NCBI RefSeq assembly: GCF_025340265.1
Contig: NZ_CP022708.1
Coordinates: 62,001 to 126,000 of the forward strand
DNA from: Novosphingobium sp. 9
GTDB taxonomy: Bacteria; Pseudomonadota; Alphaproteobacteria; Sphingomonadales; Sphingomonadaceae
Direction of reading: 5' to 3'
Length of the DNA: 64,000 nucleotides
The notes below the pieces were generated by a model. That model had not been told where the DNA came from, searched no databases, and saw nothing but the letters and a program-made list of their open reading frames with translations. This document shows, in pieces, positions 1 through 64,000 of this stretch (position 1 is the first letter of the stretch; every line of letters starts with the position of its first letter). The translations under genes were made by a program, and so were the position numbers.

Positions 1-351
1 ACGCAACGCAGGCAAAGCGGCCTGCACAGTCAGGAACGGGAGGCGCAGGTTCACCGCAGAGGCACGATCCCACATGGCTGCGGTCCATTCGGCAACCGGC
101 GCGCTGGCCATCGCGGAAGCCGCGACGATCACGGTATCGAGCCTATCTGCATGCTCCAGCGCAGCAGCAACGGCCTGGGTGCCGGTGTCAGGTGACTCCA
201 GCGCTACTGCCTCGAACCGTACCGCATCGGGTAACTCTCTCGGTACTTCCCCCTCATCCGCCAGCAACACCCGATCTCCGGCTCCCGCGAAGGACCGCGC
301 CAGTTCGCCGCCGAGCCCGCCTGCGCCGCCAATGATGAGAATACCTGCCAT
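1..351 (-). CDS. SDR-family oxidoreductase, N-terminal part (runs off window)
   Basis: An open frame starts at the ATG complementary to 349-351 and stays open to base 1, so only the first 117 codons are present. The protein begins MAGILIIGGAGGLGGELA, a Rossmann nucleotide-binding motif of the short-chain dehydrogenase/reductase type (GGAGGLGG at residues 8-15), and continues with the expected strand D at about residue 25. A segment ending AVNLRLPFLTVQAALPALR near the cut resembles the N-x(n)-helix part of SDRs. The catalytic YxxxK lies outside the window, so activity cannot be judged. It is divergent from the hydro-lyase at 484 with about 130 bp between them, which must hold both promoters. 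Family is fairly sure; substrate is unknown. Confidence 0.7.
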   Translation of the reverse strand, partial: MAGILIIGGAGGLGGELARSFAGAGDRVLLADEGEVPRELPDAVRFEAVALESPDTGTQAVAAALEHADRLDTVIVAASAMASAPVAEWTAAMWDRASAVNLRLPFLTVQAALPALR

Positions 352-483
352 AATGCTCGCGCTTCCTTGATTTTCGATCCTTGAGTGGCATCACCCGCCA
401 GCCAAGTCCCATCGCCGCCTAGGCAACGGGAGAGGCCCAAAAAAGCAACTCTCGGCAACACCCATGGTGCTATTGAAGCCTTC

Positions 484-1353
484 ATGACACAGAGCGCCCT
501 GCCCGCGACAGACCTCGATCCCGGTTTCGACACTTCGGACCCGGTTGCGGTGCGCCGCGCGATCCGCTCGGGCGCTTTCACCGGCTTCACCAATCTGGTG
601 GCGCGCAGATATGTGCAGGGCAATCTGGTAGCCGTACCCGCGAGCCATGCCGACGCCTTCGAACTTTACTGTCGCTCAAACCCGCAGGCGCTACCGATCC
701 TCGGTCGCAGCGAGCCTGGATCGCGCGCCATTCCGGCATTGGGCACAGACCTGGACATTGCGCGCGACACCGGCGGCTACATGGTGTTCCGCGATGGCGA
801 ACTGATCGATACGCCCCGCGATGCCTCCCCGGTATGGCGCGACGATCTGGTGTCGTTCGTGCTGGGCTGCTCGTTCTCGTTCGAGGCGATCCTGCAGAAC
901 GCCGGGGTTCGCCTGCGCCATCTCGACGAGGGCAACGTCTCGGCCATGTACGAAACGAACCGCGACACCGTGCCGGTCGGACCGTTCTGCGGCAAGCTGA
1001 TCGTCTCGATGCGGGCCCTATCGCCCGCCGACGCCATCCGCGCGACGATCCTTTCAGCGCAATTCCCGCGCTTTCATGGCGCGCCTGTCTCGCTAGGACT
1101 ACCCGAAGACCTTGGTATTGCGGACCTTGCAAAAAGCTATGGCGGCCATGGGCTTACCCGGCTTCATCCCGGTGAGCTTCCGGTTTTCTGGGCCTGCGGC
1201 GCCACCGGCCAGAATGCCGTGCGCGCCGCGCGCCTGCCGCTGTGCATCACCCATTACAAAGCGCACATGGTCGTTACCGATCTGCCGCTTCCCGATTTGC
1301 CCGATTTGAATACGCCCAGCGTTTCCACCAAGGATCTGCCCGATGAATGTTGA
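484..1353 (+). CDS. DUF1445 putative hydro-lyase (D-glutamate cyclase-like family)
   Basis: This 289-residue protein matches the DUF1445 'putative hydro-lyase' family, whose members include D-glutamate cyclases that interconvert D-glutamate and 5-oxo-D-proline. Typical features are the N-terminal TGFTNLVARRYVQGNLVAV-like segment, the central DIARDTGGYMVFRDGEL block, FSFEAILQNAGV, and a C-terminal HTPG-equivalent region (LHPGELPVFWACGATGQN). The frame is open from 385, but the ATG at 484 fits the family length and N-terminus better. The gene overlaps the following dioxygenase by 11 bp, so the two are co-translated. DUF1445 genes often neighbour 5-oxoprolinase or hydantoinase genes, and such genes occur here at 30-34 kb. 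The real substrate is not determined by the sequence. Confidence 0.78.
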   Translation: MTQSALPATDLDPGFDTSDPVAVRRAIRSGAFTGFTNLVARRYVQGNLVAVPASHADAFELYCRSNPQALPILGRSEPGSRAIPALGTDLDIARDTGGYMVFRDGELIDTPRDASPVWRDDLVSFVLGCSFSFEAILQNAGVRLRHLDEGNVSAMYETNRDTVPVGPFCGKLIVSMRALSPADAIRATILSAQFPRFHGAPVSLGLPEDLGIADLAKSYGGHGLTRLHPGELPVFWACGATGQNAVRAARLPLCITHYKAHMVVTDLPLPDLPDLNTPSVSTKDLPDEC

Positions 1354-2200
1354 CGAGATCGTTTCGCACTACGACGAGCACGGCTATGTCGTCGTCCCCG
1401 GCCTGCTGCAAGGCCCGGTGCTCGACAAGCTGCGCGCGCTGACCGACAATGTCGCCGCGCGCGCCGCCGCAGTTGAAGCCGACGACGCGTGGTTCGATTT
1501 CGACACGGACGCAGCCGGTCTGCGCACGATCCAGCGCATCAAGAAGCCCAACCGCATCGATCCTTTCTACGCCGAGCAGGCCGGAAACCCGCAGATTCTG
1601 GAGATTCTCACGCGGATCATCGGCGATCTGGTGCGCCTGTCGCACACCAAGATCAACATGAAGTCCGCCAACGGCGGCGCCGCGCTGGAGTGGCATCAGG
1701 ACTGGGCTTTCGCGCCGCACACCAACATGTCGACCTGCGTCGCCTCGATCATGCTCGATGGCGCTTCCGCCGCGAACGGCGCGATGCAGGTAATCCCCGG
1801 CAGCCACAAGCAGCCCCTGCTCGATCACCATGATGAGGAAGGGTTTTTCTGCGGCGCGGTCGACATCGATCAGGTGGACCTGTCGAAAGCCGTGCTGCTC
1901 GAAGGGCCTCCGGGGACGGTCAGCTTCCACCACCCGATGACGCTGCACGGATCGAGCGTGAACCGTTCGGGCGATCCGCGCCGTATCCTGTTCTACGAAT
2001 ATGCTGCCAGCGACGCATTTCCGCTGTTCTACAAGGTCGATTGGGACGAATACGAATCCCGCCTTGTTTCCGGTGGTTCGACCACGGGCGTTCGCTTCGA
2101 GGACAACTATGTGAAGCTGCCCTTCCCTTCACGCGCGGGCAGTTCGATCTACAAGATCCAGGCGGGTTCAAAGCGCAAGTTTTTCGCGGACGCACAGTGA
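1343..2200 (+). CDS. Phytanoyl-CoA dioxygenase family protein (Fe(II)/2-oxoglutarate oxygenase)
   Basis: The 285-residue protein belongs to the PhyH family of non-haem Fe(II)/2-oxoglutarate oxygenases, which hydroxylate unactivated carbons. The metal-binding triad is visible as H118 and D120 (EWHQDWAF) with a distal histidine near residue 202 (TLHGSSVNRS); an arginine about a dozen residues later (DPRR) fits the 2-oxoglutarate anchor. Family length is usually 250-320 residues, so it looks complete. It starts inside the end of the hydro-lyase gene, and its stop overlaps the GTG start of the next SDR (GTGA), giving a tightly coupled three-gene operon. An oxygenase followed by a dehydrogenase suggests hydroxylation and then alcohol oxidation of the same substrate; that order is inference. 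Confidence 0.85.
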   Translation: MNVDEIVSHYDEHGYVVVPGLLQGPVLDKLRALTDNVAARAAAVEADDAWFDFDTDAAGLRTIQRIKKPNRIDPFYAEQAGNPQILEILTRIIGDLVRLSHTKINMKSANGGAALEWHQDWAFAPHTNMSTCVASIMLDGASAANGAMQVIPGSHKQPLLDHHDEEGFFCGAVDIDQVDLSKAVLLEGPPGTVSFHHPMTLHGSSVNRSGDPRRILFYEYAASDAFPLFYKVDWDEYESRLVSGGSTTGVRFEDNYVKLPFPSRAGSSIYKIQAGSKRKFFADAQ

Positions 2201-2997
2201 GTTACGCCTCCGACACCGATCGCCCGGTCGCCTTCGTCACCGGTGCCAGCGCGGGCACCGGACGCGAGATCGCACTGGCGCTGGGCGCGGCAGGCTATGA
2301 TCTTGCCATGGTCGCCCGGCGTACGGCGGAGATGGAAGCCGTGGCCGAGACGGTACGTGCCCAAGGGCGCCGCGCGCTGGTGCTGACTGCCGACGTGCGT
2401 GACGCACAAGCAATTGAAAATGCGCTGGATTCCTTCCTCGATTGGTCTCGCAATCGCGTCGATGTGGTGGTGAATGCTGCCGGTTATACCGGGCCGCTAT
2501 CGCCCGAAATCGGCGACTTCTCGATCGACGAATTCGACAGCACCGTGGCGACGAACTTGCGCGCGCCGTTCATCGTGCTCTCCCGTCTGCTGCCGATTAT
2601 GCGCGCGGCGAAGGCAGGGCGCATCGTGAATATCGGCGGAAATCATGGTATTAGAGGACGAGCTGGACGCTCCAGCTACTCCGCGTCGAAGTGGGGCCTG
2701 CGCGGTCTGTCGCGCAGCGCCGCACTGGAGGCGGGGCCGGACGGCGTGACGGTGAACTACATCGCGCCCGGCCCCATCGCGGTGCCGCGCATGAAGGAAA
2801 ACTGGCGCAAACTCGCGGTTTCTCGCGGTCTTTCCGAGGAAGAGGCGCTCAAGCTCTACGTCGCCGACATGGGCATTCCGCTGGGCCGCCCCAGCGAGAT
2901 GGAGGACATCGTCGCCATGGTGCTCTACCTTGTCGGCGAAGGCGGGCGCAATGTCACCGGACAGGAACTGGTGGTAGACGGCGGCGCCACGCTATAG
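2197..2997 (+). CDS. SDR-family NAD(P)-dependent oxidoreductase
   Basis: A 266-residue classical SDR. The cofactor motif TGASAGTG lies at about residues 15-22, the NAAG-type motif follows (VVVNAAGYTG), and the catalytic YSASK has Tyr at about 161 and Lys at about 165. The GTG start at 2197 overlaps the stop of the dioxygenase gene and places the cofactor motif at the usual distance; the frame is open upstream, but that part is the dioxygenase gene read in another frame. The segment GIRGRAGRSSYSASKWGLRG is closely echoed in the SDR at 27099-27887, so the two are paralogues. Likely role: oxidation of the hydroxyl made by the upstream oxygenase (inference). Confidence 0.87.
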   Translation: MSYASDTDRPVAFVTGASAGTGREIALALGAAGYDLAMVARRTAEMEAVAETVRAQGRRALVLTADVRDAQAIENALDSFLDWSRNRVDVVVNAAGYTGPLSPEIGDFSIDEFDSTVATNLRAPFIVLSRLLPIMRAAKAGRIVNIGGNHGIRGRAGRSSYSASKWGLRGLSRSAALEAGPDGVTVNYIAPGPIAVPRMKENWRKLAVSRGLSEEEALKLYVADMGIPLGRPSEMEDIVAMVLYLVGEGGRNVTGQELVVDGGATL

Positions 2998-3004
2998 CGT
3001 GCGA

Positions 3005-3039
3005 TTGCACCGGGATGCACGTATTCGCAACCGGTGCAA
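3005..3039. repeat. Inverted repeat after the dioxygenase-SDR operon
   Basis: TTGCACCGG at 3005-3013 and CCGGTGCAA at 3031-3039 are perfect 9-bp arms around a 17-bp spacer. It starts 8 bp after the SDR stop and lies about 80 bp before the molybdoenzyme start. No T-tract follows, so it may be an operator for the downstream gene rather than an intrinsic terminator. Confidence 0.45.
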
Positions 3040-3119
3040 CACACTTGAAACCAGCAGTATTCCTTGGCTTTCCGCCTCGTCGGGTGCATATCGTCCCCGG
3101 TAAAAGAGGACGAAAAGCC

Positions 3120-5408
<2,289 letters not shown>

Positions 5409-5438
5409 GGTTAGCCAGAATATGGCGGCAAGTCCCCT

Positions 5439-5544
5439 TCCGTTCGTGTCGAGCGTAGTCGAGACACGGCCACGCTGACGTGTCTCGACAGCCGTTTACA
5501 ACGGCTGTTCACCCCGAACTTGTGAGGGGCTCGACACGAACGGA
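5439..5544. repeat. Nested inverted-repeat element with three hairpins
   Basis: Outer arms of 16 bp (TCCGTTCGTGTCGAGC at 5439-5454 and its complement at 5529-5544) enclose two hairpins: GTCGAGACAC at 5458-5467 with 5480-5489, and AGCCGTT at 5490-5496 with 5500-5506. It fills most of the convergent gap between the molybdoenzyme (+) and trmL (-). It looks like a REP- or MITE-type palindromic element and could end transcription from both sides. Confidence 0.6.
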
Positions 5545-5558
5545 GGGAACTGAAGCCG

Positions 5559-6020
5559 TTACGCCTCTGGCAGCATTCCCGTTTGTCGCAGGGCCTCGCC
5601 CAGTGCGAGCGCCGCCGAGGTCGCGAGATTCAGCGAGCGTACTTCGGCGCGCAGCGGAATCCGCACGCGCGCGTCGCAGACGGCGGCGACGCTCTCGGGC
5701 ACGCCTGCGCTTTCCTTGCCGAACAGCAGCACGTCATCGGGGCGGAACTCGAAATCGTAGGCCGAAACGCTGCCCTTGGTGGTGAACAGCACCAGTCGCT
5801 GGCCCGGCGCAGTCTGGCGGAAAGCCTCGAACCCGGCGTGGCGCGTAATCTCCACATGATCGATGTAGTCCATCGCGGTGCGCCGCACCCGGCGATCGTC
5901 CCAGGCAAAACCCATCGGCTCGATCAGGTCGATATGCGTGCCGAAACACGCGCCAAGCCGCAGGACGGCGCCGACGTTGCCGGCGATCTCGGGTTCGTAA
6001 AGAGCGATGCGCATGGCCAT
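5559..6020 (-). CDS. trmL: tRNA (cytidine(34)-2'-O)-methyltransferase
   Basis: A SPOUT-class RNA methyltransferase of about 153 residues, the size of TrmL, which 2'-O-methylates the wobble base of tRNA-Leu isoacceptors. Family motifs are clear: N-terminal MRIALYEPEIAGNVGAVLRLGAC, the central LLFGKESAGVPESV (AdoMet-binding loop), and C-terminal RSLNLATSAALALGEALRQTG, part of the trefoil knot. The frame is open to 6050, but a start at 6020 (MAMRIALYEP) or 6014 fits the family better. It is a housekeeping gene unrelated to the neighbouring catabolic block. It is convergent with the molybdoenzyme across a hairpin-rich spacer. Confidence 0.92.
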   Translation of the reverse strand: MAMRIALYEPEIAGNVGAVLRLGACFGTHIDLIEPMGFAWDDRRVRRTAMDYIDHVEITRHAGFEAFRQTAPGQRLVLFTTKGSVSAYDFEFRPDDVLLFGKESAGVPESVAAVCDARVRIPLRAEVRSLNLATSAALALGEALRQTGMLPEA

Positions 6021-6217
6021 GCTGCTAGGCGGGCATGAGAGACGCGGCAAGGGTTACGTGCACCAAATACCACCTGCCCCCGCTCAGCCTGAGCCTGTCG
6101 AAGGCTGCACGCATGACGTGACAGTTGGCAGGCCTGAAACGAAAACGGGGCAGGCCAAGGCCCACCCCGTCTCCCGGTCGCGATGCGCCGCGACCGTCAA
6201 TAGTACCGCGCCCGGTC

Positions 6218-7123
6218 TCAGATACCGTCGACAGCCTTGCTGACGAGGACGTTCACCGCGACGCGGCGGTTTTCCGCCTTGCCCTGATCGGTGTCGTTGC
6301 TGGCAACCGGATCGGCCATCGACATGCCGGTGGGGGTCAGCATGCGATAGGGCTTCCAGTGGCAGGCCTGCTGCAGGAAGTTCACCACGCGCGTCGCACG
6401 CTTTTCGCTGAGCGCCTGGTTCAGGTCTTCGCCGCCGGTCGAGTCGGTGTAGCCGACCACCAGAAGCAGGGCATTATCGACGCCATCGGCCTGCTGCGCG
6501 GTCTGACACAGCGCGGCCTTGGCTTCGGGCGAAAGGTCGGACTTGCCGGTGTCGAAGTTCACGTTGACCGTGCTCTTGACGTTGTACTTGTCGATATCGC
6601 CCACGCGGCCGCGCAGCGCCTCGGTGGCGGCGGTCTGCTCGGCGAAGCCCTGCGCCGTGCCGGTGCGGATCATCGAGGCGGTCTTGATGTCCTTGTTCTG
6701 GGTCTTGATCTCTGTGGCGACCAGATCGCCGCCGCCCTGCATGGTCTTGATGCTGACCGGCAGGCCGTTCATCAGCGAATCGCCCGCCAGCTTCTTGTTG
6801 CCAAGCCCCAGGAAACCGCCCTTGCCGCTGATGCGGGTGCTGTCGTTAACGGCGACGATGGTGCTCTGGCCGTTGGCCGACGTCACCTGGATGCGATCGC
6901 CCTTGCGCGCCGAAATGATGCCTTCGACTTCGGGACCTTCGGTCATCTGCGAGGCATCGGCGGGCGCATCGCCCGGACGCTGGCCATAGACCGTGGCTGC
7001 GACATCGGCCTCGGCCGGATCGCTCGGGCGGTCCTGTGCCTGCACGGCAATACTGGCCGATGCGGCGGTGGTCATCAGTGCGGCCAGAAGAAATACTTTC
7101 GAACGCTTGGAAATGACAGTCAT
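6218..7123 (-). CDS. OmpA-family peptidoglycan-binding protein
   Basis: A 301-residue secreted protein. An N-terminal signal peptide (MTVISKRSKVFLLAALMTTAASASIAVQAQ) is followed by a region of about 150 residues with no domain I recognise, though it contains a small beta-rich stretch (ISARKGDRIQVTSANGQSTIVAVNDSTRI). The C-terminal third is an OmpA-like domain: VNVNFDTGKSDLSPEAKAAL, VVGYTDSTGGEDLNQALSEKRATRVVNFL and a final NRRVAVNVL. The NxxLSxxRAxxV motif that binds diaminopimelate is intact. It probably anchors to peptidoglycan from the periplasm or outer membrane. It appears monocistronic. The role of the N-terminal half is unknown. Confidence 0.85.
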   Translation of the reverse strand: MTVISKRSKVFLLAALMTTAASASIAVQAQDRPSDPAEADVAATVYGQRPGDAPADASQMTEGPEVEGIISARKGDRIQVTSANGQSTIVAVNDSTRISGKGGFLGLGNKKLAGDSLMNGLPVSIKTMQGGGDLVATEIKTQNKDIKTASMIRTGTAQGFAEQTAATEALRGRVGDIDKYNVKSTVNVNFDTGKSDLSPEAKAALCQTAQQADGVDNALLLVVGYTDSTGGEDLNQALSEKRATRVVNFLQQACHWKPYRMLTPTGMSMADPVASNDTDQGKAENRRVAVNVLVSKAVDGI

Positions 7124-7639
7124 TGCGCGACTCCTTCAAACTCGTGTGTCGGGCCTGCGGGATCGCAGCTTCTCGTCCGAGCGCCGCTGCCGGGATGGCG
7201 AGCGCGGCGACCGGAGCCCCCTTGGGTTCATGGTTTGGGCAACGACAATGCTGCACCTGAACGCCTTGGAAGACCTGACTGTTCAGAAATACCTTGCGGC
7301 TGGATGAACGCACACGACAAGATGGGCCTCAGTGCAGATGGTTCGAGAACATCTTGCGACGAACCGAAGTGGACCATGCTGCACAAACGGATATTTGCGC
7401 ATTTGCAGTATTACTCAAGCCGATCGGGATAAAGCGCCCTTGCAGACGGACAACTGCTGTAAAACCGCGTAATTTTCGCGTCGATAATGGAGCAGGATTC
7501 GCCTGACAGACGTATTAAGCAGGCTATTCTTGCGACATCTTCACCTCTGCTTGCGATGAACCGAGGGAATGGCGCGGAACAAAGGATTACGGGGCTTTCG
7601 GGCCCCGCACCTCCCCTAATCGACCCCCTGGCCAACCCC
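7124..7639. other. Non-coding spacer upstream of the OmpA-family gene
   Basis: About 516 bp separate the OmpA-family gene from the end of the esterase gene, both on the minus strand. I see no convincing gene on either strand. The stretch near 7380-7500 is richer in A+T than its surroundings and is the likely place for the OmpA promoter, but I cannot assign -35 and -10 boxes with confidence. Confidence 0.4.
7590..7607 (-). terminator. Possible intrinsic terminator after the esterase gene
   Basis: CGGGGC at 7590-7595 pairs with GCCCCG at 7602-7607 about 30 bp after the esterase stop, read on the minus strand. The following T-run is short, so termination would be weak. Confidence 0.4.
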
Positions 7640-8730
7640 CTAGTCGAGCAGCGCGCGCTTCAGGGCGGCGAGCTTCGAATCGGTGAATCGGCGCGCCAGA
7701 TCGGTCTGCGCGGCGATTCCATCGAAGGCATGATAGGCGCCGGGGACGACATTCAGCGTCACCGGGATACCGGTATCGGCCAGGCGGCGGGCGTATTCGA
7801 TGTCCTCGTCGGCGAAGAGGTCGATCGCGCCCACACCGATAAAGGCAGGCGGCAGGCCCGTCAGATCGCGCGTGCGGGCGGGCACGCCGCGGACCGGCAC
7901 GTTCGCCCCGCCGGGTTTCATGCCCAGGAAAGCCTCCCAGCCATAGCGGTTGTAGGCAGGCGTCCAGATCAGATGGCCCATGGAGGGCGGCACCGCACGG
8001 CTCGATCCGGTGCGGTCGTCGAGCATGGGATAGACGAGGCACTGGAACGCCAGCGGCACTTCACCCCGGTCGCGCGCGGTGATCGCCAGAAGCGCCGCAT
8101 GGCCGCCACCCGCGCTCTCTCCCATCACCGCGATGCGCGCCGGATCGACGCCGAGGCTGGCGGCATTGTCGTGCAGCCACTTGAGACCGGTGTAGTTGTC
8201 CTCGATCGAACCTGCATACGTCGTCTCGGGCGCCAGCCGGTACTCCACCGTAACGATCGTGCAGTCGAACGCATCGCACACCGCCTGCAGGCCCGGCACC
8301 GAGCGCGCTGCCGATCCCATGACATAGCCGCCGCCGTGGGTGTGCAGGATCGCCGGGCGCTTCTGCCCCGGATGCCCTGCATTGATCACATAGACCGTCA
8401 CCTCACCGCCACCCGCGCTGGCGGGCCGGGGCAGGCTTTTCATCTCGACCGGATACTTGCCCTGAGAGGGCCGGGCGATGCCGGGGCTGCCGCGCCACGT
8501 CGCAAGGCTGGCGGCGGAGAGCGGAGGCCGGGCCGCAACTTCACGCCCCAGCGCCTCGATCGCCGGGCGCAGTTCGGGCGCGACCAGATCGAACCGCAGA
8601 TCGGCATCGGAAACCGCAGGAGATACCGCAGGCCCCGCCGCCAGAGCGCGCGCCAGAGGACCGGGCAATCCGGCCATAACGGCGCCTGCCCCAACCATCC
8701 CGCCTGTCGCAGCATGTCACGCCGATCCAT
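7640..8730 (-). CDS. HSL-type alpha/beta-hydrolase (esterase), leader frameshifted
   Basis: The body is a hormone-sensitive-lipase-type esterase: oxyanion motif HTHGGGYVMG, nucleophile GESAGGG, an Asp in AIDLFADED and the catalytic His in PGAYHAF. The uninterrupted frame begins at 8698 (352 residues). An ATG at 8730 with a good AAGGAG ribosome site opens MDRRDMLRQAG in another frame. Removing the 1-nt offset joins this to MVGAGAVMAGLPGPLARALAAG, which makes a twin-arginine-like export leader. The real gene is therefore probably 7640-8730 (about 363 residues, exported), with one base lost near 8699 in a GGG run. If the loss is real, translation from 8698 would give an unexported or poorly exported enzyme. 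The substrate is unknown. Confidence 0.8.
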
Positions 8731-8904
8731 CGCTCTCTCCTTCGCCGGAACCACTTTGTGGACCTGCGTACCACCGGTGCCGGACAGCGGCAATCATGTC
8801 GGACAACAGGCAGGATTCCGTGGAAATTGCATAATCCGGCTAGGGATTTGCCCGAGGGATGGTGCAAGCGATTGCGCAGGAGTGACCGGGCTAAGGGACA
8901 TTCC

Positions 8905-9465
8905 ATGAAAAACGTCGCACCCCGCATTTCCCTCGCCCTGCGTGCAGCCGCCGGCCTTCCGGCGTCGCCGCGTTTCCGCAACCTTGCCGCCGTGCTCGCA
9001 CTGGGCGCCGCAGCAACCATTCCGCTGTCCGCGCAAGCCGCGACCGCCACCGATCCGATGGCCGTCACCGCCACGGTGATCTCTGCCTGCATCATCGATG
9101 CCGCCGACCTGCCCTTCGGCAACTACGATCCGACCTCTTCCACGCCCAAGGACATGAACACCACGATCACCGTCACCTGCACCGTGGGCACGCCCTTCAC
9201 GGTGGGCCTGAACGCAGGCAGCACCAGCGGCGCCACCGTGACGACGCGCCAGATGGCGAACGGCGCCAACCGCCTAGGCTATGCACTTTACAGCGACACC
9301 GGGCACGCCACCAACTGGGGCAACACTTCCGGCACCGACACGCCCGCACAGGCGACGGCCACGGCAACCTCCACCGTCATGACCGTCTACGGTCGCATCG
9401 CCGCGCGCCAGAACGTACCTGCAGGCAGCTACACCGACAGTGTCACGGCAACGGTCTATTATTGA
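8905..9465 (+). CDS. Spore-coat-U (SCPU) domain pilin, first subunit
   Basis: A 186-residue secreted protein with a long, charged signal region ending in AATIPLSAQA and a spore-coat-U domain: conserved Cys (SACIIDAADLPFGNYDPTSS), a second Cys in TVTCTVG, and the family C-terminus YGRIAARQNVPAGSYTDSVTATVYY. SCPU proteins in Proteobacteria are subunits of chaperone-usher pili (type Csu-like). The gene opens a four-gene order of subunit, chaperone, usher and subunit, the normal layout of such clusters. The ATG at 8905 was chosen because it begins the signal peptide (MKNVAPRISL). The chaperone starts right after its stop, implying one operon. Confidence 0.87.
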   Translation: MKNVAPRISLALRAAAGLPASPRFRNLAAVLALGAAATIPLSAQAATATDPMAVTATVISACIIDAADLPFGNYDPTSSTPKDMNTTITVTCTVGTPFTVGLNAGSTSGATVTTRQMANGANRLGYALYSDTGHATNWGNTSGTDTPAQATATATSTVMTVYGRIAARQNVPAGSYTDSVTATVYY

Positions 9466-9466
9466 G

Positions 9467-10249
9467 ATGCCCGCGTCTCGGGCCTCGCTGGGCAGGTCGG
9501 TCATGATCGCCGCTTGCCTTGCGCTGTCCGGGGCATTTCCCGTCGCTCCGGCAGGGGCAAGCAGCCTGCGCGTCACACCGATCCGCGTGACGATGCCCCT
9601 CGACCGGCGCTTTTGCAGCCTCACTCTGGCCAATGACGGCGATACCCCCGTCAGCGTCCAGATCCGCGGCTACGACTGGGACCGCAGCGAGGACGGAGAG
9701 GATATCCTGACCGAAAGCGGCGCGATCCGGGTCAATCCCGGCATCGTCACGCTTCCGGCGCACGGTGCGCAGTTGATCCGCTGTGCCGTACCTGAACCGA
9801 CGTGGTCAGGGACGAAGGCGTTGCCGATGGAAAAGGCCCCGCCGGTAGAACAAGCGTGGCGACTGGTGTTCGACGAACTCCCCCCGCCTGCCGGACTGAC
9901 GCCCGGCGGCACGATCCTGACGCTGCTGCGCATCAGCGTGCCCGTATTCCGGGGCGCACCGGGGCTTGCCCCTCATGTGATCTGGTCGCAGCGGAATACG
10001 GCCGATGGCGCCCCTGCGCTGGTGCTGGAGAACACCGGCACCGCCCATGCGCAGATCCGCAGCGTAAATATCACCACCGATCCTGCCGCCGCAGCACCGC
10101 AAGCCTACGAACAGGGGTTTTATCTTCTTCCCAAAGGACGGCTGGTGATACCGCTGCCTGCCGGTTTTGCTGCGCCGCATTCGGCGCGGATCACCGGCGT
10201 TACGGTACAAAGTCCGGAGGGCCCGCTGACCGTGGTCCCCGCCCGCTGA
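9467..10249 (+). CDS. Periplasmic pilus-assembly chaperone
   Basis: A chaperone of about 260 residues of the PapD/FimC type (COG3121). It has a signal peptide (MIAACLALSGAFPVAPAGA), then the first immunoglobulin-like domain with LRVTPIRVTMPLDRRFCSLTLANDGDTPVSVQIRGYDW and the region before the second domain (WRLVFDELPPPAGL...LRISVPVFRGAP). Such chaperones hold pilin subunits by donating a strand until the usher takes them. The ATG at 9467 lies 1 bp after the stop of the subunit gene; a longer start at 9440 would overlap it by 26 bp. The family is certain, but which subunits it serves is inferred from position. Confidence 0.88.
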   Translation: MPASRASLGRSVMIAACLALSGAFPVAPAGASSLRVTPIRVTMPLDRRFCSLTLANDGDTPVSVQIRGYDWDRSEDGEDILTESGAIRVNPGIVTLPAHGAQLIRCAVPEPTWSGTKALPMEKAPPVEQAWRLVFDELPPPAGLTPGGTILTLLRISVPVFRGAPGLAPHVIWSQRNTADGAPALVLENTGTAHAQIRSVNITTDPAAAAPQAYEQGFYLLPKGRLVIPLPAGFAAPHSARITGVTVQSPEGPLTVVPAR

Positions 10250-10261
10250 GCCGGGCCCCGT

Positions 10262-12711
10262 GTGGAGGTGGCCCTCTTCGCTACTCCCTCACGCCGGATC
10301 GGGCGGGCCGCCATCCTGCACCGGGGCGCGACAACGGGCGTTCTGTGCATCGCCCTTGCAGCATTCCCGAGCGCCGTGCGTGCCGATCCGGCACCAGCGA
10401 TCACCTCACGAACCGAATGCACGGCGTCTGCGCTGCCCGATGCGCAACCGATGCCGGTCAGCGTGGTGCTCAACGGCGCGCATCAGCCCGAATCGGCGCT
10501 GGCCCTCCAGGCGGGCGACTGCCTTTATCTGCGCCTTGCCGATGCCCGCGGGCTGGGCCTTGCGCCGGCACCCGATGCACCGATCATGAGCGTGGAAGGC
10601 GAACCCTATCTGACACTGGACACCAAGACCGGGGGGCCGGTTTCCGCGCATCTCCTTGAAGACGGCACGCTGGCCATCACCGCGGCCGCCACCGCTTTCG
10701 CTGCCCGCCATCTTGGCGAGGTCGACCATGCCGTCGCGCTGTCGCCGATCGTCCCGGCGATCTTTCTGGATTACGACATCGACGTTCTGCACGATGGAGG
10801 CGGCACGCGTGCCACCGCATTGCTGGAAGGTACGATCTCCGGCGCATGGGGGGTCTTTTCGACAAGCGGCATTGTGGCAGGTGGACTTGAAACTGGCGGT
10901 CGGGGCGTCGGCGCCGCGCAGACGGTCCGGCTGGACAGCAGCTGGCTGCGCGACTTCCCCGCCCATCGCCTGCGGCTCGTGCTGGGCGATACCCTGACGC
11001 GCGGCTCGTCCTGGACCGGACCGGCGCGCATCGCAGGGATACGTCTGGGCACGGAATTCGCGCTTGCCCCCGAATGGCTGACCTGGCCGCTGCCGGAACT
11101 CGCGGGAAGTTCGGTGCTGCCCTCCACGCTGGAGCTTGTCGCCCGGCAGGACCGGCGCGATATTCCGCTGGCCCCCGGCGATTTCACCTATGCCTGGCGT
11201 CCGCAATTCAGCGGCGCGGGCACAGTGACGATGACTTTGCGCGACATATCAGGCGCGGTGCGGACGGTAACGCGCAGTTACTACGCTTCTCAGGGGCTGT
11301 TGCGGCCCGGCCTCGTCGACTTTTCGGTCGAAGCAGGTGCGCTGCGCCGAAATTATGGCGTCTCCAGCTTCGATTACGGGGCACTGATGGGGGGAGCCAC
11401 GTTGCGCCGGGGCATGACCGATCACCTGACGCTGGAAGCGCGGATCGAGGGCGGCGACGGGGTGGCCATGGGCAGCGCGGGAGGCACGATCCTCCTCGCG
11501 AACTTGCTCGAAGTGAACCTTGGCGGCGCCCTGTCGCATGGCCCCCTCGGTGGAGGCCACCTCGCCCAGATACAGGCACAGCGATTGACGCAAAGCTATT
11601 CGCTGACCGCCAGCTATCGGCTGCGCAGCGCCCAGTTCCGGCAGGTGGGTGAAGTGCTCCTGCCCGGAAGCGGCGCCAGTCGCGAACTTGCGCTTTCCGG
11701 CAGCCTTGCCCTGGGGCGCGGCGGCAGCGTGACCGCTGGCTATCTCCGTGTCGGCCAGGGCGCATCGCGCTATGCCATCGCCTCGCTGGGCTGGAGCGGC
11801 AACTGGCGCAAGGCCTATGTCTCGCTTGGCGCGCAGCACACGATGCGAAGCACAGGCGATGGCGGTGGCGAGACCAGCCTGATCGCCGGGCTCACCGTGC
11901 CGCTCGGCGGCGGAGGCAACATCAGCCTTTCGGCGGACCGCAGCCGCAGCCTTGCCGCGATCGACCGCAGCCCGCCCGGCAATCTTGGCCTCGGCTATCA
12001 TCTGGCAGGCGGATACGAGCAAAGCATGGGCCGACACTCGACGGGCAAGTGCAATGGCGGACACGCGCGGGAGAGATCGACGTTGCCGGGCTCTACCGCG
12101 ACGGCGCGGCGTCGGCCCGGATCGAACTGCGCGGCGGCCTAGTCGCAGCGGGCGGAACCGTCAGCGCCACCCCGCGTATCGAAGACGCGCTCGCTGTCGT
12201 GGACGTTGCCTCGGATGCGCGCGTGGAGGTCATGGTGGAAAACCGCCCGACCGGTTCCAGCACCGACAAGCGCCACGGCGCCATCGTCACCGGACTTCAG
12301 GCCTATTCGCCCAACCGCATCTCCATCGATCCCGACCAGCAGCCGCTGGAAGACACGCTCGACACCGCCGAAAAAGTCGTGACACCCGGCTGGCGACAAG
12401 CGGCACGCGTCACGTTCGGTGATCGGGGCAGCGTGCCGGTTCGCCTGCGCGTACGCGATCCTTCCGGTGCGGTTCTGCCTGTGGGACTATCGGTGTTCCT
12501 CACCGGGACAGGGACAGGCGCCGAAACAGTGACAGGCCACGGCGGGGACGTTTTCCTCGCCTCCTACCCGCCCCCGGACACCATGTTGCGCATCACCGGG
12601 GCGGCCCAGGGCGCCTGCCTCGTGCCCCTGCCGGACCATGCTCCGGCAGATACATTGGCCAGGCCCCTGATCGTGACCTGCCGCCCCGAGATCCGGAGTC
12701 CCTCCCCATGA
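10262..12711 (+). pseudogene. Outer-membrane fimbrial usher, frameshifted near 12048
   Basis: The outer-membrane pore of the pilus system. The first frame (10262 to 12142) gives the signal peptide, the N-terminal chaperone-binding region and most of the 24-strand barrel, including the plug area (TWPLPELAGSSVLPSTLELV, PGDFTY, RSYYASQGLLRPG). It then runs into nonsense after GGYEQSMGRHSTG. The homologous sequence continues in another frame from about 12049 (VQWRTRAGEIDVAGLYRDG) to 12711, where the C-terminal domains lie (NRISIDPDQQPLEDTLD, RLRVRDPSGAVLPVG). One base appears lost at about 12041-12050. Repaired length is about 816 residues, normal for an usher. Everything else looks intact, so the break may be a sequencing error. 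Confidence 0.88.
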
Positions 12712-12730
12712 TCGCGAGACGCCCAGCCGC

Positions 12731-13231
12731 GTGCTTCCCCCCCGCGCCGCGATCGTTCGGGCGATGCTGGCAACCTGCACTCTAGTCCTGCCCGTACAGA
12801 CCGCAAAGGCTCAGGTGTCGGTATGCGCGCTGTGCTCGTGCGGCGTGACCTCCACCGGGCTGGCTTTCGGAAACTACGATGCCGGCACCACCGCTCCTCG
12901 CGATGTCAACGCGACGGTTACGGTAAACTGCACCTCGCTTGCCCAGATCAACGGCGGCGCGGTGATTTCGCTCAGCGGCGGCGAATCGGGCAATCCCGCC
13001 GCGCGGCGCATGGTCAAGGGCGCGGACACCCTGACCTACCAGATCTACAGCAACACAGCGCGGACAACGGTGTGGGGCAACGGCACCGGCGGCACCTCCA
13101 CCGTCACGGTGTCGCTGACCGGCCTGCTTTCGTCCAGTGCGACCGCGACCGCCTATGGCCGCATCCCCGCGCGCCAGTTCGTGCGCGCCGGGGCCTATAC
13201 CGATACAGTCACGATCACCGTCACGTACTGA
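12731..13231 (+). CDS. Spore-coat-U (SCPU) domain pilin, second subunit
   Basis: About 166 residues with a signal peptide (MLATCTLVLPVQTAKAQ) and an SCPU domain that parallels the first subunit: FGNYDAGTTAPRDVNATVTVNCTS, and the C-terminus YGRIPARQFVRAGAYTDTVTITVTY. The start is uncertain. The GTG at 12731 is in frame, but an ATG at 12708 overlaps the usher stop (ATGA), encodes a positively charged MIARRPAA, and is offset by one base from the main frame. That suggests another lost base between 12708 and 12731. It closes the pilus operon and is likely a minor or tip subunit, by analogy with Csu-type pili. Confidence 0.8.
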   Translation: MLPPRAAIVRAMLATCTLVLPVQTAKAQVSVCALCSCGVTSTGLAFGNYDAGTTAPRDVNATVTVNCTSLAQINGGAVISLSGGESGNPAARRMVKGADTLTYQIYSNTARTTVWGNGTGGTSTVTVSLTGLLSSSATATAYGRIPARQFVRAGAYTDTVTITVTY

Positions 13232-13341
13232 AATACTGCGACACACCGTGCAGAAACACTTTGTCATGCACGAGACCATCTGCGGACACGGGCACGCCGC
13301 TATCAGGAGGGCAACAGACACAGTCCCCTGGAGTGAACCTC

Positions 13342-13656
13342 ATGTCCCTGCTTGCATTTGTTGCCGCTGTCATTTCTCCCACCCTGCCCGTCACCGCCCT
13401 GCCGGTACTTCCCGCCGCTGCCGGCTACGGCTGCGTGGTTCACGACAACGGCACCAAGGCCGCCTGCCCTGCTTCTCCCTATCGCGTCGCGCAGGGCAAG
13501 GGCATGACCGCCCCCACCCGCACCCACAAGGCCAAGACCCAGGCTGGCCCGACCCCGGTCTGCCACCCGGACCCGATGAAGGGCCGCGCCTGCCGCCATC
13601 ATGAAGCTCAGCGCGAGGATGCGACCCTCGAGGCGACCGCCGTCGCCGTTCGCTGA
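13342..13656 (+). CDS. Small secreted basic protein, function unknown
   Basis: A possible 104-residue protein starting MSLLAFVAAVISPTLPVTALPV, which looks like a signal peptide, followed by a basic, Pro/Ala/His-rich mature part with four cysteines (GCVVH, AACP, PVCHP, ACRHH). I recognise no family. It lies between the pilus operon and the response-regulator gene, reads in the same direction, and has an AGGAGGG-like stretch about 30 bp upstream, somewhat far for a ribosome site. Another long frame covers the same bases on the minus strand, so the coding call rests mainly on the signal-peptide-like N-terminus and the cysteines. Confidence 0.45.
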   Translation: MSLLAFVAAVISPTLPVTALPVLPAAAGYGCVVHDNGTKAACPASPYRVAQGKGMTAPTRTHKAKTQAGPTPVCHPDPMKGRACRHHEAQREDATLEATAVAVR

Positions 13657-13749
13657 CAACCTGCCGGGCGGGGTCGACAGTACTCCCGTTCCCTGAAAAC
13701 CCCGTCCGGCACCCTTTCTTTCCGATATAACGGCGGCCCCCACCTCTTC

Positions 13750-14472
13750 ATGACTTCCCCCCGTATCCTGCTCGTCGAGGACGATCACGCCCTCCGTTCC
13801 CTCACTGCCCGTGCGCTGCGTCAGGACGGTTTCGAGGTCTGCACCGCCGAAACAGGCGCCAAGATGTGGACCCTCTGGCGAGAGGAGAATCCCAGCCTTC
13901 TTGTGCTGGACGTCATGCTTCCCGATGCCAACGGCTTCGACCTGTTCCGGCAGTTGCGTCGGGAAAGCGAAGTGCCGGTGATCTTCGTGAGCGCGCGGGG
14001 CACGGAAAGCGACCGCGTTCTCGGACTCGAACTGGGCGCCGATGACTATCTCCCCAAGCCCTACAGCACGCGCGAATTGTCCGCGCGCGTGGGGGCCGTG
14101 TTGCGCCGTGGCCGCACGCGTCCGGGCGAACCAGGCGTCGCCGAACCGTCCAGCAGCGACACGATCACGTTCGAGGGCTGGAGCGTCAGCCTGGCACGGC
14201 GCGAACTGCGATCGCCCACGAATGCGATCGTCGATCTGACCGGTGCCGAGTTCGATCTTCTGGCCACGTTCCTCTCCCACCCGCAGCGCGTTCTCGGGCG
14301 CGAGCGATTGCTCGAACTCTCGCGCGACCGGCTTTCCGACCAGTCCGACCGCAGCATCGACGTGCTGGTCAGCCGCCTGCGCCGCAAGTTGCGCAGCGGA
14401 GAGGCCGAAGCCGTCATCACCACCGTGCGCGGCGTCGGCTACATGTTCCGTGCCGAGGTGGAACGCGCCTGA
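13750..14472 (+). CDS. OmpR-family response regulator (no adjacent kinase)
   Basis: A 240-residue two-domain regulator. The receiver domain has the acidic pair (LLVEDDHA), the phospho-acceptor Asp in LLVLDVMLPDANGF, the Thr/Ser position in IFVSARG and Lys in YLPKPYS. The C-terminal winged-helix domain ends with SIDVLVSRLRRKLRSGEAEAVITTVRGVGYMF. No histidine kinase gene is next to it, so it is an orphan within this window. The next gene in the same direction is a TorF-type porin 300 bp away, a candidate target by position only. The ATG at 13750 starts directly at the receiver domain. Confidence 0.9.
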   Translation: MTSPRILLVEDDHALRSLTARALRQDGFEVCTAETGAKMWTLWREENPSLLVLDVMLPDANGFDLFRQLRRESEVPVIFVSARGTESDRVLGLELGADDYLPKPYSTRELSARVGAVLRRGRTRPGEPGVAEPSSSDTITFEGWSVSLARRELRSPTNAIVDLTGAEFDLLATFLSHPQRVLGRERLLELSRDRLSDQSDRSIDVLVSRLRRKLRSGEAEAVITTVRGVGYMFRAEVERA

Positions 14473-14600
14473 CCCCTTTTCCGCTCTCTCTGCCGCCACC
14501 ACTGCCGACCGCCGCCTTTGTCCTCAATCCGCTCCACGCGCGCGAATTGAGGACATTTGCTTTCGCCGTCCCGCCTCACCGCGCAGCAATCCATCCCAAA

Positions 14601-14615
14601 GTTTCCTCGGGAAAC
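14601..14615. promoter_or_regulatory. Candidate partition site 1 (GTTTCC-N3-GGAAAC)
   Basis: GTTTCCTCGGGAAAC is a perfect palindromic pair of GTTTCC arms with a 3-bp centre. It matches the three other copies near parB and repA (18205, 19207, 19606), which have a 4-bp centre. It lies 171 bp upstream of the TorF porin gene and about 1.1 kb before parA. Confidence 0.6.
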
Positions 14616-14771
14616 ATTTTGTCACGTTCGGGCAAAGGCCGGGACACCACCTCCGGATAGGGTGATCCGCGAAGCCGGGAAAAAGACCTCGCCACATCAA
14701 GCGCGACGGCGCCGGCTTCCGCAGGGTGGAACCATTTGAACCACCATAAGAACATGAGGGAAATCAACACT

Positions 14772-15593
14772 ATGAAGATGCGTCTTCTCGCCGCCCTGGC
14801 GCTTGCCGGGTGCGCCACTCCCGCCCTTGCGCAGGAAGGCGACACCGCCCCGCCCAAGGACATCACCGTCACCGGCAGCGTTGCCCTCGTCAGCGATTAC
14901 CGTTTCCGCGGCGTCTCGCAGAGCGACAAGGAACTGGCGGTTCAGGGCGGCCTGACCGTCACGCACTCCAGCGGCTTCTATGTCGGCACCTGGGCCTCGA
15001 ACCTTGCCGGATGGGGCACCTTCGGCGGCTCGAACACCGAACTCGATCTGATCGGCGGCTATTCGACCGAGATTTCCTCGGGCACGACAGTCGACGTCGG
15101 CCTGACCTGGTACATGTATCCGGGTGGCGCCAGCAACACCGACTTCGCAGAGCCCTATGTGAAGCTTTCGCACACCCTGGGCCCGGTAAAGGCGCTGGTC
15201 GGCGTGGCCTACGCGCCCAAACAGCAGGCGCTCGGCAACTATTCGGCCACATCCTACAGCCGGGGCCAGAAGGAGGATAACTTCTATATCTGGGGCGATG
15301 CCAGCGCCGGAGTGCCGAACACCGCTCTCAGCGTGAAGGCGCATCTCGGCTATTCGAACGGCAACCCCGGCCTCGGCCCCAACGGCACCAGCGTTGCGCC
15401 TACGGGCGAATATTTCGACTGGCTGCTCGGTGCCGACTACGCGCTCGGCCCGGTCACGCTGGGTGTCGCCTATGTGGACACCAATATCAGCAAATCCGAA
15501 TCGGCGTATCTTCAGCCCAACTTCTCCTCAAGCAAGAACGGCTCCTCGATCGCCGCTTCGCAAGTGGTGTTTTCGGTCTCGGCAGGCTTCTGA
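14772..15593 (+). CDS. TorF-family putative outer-membrane porin
   Basis: A 273-residue beta-barrel protein of the TorF putative porin family (formerly the Gcw_chp conserved protein). The signal peptide ends ALAGCATPALAQ. The family start of the mature chain is visible (VTGSVALVSDYRFRGVSQSDKELAVQGGLT), as are WASNLAGWGTFGGSNTELDLIGGY and a C-terminus ending in Phe (VVFSVSAGF), the usual signal for barrel assembly. The ATG at 14772 has an AGGGAA ribosome site; a further in-frame ATG lies 36 bp upstream. Transported substrate is unknown. A strong terminator follows, so it is monocistronic. Confidence 0.85.
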   Translation: MKMRLLAALALAGCATPALAQEGDTAPPKDITVTGSVALVSDYRFRGVSQSDKELAVQGGLTVTHSSGFYVGTWASNLAGWGTFGGSNTELDLIGGYSTEISSGTTVDVGLTWYMYPGGASNTDFAEPYVKLSHTLGPVKALVGVAYAPKQQALGNYSATSYSRGQKEDNFYIWGDASAGVPNTALSVKAHLGYSNGNPGLGPNGTSVAPTGEYFDWLLGADYALGPVTLGVAYVDTNISKSESAYLQPNFSSSKNGSSIAASQVVFSVSAGF

Positions 15594-15617
15594 ACCCCAA
15601 TCTGCTGAGATCGATTC

Positions 15618-15657
15618 GGCCCGTCTCGACAGTTGTCGAGGCGGGCCTTTGCTTTTT
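15618..15657 (+). terminator. Intrinsic terminator of the TorF porin gene
   Basis: A 13-bp stem (15618-15630 with 15635-15647, one G-T pair) and an AGTT loop are followed by TTTGCTTTTT. This is a textbook rho-independent terminator between the porin and parA. Confidence 0.9.
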
Positions 15658-15746
15658 CTGATGATAGAGTTCTGCGGGGTGCTGGACTGAATATCTTTAA
15701 GCGCATATGAACTTAAAGACGTTCAACGAAACGGGCTACCCCTTCG

Positions 15747-16939
15747 ATGCATTCAGAAGTCGAGCGCATTGCCGAAATGGCACAGGCGGGCGAGCGCATG
15801 ATCGAGCGCCTGCGCCGTCAGGCTTTCCTGCCCGAATCGCGCAAGGGCCTCAATATCCGCTTCGGCATTGCCGAAGCCGCTGCCTTGCTGGGCTGCTCGA
15901 CGAATCGCATCCGCATGGCGGAGGACGATGGGCGCCTTCCCCGCCCCGCCCCACCGAGAACGGCCGCCGTCCGGGATATTCGGTGGAAGACCTGCTGAAT
16001 ATGCGCGACGTGCTCGGCGCCTCGCCGGCACGGGCTCCGCTCGACAATCCCGCGCTGATCGCCGTGCAGAACTTCAAGGGCGGTGTCGGCAAATCCACGG
16101 TCACCACGCACCTTGCGCATTACTTTGCCGTGCAGGGCTATCGCGTGCTGGTCGTCGACTGCGACAGTCAGGCGACGACGACGACCCTGTTCGGTTTCAA
16201 TCCGCACTTCAACATCACGCGCGAACAGACGCTCTATCCCTATCTCTCGATCGACCCGACTCAGACCGACCTGCTCTATGCCGTGCAGAAGACGCCATGG
16301 CCGAACGTCGATCTGATTCCCTCGAACCTCGAACTGTTCGATGTCGAGTATGAACTGGCAGCCAGTGGCGCGGATGGCGGCTCCGTGCTCGCCTCGCGCT
16401 TCCGCAAGCTCAAGCAGGGCCTGCACGATCTGGCGCGCAACTACGATGTCGTGATTCTCGATCCGCCGCCAGCCTTGGGCACCATCAGCCTGGCCGTGAT
16501 GCAGGCGGCCAACGCCCTTATCGTGCCGCTGGCCGCCACGACGCCCGATTTCTGCTCGACCGTGCAGTTCCTCTCGATGATGGATCAGGTCACGAGCCAG
16601 CTCGCGCAGGCAGGCATCTCGGTCGATTACGATTTCGTGCGCCTGCTGTGCTCGAAGTTCGATTCCAACGATCCCAGCCATGCCATGGTCCGCCAGATCA
16701 TGGAACAGACCTTCGGCCCGGCCCTCCTGCCCGTTCCGATTCTGGAAAGCGCCGAGATCAGCCATGCCGCCTTGCGGATGATGACGGTCTACGAACTGGA
16801 AAAACCCATCGGTACGCCGCGCACCCACAAGCGCTGCCGCGCCAACCTCGATGAAGCGATGGCGCAGGTCGAAGCGCTTGTGCGTCGGGGCTGGGGCATT
16901 GCCGAACCCGCCAGCGAGCAGGACGTGATCAATGCCTGA
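15747..16939 (+). pseudogene. parA: ParA-type partition ATPase, frameshifted near 15945
   Basis: The Walker-type ATPase that drives segregation of this replicon. The N-terminus reads from the ATG at 15747 and includes a helix-turn-helix (FGIAEAAALLGCSTNRIRMAEDDGRLP), as in large type-Ia ParAs that also autoregulate. The frame then breaks in the C-rich run 15939-15952 and resumes one base off with PTENGRRPGYSVEDLL. The ATPase part is intact: deviant Walker A KGGVGKST at about 16078-16098, VVDCDSQATTT, and VILDPPPALG. Repaired length is about 397 residues. parB follows 97 bp downstream and repA after that. Because loss of ParA should destabilise a large low-copy replicon, a sequencing deletion is the likely explanation. 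Confidence 0.88.
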
Positions 16940-16978
16940 CGGCGGCCCAACGCCCCTTTATGTTCTCTGTATGTACCC

Positions 16979-16994
16979 CGACATTTCGGGAACG
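16979..16994 (+). promoter_or_regulatory. Iteron-like site in the parA-parB gap
   Basis: CGACATTTCGGGAACG matches the origin iterons at 20747 and 20825 at 14 and 15 of 16 positions. It sits 43 bp before the parB start. It may let RepA, or another protein that binds these repeats, adjust parB-repA expression. Confidence 0.55.
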
Positions 16995-17036
16995 GACCAT
17001 GGCGTCCGCCGAAGCCGCACCGGGAGGAACTGACCG

Positions 17037-18173
17037 ATGGCCCGCAAACAGTCCGACTATCTCGCCAGCCTCCTTGCCGAAGAAGCGACTGCCGCGTCAC
17101 AGAGCGCGATCTCTGCCGATGCTCCCATCGCAAGCGCTCAGGCGAAGTCCGAAGAAGCGTCAGCGCCGGTAACGACGCCACAGGCCGACGCGCCGGCCCC
17201 CTCCCCTGCCCCGCGCGCGTCCGCGCGGGCCGGTCTGTCCTTGCTCGGCCGCGAAAATGCCCTTGCCCGTGTTGCCAGCGGCGAAGTTCGCCAGGTTACA
17301 CAACTGCTGCTCGACCCTGCCCGCGTGCGGGTGTGGGAAGGCAACGCGCGTATCCAGTCGAAGCTTTCGGAAGAAAGCTGCCGCGATCTGATCGATTCGA
17401 TTCTCGCCGAGGGTGGCCAGCGCGTGGCCGCCGTCGTGCGGCACATCAGTGGCGATCCCGATCACGATTACGAACTGATCGCCGGCAGTCGGCGCCATTT
17501 CGCCATTTCCTGGCTTCGGGCGCATTCCTATCCGGACATGCGGCTGCTTGCGCAAGTCGCTGATCTAGATGACGAATCTGCCTTTCGTCTCGCTGACATC
17601 GAGAACCGGGCGCGCAAGGATATCTCGGATATCGAGCGCGCGCGCAATTATGCCGATGCCATCCAGCGCCACTACGGCGGCCGCGCCGTGCGGATGGCCG
17701 AACGCCTCAAGCTCTCGAAGGGCTGGCTTTCCAAGATGCTCAAGGCGGCGACGATTCCGGACACGATCCTGATCGCCTTCGCCGATCTTCACGAACTGAC
17801 GCTCAATCCCGCCTATCGGCTCGCGCAGGCCATCGACGATCCGGTGCGCGCCAAGGCCATCCGTCGCGAGGCCGAGGCTATCGCCGCCGAGAACATCAAG
17901 GCGCTCTCTTCGGGCGCGCTTGCCCTGCCCGGCTCGGCAGCGCTTGCCCGCCTGATGGCGGCAACGGGCTCGCCCGGTCGCCCGCGCGAACAGGGTTTCG
18001 CCTTCGACGTGAACAACGCGCATGGCCGCCCGATCCTGTCCCTGAAGTCGGTCAACCGCCAGGGCCTGACGCTGCATGTGCCGATGGCCAGCGGCGCCGG
18101 CGACGAGCAACTGGCCGATGCCTTGCGACAGGTCCTCGCGACGCTGCGGGACAACGGGATTTCGGTGGTCTGA
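17037..18173 (+). CDS. parB: ParB-family centromere-binding protein
   Basis: A 378-residue ParB/Spo0J-type protein, probably a CTP-dependent DNA clamp that loads at centromere sites. After an Ala/Pro-rich N-terminal tail of about 65 residues (where ParB usually contacts ParA), the CTP-binding fold contains ELIAGSRRHFAI, with the arginine patch GSRRH at residues 150-154. The helix-turn-helix follows (VRMAERLKLSKGWLSKMLKAATIP, about residues 216-239). The C-terminal part probably mediates dimerisation. The ATG at 17037 has a GGAGGAAC ribosome site. repA begins 82 bp after its stop, and a GTTTCC-N4-GGAAAC palindrome lies between them. Confidence 0.92.
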   Translation: MARKQSDYLASLLAEEATAASQSAISADAPIASAQAKSEEASAPVTTPQADAPAPSPAPRASARAGLSLLGRENALARVASGEVRQVTQLLLDPARVRVWEGNARIQSKLSEESCRDLIDSILAEGGQRVAAVVRHISGDPDHDYELIAGSRRHFAISWLRAHSYPDMRLLAQVADLDDESAFRLADIENRARKDISDIERARNYADAIQRHYGGRAVRMAERLKLSKGWLSKMLKAATIPDTILIAFADLHELTLNPAYRLAQAIDDPVRAKAIRREAEAIAAENIKALSSGALALPGSAALARLMAATGSPGRPREQGFAFDVNNAHGRPILSLKSVNRQGLTLHVPMASGAGDEQLADALRQVLATLRDNGISVV

Positions 18174-18204
18174 TGGTCAAAACCGGGGGCGCGCCAATCG
18201 GAAA

Positions 18205-18220
18205 GTTTCCTCCAGGAAAC
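18205..18220. promoter_or_regulatory. Candidate partition site 2 (GTTTCCTCCAGGAAAC)
   Basis: A 16-bp site with perfect GTTTCC/GGAAAC arms around TCCA. It lies in the 82-bp gap between parB and repA, where a bound ParB could also affect repA expression. Confidence 0.65.
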
Positions 18221-18255
18221 ATCATCGCCTTTCATGTGCCGGAGGGCGTGCGGCG

Positions 18256-19506
18256 ATGAGTCCTGTCCGCGAACCCGCCGTCGCCAGCGAAAAGTTCGAC
18301 CTGTTCCTGCCCTATGTGGCGGACATGGCCCTGCGCGATCAGCGCGAGATGATGGAACGGCCGTTCTTCAGTCTGGCGAAGTCGAAACGCATCAAGGCGA
18401 TCGACTACACCAGTCCCGATGGCGAAGTGCATGTCCATGTCTCCGCCAATCCTGACTACGGGATGGCGACGATCTGGGATGCCGACATCCTGATCTACTG
18501 CGCCAGCGTTCTGGCCGACATGGCGCGGCGCGGGCGCAACGACCTTCCCCGCACGCTGCACATCATGCCCTACGATCTGCTTCGGGCCATCGGCCGTCCC
18601 ACCACCGGGCGCGCCTATGAGCTGCTGGGGCAGGCACTGGACCGCCTCGTCGCAACGACCATCAAGACGAACATTCGTGCCGACAACAGGCGAGAGGCTA
18701 CCTTCTCGTGGCTCGATGGCTGGACCCAGTTGGTCGACGAGCGCACCGAGCGTTCGCGCGGCATGACGCTGGAGCTGTCCAACTGGTTCTGGGAAGGCGT
18801 GACGATGAAGGGCGGCGTGCTGTCCATCGATCGCGCCTACTTCGACATCACCGGCGGGCGGGAACGCTGGCTCTACAGGGTCGCCCGCAAGCATGCCGGT
18901 GGCGCGGGCGAGAACGGCTTTGCCATCTCGATGCCCGTTCTGTTCGAAAAGTCGGGCGCCGAAGGCCAGTACCGCCGCTTCAAGTTCGAGATGCTCAAGC
19001 TCGCCGAAAAGGACGAGCTTCCCGGCTATGCCCTGTCGGTCGAAACGGCACGGGACGGCGAGCCGATGATCCGCATGCGGCGCCTTGACGGCAAAGGCGG
19101 CGCGGAAGGCCCCCTGCTCTCGCACAAGACACCGTCTGCGCGGTCCACGCCCTCCCCTGCCCCCGATCCGGGTCCGGCAGCCGATCGTCGCCCCGCTTCT
19201 GTAAAAGTTTCCCCGAGGAAACCGCAGAATTCTGCGCCGCAGCCTGCCGACGTGGTCGATGCCCGAGCGCTTATTCGCTCCACGGTTGCCGGTCTTTCGG
19301 ACGCAGCGACACGCGGTTTCATGACCGACGAAACCATCAACCTCCTGCGCCGGGAATGTCCGGGGTGGGACCTGCATGCGCTCCATGCCGAGTTCGAGCG
19401 CTGGATCAATGCCGACGTCGAACGCGTGCCCGCAGACTGGCAGCGCGCGTTCATCGGATGGGTTCGCCGCCACCACGCGAGAAACGGCCACCAACTGCGC
19501 GGGTGA
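18256..19506 (+). CDS. repA: Replication initiator protein A (RPA family)
   Basis: A 416-residue initiator of the RPA family common on sphingomonad and other alphaproteobacterial plasmids. The N-terminal two thirds carry the family blocks KFDLFLPYVADMALRDQREMMERPFFSLAKSKR, YDLLRAIGRPTTGRAYELLGQALDRLVATTI and LSNWFWEGVTMKGGVLSIDRAYFDITGGRERWLYRVARKHAG, which form winged-helix DNA-binding domains. A Pro/Ser-rich linker (about 300-330) joins a C-terminal helical region (LRRECPGWDLHALHAEFERWI). The ATG at 18256 starts directly before the conserved block. It is third in a parA-parB-repA order, and the iteron array 1.2 kb downstream is the likely binding target. A GTTTCC palindrome lies inside the linker-coding DNA. 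Confidence 0.93.
   Translation: MSPVREPAVASEKFDLFLPYVADMALRDQREMMERPFFSLAKSKRIKAIDYTSPDGEVHVHVSANPDYGMATIWDADILIYCASVLADMARRGRNDLPRTLHIMPYDLLRAIGRPTTGRAYELLGQALDRLVATTIKTNIRADNRREATFSWLDGWTQLVDERTERSRGMTLELSNWFWEGVTMKGGVLSIDRAYFDITGGRERWLYRVARKHAGGAGENGFAISMPVLFEKSGAEGQYRRFKFEMLKLAEKDELPGYALSVETARDGEPMIRMRRLDGKGGAEGPLLSHKTPSARSTPSPAPDPGPAADRRPASVKVSPRKPQNSAPQPADVVDARALIRSTVAGLSDAATRGFMTDETINLLRRECPGWDLHALHAEFERWINADVERVPADWQRAFIGWVRRHHARNGHQLRG
19207..19222. promoter_or_regulatory. Candidate partition site 3 (inside repA)
   Basis: GTTTCCCCGAGGAAAC has perfect 6-bp arms around CCGA. It is in the part of repA that encodes the flexible linker, where sequence constraint from the protein is low. 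Confidence 0.6.
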
Positions 19507-19605
19507 TCGGCGCCCCCTTCCCCGCTTCCGTACAACGCTAACGCCGATCTTTCCCCGTTATGGAAAGGTCGGCGCGCCCCCTTTTTCTCTGTGCAGAACG
19601 TTCCG

Positions 19606-19621
19606 CTTTCCCGCAGGAAAC
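19606..19621. promoter_or_regulatory. Candidate partition site 4 (one mismatch)
   Basis: CTTTCCCGCAGGAAAC keeps the N4-spaced arms with one mismatch in the left arm. It lies 100 bp after the repA stop. Confidence 0.5.
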
Positions 19622-20295
19622 TGAAGCGGCACGCCTCCGGCTATCGTTCCGTCCGCTTTTCTCTCCTGACACTCGCAAGCGCGTCGGAACCAGACAGGCC
19701 GGAACCAGCTTCAGCCCCCGCTCTTTCATCAAAGCCCCTGACCTGGGCGAGGTTCACTGTGCCTTTCCCGCTGCCGAGAACCACTCACCGGCCTCCTCGG
19801 CATCAGATCACAAAGGCGACAAAGGCCCGGCGTTCTGGAGAGCCCTCGTGTTCCTTTCGATCAGACATTCAAGCTCCCCTCACACGCATGATGGAACCGC
19901 AGCATCGTGGTGCGCAATGTGCAGACAAGCCCCCTCTGCCCGCGCCTACGGTCCGAGCCTCTGTGACATCGAGGCAGAATGGCGTCAGGCCGCAAAGGCG
20001 ACATGCTTCATCGCTGACTGCACAATCTCCCGCCGGATGCTCCTACCGTTGCAAAGTATCCCGCCACGCGCTCTTCGCCAGGGAGGTGAGACGAACCAGA
20101 ACCACGCCTATACCCGTTTCACGATCCGCGATTGGGACGGGCGATCACAACACCCGCCAATCACCCACGTCGCGATCTGTATCGAGCCCCTCTCCCGGAG
20201 CGCTAACCGGCATGCTCATGCGGTCCTCTTCCGGCATCCCCTCCAACATCAAAGTCCGGCTCTCCAAGTGCTTCGTGGAAGTGCTCAAGGATGAG

Positions 20296-20335
20296 GGGCA
20301 GGGCAGGGCAGGGCAGGGCAGGGCAGGGCAGGGCG
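20296..20335 (+). repeat. GGGCA pentamer tandem repeat
   Basis: Seven perfect GGGCA units followed by GGGCG. The + strand has eight runs of three G with two-base spacers, a pattern able to form a stable G-quadruplex. It lies about 400 bp before the iterons in the putative origin. Confidence 0.9.
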
Positions 20336-20599
20336 AGCACCTGCTCCATGCGTCATACCATAAAGCGGAAAAGCGCCTCTCACATCATCAACGGCGCTTG
20401 TTTGGCGGCAACCAAACTGTCGGCATACAGCGCCAGCCTCGCGCCGTGCCATCACGCTCCCGAAGCAGCTCTTCTACGCCTTGCCGATCATGCGGACTTC
20501 ATCCCGCAGGCAGAGCGTCCTTTAAACCCGGAACACATCTATCGCGATCAGATCACCGGCCAAGACCGGACGCCCTGACAGATCTGTCGCGCTCCCGCA

Positions 20600-20615
20600 C
20601 GTTCCCGAAGTGTCG
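20600..20615 (-). promoter_or_regulatory. Inverted iteron copy
   Basis: Read on the minus strand this is CGACACTTCGGGAACG, 15 of 16 identical to the first direct iteron at 20747. A single inverted iteron beside a direct array is common in iteron plasmids, where it often serves initiator autoregulation or looping. Confidence 0.6.
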
Positions 20616-20716
20616 CGTCATAAACCGTCATCTGCAGATCACCCCGAGCGGAGCACGCGCCACCATGCAGAGTTGAACGTCCTTCGGGCGAGGGGTCGGG
20701 AAAGTAATTCAATCGC

Positions 20717-20725
20717 TGTGGACAA
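20717..20725 (-). promoter_or_regulatory. DnaA-box-like site
   Basis: TGTGGACAA is the complement of TTGTCCACA, one base from the DnaA box consensus TTATCCACA. It lies 22 bp before the first iteron, which is a typical arrangement at iteron origins. Confidence 0.55.
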
Positions 20726-20746
20726 CCCATGCCTGATTGAACGCTT

Positions 20747-20862
20747 CGACACTCCGGGAACGCGACAATTCCAAGGGTTCGGCCTATCGGGAACGCAAGG
20801 TCGTCACAACGGGAACACCACGGTCGACATTCCGGGAACGCAGGAGCGTCACAACAGGAACG
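20747..20862 (+). repeat. Iteron array of the replication origin (five copies)
   Basis: Five 16-bp direct repeats start at 20747, 20780, 20802, 20825 and 20847. The core is CGGGAACG, with consensus roughly CGwCAywyCGGGAACG. Spacings are 33, 22, 23 and 22 bp, close to whole numbers of helical turns, so bound initiators would sit on one DNA face. A degenerate further core (CGGGAAGG) occurs at 20899. Copies 1 and 4 are closest to consensus; copy 5 reads CAGGAACG. These are the likely RepA-binding iterons. Confidence 0.75.
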
Positions 20863-21119
20863 GCCCCTTTCCGCGACTCATGGACCAAGCGCGAGTCACG
20901 GGAAGGCTGGCGGCCGGTAACCTTGTAACAGATTCCTCTAAAAACCTTTCTAACCCTTCAGAAGTCTCTTTGAGACGAGGAAAGGGTGAGGTCGCCAAGC
21001 CGCAACCCGGTTTGCACCACATTGGCAGTCGTGACCGGCAAAAGCCTTCAATAAAGGCACGGACAGAACCCATTCCTGAGCGTCCCTTTTAACAGCGCGA
21101 ATCACTCCCTGAAAATTTC

Positions 21120-21147
21120 GGAAGGTAAGCTTGCAAGTTTACCTTCC
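21120..21147. promoter_or_regulatory. 28-bp palindromic MarR operator
   Basis: A 28-bp palindrome with arms GGAAGGTAA/TTACCTTCC and centre CTTGCAAG; only one base pair (positions 10 and 19) is unmatched. It ends 19 bp before the marR start, so a bound regulator would cover the promoter or leader of the marR-MFS operon. Autorepression is the usual mode for such pairs. Confidence 0.75.
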
Positions 21148-21166
21148 TAGGACCATATCGCCGGAC

Positions 21167-21595
21167 ATGACCGACATTCCAACAGAACATCTCGTGGAGG
21201 AACTGCTCCGCTCCATCGGTACCCTACGCCGCCGCTTACGGGCGGAAACCAATCCTGACGAGCTTACGCTATCCCAGATTTCCGCGCTTATCCGCCTGCA
21301 CAAGCAAGGACTTGCAACAACCGCCGACCTTGCCAGGCTGGAAGGCGTCAAGCCGCAGTCGATGGGCTCCACTCTCGGCAGCCTCGAAAAGCTTGGTCTC
21401 GTGATCCGTTCGGCAGATCCCAACGACGCCCGCCAGATGCTTTACGAACTGACGGCCGAGGGTATTGCCGCCCGCGAACAGCAGCGACTGCTAAAGCGGG
21501 CCTGGCTGGGGCAGGCGGTGTCCCGGCTGACCGAGGAAGAGAAGGATGCGCTGGGCATCGCACTCGATGTGTTCAACCGGATCGCGAAGAGCTGA
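21167..21595 (+). CDS. MarR-family transcriptional regulator
   Basis: A 142-residue winged-helix regulator. The DNA-binding core is LSQISALIRLHKQGLATTADLARLEGVKPQSMGSTLGSLEKLGLVIRSADPNDARQMLYELTAEG, with the wing residues DPNDAR matching the MarR D-x-R-D-x-R pattern. Flanking helices would form the dimer. An ATG at 21167 was preferred over an upstream TTG at 21131, because the latter lies inside the palindromic operator. The MFS transporter gene starts 2 bp after its stop. The likely role is a ligand-released repressor of that transporter and of itself. Confidence 0.9.
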   Translation: MTDIPTEHLVEELLRSIGTLRRRLRAETNPDELTLSQISALIRLHKQGLATTADLARLEGVKPQSMGSTLGSLEKLGLVIRSADPNDARQMLYELTAEGIAAREQQRLLKRAWLGQAVSRLTEEEKDALGIALDVFNRIAKS

Positions 21596-21597
21596 CC

Positions 21598-22872
21598 ATG
21601 ACCATCGCGCCTTATTCCCGACCGGAAGGCAGCGCTGCTCCCCGCAAGGGGGCGCTGCGCTCGCTCAAGCATTACAACTATCGGTTGTGGGCAGGCGGGG
21701 CGGTCATCTCCAATATCGGAACGTGGATGCAGCGCACCGCGCAGGACTGGCTGGTGCTGACCCAGCTGACGCACCACGATGCGCGGGCGGTCGGTCTGGT
21801 CATGGCCTTGCAGTTCGCGCCCCAGTTGCTGCTGCTGCCGCTGTCGGGGCTTGCCGCCGACCGGATGGACCGGCGCAAGCTGCTGATCTTCACGCAGGCC
21901 GCGATGGGTATCCTGTCGCTCGCACTGGGGCTGCTCGTCATCTTCGGTGTGGCCCAGCTGTGGCAGGTCTACATTTTCGCGTTCCTGTTCGGATCGGCAG
22001 CCGCGCTCGATGCGCCGGCGCGCCAGACCTTCGTGGGCGATCTGGTCGGCGAAGACGATCTGGCGAATGCCGTGGCGCTCAATTCCACCTCGTTCAATGC
22101 CGCCCGCATGGTTGGCCCTGCAGCGGCGGGATTGTGCATCGGCGCGGTGGGGACGGGCTGGGCGTTCCTGATCAACGGCATCTCCTTTATCGGCGTGCTG
22201 ATCTCGCTGCTGTTCATGCGGCGCAGCGAGCTGAACGCCGGGGTGAGGGCCCCGCGCAAGAAGGGCGCCTTGCTGGAAGGGTTCCGATACGTCTGGAAAC
22301 GCCCGGACTTGCGCGCGATCCTGATCATGCTGTTCCTGATCGGCACGTTTGGTCTGAACTTCCCGATCTTCATCTCGACGATGGCCGTGCAGGTGTTCCA
22401 CTCGAATGCGGCGGGGTATGGCCTGCTGAGTTCCGCCGTGGCGCTGGGAACCGTGACCGGGGCCTTCATGGCCGCACGGCGCGACGAGCCGGGTTTCGGC
22501 TATCTGGTGCGCGGATCGGCGCTGTTCGCCTTCGGCTGCACGCTGGCGGCACTGGCGCCGGACTATTACCTGTTCGCAGGCGCGCTGGTGGTGGTGGGGC
22601 TGGCCTCGCTGACGATCACCAACAGTTCCAACACCTTGATGCAGCTATCGAGCGAGCCGGAGATGCGCGGGCGGGTCATGGCGATCCGCGTCGGCGTCGC
22701 GCTCGGTGGAACGCCGATCGGAGCGCCGGTGGTAGGGTGGGTTGCCCACACGATGGGCCCGCGCTGGTCGCTGGGCGTGGCGGTGCTGGCAGGACTGCTC
22801 TCGCTAGCGGTGGGACTACATTACAAGCATGTGCACGGTCGGGAAGGGAAGGGCGCTGCTTCCACCGCCTGA
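21598..22872 (+). CDS. MFS transporter, DHA3-type drug or metabolite efflux
   Basis: A 424-residue major-facilitator protein of the MFS_3/DHA3 group, proton-driven exporters that include EntS and macrolide pumps. It opens with SLKHYNYRLWAGGAVISNIGTWMQRTAQDWLVLTQLT. The TM2-TM3 loop signature LPLSGLAADRMDRRKLLIF follows, then about 12 hydrophobic segments, including MLFLIGTFGLNFPIFISTMAVQVFH in the second half. It is co-transcribed with marR, and a bidirectional terminator lies just after its stop. Substrate is unknown; a compound sensed by the MarR protein is the natural guess. Confidence 0.88.
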   Translation: MTIAPYSRPEGSAAPRKGALRSLKHYNYRLWAGGAVISNIGTWMQRTAQDWLVLTQLTHHDARAVGLVMALQFAPQLLLLPLSGLAADRMDRRKLLIFTQAAMGILSLALGLLVIFGVAQLWQVYIFAFLFGSAAALDAPARQTFVGDLVGEDDLANAVALNSTSFNAARMVGPAAAGLCIGAVGTGWAFLINGISFIGVLISLLFMRRSELNAGVRAPRKKGALLEGFRYVWKRPDLRAILIMLFLIGTFGLNFPIFISTMAVQVFHSNAAGYGLLSSAVALGTVTGAFMAARRDEPGFGYLVRGSALFAFGCTLAALAPDYYLFAGALVVVGLASLTITNSSNTLMQLSSEPEMRGRVMAIRVGVALGGTPIGAPVVGWVAHTMGPRWSLGVAVLAGLLSLAVGLHYKHVHGREGKGAASTA

Positions 22873-22917
22873 TCTGGCCCGCAGAAGGCCTTCAGAGCGC
22901 CAATGCTGCGCAAAAAC

Positions 22918-22942
22918 GAAGGGGAGCCCATGGCTCCCCTTC
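22918..22942. terminator. Bidirectional terminator between MFS gene and glcB
   Basis: Stem GAAGGGGAGCC (22918-22928) pairs with GGCTCCCCTTC (22932-22942) around a 3-base loop. Read on the minus strand it is followed by CGTTTTTG, a good terminator for glcB; on the plus strand CTTTG follows for the MFS gene. Confidence 0.85.
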
Positions 22943-22950
22943 TTTGCGTC

Positions 22951-25073
22951 TCACAGGGCGTCCAGCGCCTTTCGTTCGCGCCGGAAGCGGTGGAGCAGAG
23001 GCTCGGTATAGCCGCTGGGCTGTTCCACAGCTTCGAACACCAGCGCGCGGGCGGCCCTGAACGCAACCGAGGCTTGCGGATCGGGCGCCATCGCACGGTA
23101 GGCCGGATCGCCTGCATTCTGGGCATCGACTTTCGCGGCCATACGCAGCAGTGCCGCATCGACCTCATCTGCCGAGCACACCCCGTGCAGCAGCCAGTTG
23201 CCCAGCGACTGCGCGGAAATGCGAAGGGTTGCGCGATCCTCCATCAGGCCCACATCGTCGATATCGGGCACCTTGGAGCAGCCGACGCCCTGGTCGATCC
23301 AGCGCACGACATAGCCGAGGATGCCTTGCGCATTGTTGTCGAGTTCGCGGGCGATCTGCTCGGGCGTCCAGTTGACCGAACCGGCGAGAGGCACGCGCAG
23401 CAGGTCGGCAAGCGGGGCGACCGGCTCGGCACTGCGCTGTGCCTGACGCGCAGCGACATCGAGCGCGTGATAGTGCGTGGCGTGCAGCACGGCGGCGGTG
23501 GGGGAGGGCACCCAGGCGGTGCTGGCGCCGCTTTGCGGGTGGGCGATCTTCTGCGCCAGCATGTCCGCCATCCGGTCGGGCGCGGCCCACATGCCCTTGC
23601 CGATCTGTGCAGCGCCAGCGAAGCCGCAGGCGAGGGCGATCTGCACGTTGCGGTTCTCGTAGGCGGCAATCCAGTCGGTGGTTTTCATCGCGCCCTTGGG
23701 CAGCATGGCGCCTGCGCGCATCGAGGTGTGGATCTCGTCCCCCGTGCGGTCGAGGAAGCCGGTGTTCACGAAGACCACGCGATCCTTCACCGCCGCGATG
23801 CAGGCGGCAAGGTTGGCGCTGGTGCGGCGTTCCTCGTCCATCACGCCGATCTTCACGGTGTGGCGGGCAAGGCCGAGCATGTCCTCAACCGCATCGAACA
23901 CGTCGTTGGCGAAAGCGGCCTCGGTGGGGCCGTGCATCTTGGGTTTGACGATATAGACCGAGCCCGTCGCGCTGTTGCGCAAGGGGCCCTCGCTCTTCAG
24001 GTCATGCAGGGCGATCAGGCTAGTGATAACGGCGTCGAGCAGCCCCTCGAAGGCTTCCGAGCCATCGGGCATCAGCACCGCAGGCGTGGTCATCAGATGG
24101 CCGACATTGCGCACCAGCAGCAGGCTGCGGCCCTTGAGCGCAAGGGCGCTGCCATCCAGCGCGGTATAGGTACAGTCCGCTGCGAGGCGGCGCGTCATCT
24201 CGCGCCCGTCCTTGGTGAAAGTCGCGACCAGATCGCCCTTCATCAGCCCCAGCCAGTTGGCATAGCTGTCGCGCTTGTCGGTGCCGTCCACCGCCGCGAC
24301 CGAATCTTCCAGATCGACGATGGTGGAGACCGCCGCTTCCAGCTGGATATCGGCGATATGCGCGGGATCGGTCGCGCCGATGGGGTGTGCGGGATCGATC
24401 ACGATCTCAATGTGCAGGCCATGATGGCGCAGCAGCAGGTTGGCGCCGCTGCGTCCGATCAGCGCGGCAGGATCGGCCAGCACCGGATCGCCGCCTGCGA
24501 AATCGGTCCATGATCCTTCTGCGAGCGGCACGGCGCTGTCGAGGAACCGGCGGCCCCAGGCGATCACTTCGGCGCCGCGCTGCGGATCGTAGCCCGGACC
24601 TTGGGCGCTGCCGGATTCGGCGTGGGAAAGGGCGTCGGTGCCATAGAGCGCATCGTAGAGGCTGCCCCAGCGCGCATTTGCGGCGTTGAGCAGGAACCGC
24701 GCGTTGAGCACCGGCACCACCAGTTGCGCGCCCGCGATCTTCGCGAGTTCGGGATCGACGTTCTGCGGGGCGATGGCGAAGGGCGCGGGCTCCGGCACCA
24801 GATAGCCGATCTCGGTGAGGCAGGCGTGGTATTCCGCCTCGTCGAGTGGCTTGCCTGCGTGCGCTTCGTGCCAGGCGTCGAGTTTGGCCTGAAGATCGTC
24901 GCGGGTAGCCAGCAGTTCGGCATTGCGCGGGGTGAAGCGCGCGAGCAGAGCGGCGAGATCGGTCCAGAATGCCTCGGGTGCGATGCCGGTGCCGGCAGGG
25001 CGTCCGCTTCGAGGAAGGCGCAGAGCGCCGGGTCTACCGAGAGACCGGCGCGGGTTTCGTAAGGTGTGGTCAT
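22951..25073 (-). pseudogene. glcB: Malate synthase G, frameshifted near 24985
   Basis: Malate synthase G condenses glyoxylate with acetyl-CoA to malate. The main frame (22951-24798) includes the MSG signatures [16 protein letters not shown] ([18 protein letters not shown]), [32 protein letters not shown] and the C-terminal [22 protein letters not shown]. The N-terminus reads from 25073 in another frame ([21 protein letters not shown]) and joins after a one-base offset near 24985, where CCGG seems to have lost a G (expected [23 protein letters not shown]). Repaired length is about 707 residues, normal for GlcB. It lies 11 bp after the GlcG-like gene on the minus strand and would use glyoxylate produced by the pathway of the island. 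Confidence 0.92.
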
Positions 25074-25084
25074 CGCAGCGTTCC

Positions 25085-25510
25085 TCAGGCCTTGGCAGTC
25101 AGGCCTGCGGCGGCGATGGCGGCCAGCGCGCAGACCTCGTCGTTGTCCGAGGTATCGCCGCTGACGCCCACCGCGCCGATTGCCAGACCCGCGTCATCGA
25201 CCACCAGCACGCCGCCTGCCGCCGGGAGGATACCCTGCGGCGCGATGGCACCCAGCGCGGCGACGAACGAAGGGCGTTCCGCCGCCATTTCCGCGACCTT
25301 GCGCGAGGAGGTGCCCATCGCCAGTGCCGTCGCGGCCTTGCCCGAGGCGACCTGCGGGCGCAGCAGCGGAGAGCCGTCCTCGCGCGCGAAGGCGATCAGG
25401 CTGGCGCCGTGGTCCAGCACCGCGACGGTGATCGGCTTCAGCTCCATTTCGCGGGCTTTCAGCAGGACTTCGGCAACGATGGTCTGGGCCTGAAGGAGGG
25501 AAATCGGCAT
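25085..25510 (-). CDS. GlcG/HbpS-family (DUF336) protein
   Basis: A 141-residue protein of the GlcG/HbpS (DUF336) family. Typical segments are [62 protein letters not shown] and [30 protein letters not shown]. GlcG is encoded with the glycolate oxidase and malate synthase genes in E. coli; HbpS relatives bind haem, but the biochemical role of GlcG is unsettled. The ATG at 25510 fits the family start. The gene sits directly upstream of glcB and downstream of the allantoinase-like gene, reinforcing a link to glyoxylate metabolism. Confidence 0.88.
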
Positions 25511-25636
25511 CTCTGGGCTCCGGTATCTTGTTCTAAACAATTGTGAGAAATTAGAAAAAAGGCGGGCACCGCATCATGGCGGGCCCGCCCGAGTGAGGGA
25601 AGCGGAAAGGAAAGGCGGTCTGATTTCAGCCTGACT

Positions 25637-27061
25637 TCAGTAGGTCTTGCCGCGCTTTTCCAGAATGGCCCTGGTGGTGGTGTGGGTGTTCTTCGGCGTC
25701 GGCGTCGGCATCTGCTGCACGCGGCGCACGTTGAGGCCATGGCCCATCGCGTCGGTGCACAGTTCGCCATCGCGCATCACGAAACGTCCGCGCACCAGCG
25801 TATGGATCGGCGCGCCGGTGGTCTCGAAGCCCTGGAACGGCGTGGACGAGCCCTTGGACTTCAGCTCGGCGGAATCGACCGTGATCGTCTTGGTCGGATC
25901 GATGACGACGATATCGGCGTCCGAGCCCGGCAGCAGCGCACCCTTGCGCGGATAGAGCCCGAAGGCCTTGGCCGGAGCGAGCGAGGTCATGCGCACGTAT
26001 TGGGTCAGCGTCATGCGACCGTTGGCGACTTGCGTCAGCATCAGCGGCATCTGCGTTTGCACGCCGGTAAAGCCGCAGTCGGCGCGCCAGATATCCTCGT
26101 TGTGCTTTTCGGCATGGCTGTGGGGGGCGTGATCGGTGGCGATCATGTCGATCGTGCCGTCGGCAACGCCCTGCCACAGCTGGTCCTGATGGGTCTTCTC
26201 GCGCACCGGCGGATTGACGCGGATCAGCGAGCCCTTCTCGGTATAGGCGTGCTCGTCCAGCAGCAGGTAGTGCGGACAGGTCTCTGCGGTGATGTCGACG
26301 CCGCGCGCCTTGGCCTCGCGCAGCGGGCGCAGTTCGTCGCCCGAGGAGACGTGCAGCACGTGGATGCGCGCGCCGGTCCATTCCGCGAGGATCGCCGCGC
26401 GGGCGACGGCTTCGACGGCGACGACGGGCGGACGTGCATCGAGGTGGGCGAGGGGATCGCAGCAGTCGTTCTCGCGCAGGATCTTCGAGCGGCGCGCCAT
26501 GATCGAGGCGTTCTCGGCATGGAGCGCGACGCGGTAGCCGTGCTTGGCGACGATCTCGAACCCTTCGAGGATCGCGCCGCTGGGCGGCGAGGGCAGGTTG
26601 CCGAACGTATTGCCCATGAAGCACTTGAACCCGGCGACGCCGCCTTCGATCAGGGCTTCCAGCTGGTCGAGGTTGTCCTCGCCCAGCAGGCCGTAGATGC
26701 CGAAATCGACATAGGCTTTCTTCGCCGATTCCAGCTTCATGTTGAGCGCATCGACCGTGCCGGTGGGCGGGTTGGTGTTGGGCATCTCGAACACCGTCGT
26801 CACGCCGCCCATGGCCGCGCTGGCGGTGCCGGTCTCCCAGGTTTCCTTGTGGGTATAGCCCGGATCGCGGAAGTGGACATGGGCGTCGATGGCGCCGGGC
26901 AGCACGTACTTGCCGGTGGCGTCGACCACCTCGCCGGCCTCGGGCATGGCTTCGGCCGCGCCGATCGAGAGGATCGCGCCGTCCTTGATGGCGATCGAGG
27001 CTGCGAACATGGCGCTGTCGGTGACGAGCGTGGCGCCGTTGATGACGATATCGGCTTTCAT
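25637..27061 (-). CDS. Allantoinase-like cyclic amidohydrolase
   Basis: A 474-residue binuclear-metal amidohydrolase that hydrolyses cyclic amides or ureides. The HxH pair is at residues 61 and 63 (AHVHFRDPG), the presumed carboxylated Lys in GGVAGFKCFMGNTFGN, later His residues in VALHAENA and IHVLHVSSGDE, the ETCPHYL motif, and the active-site Asp in ATDHAPH. FKCFM and ETCPHYL are closer to allantoinase and dihydroorotase than to dihydropyrimidinase. A Thr/Pro-rich tail (MPTPTPKNTHTTTR) is unusual. The SDR gene upstream and the GlcG and malate synthase genes downstream suggest a ureide-type ring opening that feeds glyoxylate. No allantoate hydrolase is in the window, so allantoin itself is unproven. 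Confidence 0.85.
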   Translation of the reverse strand: MKADIVINGATLVTDSAMFAASIAIKDGAILSIGAAEAMPEAGEVVDATGKYVLPGAIDAHVHFRDPGYTHKETWETGTASAAMGGVTTVFEMPNTNPPTGTVDALNMKLESAKKAYVDFGIYGLLGEDNLDQLEALIEGGVAGFKCFMGNTFGNLPSPPSGAILEGFEIVAKHGYRVALHAENASIMARRSKILRENDCCDPLAHLDARPPVVAVEAVARAAILAEWTGARIHVLHVSSGDELRPLREAKARGVDITAETCPHYLLLDEHAYTEKGSLIRVNPPVREKTHQDQLWQGVADGTIDMIATDHAPHSHAEKHNEDIWRADCGFTGVQTQMPLMLTQVANGRMTLTQYVRMTSLAPAKAFGLYPRKGALLPGSDADIVVIDPTKTITVDSAELKSKGSSTPFQGFETTGAPIHTLVRGRFVMRDGELCTDAMGHGLNVRRVQQMPTPTPKNTHTTTRAILEKRGKTY

Positions 27062-27098
27062 GGTTCTTTCCGTCAAGAATTCAAAGGTTCAGAAGGTC

Positions 27099-27887
27099 TC
27101 AGAGCGCGGCCCAGCCACCGTCGACCGGCAGGTCGACGCCGGTGATCTGGCGCGAGACGTCGGAGGCGAGGAACAGGCAGGCGGATGCCACGTCCTGCGC
27201 AGTGGAGATGCGGCGCAGCGCATATTCCTCGGCATGTTCGGCGATCACCTCGTCCTCGGTCATCCCGCGCGCGGCGGCCATGCCGGGCATGACCTTGGTG
27301 CGGAAACGCGGCCCGTCCACCATGCCGGGGGCAACGATGTTGACGTTGACGTTGTACGGCCCCGCCTCGATCGCGGTGGACTTGGTGATGCCGCGAAGGC
27401 CCCACTTGGAGGCCGAGTAGGCCATGCGCCCGGCGCGCCCGCGCATCCCGAAGGTGCCGCCGACGTTGACGATCTTGCCATAGCGCCGCCCGGTCATGCC
27501 CGGCAGCACCGCGCGCATCATCAGGAAGCAGCCGCCCATGTTGAGCTGGACGATCTCGTCGAAACCTTCCGGGCTCGTCTCCCACGCCGTCGCGCCGACA
27601 GGGCCGGTGCCGCCTGCGACGTTCACCAGCACATCGACGCGTCCAAAAGTGGCCTCGGTCGTGGCGACGGCGGCCTCGCAATCGGCAGGCACGGTCACAT
27701 CACAACGCACGACGAGAGCCTCGACCAAAGACGAAAGATCAGCCTTCAGACTATCGAGCGCACCGGTGTCGCGTCCGATCAGCACGAGTTTCGCGCCTTC
27801 TTCGGCGAAACTCTGGCAAATGGCCGGTCCCATGCCTTTTCCAGCGCCGGTAACAATGACAACTTTGTCTTTAAGGTCGAGATTCAT
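27099..27887 (-). CDS. SDR-family NAD(P)-dependent oxidoreductase
   Basis: A 262-residue classical SDR: TGAGKGMG at 13-20, DVLVNVAGG at about 85-93, catalytic Tyr157 and Lys161 (YSASK) and the PG motif after it (VNIVAPGMVDG). A Val replaces the second Asn of the usual NNAG. The region GMRGRAGRMAYSASKWGLRG is nearly the same as in the SDR at 2197-2997, which marks recent paralogy. It is the first gene of a minus-strand operon with the amidohydrolase, GlcG-like and malate synthase genes, and diverges from lysR. The substrate is unknown. Confidence 0.88.
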   Translation of the reverse strand: MNLDLKDKVVIVTGAGKGMGPAICQSFAEEGAKLVLIGRDTGALDSLKADLSSLVEALVVRCDVTVPADCEAAVATTEATFGRVDVLVNVAGGTGPVGATAWETSPEGFDEIVQLNMGGCFLMMRAVLPGMTGRRYGKIVNVGGTFGMRGRAGRMAYSASKWGLRGITKSTAIEAGPYNVNVNIVAPGMVDGPRFRTKVMPGMAAARGMTEDEVIAEHAEEYALRRISTAQDVASACLFLASDVSRQITGVDLPVDGGWAAL

Positions 27888-28090
27888 CTATCCACCATGG
27901 CAAAATGCATTGTCCGAAAAGGTCTCTCATCGAAAATAATGCTGTTGATTATTTATTGTTCGTAAAATATAGACTGACTGAAGGCATTTCATATCTGTCC
28001 GTTCACACGGCTTTGATAAAGGATGTGCCGTTGCCGAAGTGATGCTAAACCTCCGGCGCGGTGTAGCCTAAATGTGAACGGAGCAGCCCC
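27888..28090. promoter_or_regulatory. Divergent promoter region between SDR operon and lysR
   Basis: A 203-bp A+T-rich gap between the divergent SDR operon and the LysR-type gene, containing TTATTTATTGTTCGTAAAAT around 27950. LysR-type proteins normally bind such a shared gap and control both directions, so this is the probable control region of the catabolic operon. I cannot fix the exact binding site. Confidence 0.55.
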
Positions 28091-29103
28091 ATGGCGCTAC
28101 GCAACCAGCGTATCTGGCAATATATCGACGAAGTCGCCCGCGTGGGCTCGGTGCGGCAGGCGGCAGAGCGCCTCAACGTCACGCCCTCGGCGCTGCTGCG
28201 CCGCATTCAGGACGTGGAGCACGATCTGAAGGCGATGATCTTCGAGCGGCACACCTCGGGCGTGCGGCTGACAGCGGCGGGTGAAGTGCTGATCGGCTGG
28301 ATCAGGTTGCAGGGCGCCGAACTGCGCCGGGTCTATTCGCAGATCGAGGAGCTGGAAGGGCTCCAGCGCGGCGAAGTGCGGATCGCGTGCAGCCAGGCGG
28401 TGGCGCGCAGCTTCGTGCTGCGCCACGTCTCGGACTTCCGCAAGAAGCACCCCAACGTGAAGTTCAAGGTCACGGTGACGGACCACAACACGGCGGTCCG
28501 CGCGCTGATGGAGTACGAGATGGACCTCGTGCTGATCTTCCGCCCGCTGCGCTCGTCCGAACTGCATCCGATCATGTCGATCGGGCAGGGCTGGTCGCGG
28601 TGATGGCGGCGGACCATCCGCTCGCCGAAAAGGACGTGCTGCGCCTGCGCGAATGCGCGCACTACGAAGTGGCGATGCCCGACATGGCCTTTGGCGGGCG
28701 CGAGATCGTCGAGAACCGGCTGCTCTCGGCCTCGGCCAAGCTGAATGTCGCGGTGGAAGCCAACAGCTTCGATTTCCTCGGCGAACTGGTGGCGACGAGC
28801 GATCTCATCACCTTCCAGATCGATATCGGCGCCGACGTGTGGCGCAACGATCCGCGCTTCGCGGTGCGCCGGATCAGCGATATCGACCGCACTTACGGGC
28901 CGCTGGTGCTCGGCCAGCTGAAAGGCCGCCCGCTGCCGCTGGTCGCGGCCAAGTTCGCCGAGCAGATGTCACGCGATCTCAACGAATGCCGCTCGCTGCC
29001 GACGATCCCCGGCGCCGACATATACGACCCCGAGTCAGAAGAGGACGATGCCGATCTCGAACACGAGGTGGGTATCGAGCCGGAGGTGGGGCTGGAGGGG
29101 TGA
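28091..29103 (+). pseudogene. LysR-family regulator with acidic tail, frameshifted near 28587
   Basis: A LysR-type regulator. The N-terminal winged helix (IDEVARVGSVRQAAERLNVTPSALLRRIQDVEHDLKAMIFERHTSGVRLTAAGE) and the first half of the ligand domain read from 28091. After MSIGQG the frame is lost at the GGGCAGGG run (28583-28590) and continues one base off as LVAVMAADHPLAEKDVL to 29103. Repaired length is about 337 residues. The C-terminus is unusual for the family: an acidic tail IYDPESEEDDADLEHEVG that is not expected in LysR proteins. The last 138 bp are repeated at 29786-29923. It diverges from the SDR-amidohydrolase-glcB operon and probably regulates it. Confidence 0.87.
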
Positions 29104-29230
29104 GGGCAGGTGCCCTGCATAACACAAGCGCGGCGTTGACACACCGGCGATAACACCGCAGCAAACAGGTCCGGACACCGCTCCGTAACCGGCATGCGCA
29201 CCGCCGCCCCTGCCTGAAAAGGAAGAGACG

Positions 29231-29623
29231 ATGGCAGAGTCCGCGATGGAATCCGCGTCAGGCGGTATCGTATTCGGGCGCGTGGCGCCGGGAATTTGTG
29301 TTCGCGATATCCACGCCGCTCACGATTTCTATTCTCGCGTCCTTGGTTTTCGCAAGGTCTTCGAGAATGGCGATCCTGTTGGCTTCATGGTGATGAAGAA
29401 GGATCAGGCCGAGATCCACCTGAGCCGGAAGGCCGATCACACGCCTTCGACGGTCAATGTCATGCACATGTTCGTCAGCGATGTGGCGGGCCTTTATGCC
29501 ATCTGCGAGGCGGCGGGCGTTCGCATCATCAAGGGCCTCGCCGACAAGGACTACGGCCAGCGCGCCTTCGTGTTTGCCGATCCCGATGGCAACCGGATCG
29601 ACATAGGCGAAAGGCTAGCCTGA
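29231..29623 (+). CDS. Glyoxalase/VOC-superfamily protein
   Basis: A 130-residue single-module vicinal-oxygen-chelate protein. It shows the beta-alpha-beta-beta-beta repeat start (VAPGICVRDIHAAHDFYSRVLGFRKVFENGDPVGFMVMKKDQAEIHLS) and the C-terminal module (NVMHMFVSDVAGLYAICEAAGVRIIKGLADKDYGQRAFVFADPDGNRIDIGE). The His in AEIHL and the final Glu in DIGE are the kind of residues that bind the metal in glyoxalases and ring-cleavage dioxygenases. It is monocistronic, with an AGGAAGAGACG ribosome site before the ATG and a strong hairpin after the stop. Reaction unknown; it could be an isomerase, lyase or resistance protein. Confidence 0.85.
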   Translation: MAESAMESASGGIVFGRVAPGICVRDIHAAHDFYSRVLGFRKVFENGDPVGFMVMKKDQAEIHLSRKADHTPSTVNVMHMFVSDVAGLYAICEAAGVRIIKGLADKDYGQRAFVFADPDGNRIDIGERLA

Positions 29624-29637
29624 GAGGCTGGCGAATG

Positions 29638-29673
29638 CCGCTCGCCTCTCCCTGTTACGAGAGAGGCGAGCGG
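29638..29673 (+). terminator. Hairpin terminator after the VOC gene
   Basis: Perfect 13-bp arms (CCGCTCGCCTCTC at 29638-29650, complement at 29661-29673) around a 10-base loop, 15 bp after the VOC stop. Only a short TGATTCC follows. Confidence 0.65.
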
Positions 29674-29748
29674 TGATTCCTTCGTCAAGACGCCGAGATG
29701 CGACGCATCACGCCTTGAAAAGGCTCAAGCGTCGCACGGGCTTTGGCC

Positions 29749-29923
29749 TTACCCCGCAAACCCGTAATCGCGCTTCGCAAGGCAGATGTCTCGCGATCTC
29801 AACGAGTGCCGATCGCTGCCGACGATTCCCGGTGCCGATCTCTACGACCCGGAGTCCGAAGAGGACGACGCCGATCTCGAACACGAGGTGGGTATCGAGC
29901 CGGAAGTCGGGCTGGAGGGGTGA
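29749..29923. pseudogene. Abutting remnants: 3' ends of a second hyuB (-) and a second lysR (+)
   Basis: Bases 29786-29923 on the plus strand encode QMSRDLNECRSLPTIPGADL and the acidic tail up to the stop, the same protein sequence as the last 45 codons of lysR (28966-29103) except one residue (Leu for Ile), with several synonymous changes. Directly before it, 29749-29778 on the minus strand encodes KRDYGFAG and a stop, the same as the C-terminus of HyuB (from 30374). These look like the convergent ends of a duplicated lysR-hyuB pair, the rest of which was deleted. The silent differences show that the duplication is not brand new. Confidence 0.75.
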
Positions 29924-29952
29924 GGGGGCCGTTGTTCGGAAGCAATTCCCGA

Positions 29953-30269
29953 TCAGCCTGTTTCGTTTCGGGCTTGCGATAAGATGCGCTTCTGACGGAG
30001 CAGATCGAAAAAAGTTATGATGCCGTGGATGATAAGCATGCCGAAAAACGGCAGCGTTTCCCAAATCTTGTTGTCCGGGAGGGGGGCTGCAACAACAGGG
30101 CGGTGAAGAAGGTCACAAGGCAAAGAGCAGCCAGGCTCACTGCCTTTGGTGTCCGGAATGGCCAGTACCGATAACCGGTGCCGGGCATCATCATCGATGC
30201 GCGCGAGACCAGTCCCCAATCGTAGATGGCAACGAAAACGATGGAGAGAGGAGCGAATTCCCAGTTCAT
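29953..30269 (-). pseudogene. Small membrane protein, frameshifted at a G6/C6 run
   Basis: Two overlapping minus-strand frames make one sensible small protein when joined. The first (from 30269) gives MNWEFAPLSIVFVAIYDWGL, then PGTGYRYWPFRTPKAVSLAALCLVTFFTALLLQP. The second continues LPDNKIWETLPFFGMLIIHGIITFFDLLRQKRI to 29953. The switch falls at the run of six G at 30081-30086, where one base appears lost. The product of about 105 residues would have two or three membrane segments. I recognise no family. It lies between the gene remnants and the hyuB terminator. Confidence 0.5.
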
Positions 30270-30328
30270 GCCTTAAAAAGTTAGCATGAAACTGGAGCTG
30301 CGCAACGACCGATCATGTCGAGGATTAT

Positions 30329-30359
30329 CCTCTCCCTGCTGCTTGGAGACAGGGAGAGG
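30329..30359 (-). terminator. Hairpin after hyuB
   Basis: CCTCTCCCTG (30329-30338) pairs with CAGGGAGAGG (30350-30359), 15 bp beyond the hyuB stop on the minus strand. It is the likely end of the minus-strand operon 35136-30374. Confidence 0.6.
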
Positions 30360-30373
30360 CGAGTCACGTTTTT

Positions 30374-32041
30374 CTAACCCGCAAACCCGTAATCGCGCTT
30401 TGCAGCCTCGGCGCTGACCATGCCTTCGGCGATGTCGTGGGCGATCTTGTCGGGCGCGCGGGTGGCGGGATTGCCGAGGCCTGCGCCGCCGGGGATTTCC
30501 AGCACCAGACGCTCGCCTGCCGGGATCGTCTGAAGCCCCTTGGCGCGCATCGGCTTGCCGCCCGAGGTGGTGACGACGCCCGCCGCACCGTCATGCCCGC
30601 CGTCGCGGCCTTTGGCGGGGCGCTCGACCCGCTCGAACATCGCCAGCACCTCGAAGCCGGAACCGTCGCGCATGGCGACTTCGACCGTCTGGCCAAGGCC
30701 ACCGCGTCGCTCGCCCGCGCCGCCGCTGTCGGTCCGCAGTTCCTTGCGCCAGATGACGATCGGGGCGGCGCTTTCGGTCACTTCCACCGGCATGGCGCGC
30801 ACGCCGCTGGGGAAGGCGGTGCCCGAAAGGCCGTCCTGCTCGGGCCGGGCGCCCGAACCGCCCGAATTGAAGAAGATCGCGTCGAACGGATCGCCTGCCT
30901 GACAGTTCCCTTTTGCGGGAAGGTTGCCGCGCAGCTGGACCGACCACAGGCACGAGGAACCTTCCGCCGGAACCCGGTCCGGGATTGCTTGCGAGAGGCA
31001 GCCGAATACCACGTCGGGCAGCATCTGGCCGATGACATGGCGCGCGGCGACCGGCCAGGGGCGCTGGACGTTGAGGATCGAGCCTTCGGGCGCGGTCACG
31101 ACGAAGGGATCGAGCGCACCGAAGTTGTTGGGCACTTCGGGCGAAATCACGCAGCGCAGGCCGAACACGGTATAGGCGCGGCAGTAGTTGAGTACCACGT
31201 TGATGCCGCGCGGCAGGCACGGATCGGTGCCTTCGTAGTCCATCGTCAGCGTATCGCCGGCGATGGTCAGGGTGCCGACGATGGTCACGGGCTTGTCGTA
31301 GCCGTCGATCACCAGCGTGCTGGTCCACTGGCCGTCGGGCAGCTTGGCGATTTCCGCCTTCGTGGCTGCGAGCGACTGGGCGACGATGTAGTCCGCCACG
31401 CCCTGAAGATCGGCCATCGCGAACTCGCCCAGCATCGCGGACAGACGCCGCGCGGCGGCTTCGTTGCTGGTGATGTAGGAGAGCACGTCGCCCTTCACCT
31501 GCATCGGCATGCGCACGTTCTGGCACAGGATATCGATCAGGTCCTGATTGAGCCTGCCGCCGTCTGCCAGCTTCATCAGCGGGATCTGCAGGCCTTCCTC
31601 GTAGATCGAACGCCCGTCCGGCCCCTGACCCAGCCCGCCGATATCGACCTGATGGCAGCACACGCCGAACAGGCCGACGACCTTGCCTTCGTGGAACGCC
31701 GGCGAGACGACGGTGACGTCATGCAGGTGCCCGGCGGTCAGCCAGGGATCGTTGGTGATGAAGTGGTCGCCCTGCTTCATCGTCTCGACCGGGAACTTGT
31801 TGAGGAAGTGGCGCACGCCCTCGGCCATCGAGTTGACGTGGCCCGGCGTGCCGGTGACGGCTTCGGCCACCAGACGGCCCTCAAGGTCGAACAGCGCGGC
31901 GGAAAGGTCGCCCGCGTCGCGCACGGTGGTGGAGAAGGCGGTGCGCATCAGCGTCTGCGCCTGCTCCTCGACGATCGAGATCAGGCGGGTCCAGATCACC
32001 TGCATGCGCAGCTGGGTGAGCGCGTCGGAAGAAGAGGTCAT
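30374..32041 (-). CDS. hyuB: Hydantoinase B/oxoprolinase family protein
   Basis: The 555-residue beta subunit of an ATP-dependent cyclic-amide hydrolase or carboxylase. Members include N-methylhydantoinase, 5-oxoprolinase, caprolactamase and acetophenone/acetone carboxylases. Typical blocks are RTAFSTTVRDAGDLSAALFDLEGRLVAEA, GDHFITNDPWLTAGHLHDVTVVSPAF, GGLGQGPDGRSIYEEGLQIPLMKL, and the C-terminal GGGAGLGNP-like (PGGAGLGNPATR). The start overlaps the stop of the A subunit gene by 4 bp (ATGA), which favours a 1:1 complex. Its last nine codons recur as a remnant at 29749. The specific lactam, hydantoin or ketone substrate cannot be read from the sequence. Confidence 0.9.
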   Translation of the reverse strand: MTSSSDALTQLRMQVIWTRLISIVEEQAQTLMRTAFSTTVRDAGDLSAALFDLEGRLVAEAVTGTPGHVNSMAEGVRHFLNKFPVETMKQGDHFITNDPWLTAGHLHDVTVVSPAFHEGKVVGLFGVCCHQVDIGGLGQGPDGRSIYEEGLQIPLMKLADGGRLNQDLIDILCQNVRMPMQVKGDVLSYITSNEAAARRLSAMLGEFAMADLQGVADYIVAQSLAATKAEIAKLPDGQWTSTLVIDGYDKPVTIVGTLTIAGDTLTMDYEGTDPCLPRGINVVLNYCRAYTVFGLRCVISPEVPNNFGALDPFVVTAPEGSILNVQRPWPVAARHVIGQMLPDVVFGCLSQAIPDRVPAEGSSCLWSVQLRGNLPAKGNCQAGDPFDAIFFNSGGSGARPEQDGLSGTAFPSGVRAMPVEVTESAAPIVIWRKELRTDSGGAGERRGGLGQTVEVAMRDGSGFEVLAMFERVERPAKGRDGGHDGAAGVVTTSGGKPMRAKGLQTIPAGERLVLEIPGGAGLGNPATRAPDKIAHDIAEGMVSAEAAKRDYGFAG

Positions 32042-34124
32042 GCCGGGACTCCTGCTGCGCGGCGGGTGAGGACCAGATAGCCGCGCTCGTCCATGCGGCC
32101 ATCGAAACGGGGGGAGACGACCGTGGTGGTCTCGCGCTCGGCGACGAGGGCAGGGCCGGAGAAGCGCTCACCGGGCTGCATCGCCTCGCGGGCATAGAGC
32201 GCGAAGTCCATCGCCTGACCCGTGGCCGGATCGACCACGCGGCGCGAGCCGACCGGGGTGGCGGTGGCATCGGGTGCCGTGGCGGCGCCGTCCAGCGTCG
32301 AGGCGAAGCCCCCGGCACTGACGGTGACGCGCCAGGTCAGCATCTCGATCGGCAGGTCCAGCGTTATGCCGCCATATTGCGCGCGATAGGCGTTCTCGAA
32401 GCCTTCGCGCAGCACCGCCACGTCGTCGATGGTGAGGGTGCGGGCGGGAAATTCGAAGGGAATTTCGTAGCCCTGTCCCTGATAGCGGGCGAGGCAGACA
32501 CGCTTTTCGGTCTGCGCGGCGCCTGGCGCCCCAGTGGAGACGAGCGCGCGCGCTTCGCCCGCCATCTCATCGAGCAGGGCGTTGAGGCGGGCGATATCGG
32601 CATGGTCGAGGTGCATGGTGAGGCTGCGGGCGACCTCGTAGGAAACCGGTGCGCGCAGGAAGCCGACGGCGGAGCCGACGCCTGCGCCCGATGGTACGAT
32701 CACCCGGCCGATGCCCAGCTTCTCGGCAAAGCTGACCGCGTGGAGCGGGGCCGCGCCGCCAAAGGCGATCAGCGCGCGCTCGTCGAGTGTCATGCCCTGT
32801 TCCACGGCATGGACGCGCGCGGCGCTGGCCATTGTCTCGTCCACGATCTCGCTGACGCCAACCGCCAATGTCTTCGCTTGCCCGTCCCACAGGCCAAGGC
32901 CCGCCAGCGCGGCGTCGGACTTTTCGGGCGAAAGCGTGACCTTGCCACCGGCAAAGCGCGAAGGATCGATCCGGCCGAGCGCGATATCGGCATCGGTCAC
33001 GGTCGGGCGGGTGCCGCCGCGACCGTAGGCGGCGGGGCCAGGCTCCGAGCCTGCGCTATGCGGACCGACCGCGAGGCGTCCGGCGCTGTCCACCGAGGCG
33101 ATCGAGCCGCCGCCCGCGCCGATCTCCACCATCTCGACGACGGGGATGCGCAGGGGCAGGCCGCTGCCCTTGCGGAAGCGGTGGGCGCGGCCGACTTCGA
33201 AGACCTGCGAGGTCTGCGGTGCGCCGTCGTTGATCAGGCAGATCTTGGCGGTGGTGCCGCCGACGTCGAGCGCCAGAACGCGATCCTCGCCGCATTCGCT
33301 GGCGACGGAGGCTGCAAAGATCGCGCCGCCTGCCGGGCCGCTCTCGACCAGACGCACCGGGAAGCGCGCGGCGGTATCGACGGTGGTGAGCCCGCCCGAG
33401 GACAGCATCAGATAGAGCGGGCAGGTGAAGCCCATCTCGGTCAGCCGCCCTTCGAGACGGCGCAGGTAGGCATCGACCAGCGGCTGGACATAGGCATTGG
33501 CGGCGGTGGTCGAAAAACGCTCGTACTCGCGCATTTCGGGCGAGACTTCGCACGACAGCGAAATCGCGACTCCGGGCATTTCCTCGCGCAGGATGGCGGC
33601 GGCGCGGCGCTCGTGATCGCCGTTGACGTAGCTGTGCAGGAAGGCGACCGCGATGCTCTCCACCCCCTCGGCGCGGAAGGTGGCGGCGGCGGCGCGCACG
33701 GCGTCCTCGTCCAGCGGCAGCAGCACGTTGCCCAGCGCGTCGAGCCGTTCGGGCACGCCCAGACGCAGGCGGCGGGGCACCAGCGCTTCGGGCTTTTCCA
33801 TGCCGATATCGTACTGGTCGAAGCGGCTTTCGGTGCCCAGCGCCAGCGCATCGCGGAAGCCCTCGGTAGTGAGCATGGCCAGCGTCACCCCGCGCCGCTC
33901 GATCAGGGCATTGGTGGCCAGCGTCGTGCCGTGGACCACCAGCGAGACCTCGGCAGGGGTGATCCCCGCCTCGTCCAGCAGCAGCGTCACCCCGTCCAGC
34001 AGCGCGCGTTCGGGGCGTCGTATGTGGTCAGCAGCTTGGTCGAATGACGGCGATCGCCGATTTCCAGAACGACGTCGGTGAAGGTGCCGCCGATGTCGGC
34101 ACCGATCTTGGCAGTAGGCTTCAT
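32038..34124 (-). pseudogene. hyuA: Hydantoinase/oxoprolinase A subunit, frameshifted near 34011
   Basis: The ATP-binding alpha subunit, partner of the HyuB protein. The long frame covers 32038-33990 and contains DVGGTTAKICLINDG, the second nucleotide loop IGAGGGSIASVDSAGRLAVGPHSAGSEPGPAAYGRGG and GGAAPLHAVSFAEKLG. The true N-terminus is upstream in another frame: an ATG at 34124 gives MKPTAKIGADIGGTFTDVVLEIG, the expected phosphate-1 motif, and reaches TTYDAP before the frame fails at CGGGG (34011-34015). Adding one base joins it to ERALLDGVTLLLDEAG. Repaired length is about 695 residues. It starts 1 bp after the stop of the upstream oxygenase gene, so the three genes form one operon. Confidence 0.9.
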
Positions 34125-34125
34125 G

Positions 34126-35136
34126 TCAGGAATAGGCTTCATGCGGGTTCTTCGAAAGCTGGCTGTAGAAGCGCGAAAGGTGATCGGCCACGCGTACGGG
34201 TTCGTAACGCGGGGCCTCGCCGTTCAGCAGCTCGGGCAGCGGGGCGACGGTCACGTCGCGGTCGGGATTGGCGAAATAGGGCACCGAGAAACGCTCGACG
34301 TCGGTACGGTTGCGCACGCGGTGGTAGTTCGAGAGAAACCGCCCGTTCGACCACCACATCATCATGTCGCCAACGTTGATCGTGAAGGCGCCCTTGACCG
34401 GCGGCGCCTGGATCCACGCACCGTCGCGACGCTTGACCTCCAGCCCGCCGACCGCGCCTTGCGCCAGGATCGTGAACGGCCCTTCGTCGGTGTGCGAGAT
34501 CATGTTCGAGACGTCGCTCTCGGCCTCCAGCGGCAGCACCGGGTAATAGTTCACCGAAAGCTGCGAGGGCGGCTGGCGGAAGGTATCGTCGAAGCGGTTC
34601 TCGTCGAGCCCGAGGCCGAGCGCGAAGGCGCGCAGCAGTTCGCGGCCCAGCCCCAGCATCGCGGCAAGATATGCCTCGCCCGCATCCTTGAAGGCGGGGA
34701 GCCCTTCGGGCCAGCGGTTGACCTGATCGAAGATGCGCGCGTGCTGCATGTCTTTCGCATCCGGCCCCCATTCGTGCTGCAGGCGGTACTGCTCGAACAT
34801 GCGGGTGTTGCGCGACATCGGCTGGCGCTCTGGCATCGGGATATAGCCGCGATACCATTCGGGCGTCGCATTGGCCTTGGCGCGCTCGGCATCGGGCAGC
34901 GCGAAGAATTCGGCGGCGGTGGAGAAGATCGCATCGACCACATCCTGCGGCACGCCGTGGCCGGTCAGGTAGAAGAAGCCGATCTCCTCGCAGGCGTGGG
35001 CGATCTCGTCGGCCACGACCTGTCGCGCGGCGGCATCGCCCGCCAGGAACGGCGCGAAATCGATGACGGGGACTTCCTCCAGCGAGACGACGGCGGCTGC
35101 CGCAATATCGTCCTCGCTTCTTTCGCTACGGCTCAT
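34126..35136 (-). CDS. Isopenicillin-N-synthase-like 2-oxoglutarate/Fe(II) oxygenase
   Basis: A 336-residue oxygenase of the isopenicillin N synthase family, which also includes plant and bacterial 2-oxoglutarate hydroxylases. The DIOX_N start PVIDFAPFL and GFFYLTGHGVP are followed by the iron ligands H215 and D217 (ISHTDEGPFTIL) and H272 (NYHRVRNR). R282 and S284 (ERFSVPYF) form the RxS motif that binds 2-oxoglutarate. The ATG at 35136 was taken because the upstream extension has no family similarity. First gene of an operon with hyuA and hyuB, it may hydroxylate the compound before or after ring opening. Beta-lactam synthesis is unlikely, since no peptide synthetase is present. Confidence 0.88.
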   Translation of the reverse strand: MSRSERSEDDIAAAAVVSLEEVPVIDFAPFLAGDAAARQVVADEIAHACEEIGFFYLTGHGVPQDVVDAIFSTAAEFFALPDAERAKANATPEWYRGYIPMPERQPMSRNTRMFEQYRLQHEWGPDAKDMQHARIFDQVNRWPEGLPAFKDAGEAYLAAMLGLGRELLRAFALGLGLDENRFDDTFRQPPSQLSVNYYPVLPLEAESDVSNMISHTDEGPFTILAQGAVGGLEVKRRDGAWIQAPPVKGAFTINVGDMMMWWSNGRFLSNYHRVRNRTDVERFSVPYFANPDRDVTVAPLPELLNGEAPRYEPVRVADHLSRFYSQLSKNPHEAYS

Positions 35137-35390
35137 GTCTGCCCAACTCCTGTGTCCTTGCGCGGCGCTTCCTGTCGGCGGTGAGGCCGGAGCGGCTCGC
35201 GATATCTGCGTCGCAATGCGGATAATTCGTCCCGTGAACTGTTTAGGGCAACACAAAGCGTGCCCGCTGTGCTTTTTAGTGACGGGTCCGTCGCCTAATC
35301 ATCACCTTGGCGATTGCGCGCGATGCGCTACCACCTGCCCTCAGGGTCAGGGCCCTGTAAGAATTGAAACCCGCAGCGGATGTCGCATCG

Positions 35391-36203
35391 ATGAATGAAC
35401 CCGGAAACTCGCCTATTCTTGCTGGCGCTTCCCTCGCCGGCTCCCATGCGCTCGTCACCGGGGGGACGCGCGGTCTCGGGCTGGGCCTTGCCCGTGCGCT
35501 GGCGCAGGCAGGCGCCGCCGTCTCGCTGGTGGGGCGCGATGGGGCGACCGGCGCGGCGGCGGCCGAGGCGCTTGCGGCCGAGGGTTTGACTGTTCGATCC
35601 TATGCGGCGGACGTTGCCGATGCCGCTGGCCTGAAAGCCGCCGTCGAGGCTGCCGAAGCGGCCTCCGGCCCGGTCGAGATGCTGGTCTGCACCGCAGGCG
35701 TCGGCGCGCCGCGCCGCCCGGTGTGGGAAGCCACGGCAGAGGACTATCGCGGCTGTTTCGACATCAACGTGCTGGGCGTCGTCAATGCGATGGCCGCCGC
35801 GATGCCGGGCATGGTCGCGCGCGGAAGTGGCAGGGTCGTCGCCATCGGCGGCACGTATGGTCACAAGGGCGTCGCGGGCTTCTCGCTCTATGCCGCTTCC
35901 AAGTGGGCGCTGCGCGGGCTGGTGAAATCCGCCGCGCTCGACGGGGCGCCGCATGGCGTGCGCGTCAACATGATCTCGCCCGGCGGGGTCGAGGGTGAGC
36001 GCATCCATCGCCTGTTCCGCGAAAGCGCCGCACGCAACGGTGAGCCCGAAGGCGCGCCGCTCGAACGCTTTCTCGCCACCACCGCGTTGGGGCGCCTTGT
36101 GACCGAGGAAGACATTGCCGCCGCGCTGCTGCATCTCGTCGGCCCCAGTGGGCGCATGATTACCGGGCAGGACATCGTCGTTGATTCCGGCACCGTTGTT
36201 TAA
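35391..36203 (+). CDS. SDR-family NAD(P)-dependent oxidoreductase
   Basis: A 270-residue classical SDR: TGGTRGLG at 23-30, CTAGVG in place of NNAG at about 100, catalytic Tyr167 and Lys171 (YAASK), and MISPGGVEGERIHRLFRE after it. It shares GGTYGHKGVAGFSLYAASKW and RVNMISPGG with the SDRs at 2197 and 27099, less closely than they share with each other. The ATG at 35391 was chosen over a TTG at 35364. It opens a plus-strand set with the PLP lyase, DUF3830 and aldehyde dehydrogenase genes, divergent from the oxygenase-hyuA-hyuB operon across about 250 bp. Confidence 0.86.
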   Translation: MNEPGNSPILAGASLAGSHALVTGGTRGLGLGLARALAQAGAAVSLVGRDGATGAAAAEALAAEGLTVRSYAADVADAAGLKAAVEAAEAASGPVEMLVCTAGVGAPRRPVWEATAEDYRGCFDINVLGVVNAMAAAMPGMVARGSGRVVAIGGTYGHKGVAGFSLYAASKWALRGLVKSAALDGAPHGVRVNMISPGGVEGERIHRLFRESAARNGEPEGAPLERFLATTALGRLVTEEDIAAALLHLVGPSGRMITGQDIVVDSGTVV

Positions 36204-36232
36204 CCGGCACGTCGTTTAAGGAGTATTCCCCC

Positions 36233-37441
36233 GTGACTGATCCCAAGACCGATCTCACCGATTTCCGCCGCGAGACGCAGGCGCTCCACGCCGGGCGCGA
36301 TCCCAAGGCGAACTTCGGTGTCGTCAATCCGCCGGTCTATCACTGCTCGACCGTGCTGTTCGATTCGGTCGAGGACCTGCTGGAAACCCGCCGCGATCGC
36401 GCGTCCGGCGCCTTCGTCGGTTTCACCTACGGTCGCGAGGGCACGGCGACGACGCGCGCGTTCGAGGATGCGGTTACGCTGCTGGAAGGCGGCTATCGCG
36501 CGATCACCACCAGCTGCGGCCTCGGCGCGATCTGCGCCTCGCTGACGGCGTTTCTGGCGGCGGGCGATCACCTGCTGATCGTCGACAGCCTCTATGGCCC
36601 GGCGCGCGATTTCTGCGAGAGCGTGCTCAAGAAATTCGGCGTCGAGGTGACGTACTACCGCCCCAACATCGGCGCCGGGATCGTCGAGCTGTTCCAGCCC
36701 AATACCAAGGTGGTCTATCTCGAAAGCCCCGGCTCGCTGACTTTCGAGATGACCGACGTGCCCGCGATCACCGCAGAGTGCCGCGCGCGGGGCATCAAGA
36801 CGATCTTCGACAACACCTGGGGCTCGCCGATCAACTTTCGCCCGCTGGAGCGCGGCGTGGACGTGTCGATCAACGCGGCCACCAAGTATATCTCGGGCCA
36901 CTCGGACCTGATGCTGGGCATCGCGGTGACGACCGAGGAGGCGTTCGTGCCGGTCAAGAAGATCGCCTCGCAGTCGGGCTACTGCGCCGGGCCGGACGAT
37001 ATCTACATGGCGATGCGGGGCCTGCGCACGCTGCCGCTGCGGATGAAGCAGCACCATGTCTCGGGCCTTGCCATTGCCGAGTGGCTGGCCGCGCGCCCCG
37101 AAGTGCATCGCGTGATGCATCCCGCGCTGCCCTCCGATCCCGGACACGCGATCTGGAGTCGCGATTACGATGGCGCCTCGGGCCTGTTCGGCTTTGTGCT
37201 GGAAGCCTGCACCGAAAAGCAGTTCGCGGCTTTCATGGACCACATGGACCTGTTCAAGCTCGGCTATTCGTGGGGCGGGTACGAGAGCCTGGTGGTGCCG
37301 ACCTACCCCGAAACGCTGCGCTCGGCCTCCGAGTGGTCGGCGCCCGGACCTGCGGTGCGCATCCACGTCGGCCTCGAAGCGGTGGAAGATCTGATCGACG
37401 ACCTGACCCGCGCCTTCGCGCGCATGGCCGCTGCGGCCTGA
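36233..37441 (+). CDS. Trans-sulfuration-type PLP enzyme (cystathionine beta-lyase-like)
   Basis: A 402-residue PLP enzyme of the Cys/Met metabolism family. PLP-binding Lys218 is in INAATKYISGHSDLM; other family marks are YGREGTATTRAFEDAVTLLEGG, SCGLGAICASLTAFLAAGDHLLIVDSLYGP, the cofactor-ring Asp in IFDNTWGSPINFRPLERG, and the C-terminal SWGGYESLVVP. This matches the proteobacterial MetC-type cystathionine beta-lyase most closely. It starts with GTG at 36233 behind an AAGGAG site. Its place between an SDR and a DUF3830 gene suggests a C-S or C-beta lyase step in catabolism instead of methionine synthesis; that is inference. Confidence 0.88.
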   Translation: MTDPKTDLTDFRRETQALHAGRDPKANFGVVNPPVYHCSTVLFDSVEDLLETRRDRASGAFVGFTYGREGTATTRAFEDAVTLLEGGYRAITTSCGLGAICASLTAFLAAGDHLLIVDSLYGPARDFCESVLKKFGVEVTYYRPNIGAGIVELFQPNTKVVYLESPGSLTFEMTDVPAITAECRARGIKTIFDNTWGSPINFRPLERGVDVSINAATKYISGHSDLMLGIAVTTEEAFVPVKKIASQSGYCAGPDDIYMAMRGLRTLPLRMKQHHVSGLAIAEWLAARPEVHRVMHPALPSDPGHAIWSRDYDGASGLFGFVLEACTEKQFAAFMDHMDLFKLGYSWGGYESLVVPTYPETLRSASEWSAPGPAVRIHVGLEAVEDLIDDLTRAFARMAAAA

Positions 37442-37476
37442 TTCTTTGGCCTGACCTTTTCCGAAGAGATATACCG

Positions 37477-37896
37477 ATGACCACGCTGATCGATATTGTC
37501 GCCGGCCCCTACAGCTTCGTAGCGAAGCTGGAAGAGGAACTGGCCCCCGTCACCGCCGCGCGTTTCAAGGCGATGCTGCCTTACGACGAGAAGCTGATCC
37601 ATGTTCGCTGGAGCGGCGAGGGCGTGTGGATTCCGCTGGGCGATGCCGTCTACGACCTGCCCTGGGAGAACCCCACGCGGTATCCGGCACCGGGCCAGTT
37701 CATCTTCTATCCCGGCGGGTACAGCGAATGCGAGATCCTGCTTGCCTATGGCGGCGTCGCGTTCGCCAGCAAGCTGGGGCCGCTCGCGGGTATCCACTTC
37801 CTGACCATCGTCGAGGGGCTGGAGCACCTGCCGGAGCTGGGCAAGAAAGTGCTGTGGGACGGCGCGCAGAGCGTCAGCTTCCGGTTGAGGGCCTGA
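37477..37896 (+). CDS. DUF3830 family protein (cyclophilin-like fold)
   Basis: A 139-residue protein of the DUF3830 family, known structurally as a cyclophilin-like beta barrel, function not established. The conserved run VRWSGEGVWIPLGDAVYDLPWENPTRYPAPGQFIFYPGG is clear, followed by SECEILLAYGGVAFASKLGPLAGIHFLTIVEG. DUF3830 genes are often found with hydantoinase/oxoprolinase or amidase genes, as here. It lies 35 bp after the PLP lyase gene and 4 bp before the aldehyde dehydrogenase gene, so it is inside the operon. Confidence 0.85.
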   Translation: MTTLIDIVAGPYSFVAKLEEELAPVTAARFKAMLPYDEKLIHVRWSGEGVWIPLGDAVYDLPWENPTRYPAPGQFIFYPGGYSECEILLAYGGVAFASKLGPLAGIHFLTIVEGLEHLPELGKKVLWDGAQSVSFRLRA

Positions 37897-37900
37897 TCGC

Positions 37901-39364
37901 ATGAACGCGGAGGTAACGAGCAAGCGGCTGCTGATCGATGGCGTCTGGACCGACCCGGTTTCGGGCGAGTGGTTCGAGACGCGCAATCCGGCGACCGGCG
38001 AACTGTTGGCGCAGATCGCCAAGGGCGGCTCGGCGGATATCGACGCTGCCGTGGCCGCCGCGCGCCGGGCGTTCGAGAGCGGGCCTTGGCCGAAGTTCTC
38101 GCCCGCAGACCGGCAGGCGCTGATCCTGCGGCTGGCCGATCTGCTCGAAGCCCATGGCGAGGAATTCGCCCGGCTCGACACCACCGAGATGGGCTCGCCG
38201 ATCCGGCACACGCGTGGATCGGTGGCGCTGCTGGTCGACCTCCTGCGCTATTACGCCGGGATCGCCCGGTCGATCGAGGGCAGCGTGCCTGCGCCGTCGG
38301 ACCCCGCGCTGTTCGTCGCCACGGTGAAGGAGCCGGTGGGCGTGTGCGGGGCGATCATCCCGTGGAACGGGCCGCTCTGGGCCTCGGTCCTCAAGCTCGG
38401 CCCGGTGCTGGCGAGCGGCTGCACGCTGGTTCTGAAGCCCGCTGAGGACGCCAGCCTTGCCCCGTTGCGGCTGGCCGAACTGGCGCTGGAGGCGGGCGTT
38501 CCCGCCGGTGTGTTCAACGTCGTCACCGGGTTCGGCGCCGATGCGGGGGCGGCGCTGGCGGCGCATCCGGGCGTCGACAAGATCGCCTTCACCGGCTCGG
38601 AGGCGACCGGACGGCGGATCGTTCAGGCTTCGGCGGGCAATCTCAAGCGGCTGTCGCTGGAACTGGGCGGCAAGTCGCCCAACGTGGTGTTCGCCGATGC
38701 CGATCTGGAAAAGGCCGCGCAGATGGCGGTGGTCGCGGCCTTCGCCAATTCGGGGCAGGTGTGCAGCGCGGGGACGCGGCTGTTCGTCGAGCGCTCGGTC
38801 CACCGCGAGTTCGCGCAGGAAGTGGCACGGATCGCCGCGGCGCTGAAGATCGGCAATGGCCTCGATCCCGAAACCGACCTTGGCCCGCTGGTTTCCGCGC
38901 GCCAGCTGGAACGTGTCTCGACGCATATGGCCGATGCCCTGACGGCGGGGGCGGAGGCCATCTCGGGCGGCGGCAGGCTGTCGGGCGAGGGGCTGGATGC
39001 CGGGTTCTTCTTCCCACCGACCGTGCTGCTTGGCGCGCAGGACGACATGCGCTGCGTGCGCGAGGAGATATTCGGGCCCATTCTGGCGACGCTCTCCTTC
39101 GACAGCGAAGAGGAAGCCATAGCCCGCGCCAATGCCACCGAGTTCGGCCTTGGCGCAGGGCTGTGGACCCGCGACCTTGGCCGCGCGCACCGGCTGTCTC
39201 GCGCGCTCAAGGCAGGCTCGGTCTGGGTGAACTGCTACAACCGGATCGACCCTGCAGTATCGTCGGGCGGGATCAAGGCGAGCGGGCAGGGCCGCGAATA
39301 CGGCCGCCAGCATGTCGAAGAGCACTTCCAGACCAAATCGATCTGGATTGACACATCGGTGTGA
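37901..39364 (+). CDS. NAD(P)-dependent aldehyde dehydrogenase
   Basis: A 487-residue aldehyde dehydrogenase with the full set of family motifs: the NAD site GAIIPWNGPLWASVLKLGPVLASGCTLVLKPAEDASL, the loop FTGSEATGRRI, the general base Glu in LELGGKSPNVVF, and the nucleophile Cys in FANSGQVCSAGTRLF. It ends with WVNCYNRIDPAVSSGGIKASGQGREYG, close to phenylacetaldehyde/betaine-aldehyde-type enzymes. It is last in the SDR-PLP lyase-DUF3830-ALDH set and probably oxidises the aldehyde released in that pathway. The TlpA-like gene converges on it. Confidence 0.92.
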   Translation: MNAEVTSKRLLIDGVWTDPVSGEWFETRNPATGELLAQIAKGGSADIDAAVAAARRAFESGPWPKFSPADRQALILRLADLLEAHGEEFARLDTTEMGSPIRHTRGSVALLVDLLRYYAGIARSIEGSVPAPSDPALFVATVKEPVGVCGAIIPWNGPLWASVLKLGPVLASGCTLVLKPAEDASLAPLRLAELALEAGVPAGVFNVVTGFGADAGAALAAHPGVDKIAFTGSEATGRRIVQASAGNLKRLSLELGGKSPNVVFADADLEKAAQMAVVAAFANSGQVCSAGTRLFVERSVHREFAQEVARIAAALKIGNGLDPETDLGPLVSARQLERVSTHMADALTAGAEAISGGGRLSGEGLDAGFFFPPTVLLGAQDDMRCVREEIFGPILATLSFDSEEEAIARANATEFGLGAGLWTRDLGRAHRLSRALKAGSVWVNCYNRIDPAVSSGGIKASGQGREYGRQHVEEHFQTKSIWIDTSV

Positions 39365-39385
39365 GGAAGTCGGGGAAGGAGAGCC

Positions 39386-39934
39386 TTACTTCCCCGCCAT
39401 GGCGACCGCAGGTGGGGTGGCGGGCGGCGCCTTTTCCTGCAGCAGCGGCACCAGCACGCTGTTGAGGTCGTCGAGGTCGAACGCGGCGGCTTTTGCGTAG
39501 CGCAGGCGTCCGGCGCGATCGATCACGAAGTTCGTCGGCACGCCTTCCATCGGAGCGTAAGGCCCCTTGATGCCGCGCGCTGCGGGTATCCTCATGGCTG
39601 CGAACAGCGCCTTCAGCTTGTAGGGCGGCAGTGAGTCCTCGGTGGTGATGGCAAAGACCTTGAGCCCGTGCTGGCGCATCGCGGCGTAGTAGCTGTCCAG
39701 CAGCGGCAGTTCGGTGCGGCAGGGCACGCACCATGTAGCCCAGAAATTGAGCACCACGACCTGTCCCTTGAGGTCGGCCAGACGCACCTTGGAGCCGTCC
39801 ATCAGCGTCAACTGGAAGTCGGGCGCGAGCTGCCCGACGACCGGCGTGCCCTTCGCCAAAGCAGGGACGACTGGCACGGAGGCCATCAGCAAGGCTGACG
39901 CGATTGCACCGATAAGCTTTTGCCAGACCGTCAT
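39386..39934 (-). CDS. TlpA/ResA-like thiol-disulfide protein
   Basis: A 182-residue periplasmic thioredoxin-like protein. The signal peptide is MTVWQKLIGAIASALLMASVPVVPALA. The thioredoxin fold has APDFQLTLMDGSKVRLADLKGQVVVLNFWATWCVPCRTELPLLDSYYAAM with a CVPC active site and the cis-Pro in EGVPTNFVID. TlpA/ResA proteins are reductants for apocytochrome c or envelope disulfides. The start at 39934 was set by the signal peptide; the frame is open further upstream without meaning. No cytochrome maturation genes are adjacent, so its partner is unknown. Confidence 0.88.
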   Translation of the reverse strand: MTVWQKLIGAIASALLMASVPVVPALAKGTPVVGQLAPDFQLTLMDGSKVRLADLKGQVVVLNFWATWCVPCRTELPLLDSYYAAMRQHGLKVFAITTEDSLPPYKLKALFAAMRIPAARGIKGPYAPMEGVPTNFVIDRAGRLRYAKAAAFDLDDLNSVLVPLLQEKAPPATPPAVAMAGK

Positions 39935-40038
39935 ATTAACCCCACCCGTTACAATCCGGCAATGTAGCACTGGCGTGAGCCAACGCCAGCGGCTTTGGTC
40001 ATGCCGTGCGGTTAACTTTCGGACACGCGGGATACCAC

Positions 40039-40992
40039 CTACACCGGTTCCGGCATCCCCTTTGCAAACACTATCGGCGGCTGGCCGACGTGGCGGGTGA
40101 AGGCGGTGCTGAAAGTGCTGGCCGAGGTATAGCCCACCCGCGCGGCGACTTGCGCCACGCCGATGCGCTCGCGCCGCAGCAGGTCCTTCGCCAGGGCCAT
40201 GCGCCATGCGGTGAGGTACTCCATCGGGGCGAGCCCCACCTCACGGCGGAAGCGATCGTGGAAGCTCGATCGCGAGAGCGCCGAAACGCGCGCCAGTTCG
40301 TCGATCGTCCAGCCATGCACCGGGTCCGCATGGATCGCGCGCAGCGCCACCGAAAGACGCTCATCCGCAAGGCCGCGCAGCAGGCCGGGCGGGGCGCTGG
40401 GGCCGGAGGTGGTGCGCAGCGCCTCGATCAGCAGGACCTCGATCAGCCGCGCCATGACCACTTCACGCCCCGGACGGCGGGCGCGGGCCTCTCCATTGAC
40501 CAGTTCGACCAGCGTGGTCAGCCGGGGCTCGCCGCGCACATGGACGAAGCGCGGCAGCAGCGAGAGCAGCAGCTGCGTATCGTCCGAGCCGAAATCGCAG
40601 TGGCCCACCACCATGCGGATCGTCACCGGATCGCCCGGCTCGCCGAGGCGGTAATGCCCCGGCGCCAGTTCGACCGGCCAGGTGTCGATACCGGGCGGCG
40701 GCGGCACGAGGCTGGTGTTGGTGAAATCGTTGACGAGGCTGGGCACCAGCGCGAAGTCGCCCGCGCGCAGTTCCACCGGCTCGCCGTCCTCCAGTCGGAA
40801 AGAGCAGGCGCCCTCCAGCACCGCGCAGAAGAACGGGCGGTCGATGCCGATGCGCGGCACGCGCCAGCGGCCATGGCCTTCGACCAGCTTGGAATACGTC
40901 GTGCTGGGGCGCAGCAGCCCGACGATCTGGGTCAGCGGATCATGGGCCAGCGCGGTGGTGGGAAAGGGATCGAAGGCGCAAGGATCGGTCAT
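40039..40992 (-). CDS. AraC-family transcriptional regulator
   Basis: A 317-residue regulator with an N-terminal cupin-type sensor domain of the AraC_binding_2/cupin_6 kind (STTYSKLVEGHGRWRVPRIGIDRPFFCAVLEGACSFRLEDGEPVELRAGDFALVPS). The C-terminal double helix-turn-helix follows (WTIDELARVSALSRSSFHDRFRREVGLAPMEYLTAWRMALAKDLLRR, then VAQVAARVGYTSASTFSTAFTRHVGQPP). It diverges from the SDR gene at 41125 with about 130 bp between them, a classic arrangement for a regulator and its target. Starts at 40992 or 41013 are both possible. Confidence 0.9.
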   Translation of the reverse strand: MTDPCAFDPFPTTALAHDPLTQIVGLLRPSTTYSKLVEGHGRWRVPRIGIDRPFFCAVLEGACSFRLEDGEPVELRAGDFALVPSLVNDFTNTSLVPPPPGIDTWPVELAPGHYRLGEPGDPVTIRMVVGHCDFGSDDTQLLLSLLPRFVHVRGEPRLTTLVELVNGEARARRPGREVVMARLIEVLLIEALRTTSGPSAPPGLLRGLADERLSVALRAIHADPVHGWTIDELARVSALSRSSFHDRFRREVGLAPMEYLTAWRMALAKDLLRRERIGVAQVAARVGYTSASTFSTAFTRHVGQPPIVFAKGMPEPV

Positions 40993-41124
40993 GCCGGTGA
41001 GGTAGGAACGCATTCGGACAAATTCAAATGAATGGCGGACGATGGATCGTGGAAGGTCCGGCGCGGCATGCCTACTCTGGGTCATGCGCCGCAAGGACGG
41101 TGCCCCAAACAGGAGTTTCATGTC

Positions 41125-41886
41125 ATGAACACCGTTCTCATCACCGGATGCTCGTCGGGCTTCGGCCTCGAAACCGCGCGCCTGTTCCAGACCCGCGGCT
41201 GGAACGTGATCGCCACGATGCGCAAGCCGAATGCAGAGCTTCTCCCCGCTGCCGACAACCTGCGCATCCTGCCGCTCGACGTCACCGATGCGGGCAGCAT
41301 TGCGGCGGTGGTCGAGGCCGCAGGTCCGGTTGACGTGGTGGTCAACAATGCCGGGGTTGGCCTGCTCAACGCGGTCGAAGGGCTGACGATGGACAACGTG
41401 CGCGAGGTTTTCGAGACCAACACTTTCGGCACCATCGCCATGACCCGTGCTTTCATTCCGCAGATGCGGACGCGCGGATCGGGGACCATCGTCAACGTGA
41501 CGTCCACGGTCACGCTGGTGCCGCTGCACCTGCTGTCGGTCTACACGGCCAGCAAGGCAGCGGTGAATGCCTTCACTGAAAGCGTGGCGCTGGAACTGGA
41601 GCCGTTCGGCGTGCGCGCCCGGATCGTGCTGCCCGGTCTCGCGCCCACCACATCGTTCGGCGAAAACGCGCGTGAGCGCATGGGCATGGATATTCCAGAA
41701 GCCTATGCCGACATTGCCGCCGCGATCTTCGCCAATTTCCAGAATTCGGATCAGCCGCTGACCCACCCGATCGATGTGGCCGAAGCGGTCTGGCGTGCAG
41801 CGACCGACGCGGACGCGCCGATGCGCCTGCCTGCCGGGGCCGATGCGAAGATCTGGGCGGCAAAGGCGGGTTACGAAGTGGCCTGA
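41125..41886 (+). CDS. SDR-family oxidoreductase
   Basis: A 253-residue SDR: TGCSSGFG at 7-14, NNAGVG at 74-79, catalytic Tyr140 and Lys144 (YTASK). The sequence is of the 'classical oxidoreductase' subgroup that resembles retinol and 17-beta-hydroxysteroid dehydrogenases (SSGFGLETARLFQTRGWNVIATMRKP), and is less close to the three other SDRs in this window. Two ATGs lie close together; the one at 41125 puts the cofactor motif at the usual place, with AGGAG a few bases upstream. It is probably induced through the divergent AraC-type protein. Substrate unknown. Confidence 0.87.
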   Translation: MNTVLITGCSSGFGLETARLFQTRGWNVIATMRKPNAELLPAADNLRILPLDVTDAGSIAAVVEAAGPVDVVVNNAGVGLLNAVEGLTMDNVREVFETNTFGTIAMTRAFIPQMRTRGSGTIVNVTSTVTLVPLHLLSVYTASKAAVNAFTESVALELEPFGVRARIVLPGLAPTTSFGENARERMGMDIPEAYADIAAAIFANFQNSDQPLTHPIDVAEAVWRAATDADAPMRLPAGADAKIWAAKAGYEVA

Positions 41887-41897
41887 GAGCCCGTTTG

Positions 41898-42031
41898 AAA
41901 ATTCGGCATGGCCGAATTTTGCGGCACCGGCCCTCTCCCCCACCCTACCACCCGCAGGATACTACCGTTGGGTGGTAGGGTGGGGGAGAGGGCCGGTGCC
42001 GCTTCGGAAAAATGCCAATCAGGCATTTTCC
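41898..42031. terminator. Triple hairpin with perfect 32-bp stem between convergent genes
   Basis: Three hairpins follow one another: AAAATTCGGC (41898-41907 with 41911-41920), a perfect 32-bp stem (41921-41952 with 41971-42002, 18-base loop), and GGAAAAATGCC (42006-42016) with 42022-42031, one bulge. It fills the gap between the SDR (+) and LOG (-) genes and can end transcription from both sides. Stem length and symmetry exceed a normal terminator, so it may be a palindromic repeat element. Confidence 0.75.
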
Positions 42032-42080
42032 AAACAGTCACTGAGGCGGGTAGGCGGCGCGGGCGAGGTGCCTCAGCCGC

Positions 42081-42668
42081 TTACAGCCATTTGGGCACGA
42101 CCGGCTTCTCGAAGGCGGCCAGCGCGTCGATCAGCGCGTCGGGTTCGCCTTCGAGGACGACGCCGTTGCGGTGTTCGGGCGGCAGGAACTTCTGGGCGAT
42201 CATCGTGTCGATGAAGGCCATGAACGGTTCGTGGAAGCCGCCGACGTTGTAGAGGCCCACCGGCTTGTCGATCTCGCCCAGCTGGTTGAGCGTCCAGGCC
42301 TCCATGAATTCCTCCAGCGTGCCGATGCCGCCGGGCAGCGCGATGCAGGCATCGGCCACGTCCAGCATGCGTTCCTTGCGCACGCGCATCGAAGGGACGA
42401 TCTCGTGCTCGGTCAGGCCGGGGTGCAGGTGGCCCCGGTCGAACAGGCGCTGGTTGATGACGCCGTGGACCCGGCCCCCTTCGGCCAGCGCCGCATCGGC
42501 GAGGATGCCCATCAGACCCTTGTGGGTGCCGCCATAGACAATGCCGATCCCGCGCTTCGCCAGCGCGCTGCCGAGCGCGGCGGCGGCTTTCTCGTAAGTA
42601 TCGCCAAGCCCGGTGTTCGAGCCGCAGAACACGGCGACATGACGGATTTCGCGGACTGGCTGGCTCAT
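42081..42668 (-). CDS. LOG-family protein (TIGR00730 type)
   Basis: A 195-residue LOG-family (lysine-decarboxylase-like fold) protein. Key motifs are VFCGSNTGLGDTYEKAAAALG, GIVYGGTHKGLMGILADAAL and the signature PGGIGTLEEFMEAWT. Characterised members are nucleoside 5'-monophosphate phosphoribohydrolases that release free cytokinin bases in plants and some bacteria. No isopentenyl transferase gene is near, so cytokinin production is not implied; a nucleotide-salvage role is equally possible. The start at 42668 (MSQPVREI) is preferred over GTG at 42680. It diverges from the Rieske oxygenase across about 200 bp. Confidence 0.88.
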   Translation of the reverse strand: MSQPVREIRHVAVFCGSNTGLGDTYEKAAAALGSALAKRGIGIVYGGTHKGLMGILADAALAEGGRVHGVINQRLFDRGHLHPGLTEHEIVPSMRVRKERMLDVADACIALPGGIGTLEEFMEAWTLNQLGEIDKPVGLYNVGGFHEPFMAFIDTMIAQKFLPPEHRNGVVLEGEPDALIDALAAFEKPVVPKWL

Positions 42669-42867
42669 CGGGACTCTCACGACAGGAAGGATCAGGATAG
42701 TCTCGATCTGTATGGCCGAAACGGCAACGCTTCAAGCGGGCGCGTTGTCGCATTCGGCAACGCGCTGCCCTCCACTCGGCAACACACGCGGGCGCGGGTC
42801 TGGGGCATGAAGGAGGAGAGATGCTCCGCCACAGGGGCACCGGATTTTAGCGACGGATACGAGAGCC

Positions 42868-44187
42868 ATGACACCCGAACAGAACGATCTGGTCACGCTG
42901 AGCGGCAAGGACCGCCCGCTGGGGGCGCTGCTGCGCCGCTACTGGCAGCCGATCGCGCTGCTGGAGGAACTGGAAGGTCCGCGTCCGGCCAAGGCCGTCA
43001 AGGTGCTGGGGCAGGACATGGTGCTGTTCCGCGACGAAGCCGGGCGGCTTGGCCTGCTCGACCGCGACTGCCCGCATCGCGGCGCCGATCTGGCCTTCGG
43101 GCGGCTAGAGGACGGCGGCCTGCGCTGCCTGTTCCACGGCTGGCTGTTCGACGTGGATGGCAACTGCATCCAGACGCCGGGCGAGCCTGCCGGATCGAAG
43201 CTGTGCAGCCGCGTGAAGCAGCGCGCCTATCCGGTGGTGGAGCAGGCGGGGATGATCTTCGGCTTCCTGGGGGAAGGCGAGCCGCCAGCCTTTCCCGGCC
43301 TCGACTGTTTCGCCGCGCCGACGACGCACGTCTTCGCGTTCAAGGGCTATCTCGACTGCAACTGGCTGCAGGCGCTGGAAGTCGGCATCGATCCGGCCCA
43401 TGCCAGCTTCCTCCACCGCTTCTTCGAGGACGAGGAGGCGGATGCCTACGGCAAGCAATTCCGCGCCCGCTCGGCCGACAGCGACATGACCATGATCCAG
43501 GTCCTGCGCGAGTTCGAGAACCCCGATATCAGGATCACGCCCACCGATATCGGCTTCCGTCTGACCGCGCTGCGCCCGCTGCCCGAGGGGCAGACCCATG
43601 TGCGCATCACCAACCTGTTCTTCCCGCAGGCCTTCGTGATCCCGCTGTCCGAAACGATGACGATCACCCAGTGGCACGTCCCGATCGACGATCATTCGTG
43701 CTACTGGTACGCCGCCTTCACCAGCTTCACCGAGGCGGTGGACAAGGCCGAGATGCGCCGCCAGCGCCTGACGCTCTATGAACTGCCCGACTACAAGCCG
43801 CGTCTCGGTCGGCACAACGACTACGGCTACGATGTGGTCGAGCAGAAGAGCAAGACCTACACCGGCATGGGCGAGGACATCAACGTTCACGACCAGTGGG
43901 CGGTCGAGTCAATGGGCCGTATTCAGGACCGCACGCGCGAGCATCTGGGGACGACCGACAAGGGCATCGTCGCCTATCGCCAGCTCCTGTTGAAGCAGAT
44001 CCGCGCGGTGGAGAAGGGCGAGCGTCCGCTGCTCGATCTCACGCCCGAGGAAGCGCGGGCTGTCGCTGATCCGGGTACGGTGGACGGTGTGGCGCCACAG
44101 GGTGCCGATCTCGAGGCCTACTGGCGCATGGTCGACGCGCGCCGTCGCGAAGCCGCGCCGTGGTTCGCCGGGATCGCGGCTGAGTGA
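42868..44187 (+). CDS. Rieske non-haem iron aromatic ring-hydroxylating oxygenase, alpha subunit
   Basis: A 439-residue oxygenase subunit. The Rieske [2Fe-2S] ligands are C68/H70 (CPHRGADLAFG) and C87/H90 (CLFHGW). The mononuclear iron ligands are H178 and H183 with D175 as the likely electron bridge (GIDPAHASFLH). Layout and length are like the phthalate/phenoxybenzoate dioxygenase type, which act as alpha-only oligomers with a separate reductase. No reductase or ferredoxin gene is adjacent. Its stop overlaps the GTG start of a glutamine-synthetase-like gene by 4 bp, an arrangement with the same two enzyme types as aniline dioxygenase systems. It probably hydroxylates an aromatic or heterocyclic ring. 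Confidence 0.9.
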   Translation: MTPEQNDLVTLSGKDRPLGALLRRYWQPIALLEELEGPRPAKAVKVLGQDMVLFRDEAGRLGLLDRDCPHRGADLAFGRLEDGGLRCLFHGWLFDVDGNCIQTPGEPAGSKLCSRVKQRAYPVVEQAGMIFGFLGEGEPPAFPGLDCFAAPTTHVFAFKGYLDCNWLQALEVGIDPAHASFLHRFFEDEEADAYGKQFRARSADSDMTMIQVLREFENPDIRITPTDIGFRLTALRPLPEGQTHVRITNLFFPQAFVIPLSETMTITQWHVPIDDHSCYWYAAFTSFTEAVDKAEMRRQRLTLYELPDYKPRLGRHNDYGYDVVEQKSKTYTGMGEDINVHDQWAVESMGRIQDRTREHLGTTDKGIVAYRQLLLKQIRAVEKGERPLLDLTPEEARAVADPGTVDGVAPQGADLEAYWRMVDARRREAAPWFAGIAAE

Positions 44188-45626
44188 GTGCCGATTTCAT
44201 CGCCGACCACGGCTTGTGGTCGGACGAACAGCGTCGCCTTGCGGGCGAAGTGCTCGCCCGTGTCGAGGCGGAGGGGATCGAGACGATCCGCCTCGTCTTC
44301 GCCGACATGCACGGCATCCCGCGCGGCAAGACGCTGCTGGCGGCCTCGCTGAAAGGCGCCTTCGAGGACGGCTGCGCGATCACCTCGACGCTGCTGCTCA
44401 AGGACACCGCGCACCGCACGGTCGTTCCGGTCTTCGCGGCAGGCGCGGGGATCGGCAATGCCGATCTGCAGGGCGGCGGCGATGTGGTGATGGTGCCCGA
44501 TCCGGCGACCTTCAAGGTGCTGGGCTGGGCCAACAGGGCCGGGTGGGTCCTGTGCGATCTCTACCATCACGATGGCCGCCCGGTGGTCGCCTCCACCCGG
44601 CGGCTGGCGCGAGAGGCGGCTGGCCGCCTTGCCGAACGCGGGTTCGAGTACGTCAGCGGGCTGGAGGTGGAGTTCTACCTCACCAAGCTGGAAGACGCCA
44701 GCCTTGCGCCCGAGCAGGCGGGACAGCCGCCGGCCCCGCCGCGCGTCTCGCTGCTGCATCGCGGGTACAACTACCTCACCGAACAGCGGTATGACCAGAT
44801 CGAGCCGATGGTCGAGATCCTGCGCGGGCATTGCCTTGCGCTTGGGTTGCCGTTGCACTCGATGGAAGTCGAGTTCGGGCCGAGCCAGTGCGAGTTCGTG
44901 TTCAAGACCGGCACCGGGATCGGCCCCGCCGATGACATGGTGCTGTTCCGCTCGATGGTGAAGCAGGTCGCCCGGCGTCATGGCTGGCACGCCAGCTTCA
45001 TGTGTCGCCCGCAATTGCCCGAGGCGATGGCGAGCGGCTGGCACCTGCACCAGTCATTGCGCGATACGAAGACCGGGACCAACGCCTTCGCGCCGCAGGA
45101 CGGCGCGCCGGGGCTGTCCACGCTCGGTCGCCAGTTCCTCGCAGGCCTGCTGGCGGGCGCCATGGCTGCTGCGCCGCTCTCGACGCCGACGATCAACGGC
45201 TACAAGCGCTATCGCCCCAATTCGCTCGCGCCCGACCGGATCGCCTGGGGGCAGGACAATCGCGGCGCGATGCTGCGCGTACTGGCGAACGGTGCCGCCA
45301 AGCTGCGCCGGATCGAGAACCGCGTGGGCGAGCCTGCCGCAAATCCGTATCTCTACCTAGCCTCGCAGATGGTGACGGGGCTTGCCGGGATCGAACGGGG
45401 GCTGGAGCCGCCCGCCCCGGTCGAAAGCCCTTATGCGGCGAATGTCGAGACCCTGCCGCGTACGCTGGAGGCGGCGCTCGGACACCTCGATGCCAGCACG
45501 CTGCTGCGCGAGAAGCTGGGCAGCGATTTCGTCGATCACTTCCTGCTGATCAAGCGCGCCGAAGTGGAGCGCTACAACCAGGCCGTGACCGACTGGGAAC
45601 AGCGCGAGTATTTCGACCTGTTCTGA
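44184..45626 (+). CDS. Glutamine-synthetase-family ligase (gamma-glutamylamide synthetase type)
   Basis: A 480-residue member of the glutamine synthetase family. The metal and substrate site is visible in the GLEVEFYL block, HSMEVEFGPSQCEFVF, the FMCRPQLPEAMASGWHLHQSL block (the H of the ATP/Glu site) and RIENRVGEPAANPYLYLASQM. The regulatory adenylylation Tyr loop of GlnA is not recognisable. Such proteins (PuuA, IpuC, AtdA1/TdnQ) ligate glutamate to an amine instead of ammonia. It is translationally coupled to the Rieske oxygenase (GTGA overlap), pointing to a gamma-glutamylated amine in the same pathway. A nitrogen-assimilating GlnA role is unlikely given the context. Exact amine unknown. 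Confidence 0.87.
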   Translation: MSADFIADHGLWSDEQRRLAGEVLARVEAEGIETIRLVFADMHGIPRGKTLLAASLKGAFEDGCAITSTLLLKDTAHRTVVPVFAAGAGIGNADLQGGGDVVMVPDPATFKVLGWANRAGWVLCDLYHHDGRPVVASTRRLAREAAGRLAERGFEYVSGLEVEFYLTKLEDASLAPEQAGQPPAPPRVSLLHRGYNYLTEQRYDQIEPMVEILRGHCLALGLPLHSMEVEFGPSQCEFVFKTGTGIGPADDMVLFRSMVKQVARRHGWHASFMCRPQLPEAMASGWHLHQSLRDTKTGTNAFAPQDGAPGLSTLGRQFLAGLLAGAMAAAPLSTPTINGYKRYRPNSLAPDRIAWGQDNRGAMLRVLANGAAKLRRIENRVGEPAANPYLYLASQMVTGLAGIERGLEPPAPVESPYAANVETLPRTLEAALGHLDASTLLREKLGSDFVDHFLLIKRAEVERYNQAVTDWEQREYFDLF

Positions 45627-45692
45627 GAGTGTTGCCTCGCCGTGCCCCGCCCGGTAGTCCGTCTCTCGCACAACGAGGAAGGATGGCCGGGC

Positions 45693-46166
45693 ATGGCAAC
45701 AGCAACACGGGCCACGGCGATGCTGGGCAAGGCCGGGATCGCCTTCGAGACCTTCGAGTACGATTACGACCCCGGCGTCGACAGCATCGGCGAGGCGGCA
45801 GCGGCGGCGCTGGGCGTCGATCCGGCCTGCGTGTTCAAGACGCTGATGGTCATGGCCGATGGCAAGCCCGCCTGCGCCATCGCGCCGAGCAGCGGTGAGG
45901 TATCCCTGAAGCGCGTTGCCGCTGCGCTGGGGGTGAAGGCCGCCGCGATGATGAAGCCCGCCGATGCCGAGCGGATTTCCGGCTACAAGATCGGCGGCAT
46001 CAGCCCCTTCGGCCAGACCCGCCGCGTGCCCGTGGTGATCGACGAGAGCGCGCTGGCCCATCCGGCGATCTATCTCAACGGCGGACGGCGCGGCTTGCAG
46101 GTGCGGCTTGCAGGCCGCGATGCGATCGTGGTGCTGGGGGCGAAAGCGGCGGGGATCGCGGCGTGA
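45693..46166 (+). CDS. ybaK: YbaK/ProX-type aminoacyl-tRNA deacylase
   Basis: A 157-residue protein of the YbaK family, which hydrolyses Cys-tRNA-Pro as a trans-editing factor. Markers: TRATAMLGKAGIAFETFEYDYDP, AAAALGVDPACVFKTLMVMADGKPACAIAPSSGEVSLKRVAAALG with the essential Lys in FKTL, and YKIGGISPFGQTRRVPVVIDESA. The ATG at 45693 was chosen for the family start, though the frame is open from 45642. It may be read together with the oxygenase-ligase pair, but the function suggests an unrelated housekeeping gene. Its stop overlaps a GTG of the next gene. Confidence 0.9.
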   Translation: MATATRATAMLGKAGIAFETFEYDYDPGVDSIGEAAAAALGVDPACVFKTLMVMADGKPACAIAPSSGEVSLKRVAAALGVKAAAMMKPADAERISGYKIGGISPFGQTRRVPVVIDESALAHPAIYLNGGRRGLQVRLAGRDAIVVLGAKAAGIAA

Positions 46167-47008
46167 GGCGCCGCACCATGCGCAAGGTCATGGCCGTTCT
46201 CGTCCTGCCGCTGCTGGCGCTCCCGGCTGCGGCGATGGCGGGTGTGTTCTACAACAATCCGCAGGGCCATCAGGCCGAGCCGCAGGCGGCGATGCGCCAC
46301 GCATGGCTGGTGCGGGTGAAGCCGGGGGCCAAGGCCTATTTCTATCAGAACGTTGTCACGCCGGGCTGTCCGAACCTGACGGCGGCCTGCAAGCGCAAGG
46401 GCTACCTGTTGCCCGGCGACGTGGCGGTCGCGTCTTATACTTTGGGTGCGTTCACCGTGGTCGATTTCGTCGGACCGACCGGTACGCCGAGCGACGGCGC
46501 GATCGAGACGCGACTGCTGGAGAACGTGCCAGCGCCGCAGTCTGGCCCGATGCCCGGCGCGCAGGACTGGATCGGCGACTGGCAGGACAGCGCGGAGCAG
46601 CAGATCACCGTGACGCGCAGTGCCACGCCCGGTGTGTTCTCGTTCATGGGCGATGCGACATGGGGCGCGGGCGATCCCGAACGGGTGCGCAACGGCGGCG
46701 TCCATCTCGGCAATTTCGCCGCCTATGTAAAGCCGACCGGCAGCTGGGGCGGCTTTGTTGCCGAAGTGGATGCCGAAATAGGGGGTGGCGAGTACGATCA
46801 CGGCTTCCACTGGCCCGCGCTGTCCGCGCAAAAGGGGCTGGCGTCCGACTGGACGCGGGTGTTTCCCAAGGACGATGCGCAAGATTGCAGCGCCAGCTTC
46901 CGGCTGCTCGGCCCCTATCTGATCGCCTATACCCCGGTCGATGCCTGTGGCGGCATGAACGTGACGTTCACCGGGGTCTATCGCAAGCTGGCGCCTCGCG
47001 CGCGTTAA
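46163..47008 (+). CDS. Secreted protein of unknown function
   Basis: A 281-residue protein with a signal peptide (MRKVMAVLVLPLLALPAAAMA) and a mature part of about 255 residues that I cannot assign. The first part contains NNPQGHQAEPQAAMRHAWLVRVKPGAKAYFYQNVVTPGCPNLTAACKRKGYLLPGD, which looks SH3-like. Paired cysteines occur at GCPNLTAAC and near the C-terminus (DCSAS, DACGG). The GTG at 46163 overlaps the ybaK stop; the ATG at 46178 would give a cleaner signal peptide. Position suggests co-transcription with ybaK. Periplasmic location is likely. Confidence 0.65.
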   Translation: MRRRTMRKVMAVLVLPLLALPAAAMAGVFYNNPQGHQAEPQAAMRHAWLVRVKPGAKAYFYQNVVTPGCPNLTAACKRKGYLLPGDVAVASYTLGAFTVVDFVGPTGTPSDGAIETRLLENVPAPQSGPMPGAQDWIGDWQDSAEQQITVTRSATPGVFSFMGDATWGAGDPERVRNGGVHLGNFAAYVKPTGSWGGFVAEVDAEIGGGEYDHGFHWPALSAQKGLASDWTRVFPKDDAQDCSASFRLLGPYLIAYTPVDACGGMNVTFTGVYRKLAPRAR

Positions 47009-47022
47009 TCTGAAGCGCTGAC

Positions 47023-48579
47023 TTACAAGGTCACGCCGCGCTTCCAGATGCCGATGGCGCGCTCGTCGTTGGCCTCGTTGCGGGCGGGTTCGCCGCTGGC
47101 GATGGCGAGAATCCGCGCCAGCAGCGCCTCGGCGGCCTTGTCCATGCCTGCGGTGAGCACCCGCGAGGCGTCGAAGTCGATCCACCCCGGCTTGTGTGCG
47201 GCGAGCGCGGCGTTCGAGGCGATCTTCATCGTCGGCACCGGACTGCCGAGCGGCGTACCGCGCCCGGTCGAGAACAGCGTGACCGTTGCCCCTGCCGCTG
47301 CCAGCGCGGTGGTGGAAACCGCGTCGTTACCCGGCGCTTCGAGCACGACAAGACCCGGCGTCAGCGGCGCTGTGATCCGCGCGCCGTAGTCGAGTACCTC
47401 GACCACCGGCGCGAGGCCACCCTTCTGCACCGCGCCGAGCGATTTCTCCTCCAGCGTGGTGATGCCGCCTGCGATATTGCCGGGACTGGGGTTTTCCGAA
47501 ACCGGCTCGCCATGGTCGATGAAGTAGCGCTTGAAGCGGTTGACCAGCCTGGCGAGGCTGTCGAACACCTCGCGGCTGGTGGCGCGCTCCATCAGCAGGG
47601 TTTCGGCGCCGAAGATCTCCGGAATTTCGGTCAGGATCGCGGTGCCGCCCGCCTGTGTCACGGCATCGGCCATCAGCCCGATCAGCGGATTGGCGGTCAG
47701 CCCGCTCATCGCGTCCGAGCCGCCGCATTTGACGCCGAGGCGCAGGGCTGAAAGCGGCGCAGGTGCGCGGTGGTCCTGCGCCATGACCTCCAGCAGTTCG
47801 GCCAGCAGCGTCTCCCCCGCGGCGAACTCGTCGGCTTCGGACTGCGCACGCAGCACGCGCAGGCGGTCGCGGCGCTCGGACGGAATGCGCGTTAGCAGCG
47901 CGTCGAGTTGGTTCGATTCGCAGCCCAGCCCCAGCAGCAGCACGCCGCCCGCGTTGGGGTTCATCGCCAGCGCCGCGAGGATCGCGGCGGTCCCGTCGAG
48001 ATCCGCACCGAGCTGCGAGCAGCCGAACGGATGGTTGAAGGCGTGAACGCCATCGATCTGCGGCATGCCTGCGCAGAGCAGGTTGCCCCGCGCGGCAAGG
48101 CGTTCACCCAGACGCCCGACGCAGCCGACGGTCGGGAGAATCCACACCTCGTTGCGCGTGCCCACGCTGCCATCGGCGCGGTGGTATCCCGCAAAGCCGG
48201 ACGTGGGGTCGGAAGAGGGCGAGAGGGGCGCGGCGGAAGCGGTGAAGACGTACCCCTGCTCGCCGCGAAGGGCCGTTGCCAGATTGTGCGAATGGACATG
48301 CTCGCCCGCCGCGATGGGGCGAGTGGCGGTGCCGATCGGGGCGCGGTAGCGATGGACCGCTTCCCCCGGCTCGATGGCACGCACGGCGAACTTGTGCCCG
48401 GCGGGGATATCGTCGCGCAGGATCAGGCTTGTGTCGCTGCAGGTCGTTCGCTGCCCCTTCTCAAGGGGTTTCAGCGCGACCGCCACATCGTCGCTTTCGG
48501 CAATGCGCAAGGCCTCGGGAATCGTGGCGGGAGAGGGTGCGCAAGGGAGTGGCGGAGAGGTGGTCATGGTTTCACGCAT
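47023..48579 (-). CDS. uxaA: Altronate dehydratase
   Basis: A 518-residue UxaA-type dehydratase that turns D-altronate into 2-keto-3-deoxygluconate. It has the N-terminal SAF domain (DVAVALKPLEKGQRT...DDIPAGHKFAVRAIEPGEAVHRYRAPIGTATRPIAAGEHVHSHN) and the large C-terminal domain (GYHRADGSVGTRNEVWILPTVGCV, LKCGGSDAMSG-like VKCGGSDAMSGLTANPLIG, GGITTLEEKSLGAVQKGG). The conserved cysteines in TVGCV and KCGGSD fit the iron-dependent enzyme family. An alternative start is 48567. It diverges from uxaC across 67 bp that hold a LacI-type palindrome, and works in the same glucuronate/galacturonate route. Confidence 0.93.
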   Translation of the reverse strand: MRETMTTSPPLPCAPSPATIPEALRIAESDDVAVALKPLEKGQRTTCSDTSLILRDDIPAGHKFAVRAIEPGEAVHRYRAPIGTATRPIAAGEHVHSHNLATALRGEQGYVFTASAAPLSPSSDPTSGFAGYHRADGSVGTRNEVWILPTVGCVGRLGERLAARGNLLCAGMPQIDGVHAFNHPFGCSQLGADLDGTAAILAALAMNPNAGGVLLLGLGCESNQLDALLTRIPSERRDRLRVLRAQSEADEFAAGETLLAELLEVMAQDHRAPAPLSALRLGVKCGGSDAMSGLTANPLIGLMADAVTQAGGTAILTEIPEIFGAETLLMERATSREVFDSLARLVNRFKRYFIDHGEPVSENPSPGNIAGGITTLEEKSLGAVQKGGLAPVVEVLDYGARITAPLTPGLVVLEAPGNDAVSTTALAAAGATVTLFSTGRGTPLGSPVPTMKIASNAALAAHKPGWIDFDASRVLTAGMDKAAEALLARILAIASGEPARNEANDERAIGIWKRGVTL

Positions 48580-48596
48580 ATGGCGGATTTACGCCA

Positions 48597-48610
48597 TTGC
48601 CAGCGTTGGC
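48597..48610. promoter_or_regulatory. LacI-type operator candidate in the uxaA-uxaC gap
   Basis: TGCCAGCGTTGGCA has 5-bp inverted arms and a central CG, the usual architecture of LacI-family operators. It lies in the 67-bp gap between divergent uxaA and uxaC, where one repressor dimer could shut both. The LacI-type protein at 51504-52526 is the natural candidate. Confidence 0.6.
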
Positions 48611-48646
48611 ACAAGCGGCTAGTCGAGGGGCGACAGGAGAAACCCG

Positions 48647-50089
48647 ATGCCCCGCCTCACGCTTCATCCCGACCGTCTGTTCCCCGCCGATCCGACCACA
48701 CGGGCGATCGCGCGCGAACTCTATGCCGACATTGCCGACCTGCCGATCGTCAGCCCGCACGGGCACACCGATCCAGCGTGGTTTGCCGGGAACGAGGCAT
48801 GGTCGAACGCGACCGAACTGTTGCTCGCGCCGGACCACTACCTGTTCAGAATGCTCTATTCCCAAGGGGTTGCGCTGGATGCTCTGGCGGTGCCGCGCCG
48901 AGGTGGTGTGCTGCCGGACACCGATCCTCGCGAGGCGTGGCGCACGTTCGCCAGCCACTGGCACCTGTTCGCCGGAACACCGTCGAGCATGTGGCTCAAC
49001 CACGTGTTCGCACATGTGTTCGGGATCGAGATCACGCTCGATGCTGGGACGGCGGATCACTATTACGACCTGATCGGGGAGGCGCTGAAAACGCCGCAAT
49101 TCCGGCCTCGCGCGCTGTTCGAGCGGTTCAATATCGAACTGCTGGCGACCACCGAAGGTGCGGATGACGACCTTGCGCATCACAAGGCGATCCGCGCTTC
49201 GGGCTGGCGCGGAAACGTCGTTACCACCTATCGCCCGGACTCGGTGATCGACCCGGAGCATGAGGAATTCGCCAGCGCGCTCAAGCGTTTCGGCGAACTC
49301 TCGGGCGAGGATGTGTTGAGCTGGAAGGGCTATCTCGCCGCCCACCGCCGTCGCCGCGCCGATTTTCGCGCGATGGGCGCGACGGCGACGGATCATGGTT
49401 TCCTCACCCCTCGCACCGCCAATCTCTCGACGGCCGAGTGTGAGGCATTGTTCGGAAAAGTCGTATCCGGCCAGTCGGATGCAGGCGAGGCAGAGCTGTT
49501 CCGCGCGCAGATGCTCACCGAAATGGCGCGCATGAGTCTGGAGGATGGCATGACCATGCAGATCCACCCCGGTTCGTGCCGCAACCACAACGCGCAGCTT
49601 TACGCCAGCCATGGCCGCGACAAGGGCGCCGACATTCCGCAGGCGACCGAATATGTCGAGGCGCTGCGCCCGATGCTCGATCTGTTCGGCAACGAGCCGG
49701 ACCTGACCGTGATCCTCTTCACGCTCGACGAGACGACGTACTCGCGCGAACTGGCGCCGCTGGCCGGGCACTATCCGGCGTTGCGCCTCGGGCCATCGTG
49801 GTGGTTCCATGACAGCCCCGAAGGCATGCGCCGCTTCCGCGAGATGACCACGGAAACCGCCGGTTTCCATAATACCGTGGGCTTCAACGACGATACGCGC
49901 GCGTTCCTCTCGATCCCGGCGCGGCACGATGTTGCGCGGCGGATCGACTGCGGTTTCCTTGCGCGTCTGGTTGCCGAGCATCGCATGGAAGACTGGCAGG
50001 CCGCTGAACTTGCGCGGGAACTGACGGTAGGGCTGGTGCGCAAGGCCTATGGCCTGAAGGCGCCGCAGCCGGAAATGGTCGGCGCCTGA
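48647..50089 (+). CDS. uxaC: Glucuronate isomerase (uronate isomerase)
   Basis: A 480-residue uronate isomerase, the first step of hexuronate catabolism (glucuronate to fructuronate, galacturonate to tagaturonate). Amidohydrolase-fold metal ligands are in SPHGHTDPAWF; further family blocks are PDHYLFRMLYSQGV, WLNHVFAHVFGI, TTYRPDSVIDPEHEEF, MQIHPGSCRNHN and the substrate-binding PSWWFHDSPEGMRRFRE with FNDDTRAFLSIPARHDV. It is complete. The stop overlaps the start of the fructuronate reductase gene (TGATG), so the two are translated together. Confidence 0.95.
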   Translation: MPRLTLHPDRLFPADPTTRAIARELYADIADLPIVSPHGHTDPAWFAGNEAWSNATELLLAPDHYLFRMLYSQGVALDALAVPRRGGVLPDTDPREAWRTFASHWHLFAGTPSSMWLNHVFAHVFGIEITLDAGTADHYYDLIGEALKTPQFRPRALFERFNIELLATTEGADDDLAHHKAIRASGWRGNVVTTYRPDSVIDPEHEEFASALKRFGELSGEDVLSWKGYLAAHRRRRADFRAMGATATDHGFLTPRTANLSTAECEALFGKVVSGQSDAGEAELFRAQMLTEMARMSLEDGMTMQIHPGSCRNHNAQLYASHGRDKGADIPQATEYVEALRPMLDLFGNEPDLTVILFTLDETTYSRELAPLAGHYPALRLGPSWWFHDSPEGMRRFREMTTETAGFHNTVGFNDDTRAFLSIPARHDVARRIDCGFLARLVAEHRMEDWQAAELARELTVGLVRKAYGLKAPQPEMVGA

Positions 50090-51507
50090 TGCGCCTGTCG
50101 CAAGGAGCCCTGTCTGCCCTGCCCGCAGGCGTGGCAAAGCCGGGTTACGACCGCGCAGGAATGCGCGCCGGCGTCGTCCACTTCGGCCCCGGCGCGTTTC
50201 ACCGTGCGCATCAGGCGGCGGCCTTCGACACGCTGCTGGGTCATGATCCGCGCTGGGGCATAACCGGCGTCAGCCTGCATTCGCGCGGTGTCGCCGATGG
50301 GCTCAATCCACAAGGCGGGCTTTACACGCTGGCGCTGCTCGATGCCGTGACGGACTATCGCGTTATCGGCAGCATCGGGCAGGTTCTGACCGGGGACCAG
50401 ACTGCGGCGATCCTGGCTGCGCTGGCGGATCCGCAGACCCGGATTATCTCGGCTACCGTGACCGAAAAGGGCTATTGCCTTGACGCGGGCGGTGCTCTGG
50501 ATATCCGGAATGCCGCGATCTTGGCCGACATCGATGCCGCCCGAAACGCTCCCGTGTGGCAGCCTTCCTCTTTCCCCGGCTGGGTGGTGCGAGCGCTTCA
50601 GGCGCGGCGCCATTCCGGTGCAGGCCCGATAACGGTACTGTCGTGCGACAATCTCACCGATAATGGCCGAAAGCTGGAAGGCGCCGTGCGTTCGCTTGCT
50701 GAAGCAGTCGATCCGGAACTGGCGCAGGCATTGCCGGAATTGGCCAGCTTTCCCAATGCGATGGTCGATTCGATCACACCGGCGACCGACGATGCCCTGC
50801 GCGCGCAGGTTATGGCAGCAACCGGCCTGGAGGACGCCTGGCCGATCCAGCGTGAGCGCTTCTCGCAGTGGGTGATCGAGGATCGCTTCGTTACAGAGCG
50901 CCCCGAACTTGAATGCGCGGGCGTTACGTTTGCAGCGGACGTCCGCCCGTTCGAACAGGCCAAGTTACGGTTGCTCAACGGCGCGCATTCTTCGCTTGCC
51001 TACATCGGGCTGGGACGGGGCCACGAAACCGTCGCTGATGCGATGGCCGATGCCGAACTGGCGAGCTTTGTCGAGCGCCTGATGCGTGAGGACATCGCAC
51101 CTACGGTGTCGCCGCCGCCCGGACTGGACCTTGGGCACTATATCACGGATGTTCTGGCGCGCTTCGCCAATCCGGCGATCCGTCACCTGCTCTCGCAGAT
51201 CGCCTGGGATGGATCGCAAAAATTGCCCTATCGTCTGCTCGGGACGGTGCGCGATACGCTTTCGGCGGGGCGCAGTGTCGAGCGGTTGGTACTGCCGGTT
51301 GCCGCATGGGTGCGATTTGTGGACCGGGCGGCGCGTGAGGGTCGTTCGCTCGTCGATCCGTTGGCCGATACATTGTTGGCGCGGGCCGGCGATTGGCGGG
51401 CGATGCTGGCGCTGACGGAAGTGTTCGGCGATCTTGGCGCCGATAGCCGCTTCACGAATGCCGTCGAGCATGGCCTGGAAGTGCTGGAAAGGGGAAGCCT
51501 TTCCTAA
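50089..51507 (+). CDS. uxuB: Mannitol dehydrogenase family protein, probable fructuronate reductase
   Basis: A 472-residue polyol-type dehydrogenase. It has the N-terminal Rossmann part (GVVHFGPGAFHRAHQAAAFDTLLGHDPRWGITGVSL), the middle block VLSCDNLTDNGRKLEGAV and FPNAMVDSITPATDD, and the catalytic Lys region KLRLLNGAHSSLAYIG typical of MtlK/UxuB enzymes. Coupling to uxaC and the nearby altronate dehydratase favours fructuronate reduction to mannonate (UxuB), or tagaturonate reduction if altronate is the product used by UxaA. No mannonate dehydratase (UxuA) is present in the window, so a tagaturonate reductase role remains open. Confidence 0.87.
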   Translation: MRLSQGALSALPAGVAKPGYDRAGMRAGVVHFGPGAFHRAHQAAAFDTLLGHDPRWGITGVSLHSRGVADGLNPQGGLYTLALLDAVTDYRVIGSIGQVLTGDQTAAILAALADPQTRIISATVTEKGYCLDAGGALDIRNAAILADIDAARNAPVWQPSSFPGWVVRALQARRHSGAGPITVLSCDNLTDNGRKLEGAVRSLAEAVDPELAQALPELASFPNAMVDSITPATDDALRAQVMAATGLEDAWPIQRERFSQWVIEDRFVTERPELECAGVTFAADVRPFEQAKLRLLNGAHSSLAYIGLGRGHETVADAMADAELASFVERLMREDIAPTVSPPPGLDLGHYITDVLARFANPAIRHLLSQIAWDGSQKLPYRLLGTVRDTLSAGRSVERLVLPVAAWVRFVDRAAREGRSLVDPLADTLLARAGDWRAMLALTEVFGDLGADSRFTNAVEHGLEVLERGSLS

Positions 51508-52526
51508 CCCGTCCAGCGCGCGCAGGATTCGCCGGGATCGAGCGTCAGCGCGGGAATGATGGCCGGTTCGCTGTCGATACCGTCGATGCGATCGAGCAGG
51601 CGCCGTGCCGCTTCGCTGGCGATCCGGTCGAACGGGCGGATCACGGTGGCAAGGGCCGGGCTCACCATGCTGGCCAGCAGGCTTCCGTCGAAGCCGGCCA
51701 CGGACAGGTCGCGCGGCACGGCAATGCCATGCTGTGCTGCGTATTTCAGAACGCCTGCTGCCATGACATCGTTGGCGGCGAAGATGGCGCTGGGGGGCTC
51801 GTCGGAGGACAGAAGTATCTCTGCGCCGACGATGCCTGAGGCAAACCCGTAGTCCCCCGGCGACTGCGTAACCGTAATTCCCGCGCCTTGGGCGCCCGAC
51901 AGGAAGCCCTGGCGACGCTGCATGGCTGAGGCTGTCTCTACCGGACCGTTGATCAAACCCAGATGGCGATGTCCCAGTGCGATCAGGTGGCGGGCGACCA
52001 TTGCGGCAGCTTCCCGTTCGTCGCTGAGAATGACTTCGCCATAATGGGGCAGCGGCACCGAGGATACCGCTATGGCGGGTAAGCCATTCCTGGCGAGAAC
52101 TTGCGCCAATGGTTCCAGGCCGGAGACGGGCGGCATCACGATGAGCCCATCGACGCGCGAGCGCTGGAGGAACGACAGCACGTCCACGGCGGCGTCTTGC
52201 GGGTCGAGCGGGCATGGGTGCACGACCAGTTCGTAGCCGCGTGCGCTGGCATGGTTGACGATCCCGCGCTGTACGGCGTCAAGCACCAGCGCATTACGAT
52301 CGTTATGAACCAGCCCGATCAGGAACGAGCGCCCCATGGCGAGCGCCCGGCCACGCGGGGAGGGGCGAAAGTCGAGCCGCGCAATGGCGGCCTCGATCCG
52401 CTCACGCGTGGCCGCGTTGACCTTCGGAGACTTGTTGAGCACGCGCGAGACGGTGCGGATCGAGACACCGGCCTCGCTGGCAACGTGTTCGATGGTCGGA
52501 CCGGAGGCGGTAATGGGGCGTGCCAT
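51504..52526 (-). CDS. LacI-family repressor of the hexuronate genes
   Basis: A 340-residue LacI/GalR-type repressor. The DNA-binding head is TIEHVASEAGVSIRTVSRVLNKSPKVNAATRERIEAAIARLDFRPSPRGRALAMGRS, with the hinge motif at its end. The periplasmic-binding-protein-like sensor domain includes IGLVHNDRNALVLDAVQRGIV, GLINGPVETASAMQRRQGFLSG and FAANDVMAAGVLKYAAQHGIAVPRDLSVAGFDG. It is convergent with uxuB (4-bp overlap of the stops). Its neighbourhood and the CG-centred palindrome between uxaA and uxaC suggest hexuronate- or KDG-responsive repression; the ligand is inferred. Confidence 0.9.
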   Translation of the reverse strand: MARPITASGPTIEHVASEAGVSIRTVSRVLNKSPKVNAATRERIEAAIARLDFRPSPRGRALAMGRSFLIGLVHNDRNALVLDAVQRGIVNHASARGYELVVHPCPLDPQDAAVDVLSFLQRSRVDGLIVMPPVSGLEPLAQVLARNGLPAIAVSSVPLPHYGEVILSDEREAAAMVARHLIALGHRHLGLINGPVETASAMQRRQGFLSGAQGAGITVTQSPGDYGFASGIVGAEILLSSDEPPSAIFAANDVMAAGVLKYAAQHGIAVPRDLSVAGFDGSLLASMVSPALATVIRPFDRIASEAARRLLDRIDGIDSEPAIIPALTLDPGESCARWTG

Positions 52527-52661
52527 GCAGGCGTGGTAACGCAGATGCAGGGGCGATCAAGCCGAAAGCCTTGACCGGAAGGCTCAATTGTCGGCCGTGG
52601 CCGGGGTGGTTTGTGGATCGCGTTGCGCGCGTGCTCCTGTCTTGGTGGTGACCTACCAGAA

Positions 52662-52979
52662 ATGGACTGGGCCCGGCTGGCGGATGAGATCGCGAACATC
52701 CACGGGTTCGAGATTGCCGAACAGCTAGGAGTATCGACCAGTCGTTATCGGGATGCCTGTATGCGGCGGCGCTTGGAGTATTTGGGTGGCGGCCTGAATC
52801 TGCCACGCCAAGCCCCCCGTTTTGCCGATGGCTTTAGCATAAGCGAGGACACTTTTATTGTCGATAAAGGAGGATGGAAAGGACGGATGCTCAGGACATA
52901 TCGATCCAAATTTCCTATCGATGGATCGTATTTCATATATTGGACTATTGTCTGCGTTGCGTCCATGGGCGAGGCATGA
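52662..52979 (+). CDS. Small hypothetical protein upstream of MFS gene
   Basis: A possible 105-residue protein beginning MDWARLADEIANIHGFEIAEQLGVSTSRYRDACMRRRLEYLGG, which could form a helical, HTH-like start, followed by a less ordered C-terminus. The frame is open from 52611. Its stop overlaps the ATG of the MFS gene (ATGA), as in coupled genes, and local base composition is more A+T-rich than the surroundings. I know no family for it. Coding status is uncertain. Confidence 0.35.
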   Translation: MDWARLADEIANIHGFEIAEQLGVSTSRYRDACMRRRLEYLGGGLNLPRQAPRFADGFSISEDTFIVDKGGWKGRMLRTYRSKFPIDGSYFIYWTIVCVASMGEA

Positions 52980-54256
52980 CGCTGGAGACAACTGGATCAG
53001 AGCCTGACGAGATGCCTGCGGGTGTTGCAGGGATCATGCTGCGGGCCGAGGGCGAGGTGCTGGGGAGCGCCTACGAAGGCATCGAGAGTGGTACGCGCGA
53101 CTATCGCCGAGCGGGCATTGCGCTGTTCCTCGCCGGTTTCGCAACCTTTTCGCTGCTTTACTGCGTGCAGCCGCTGCTGCCCGAGTTCACGAGAGACTAC
53201 CACGTCAGCCCCGCAACAAGTTCGCTGGCGCTTTCGCTGACGACAGGTGCGCTCGCGCTCGCGATTTTCGCCAGTGGTGCCGTCTCGCAGTTGTTGCCGC
53301 GCCGTCCTCTCATGTTCGGATCGATGGCGCTGGCGGCGCTGTGCAATCTGGCTGCTGCTGCGGCACCGACGTGGACGCTGCTGCTGCTGGCGCGTTTGTT
53401 CGAAGGGGTGGCGCTCGGCGGTGTTCCCGCCGTGGCCATGGCCTATCTGGGTGAAGAGATGCACGCCCGAGATCTGGGCAAGGCCATGGGGCGCTATGTC
53501 GGGGGTACGGCTTTTGGCGGCATGATGGGGCGTGTCGGCATGGGGCTGTTGACCGAGTTTACCTCATGGCAGGTTGCGATGGCAGCCTTGGGTGGCCTGG
53601 GCATACTTGCTGCGGTGGGTTTTGCGATGCTGTTGCCGCCGTCGCGACGTTTTGCCGTTCAGAAGAGCTTCGAGCCTGCCTATCACGCGCGCGCCTGGGG
53701 TGGGCATCTGAACCACCGATACCTGCCGCGGCTGTTTGGTGTCGGTTTCGTTCTCACCAGCGTGTTCGTCGTGGTTTTCAACTACGCTGGTTTTCGCTTG
53801 TCGGCGCCGCCCTACAGCCTCGGTGCGACGGCGATCAGTCTGATTTTCCTGAGCTATGTCTCCGGCATCTTCGTTTCGCCATGGGCGGGGCAACTGGCAG
53901 ATCGCTGGGGGCGCCGCTGGCCATTGGCCGGGGCGCTCGCGTTGATGGCGCTTGGATCGCTGGTGACGCTGGGCGCTTCGCTGGCGTTGATCGCGCTGGG
54001 CATTCTGCTTGTGACGATAGGGTTCTTCGCTGCCCATGCCGTTGCCAGTTCATGGGTTGGGCGCCTGGGCGGCAAGGCCAAGAGCCATGCGACATCGCTG
54101 TATCTCCTGGCCTATTATCTCGGTTCGAGCGTGACCGGTTCGATTGGCGGGTGGGTTTGGCAGCACGGAGCCTGGCCAGGTGTGGTGGCCTTGACCACGG
54201 CACTGGCGGGGGGTGGCGTCGCGCTGGCGATATCGATCCGTAGCGAAGGAGCTTGA
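52976..54256 (+). CDS. MFS transporter (arabinose/YnfM-type exporter)
   Basis: A 426-residue major-facilitator protein. It has a hydrophilic N-terminal tail of about 40 residues, then about 12 membrane segments starting RRAGIALFLAGFATFSLLYCVQPLLPEFTRDYHVSPATSSLALSLTTGALA, which is typical of the YnfM/inner-membrane transport protein group. The MFS loop SQLLPRRPLMFGSMALAALC and the second-half AGQLADRWGRRWPLAGALALMALGSL are present. The ATG at 52976 is the best start; the frame is open from 52874. Probably a proton-driven exporter, substrate unknown. A 280-bp gap follows before the iron gene pair. Confidence 0.87.
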   Translation: MTLETTGSEPDEMPAGVAGIMLRAEGEVLGSAYEGIESGTRDYRRAGIALFLAGFATFSLLYCVQPLLPEFTRDYHVSPATSSLALSLTTGALALAIFASGAVSQLLPRRPLMFGSMALAALCNLAAAAAPTWTLLLLARLFEGVALGGVPAVAMAYLGEEMHARDLGKAMGRYVGGTAFGGMMGRVGMGLLTEFTSWQVAMAALGGLGILAAVGFAMLLPPSRRFAVQKSFEPAYHARAWGGHLNHRYLPRLFGVGFVLTSVFVVVFNYAGFRLSAPPYSLGATAISLIFLSYVSGIFVSPWAGQLADRWGRRWPLAGALALMALGSLVTLGASLALIALGILLVTIGFFAAHAVASSWVGRLGGKAKSHATSLYLLAYYLGSSVTGSIGGWVWQHGAWPGVVALTTALAGGGVALAISIRSEGA

Positions 54257-54400
54257 TAGACACGCGGCTGGTGATTGGCTGCCAAAGGCAAGACGGCGAA
54301 CCCTCGACACCGGCGAGCGCGCCTTGCGGCCACCGATGTAAGACCGTGCAAGTTCGCTGAACCCAGTATCTGAAATCTTCGATACAGTACGTTACAGGAT

Positions 54401-54427
54401 TGCTAACGCGAATGGATTTCATTAGCA
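54401..54427. promoter_or_regulatory. Fur-box-like palindrome before the reductase-receptor genes
   Basis: A 27-bp imperfect palindrome, TGCTAA at 54401-54406 and TTAGCA at 54422-54427, with the 19-bp inner part GCGAATGGATTTCATTAGC. It is A+T-rich in a GC-rich genome and resembles Fur sites of the GxxAATGxxxxxCATTxxC form. It lies 109 bp before the PepSY-reductase start. Iron repression is expected for this gene pair. Confidence 0.5.
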
Positions 54428-54535
54428 CGCGTTTCCGGAAGGGGCCGGGAATGCGGCGCGAGGCCAAACGGCACGCGTGATTCCCTCAAGTGTTCCGGTC
54501 GAACGTCGGCCGGAACGGCGGGGAGCGTATACGTC

Positions 54536-57040
54536 GTGCTGCGAAGAGTGCTGTTTCAGATTCACTGGTTTCTGGGAATTACCGCCGGATTGATCCTGGC
54601 GGTGATGGGCGTGACCGGTGCGCTCTTGAGCTTCGAGGACGAGATCATGGCGCGGTTGAGCCCTGGGATCGTCGTGCTGGCGCCCGACGGCCTTGCTCCG
54701 CAGGCGCCGGAGAAAGTCTTCGAGCAGATCGCTGGGCAGCGGCCTGGGGCAGCGATCCAGCGTCTGACCGTTGAAAGCGATCCGAAGCTGGCATGGCAGG
54801 TGCGGCTGGCGCCTGCGGACAGGAAACAGGGGCGCGGCGAGCGCTCCTTCGTCGATCCGCGCGACGGTCGCCTGCTGGGCCAGCCCAATGGTGCCGCGTT
54901 TTTCGAGACTGTCGAAAATCTCCATCGCTGGCTGGCGATGCCCGGTGGCCCGCGTGGCGCCGGACGGCAGCTGACGGGTATTTCCGCCCTCGCGCTGTTC
55001 TTCTTTGCGCTGTCCGGCCTCTATCTGCGCTGGCCGAAGAAGCCGCTCGACTGGCGGGCATGGCTGGTGCTCGACTGGCGCAAGAGCGGGCGCAATCTCT
55101 GGCGCGAACTGCACGCGGTGATCGGTGGCTGGGTGGCGCTGGCCTATCTGCTGAGCGCGATGACCGGCCTGTGGTGGTCTTACGACTGGTATCGCAATGC
55201 CGCGCAAGTGGTGCTGACCGGATCGGCGCAGTCGGAAGGCGGTGAAGGGCGCGGAAAGGGCAAGCCGCCTGTCGTCTCGCTGGCGCAAGCGTGGCCTTCG
55301 TTTACGCGGGTGATGGATGGCCGCTGGGCGTCTGTCACGATCTTCATGCCCGATCACGGCAGCAAGGCGCGCTTCCGCGCGACACCGCCGGATGCCCGCT
55401 TCGAGCGGATGACCGATGACGTGAAGATCGATCTTGCGACCGGGCGGGTGCTCGATGTCGATCCTTACGCGAAGCGCTCGCTGGGCAAGGTGATCGCAGG
55501 ATCGATGCTCGATGTGCACCGCGGCGCGATCTTCGGACTGGCGGGGCGCATCGTGATCCTGCTGACCAGCCTGACGATGCCGTTGTTCACGATCACCGGA
55601 CTGCTGCTCTATTTCGCGCGGCGCCGCCGCAAGCGGGCGCTTGGCCTGGCCGCAGAGGCGGCCCCTGCCGTGGCGGGGCATGGGTCGGACATACTGGTGG
55701 CCTATGCCAGCCAGACCGGATCGGCCGAGCGCCTTGCACGCCAGACAGCCTCTGCGCTCGGCGGCGCACGGGTGCTCCCGCTGGCCGAAGTCGACGCCGC
55801 AACCATGTCGCAGGCGCGGCGAGCCCTCTTCGTGGTGAGCACTTACGGCGAAGGCGAAGCGCCCGATCGTGCCCGCCGTTTCGCGCGCGAGGCGATGGCG
55901 ACAGCGCCCGAGGCCGCAAATCTCGACTATGCCGTTCTGGCGCTGGGCGATCGCGAATATCCGCAGTTCTGCGCCTTCGGGCACGAAGTCGACCGCTGGC
56001 TCCATTCCGGCGGTGGTCGTAGGCTGTTCGATACGATCGAGGTCGATGGCGAGGACGCCAATGCCGAGCGTCTGTGGCAGCAGGAACTGGCGGCGCTGGG
56101 GGCAGACACGATGGCGGCGGACTTCGCGCCCGCAGCCTATGCGCCGTGGCGGCTGGTTTCGCGCGTTCGCCTCAATGAAGGCAGCGCGGGCGGGCCGGTG
56201 TACCATGTCCGGCTGGAGCCGCTCGATGGGACCGCGCACGATTGGCAGGCGGGCGATATCGCAGAAGTGCGGCCCGGCAACGATCCGAACGCAGTCGAGG
56301 CTTTTCTGGCCGCATCCGACTTCGATGGTGAAGAGCGCGTCGAGGGGCGTTCCCTGCACGATCACCTGATGCGCTCGGTGCTTCCCGAGTGGGCAGGCGG
56401 CACCCCGGAAGTGATCGTGGCAGACCTGCGCCTGCTCCCCCATCGTGAATATTCCATCGCCTCGATCCCTGCCGATGGCGGCATCGAACTCGTGATCCGT
56501 CAGGTTGCCCGAGAGGATGGCACTCTGGGCCTGGGGTCCGGCTGGCTGACGCATCATGCACGGATGGGCGAGACGATTGCGCTGCGTCTCCATGCCAACC
56601 CCGGTTTTCGCGCGGGGGATGCCAAGGGACCGCTTGTGCTGATCGGCAACGGCACAGGTATCGCCGGTCTTCGCGGACATCTGCGACAGGCGGCGGCGCA
56701 AGGGCAGACCGGTCACTGGCTTCTGCTGGGCGAACGCAATCGTGCGCATGATGCGCTGTTCGACGACGAACTGGCCGCGTGGCTGGCGGATGGCACCCTG
56801 TCTCGCCTCGACCGGGCATGGTCGCGCGATGGAGGCGCCGGGGCTCGATATGTGCAGGATCTGATCCCGCCCGCCGCCGATTTGCTGCGCGAGGTCGCCG
56901 AAGGCGGCGGCTCGATCCTCGTCTGCGGCAGCCTGCTTGGCATGGCGCCGGCGGTCGACGCTGCGCTGCGCGAAGTGCTGGGCGATGCGCAACTCGAAGC
57001 GATGGCCGAGCGCGGCCGGTATCTCCGCGACATCTACTGA
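54536..57040 (+). CDS. PepSY-TM/flavodoxin/FNR fusion reductase
   Basis: An 834-residue three-part membrane flavoprotein. Residues 1-370 are a PepSY-associated membrane region (LFQIHWFLGITAGLILAVMGVTGALLSFEDE, ENLHRWLAMPG, LWRELHAVIGGWVALAYLLSAMTGLWWS, LDVHRGAIFGLAGRIVILLTSLTMPLFTITGLLLYFARRRRKR). Then comes a flavodoxin domain (ILVAYASQTGSAERLARQTA, STYGEGEAPDRARRF) and a C-terminal ferredoxin-NADP reductase part (REYSIASIPADGG, LIGNGTGIAGLRGHL). It likely passes NADPH electrons through FMN/FAD across the inner membrane to reduce ferric siderophore in the periplasm. It starts with GTG and precedes a TonB siderophore receptor by 57 bp, which supports that role. Confidence 0.88.
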   Translation: MLRRVLFQIHWFLGITAGLILAVMGVTGALLSFEDEIMARLSPGIVVLAPDGLAPQAPEKVFEQIAGQRPGAAIQRLTVESDPKLAWQVRLAPADRKQGRGERSFVDPRDGRLLGQPNGAAFFETVENLHRWLAMPGGPRGAGRQLTGISALALFFFALSGLYLRWPKKPLDWRAWLVLDWRKSGRNLWRELHAVIGGWVALAYLLSAMTGLWWSYDWYRNAAQVVLTGSAQSEGGEGRGKGKPPVVSLAQAWPSFTRVMDGRWASVTIFMPDHGSKARFRATPPDARFERMTDDVKIDLATGRVLDVDPYAKRSLGKVIAGSMLDVHRGAIFGLAGRIVILLTSLTMPLFTITGLLLYFARRRRKRALGLAAEAAPAVAGHGSDILVAYASQTGSAERLARQTASALGGARVLPLAEVDAATMSQARRALFVVSTYGEGEAPDRARRFAREAMATAPEAANLDYAVLALGDREYPQFCAFGHEVDRWLHSGGGRRLFDTIEVDGEDANAERLWQQELAALGADTMAADFAPAAYAPWRLVSRVRLNEGSAGGPVYHVRLEPLDGTAHDWQAGDIAEVRPGNDPNAVEAFLAASDFDGEERVEGRSLHDHLMRSVLPEWAGGTPEVIVADLRLLPHREYSIASIPADGGIELVIRQVAREDGTLGLGSGWLTHHARMGETIALRLHANPGFRAGDAKGPLVLIGNGTGIAGLRGHLRQAAAQGQTGHWLLLGERNRAHDALFDDELAAWLADGTLSRLDRAWSRDGGAGARYVQDLIPPAADLLREVAEGGGSILVCGSLLGMAPAVDAALREVLGDAQLEAMAERGRYLRDIY

Positions 57041-57097
57041 TCCGTTTTTCTTTTTTCACTTTTCTCACTGCGACAACACCGAAGGAGCAACCAAACC

Positions 57098-59233
57098 ATG
57101 GTTCCCCTGCGCATTCTTGCGCCTCTGCCCTTGCTGGCACTGGCAAGTTCCCTGACGGCAGGCCCCGCATTTGCGGCAGACGAAAACGCTGCCGGCGCCA
57201 CTGCCGATGATACCGATCCGGCCGAGGCGATCGTCGTCACGGCGCGTGCGCAGACCCTCTACCGGGTGCGTGATACCGATGTCGGCAAGATCCCGGCCAA
57301 CCCGCTCGACATTCCGCAGTCGGTGCAGGTCATCAATTCGGAGATGATGCAGGATCAGGGTGCACGCGACATCACCGATCTTTATCGCGATGTGCCGGGC
57401 GTCAGCGCCAACAACTACGCCACCGTCACCTATCGCGGTTTTTCGCAGGACGTGACGTTCTATGACGGCTTGCGCGGCGATCCGTTCCAGACGTTTTCGG
57501 TGCCGCAACTCTTCACGATCGACCGGGTGGAGTTCCTGAAGGGCCCCGCGGGCATGCTCTATGGCGCCGGGTCTCCGGGCGGTACGATCAATTACGTGAC
57601 CAAGAAGCCGCAGGATACGTTCGCGGCGAACGTGCGCGCGATCCTGGGCGGACGCAGCCGCTACGGTGGCTCTGTCGATGTCACCGGCCCGCTCGACAAG
57701 GACGGTATCCTGACCGGGCGGATCGGCGGATTCTACGAGGACTATGACAGCTACCGCGATCACGCGAGCAGCCGCACCCTGATCGGCGATGCCGGGCTCT
57801 CGGCCAAGCTCGCTCCGGATACCAAGCTGACCGTGCAGGTGACGGACTACGATCAGAACTTGCCCGGCAACCGCCTGCGCGGCATTCCCGTGGACGCCAA
57901 CGGCAATTTCCTGACGTACCGCAGCTGGAATCACAACGATCCCGACGATTTCATCCGCTACAACGGGCTGGTCACGCAGGCGCGGTTGGACAGCAAGCTG
58001 TCGGACGCGATCTCGTTCAATCTGGCGGGGCGCTGGTTCCGCTATAACGAGCATCAGGAATATCACGAGCCGGTAGCGCTCAAGGATACCGATGGCGATG
58101 GTGTCTACGATACGGTGACGCGCGAATACCGCGATCAGCACCGCCATGTGGAAGGCCTGTCGTTCGGGGCGAACATGGTGGGCAAATTCACGACCGGGCC
58201 GTTCAGCCACACCGTGCTGGTGGGTGCGGACTGGTATCGCGAGCTGTCCACCGGCACCAATTACGCGACGCGCAACGTGCCCGCGCTGTCGCTGATCGAC
58301 CCGGATTACAGAGATTCCACCAAGCCCGATCTTTCCGGCGTGACGCCTTCGCTCACCGACTCGAAAGCGCTTCGCCGTGGCGTCTATGCGCAGGAGCAGC
58401 TGGGCATCGGTGAACATGTCATCCTTGTCGGCGGCGTGCGGCGCGACTGGTTCGACGATAACGACTATATCGAAGGCGAAAGCGCCAGCGAGGCGGCCAC
58501 GACCTGGCGCGCGGGCGCGATCTACAAGCCGCGCCACGACCTCTCGCTCTACGTCAGCTGGTCTCAGGCCTTCGAGCCGCAGGATGTGGCCGATCAGTCA
58601 TCGGCGGCAGGCGGCCCGTTCAAGCCGGAAAGCGGCAGCCAGTGGGAAGTCGGCGCCAAGAGCGATCTGTTCGACGGCAAGGTGCAGGCGACGCTTGCCG
58701 CCTATCGCATCGTGCGGCGCAATGTGTTGCAGGTGGACGTCTCGCAGGACTCCGTGAACGGCGTGGACCAGTTGGCGCCTGTCGGCGAAGTCACCAGCAA
58801 AGGTATCGAGGCGACCCTGACGACCGACCTTACGAAGAACTGGGTGTTCAGCGTCAATTACGCCTACAACGACACGCGGATCACCGGGACGGTGGAAGGC
58901 CAGTCGATCGACAATTCGGTGGGCGATCGCTTCCCGAATACCCCGCACCATCAGGCCGGGTTCTGGACGCGCTATCAGGTGGCGCCGATCGACACCGCCT
59001 TTGCCTTAGGCGGGCAGTACGTTTCCAACCAGCTCGACCGCTCGGGCGACAGGCTGAAGCCTTTCACGGTGTTCGATGCGACGATATCACACGATTTCAA
59101 GGTTTTCGAGGCGATGTTCCGGATCGAGAACATCTTCGACAAGTACTATGCCACATCGGGCTTCACCGGGCCGAAGGGCGCCTACATCGGCAATGCGCGC
59201 AGCTGGTTCATCGAACTGAGGCGCAAGTTCTGA
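57098..59233 (+). CDS. TonB-dependent siderophore receptor
   Basis: A 711-residue outer-membrane receptor. Signal peptide MVPLRILAPLPLLALASSLTAGPAFA; TonB-box-like AEAIVVTAR at about residues 42-50; plug domain with NPLDIPQSVQVINSEMMQDQGARDITDLYRDVPGVSANNY, the siderophore-receptor marks VEFLKGPAGMLYGAGSPGGTINYVTKKPQ; and a 22-strand barrel ending in the aromatic ARSWFIELRRKF. It belongs to the FhuA/FpvA-like ferric-siderophore group (TIGR01783). A GAAGGAG ribosome site precedes the ATG. It is downstream of the reductase in the same direction, so the pair takes up and reduces a ferric siderophore. Which siderophore is unknown. Confidence 0.93.
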   Translation: MVPLRILAPLPLLALASSLTAGPAFAADENAAGATADDTDPAEAIVVTARAQTLYRVRDTDVGKIPANPLDIPQSVQVINSEMMQDQGARDITDLYRDVPGVSANNYATVTYRGFSQDVTFYDGLRGDPFQTFSVPQLFTIDRVEFLKGPAGMLYGAGSPGGTINYVTKKPQDTFAANVRAILGGRSRYGGSVDVTGPLDKDGILTGRIGGFYEDYDSYRDHASSRTLIGDAGLSAKLAPDTKLTVQVTDYDQNLPGNRLRGIPVDANGNFLTYRSWNHNDPDDFIRYNGLVTQARLDSKLSDAISFNLAGRWFRYNEHQEYHEPVALKDTDGDGVYDTVTREYRDQHRHVEGLSFGANMVGKFTTGPFSHTVLVGADWYRELSTGTNYATRNVPALSLIDPDYRDSTKPDLSGVTPSLTDSKALRRGVYAQEQLGIGEHVILVGGVRRDWFDDNDYIEGESASEAATTWRAGAIYKPRHDLSLYVSWSQAFEPQDVADQSSAAGGPFKPESGSQWEVGAKSDLFDGKVQATLAAYRIVRRNVLQVDVSQDSVNGVDQLAPVGEVTSKGIEATLTTDLTKNWVFSVNYAYNDTRITGTVEGQSIDNSVGDRFPNTPHHQAGFWTRYQVAPIDTAFALGGQYVSNQLDRSGDRLKPFTVFDATISHDFKVFEAMFRIENIFDKYYATSGFTGPKGAYIGNARSWFIELRRKF

Positions 59234-59238
59234 CGTTA

Positions 59239-59273
59239 GAGCGGTTGATCCGGCTGGGTCGGATCAACCGCTC
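59239..59273 (+). terminator. Hairpin terminator after the TonB receptor gene
   Basis: Perfect 14-bp arms (GAGCGGTTGATCCG at 59239-59252, complement at 59260-59273) with a 7-base loop and then CAAGTTTT. It lies 5 bp after the receptor stop, and the stop codon of the convergent kinase gene falls within it. Confidence 0.75.
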
Positions 59274-60760
59274 CAAGTTTTGGTATGCCGCATTTTCCGA
59301 GTCATCAGGTGATTCCACCTGATGACTCGGAAAATGCTCTGGGCAGAACGAGCCGGGGCATGGCGCGGAAACGTGACCGTGACGCGCAGCCCCGGCTCGG
59401 CATCCTCCAGCGAGACGCTGGCGCCGAGCCGTTCTGCAGCGGCCTTGACGATGGCCAGGCCCAGCCCCGAGCCTTCCGGCCCGCCTGCCCCCTGAAGCCG
59501 GGCGAAGCGCGAGAACGCCTGTTCGCGCAGCGACGCCGGAATACCGGGGCCGGTATCGATGACGCTGAGGCGGACGGCGTCAGGTGAGGCCGTGATCGCG
59601 ATCACGGCCTCGCCGCCGCGATGGTTATAGCGGATTGCATTGTCGACAAGGTTGGTCAGCATCTCGAACGCCATCGTGCGGTGCCCGTCGACGAAAACCG
59701 GGGCATCGCCTGCGCAGTCGAGCCGAAGTTCGACATCCGCCTCGATCGCCTGTCGGATGCGACGCGAGATCACCACGCGCGCCAGTTCGCGCACGTCCAG
59801 CTTCTCGAACGGCGGCTGGGTTCCGGCCTCGTCGGCGCGGGCAAGGGCGAGCAACTGGGTCAGCAGCCGCTCCAGTCGGTCGCTGGCCTCTTCGATCTCG
59901 CGCAGGGCTTCGCTCGATCCGCGCCGGGCAAGGGCGACCTGCACCTTGAGCACCGAGAGCGGCGTGCGCATCTGGTGCGAGGCGTCGGCGGTGAAGCGCC
60001 GCGTCGCGCTGGTCGCATCGTCGAGACGGCCCAGAAGGCGGTCGAACGACAGCGCCAGCGGCCGCAGTTCGGCAGGCAGCGGGCCGGTCTGGAGCGGGGA
60101 AAGGTCCGGCGCGGCGCGGGTGTCGCGCGCCTCGACCACGCGGCGCAGTTCGGAAAGCGGGCGCAGGCTCCAGCCAAGGGCAGGGCGGATCAGCAGCAGC
60201 ACCATGCCGACCAGCACCAGTTCGCCGATCAGCAGCGCGGTCATCAACTGGTTACGCTGGGCGCGCCTGTGGTCGAGCGTTTCGGCAACCTGCACCACGA
60301 CAGGCGCCGTGATGCGCGGCAGGTCGCGGCGGGTCTCGGCAATGCGGATTTCCTGACCGCGATAGGACGCGAAGCGGAAATGCGGCTCGTCCACGGTAAG
60401 GCTGGCAAGCTGGGGAGGGGGCAGGTCGGCGTAGCCGGTGAGAAGACGGTCGCCTACGGCGATGCGGTAGTAGACGTTGTCGCGCTCGGCGTTCTCCAGC
60501 ATGCCGAAGGCCGCCGGTGGTAGGTCCAGCGTGACCTCGCCATCTTCCACCTGCACCGTTTCCGCTATCGCACCCAGAGCGCCGCCCAGCACGCGGTCGC
60601 TGGAACTGCGCACGACGCCGGAAACCAGCCCCCATCCGACCAGACCCAGTACCAGCGCGGGGATCAGAACCGGCCCCAGCATCGCGATCAGCAGGCGATG
60701 GCGAAGCGCAATGGCCCCATTGCGCGGGTGGGCGACGGGTTCCGGCGCCGGGCGGGTCAT
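59264..60760 (-). CDS. Sensor histidine kinase (TctE-like)
   Basis: A 498-residue membrane kinase. Two membrane helices (LLIAMLGPVLIPALVLGLVGWGLV and LMTALLIGELVLVGMVLLLI) flank a periplasmic domain of about 130 residues of the two-component-sensor N-terminal type. HAMP-like linker, H-box SHQMRTPLS, N-box NLVDNAIRYN, DTGPGIP and GSGLGLAIV follow. The ATG at 60760 overlaps the regulator stop (ATGA). The last about 24 residues (SIFRVIRWNHLMTRKMRH and on) are not kinase sequence: they are the translation of a palindromic element at 59239-59337, so the original 3' end was altered. The pair diverges from a binding-protein and porin operon, its probable target. Confidence 0.9.
   Translation of the reverse strand: MTRPAPEPVAHPRNGAIALRHRLLIAMLGPVLIPALVLGLVGWGLVSGVVRSSSDRVLGGALGAIAETVQVEDGEVTLDLPPAAFGMLENAERDNVYYRIAVGDRLLTGYADLPPPQLASLTVDEPHFRFASYRGQEIRIAETRRDLPRITAPVVVQVAETLDHRRAQRNQLMTALLIGELVLVGMVLLLIRPALGWSLRPLSELRRVVEARDTRAAPDLSPLQTGPLPAELRPLALSFDRLLGRLDDATSATRRFTADASHQMRTPLSVLKVQVALARRGSSEALREIEEASDRLERLLTQLLALARADEAGTQPPFEKLDVRELARVVISRRIRQAIEADVELRLDCAGDAPVFVDGHRTMAFEMLTNLVDNAIRYNHRGGEAVIAITASPDAVRLSVIDTGPGIPASLREQAFSRFARLQGAGGPEGSGLGLAIVKAAAERLGASVSLEDAEPGLRVTVTFPRHAPARSAQSIFRVIRWNHLMTRKMRHTKTWSG
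59290..59337. repeat. Perfect 22-bp hairpin inside the kinase 3' end
   Basis: Arms 59290-59311 and 59316-59337 are perfect complements around ATTC. With the adjacent 59239-59273 hairpin it forms a roughly 100-bp palindromic element that supplies the final codons and stop of the kinase gene. Confidence 0.8.
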
Positions 60761-61422
60761 GAACGGTCCAGCATGTAGCCTACGCCGCGCACGGTGCGGA
60801 TCACCGGGCCGTCCGCGCCCAGCTTGCCGCGCAGGCGAGTGACATTGACCTCCAGCGCGTTCGAGCCAACCGGTTCGTCGAACCCGAAGACTTCGGCCTG
60901 CAAGGTCTCGCGCGGGACGATCTGACCGGCGCGGGTCGCCAGCGCCTCCAGCACCGCCCATTCGCGGCGCCTGAGGTCCACCGCGCGGCCCGCCACTTCC
61001 ACGCGGCCCGTGGAGCGGTGGATCGTCATGGCACCGATCCGCATTTCCGGCGCCGCATCACCGCCGCGCCGTCGGCTGAGGGCGCGCACGCGGGCTTCCA
61101 GTTCCTCTACCTCGAAGGGCTTGCGCAGATAATCGTCGGCGCCAAGGTCCAGCCCGCGGACCCGGTCGTCGAGGCCATCGCGCGCGGTCAGCATCATGAC
61201 CTGCGCCTGATCGCCCCGCGCGCGAAGGCGGGCGAGGACCTCGAAGCCGTCGATATCGGGCAGGCCGACGTCGAGGATCACCAGTGAAAACGGCTCTGTC
61301 GCCAGCACCGAAAGCGCCTCCTCGCCGCAGTCCACGTGATCCACGGCGTGCCCTGCGGCATGCAGAAGCGACACGATTCCGCGTGCCAGCGCCGCATCGT
61401 CCTCAACGATCAGAATGCGCAT
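60757..61422 (-). CDS. OmpR-family response regulator (TctD-like)
   Basis: A 221-residue regulator. The receiver domain shows LIVEDDAALARG, the phospho-Asp at about residue 51 (SLVILDVGLPDIDGFEVL), MMLTARD and YLRKPFEVEEL. The winged-helix effector ends VTRLRGKLGADGPVIRTVRGVGYML. The start at 61422 (MRILIVEDD) is standard for the family; an upstream ATG at 61434 is also in frame. First gene of the minus-strand regulator-kinase operon. An 11-bp direct repeat at 61451-61471 in the divergent promoter gap is the likely binding site for it. Confidence 0.93.
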   Translation of the reverse strand: MRILIVEDDAALARGIVSLLHAAGHAVDHVDCGEEALSVLATEPFSLVILDVGLPDIDGFEVLARLRARGDQAQVMMLTARDGLDDRVRGLDLGADDYLRKPFEVEELEARVRALSRRRGGDAAPEMRIGAMTIHRSTGRVEVAGRAVDLRRREWAVLEALATRAGQIVPRETLQAEVFGFDEPVGSNALEVNVTRLRGKLGADGPVIRTVRGVGYMLDRS

Positions 61423-61450
61423 GCTGCACTCCATGTTGCGGCCCGATGGC

Positions 61451-61472
61451 CGTGAAAGGTGCGTGAAAGGTT
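61451..61472. promoter_or_regulatory. 11-bp direct repeat, likely regulator half-sites
   Basis: CGTGAAAGGTG at 61451 and CGTGAAAGGTT at 61462 are tandem half-sites one helical turn apart, as usual for OmpR/TctD-type regulators. They lie in the 114-bp gap between the regulator gene and the divergent binding-protein gene, so they could serve autoregulation and target control. Confidence 0.6.
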
Positions 61473-61536
61473 GAATCGGTAGGCCATCCCCCGTGCTTAT
61501 CCGACAACAGAGACGGAAAGCGAGAGGAGTCGGAAA

Positions 61537-62643
61537 ATGCGTTTCCCCATGACTGTTCTGGCGCTGGGCGCTGTGCTGGCAACGCCGGCATCGGCGCAAC
61601 ACGGCCCCGGCGAAAGCGCTGTCTCGCAGCGGCCCGCAGGCTATCCCAGGTCCTATGACCGGCTGATTTCGCAGGCAAAAGCGGAGGGCGCCGTGCGGAT
61701 CTACGCCAATGCAGACCGCGCCGAACTGGTGCCGGTCGTCGTCGCGTTTAAGCGGGCCTATCCGGGGGTGAAAGTGTTCTACGCGGACCTTGGTTCGACC
61801 GAGATGTTCCGCCGCTACACCTCCGAAGTGCGCGCGCATCACTATTCGGCGGATCTCGTCTGGTCCTCGGCGATGGACCTGCAGGTCAAGCTGATCAACG
61901 ACGGGTACGCCCAGCAGTACGCCAGCCCCGAAAAGCCCGCGCTGCCCGAAACGGCGGTGTGGAAGAACATGGGCTTTGGTGTCACCGCCGAGCCGATCGG
62001 GTTCGTCTACAACAAGCGGCTGGTTCCTGCCGCAGAAGTGCCGCAGGACCACCACGGTCTGGAAGAACTGCTGCGCCGCCACCGCGCGGACTTTGCGGGC
62101 AAGGTCGCGACGTTCGATCCGGTGCGCTCGAACACCGGCTATCTCTATCTTTCGCAGGATTACCAGATCACGCGCGACACGCGCAGTCTGGTGCAGGCGA
62201 TTGCGGCTACGCGCCCGATGCTTGCCACAAACACCGGGCCGATGCTCGATGGAGTCGCCTCGGGCAAGCTGGCGGTGGCGTACAACGTCATCGGTTCCTA
62301 CGCGCTGGAGCGCGCGCGCCGTCAGCCGCAGATCGGCGTGGTGTTCCCGCGCGACTACACGATCCTGACCTCGCGCATCGCCTTCATCTCGCGCGAGGCC
62401 AGCCATCCCGCTGCCGCGCGGCTGTTTCTGGATTTCCTGCTGTCGCACAAGGGCCAGTCCCTGCTGGCGCAGCACAGCCTCTGGCCGGTGCGCACCGATG
62501 TGCCGTCGCGCCGCCTTCCCGCAGGCCAGACGCGCGTCATCCGCGTTGGTCCGCAGCTTCTCGTCAATCTCGATCGCCTGACCCGCCAGCGCTTCCTCAG
62601 CGCGTGGACGGCGACGCTCCAGTCCGAAAGTGCTCCCCGATGA
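61537..62643 (+). CDS. Periplasmic substrate-binding protein (ABC/Fe(3+)-type)
   Basis: A 368-residue secreted binding protein: signal peptide MRFPMTVLALGAVLATPASAQ, then a type-II periplasmic-binding fold (RLISQAKAEGAVRIYANADRAELVPVVVAFKRAYPGVKVFYADLGSTEMFRRYTSE, DLVWSSAMDLQVKLINDGYAQQY, EPIGFVYNKRLVPAAEVP, ASHPAAARLFLDFLLSHKGQSLLAQ). It resembles the iron, thiosulfate and phosphonate/sugar-phosphate group of SBPs (COG1840). No permease or ATPase genes are beside it. As it is divergent from a TctDE-like system and is followed by a porin, it could act as the periplasmic sensor for the kinase as well as in uptake. Confidence 0.85.
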   Translation: MRFPMTVLALGAVLATPASAQHGPGESAVSQRPAGYPRSYDRLISQAKAEGAVRIYANADRAELVPVVVAFKRAYPGVKVFYADLGSTEMFRRYTSEVRAHHYSADLVWSSAMDLQVKLINDGYAQQYASPEKPALPETAVWKNMGFGVTAEPIGFVYNKRLVPAAEVPQDHHGLEELLRRHRADFAGKVATFDPVRSNTGYLYLSQDYQITRDTRSLVQAIAATRPMLATNTGPMLDGVASGKLAVAYNVIGSYALERARRQPQIGVVFPRDYTILTSRIAFISREASHPAAARLFLDFLLSHKGQSLLAQHSLWPVRTDVPSRRLPAGQTRVIRVGPQLLVNLDRLTRQRFLSAWTATLQSESAPR

Positions 62644-64000
62644 AATCGCTGTTCAAGAGCGGCTGTGCCATTGCCGCCGTTATCGCTGCCACGCCCGCAC
62701 TCGCCGCCGAGCCAAGCCGGGATGACCTCGCCGAACTCGTGCGCGAGCAGGCCGCCGAAATCGCCGCGCTGCGCCAGCGCGTGGAAAAGCTGGAGGCCGG
62801 GGCTGCGCCGTCGGGCGGAGGAAATGCACCTGCACCGCAACTGGCCGCGCAGGCAGGCTCGGCGCCGCCTCCCGTGGTCGTGCCGCCGCCGCAGATCGTC
62901 GTCGCGCCTTATGCGCCGCAGCTGGTGCCGCCGGGGCCGGCCTCGCGCGATGTGGAGCGTGCGAAGGCTGCGGCTGTCGCCGTGGAGGCCGCAGGCGGCA
63001 CGACCGAATGGGGCGCAGGCCTGCCCGTGTTCCATTCCGCCGACGGGCAGTTCACCTTCAAGCCGCGTGGCCGCATCCTGACCGACATCTCCACGACAAT
63101 GGGATCGAAGGACAAGGGCCGCAACATCACCACCACGGGCATGCGCGCGCTGCGCCTTGGCCTTGAGGGTAGTGTCGGCACGCACTTCTTCTACCAGTTC
63201 GAGACCGATTTTTCGGAAAATCAGGTCGATATCGTCACCGCCTTCCTCGGCTGGCGCAACCGGATTTCGCCGGGGATCGAGTACGATGTGCGCGCAGGCC
63301 ACCTGTTCAACGATCGCAGTTTCGAAGGTTCGACCGGCTCGGACTCGACGCCGTTCCTTGAGCGCACCGTGGTCGCCACGGCGATCATTCCGCAGCGCGC
63401 GTTCTACGGCGTGGGCATCATGCCGCGCGTGTTCTGGAAGAGCGGCCACGCCTCGCTGACCGTCACCGGCGATCGTATCGACGGCGACCAGTCGACCTCG
63501 GACAACCGCACGGTGCTGGGCCGCGTCCACTGGAATCCGATCAAGTCGAAGAATGCCGTGCTGCACCTTGGCCTGTGGGGCTTCGATGAAATGCTGCACC
63601 CCGGCAAGAACACGCTGACGCGCAACACGGTGATCGGCGGACGCTTCAACGGCGCGCTGCGCCTCTCCACCGGCACGCTGGAAGGCGGCACCGGAACGAC
63701 CGGCTATGGCGCCGAACTGGGCGGCTATGTCGGCCCGGTCTGGGTCATGGGCGAGGCGGGCGAGCGTCATGCGCGGCTCGACAACGGTCGCCCTGATTTC
63801 ATCAGCAAGGCCTGGAGCGTCTCGGGAGGCTGGTTCATCACCGGTGATCTGCCGCCGTACAACCCGCGCCTTGGCAGCTTCGGCCAGCCCAAGGTGCTGA
63901 GCCCCGTGTTCGAGGGCGGCACCGGCGCGATTGAGCTGACCGCGCGTTACGAAAGTCTCGAGTTCGAGAACATCGCCACGCCCGCACAGGGCTGGGCGGC
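62640..64000 (+). CDS. Phosphate-selective porin O/P family, C-terminal end missing
   Basis: An outer-membrane porin that runs off the window after about 453 codons. It starts with ATG overlapping the binding-protein stop (ATGA). Signal peptide MKSLFKSGCAIAAVIAATPALA, then a short coiled-coil (LVREQAAEIAALRQRVEKLE) as in trimeric OprP/OprO porins, a Pro/Ala-rich linker, and the barrel: FTFKPRGRILTDISTTMG, MRALRLGLEGSVGTHFFYQFETDFSENQVDIVTAFLGW, RAGHLFNDRSFEGSTGSDSTPFLER. The coupling indicates that porin and binding protein handle the same anionic solute, phosphate or an organic phosphate/acid being plausible. Confidence 0.88.
   Translation, partial: MKSLFKSGCAIAAVIAATPALAAEPSRDDLAELVREQAAEIAALRQRVEKLEAGAAPSGGGNAPAPQLAAQAGSAPPPVVVPPPQIVVAPYAPQLVPPGPASRDVERAKAAAVAVEAAGGTTEWGAGLPVFHSADGQFTFKPRGRILTDISTTMGSKDKGRNITTTGMRALRLGLEGSVGTHFFYQFETDFSENQVDIVTAFLGWRNRISPGIEYDVRAGHLFNDRSFEGSTGSDSTPFLERTVVATAIIPQRAFYGVGIMPRVFWKSGHASLTVTGDRIDGDQSTSDNRTVLGRVHWNPIKSKNAVLHLGLWGFDEMLHPGKNTLTRNTVIGGRFNGALRLSTGTLEGGTGTTGYGAELGGYVGPVWVMGEAGERHARLDNGRPDFISKAWSVSGGWFITGDLPPYNPRLGSFGQPKVLSPVFEGGTGAIELTARYESLEFENIATPAQGWA

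Follow-up and report, generated by a model that had tools for sequence, protein, structure and literature searches.

Do palindromes clustered around a set of partition and replication genes form the centromere of the replicon that carries them? The question is raised by the stretch of DNA analyzed here (the window, 64,000 nucleotides), in which a first-pass annotation described four copies of a palindrome with GTTTCC and GGAAAC arms around parA, parB, and repA and proposed them as a new centromere site for the local ParB. The source genome consists of two contigs totaling 4.39 Mb (C1, 3,001,897 bp; C2, 1,385,075 bp), and the window (C2:62001-126000) lies on the 1.39-Mb second replicon.

Four palindromes at one par-rep locus

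Family profile searches recognized a response regulator gene, a Gcw_chp gene, parA, parB, and repA in the region (Table 1). The parA ORF scored 246.8 bits against TIGR03453, under the cutoff of 348.45, and its homology is clear from about 15989 on. An N-terminal ParA part of 83 residues (15747-15998) is encoded in a different frame from the remaining ORF, in a C-rich stretch (15707-16100); the frame of parA appears to be broken near its start by a frameshift or an assembly error. The window ParB matched ParB_N (PF02195) weakly (22.0 bits; cutoff, 26.3) and belongs to the ParB/RepB/Spo0J superfamily by TIGR00180 (89.0 bits; cutoff, 58.45). A PF10134 initiator adjoins parAB, as expected of an RPA replicon, and a ParA Walker ATPase, a ParB, and a palindromic site stand together in one locus, as in ParABS systems. 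We also observed AGGGC tandem repeats at 20300-20334, about 0.8 kb past repA and with no obvious gene there, which are possibly part of the origin.

Table 1. Palindromes and par-rep genes of the window
Feature	Position	Strand	Description
Copy 1	14601..14615		GTTTCC-TCG-GGAAAC, 15 bp, 3-bp center; perfect arms
parA-like ORF	15707..16939	+	Walker ATPase; AAA_31, 1.8e-33
parB	17037..18173	+	SopB-type helix-turn-helix (HTH); PF18090, 1.7e-24
Copy 2	18205..18220		GTTTCCTCCAGGAAAC; perfect arms; just after parB; both half-sites T type; left flank AAA
repA	18256..19506	+	RPA-family replication initiator; PF10134, 6.5e-65
Copy 3	19207..19222		GTTTCCCCGAGGAAAC; perfect arms; in variable repA linker, read V-S-P-R-K; one T-type and one C-type half-site
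Copy 4	19606..19621		CTTTCCCGCAGGAAAC; one mismatch; about 100 bp after repA; one good (matching) half-site

Our search for GTTTCCN{2,6}GGAAAC in the window agreed with the positions first described, yielding exactly three perfect matches (14601-14615, 18205-18220, and 19207-19222), a number reached by 0 of 100 dinucleotide shuffles, along with the one-mismatch copy at 19606. The coordinates likewise place one copy between parB and repA (18205) and one in the repA linker (19207), as described. The claim that no other copy occurs in the 64 kb held at up to one mismatch, but with up to two arm mismatches a single further 16-bp match appears at 21234; window counts at this threshold are weak, with 3 of 100 shuffles reaching four. 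Similarly, the AAAG reported to the left of the copies is common to copies 1 to 3 but not to copy 4.

Genome-wide, perfect arms with a 2- to 6-bp center occur at four places, these being the three window copies and C2:595161, where the 15-mer of copy 1 lies on the opposite strand within a long ORF that we take to be a GGDEF/EAL-type gene. The 16-bp form with at most one mismatch occurs at three places in the genome among matches listed by mismatch order, all in the par-rep locus, and copy 4 is the sole one-mismatch place beyond the two perfect ones. At up to two mismatches, the genome has 112 places versus 77 for a reversed control. Base composition predicts 0.002 occurrences per spacing in the window and 0.14 in the genome. 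In 47 of 100 Markov-shuffled windows, however, some six-base arm (gap 3-4) recurred at least three times. Because mere threefold recurrence of an arm is not unusual, significance attaches to this specific arm of mixed composition and to its restriction to the locus. These analyses confirm that the palindromes are real and that the 16-bp form is confined to one par-rep locus. The whole-genome search that the first-pass annotation had called for thus placed the 16-bp form (up to one mismatch) at this locus only, and the even spread over the genome that it had named as evidence against its proposal was not seen in the source genome.

The palindrome recurs beside related parB genes

For an unbiased search, we took 80 of 200 loci encoding a ParB relative, added the window, and scored all palindromes with 6-bp arms and gaps of 0 to 8 over these 81 loci. 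GTTTCC-N4-GGAAAC ranked first, with 189 copies in 77 of the 81 loci, compared with 33 loci for the best unrelated palindrome. Chance or compositional recurrence of palindromes, which the Markov-shuffled windows could be taken to favor, runs counter to this result and to the genome-wide confinement; we consider it extremely improbable as an explanation and contradicted where copies 2 and 3 are concerned, although it may still account for copy 1. Exact copies numbered zero in 4 loci, one in 7, two in 40, three in 21, four in 6, and five in 3. Nearly all exact sites (185 of 189) begin 0 to +1499 bp from the point where the ParB alignment ends, which falls a median of 5 codons before the stop; the other 4 lie 2 to 3 kb upstream of that end, and none of the 189 was elsewhere in the locus flanks (up to 8 kb). 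Most lie directly behind parB, and repA frequently contains more. Of the four loci without an exact motif, L163, L192, and L219 have CTTTC[C/T]TCGA-type palindromes at the equivalent place, and in L169 the sequence reaches just 29 bp past the ParB alignment; genome G005, with a contig of equal length, carries the sites at the opposite end of that contig.

The repA match contains forty copies, of which 39 share one frame and encode VSPGK-like or VSSRK-like peptides; the 40 sites were picked by the exact motif, so that codon conservation is not independent of motif choice. The repA linker around the sites is poorly conserved in an alignment of seven RepAs. Retention of these sites for the sake of the peptide is unlikely, since the peptide varies by subtype (VSPGK and VSSRK).

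The palindromes might instead be only ParB-bound operators regulating parAB or repA, with no centromere. ParB-type proteins can act as regulators, and the first site, between parB and repA, could govern repA. Yet the site closest to parB follows parAB rather than preceding it, repA often contains another site, and 70 of the 81 loci carry 2 to 5 exact copies. Multiple copies downstream of parAB and inside repA fit nucleation of a partition complex. We therefore regard a purely regulatory function as improbable, although operator and centromere roles can coexist.

We also examined 149 genomes of the same genus, each at least 90% complete. Exact GTTTCCCCGGGGAAAC was present in 42 of 44 genomes with a 54 to 63% identical ParB and in 8 of 93 with neither ParB class, 13 candidates having been scored per genome (Fisher p about 1e-24 for 42/44 versus 8/93). 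It was present in none of the 12 whose ParB reaches 67% identity or more, which is the subtype of the window (G000 included). The two misses among the 44, G111 and G082, have CTGG-centered sites at the locus. The eight exceptions with an exact motif (G003, G009, G045, G058, G064, G071, G146, and G163) count against a parS reading, although their ParB may have been missed with 13 candidates scored per genome. This test and that of the 81 loci are not independent because the sets overlap.

Association of the motif with ParB and not RepA

Two of the sites flank or sit in repA, and most near-clade loci also have an RPA-type repA, as would be expected if the palindromes were RepA operators or origin elements such as iterons or sites of repA autoregulation. 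We scanned twenty plasmid loci and seven others for palindromes. The motif was absent from all four loci (L016 and L238-L240) with RepA 60 to 65% identical (about 270 to 310 aligned residues) but ParB only 35 to 38% identical, and GTAAAAC..GTTTTAC palindromes lie between parB and repA instead. In L238-L240, this palindrome was seen again about 2 kb on. The motif was likewise absent from L235 and L236 (RepA 50 to 55% identical, with other partition genes) and from L237, L241, and L242 (RepA 42 to 43%, ParB 38 to 44%). L237 and L241 carry TCCCACGCGTGGGA; no palindrome stood out in a search of L242, which counts against the parS reading. Conversely, L204, L162, and L153 keep the motif with an unlike or undetected RepA. 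This exchange of ParB and RepA among loci, together with the presence of the covarying residues in ParB (see below), led us to reject a RepA operator or iteron, which we consider highly improbable.

Other ParB branches were associated with different sites. A clade of 42 to 43% identity (L013, L014, and L230-L232) has AATTGCACGCGTGCAATT-type palindromes around parA and parB; and L015 and L233 (ParB 38 to 42%) have GTTGCCACGTGGCAAC. Near-clade ParBs of Croceicoccus, Haematobacter, and Asticcacaulis accompany the motif or a close form; Swingsia and Komagataeibacter have TTTCCCCGGGGAAA with variable outer bases. Several ParB branches therefore seemingly have palindromes of their own. Since loci with a similar RepA and another ParB have another palindrome, the comparison indicates that the motif tracks ParB, not RepA, and points to the palindromic site as the cognate of the local ParB in the ParABS sense.

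Covariation of two ParB residues with site bases

Among 88 ParBs (the 81 loci and seven plasmid loci), base 7 of the site was C with 64 and T with 21, and 3 were without a site in the pattern used. With K at residue 257 (67 ParBs), base 7 was C in 328 of 332 half-sites; with N (18 ParBs) it was T in 72 of 76, and with A (3 ParBs) in 12 of 12, or 84 of 88 for N and A together. With K at residue 228 (82 ParBs), base 1 was G in 388 of 392 half-sites, compared with 3 of 22 for E (5 ParBs), where C occurred in 16, and 3 of 6 for P (1 ParB). K228 and N257 of the window ParB are thus predicted specificity residues. Passages of PMC7383237 describe ParB/Noc specificity as set by residues 173, which reads base 1, and 201, which reads base 6. 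In a phmmer alignment, residue 228 pairs with Caulobacter ParB residue 173 and 257 with 201, using a numbering offset of 10 derived from conserved residues named in those passages. Base 7 here corresponds to base 6 there counted from the center because each half-site here has an additional base pair.

The T type requires at least two changes on the tree, one for an 18-row clade with the window and one for three Asticcacaulis rows. That the base-7 switch has only two tree origins and that many further alignment columns also separate T and C types both count against the parS reading, and the covariation p-values are descriptive because related rows are not independent.

The window ParB is of the GTTTCCTCGAGGAAAC subtype, nested among GTTTCCCCGGGGAAAC relatives. 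In T-type sites, the G is preferentially preceded by A (0.77 at -1, 0.89 at -2), and in C-type sites by T (0.71 at -1); the preference of T-type sites for A upstream of the G explains the AAAG noticed to the left of the copies. Because the window ParB has K228 and N257, its predicted ideal site is GTTTCCTCGAGGAAAC with AA-rich flanks.

Assignment of the four copies and proposed mechanism

Comparative support for a centromere of the local ParB, as first proposed, was strong for 18205 and 19207 and tolerable for 19606, but did not extend to 14601. Copies 2 and 3 are very probably parS sites for the neighboring ParB, and copy 4 is likely a weak predicted parS. We would expect strength to decrease in the order 18205, 19207, and 19606; copies 3 and 4 depart from the ideal site of the predicted subtype, which counts against the parS reading. 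The 15-bp form of copy 1, with its 3-bp center, was absent from all 80 other ParB loci, and we set this copy aside as unsupported. It lies beyond parA plus one further gene, and its AT-rich flanks resemble those of L256, a dispersed copy in a relative. This doubtful copy is possibly a decayed or unrelated hairpin. The lost base suggested by the first-pass annotation may account for its 3-bp center, but the same 15-mer recurs within the ORF at C2:595161.

Considering these findings together, we assign a probability of roughly 0.9 to the reading that copies 2 and 3, with copy 4 as a weak member, constitute the parS centromere of a parA-parB-parS-repA replicon. This assignment is built from sequence comparison: the sites themselves, their confinement, their fixed place beside one ParB clade, and the residue-base covariation. 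By analogy with established ParABS systems, a ParB dimer would bind the 16-bp two-fold site via its SopB-type HTH, bound ParB would load in a CTP-dependent manner and then spread, and ParA would move the resulting complex and thereby deliver the chromid to each daughter cell. In many sphingomonads, second chromosomes and large plasmids are among the RPA replicons. Our results propose a centromere for one large ParB clade and a specificity rule of two residues, which residue swaps could test. Incompatibility between such replicons would become predictable.

Dispersed copies in relatives

The expected confinement of the motif to one replicon breaks down in some relatives, where copies occur on chromid and chromosome. 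The placement on replicons comes from G106, G120, and G149, genomes of two to four contigs as opposed to drafts, in which copies occur on the parB-bearing replicon as well as the largest contig. In G149, chromosomal copies lie at C1 502305 and 3382982; the matching ParB of N. aromaticivorans DSM 12444 is SARO_RS18825, and the sites of its own locus lie at 209.7-210.8 kb of pNL2. Five C-type genomes, chosen for high site counts and split into locus and dispersed sites by our own tally, contain 71 sites. Of these, 23 belong to the locus, and the 48 dispersed ones comprise 39 CCGG, 0 TCGA, and 9 other centers. Eleven T-type genomes besides G000 contain 49 sites, again with 23 belonging to the locus; the 26 dispersed ones comprise 14 TCGA (all in G088, G110, and G080), 0 CCGG, and 12 other. 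G111 has CTGG at the locus and in both of its dispersed copies. In some genomes of the genus, dispersed copies therefore share the subtype of their own genome's centromere. Misfits are G009 (L123-L128), G003 (L129-L131), and G018 (L132-L137), which carry the 16-mer or a close form with no near-clade ParB detected.

Two dispersed sites are orthologous among genomes. The first, seen in seven genomes (L334, L344, L347, L353, L361, L384, and L386; pNL2 155542), is flanked by a VOC gene and an NTF2-like gene next to dioxygenase genes; its center is CCGG in five, CCAG in G111, and CCAA in G082, and it is on the parB-bearing contig in five of the seven. The second, in an EthD-domain gene by pNL2 annotation (292398), occurs in six genomes. 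Around both, flanks drift while the arms stay. In some genomes, GAACN7GAAC-like repeats adjoin the VOC/NTF2-like site. An apparent T/C switch at one orthologous position (L378 versus L344) was unconvincing, as the flanks do not align.

Some dispersed copies lie just after a gene whose end we take to be that of etfA. Six (L126, L128, L299, L311, L306, and L310) form the core of longer hairpins, with flanks that differ yet stay complementary (TGTTGGA.., TGTAGGA.., TTGGAGT..). We rejected terminators as an explanation for dispersed copies, as only some have a T run. The T-type copies L373 and L382 seemingly fall within coding sequence, and protein constraint may partly explain them.

Most simply, the dispersed sites would be bound by the chromid ParB, and their role could be Noc-like occlusion, gene regulation, or chromosome-chromid coordination, all of which are possible. 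The dispersed copies hint at a cross-replicon, Noc-like role. Contacts in trans that link chromosome origins with those of large replicons are reported (PMC13342612 and PMC9239152), and in Agrobacterium they are ParB mediated. We see about even odds for a broader reading, in which the second-replicon ParB of part of the genus would work across replicons, so that a plasmid-type partition protein would serve a network that is Noc-like or coordinates replicons. It would bind a few conserved 16-bp sites on chromid and chromosome that coevolve with its specificity, and the window genome would have lost, or never gained, the dispersed sites. If this is true, the dispersed co-switching sites would make chromosome-chromid coordination directly testable in Novosphingobium aromaticivorans DSM 12444.

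Comparison with known partition systems

Like SopB of plasmid F, the window ParB has a SopB-type HTH (PF18090), and solved SopB chains are among its profile matches. The F site is a 16-bp palindrome, as is the site in the window, but its sequence differs, and F has a tandem 43-bp array that the window locus lacks. The window ParB scored 65.6 bits against NF010252, which we take from the name of a sister model to be the SopB-type equivalog, well under the cutoff of 274.

The parS of repABC replicons, given as GTTNNCNGCNGNNAAC in passages of PMC9040568, resembles the window site in its 16-bp length, GTT/AAC ends, C6 and G11, and position beside par-rep genes; the same passages mention further copies away from the operon in rare cases. 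In contrast, the centers of copies 2 and 3 are CC or CG, whereas that of repABC parS is GC. The GC-centered form GTTNNNNGCNNNNAAC did not fit, as a GC center is found in copy 4 alone and that copy begins with C. The initiator of the window locus is RPA rather than RepC, and the window ParB fell under the RepB cutoff (TIGR03454, 57.4 bits; cutoff, 201.5).

A literature search by sequence, covering the 16-mer GTTTCCCCGGGGAAAC, did not find it, nor did titles or abstract openings in the literature searched describe the palindromic site. Clusters of parA/parB/parS are named in Novosphingobium sp. PP1Y (PMC4059872), and passages of that paper and of PMC4041236 give no site sequence. The proposed parS cluster was thus not found in the literature searched and is well supported by comparison.

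With regard to Noc, the window ParB scored 38.6 bits against TIGR04285 (cutoff, 315), and sites dispersed over the chromosome were not found in the source genome, although dispersed copies in some of its relatives recall Noc NBS sites. The canonical chromosomal parS GTTTCACGTGAAAC was rejected as a candidate, having no exact match in the genome; the window lacks it even when two mismatches are allowed. At its chromosomal parAB locus (L006 50-65 and 412-427), the source genome carries TGTTCCACGTGAAACA and TGTTCCACGTGGAACA, and the two replicons therefore appear to use distinct sites. The first-pass annotation rightly noted that the palindromes differ from chromosomal parS yet keep its GTTTC design; TGTTCCACGTGGAACA-like sites lie at chromosomal parAB. 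The window site is one base pair longer per half-site than chromosomal parS and NBS, but it shares with them the GTTTC design and, as judged from passages of PMC7383237, the same two specificity positions in the protein.
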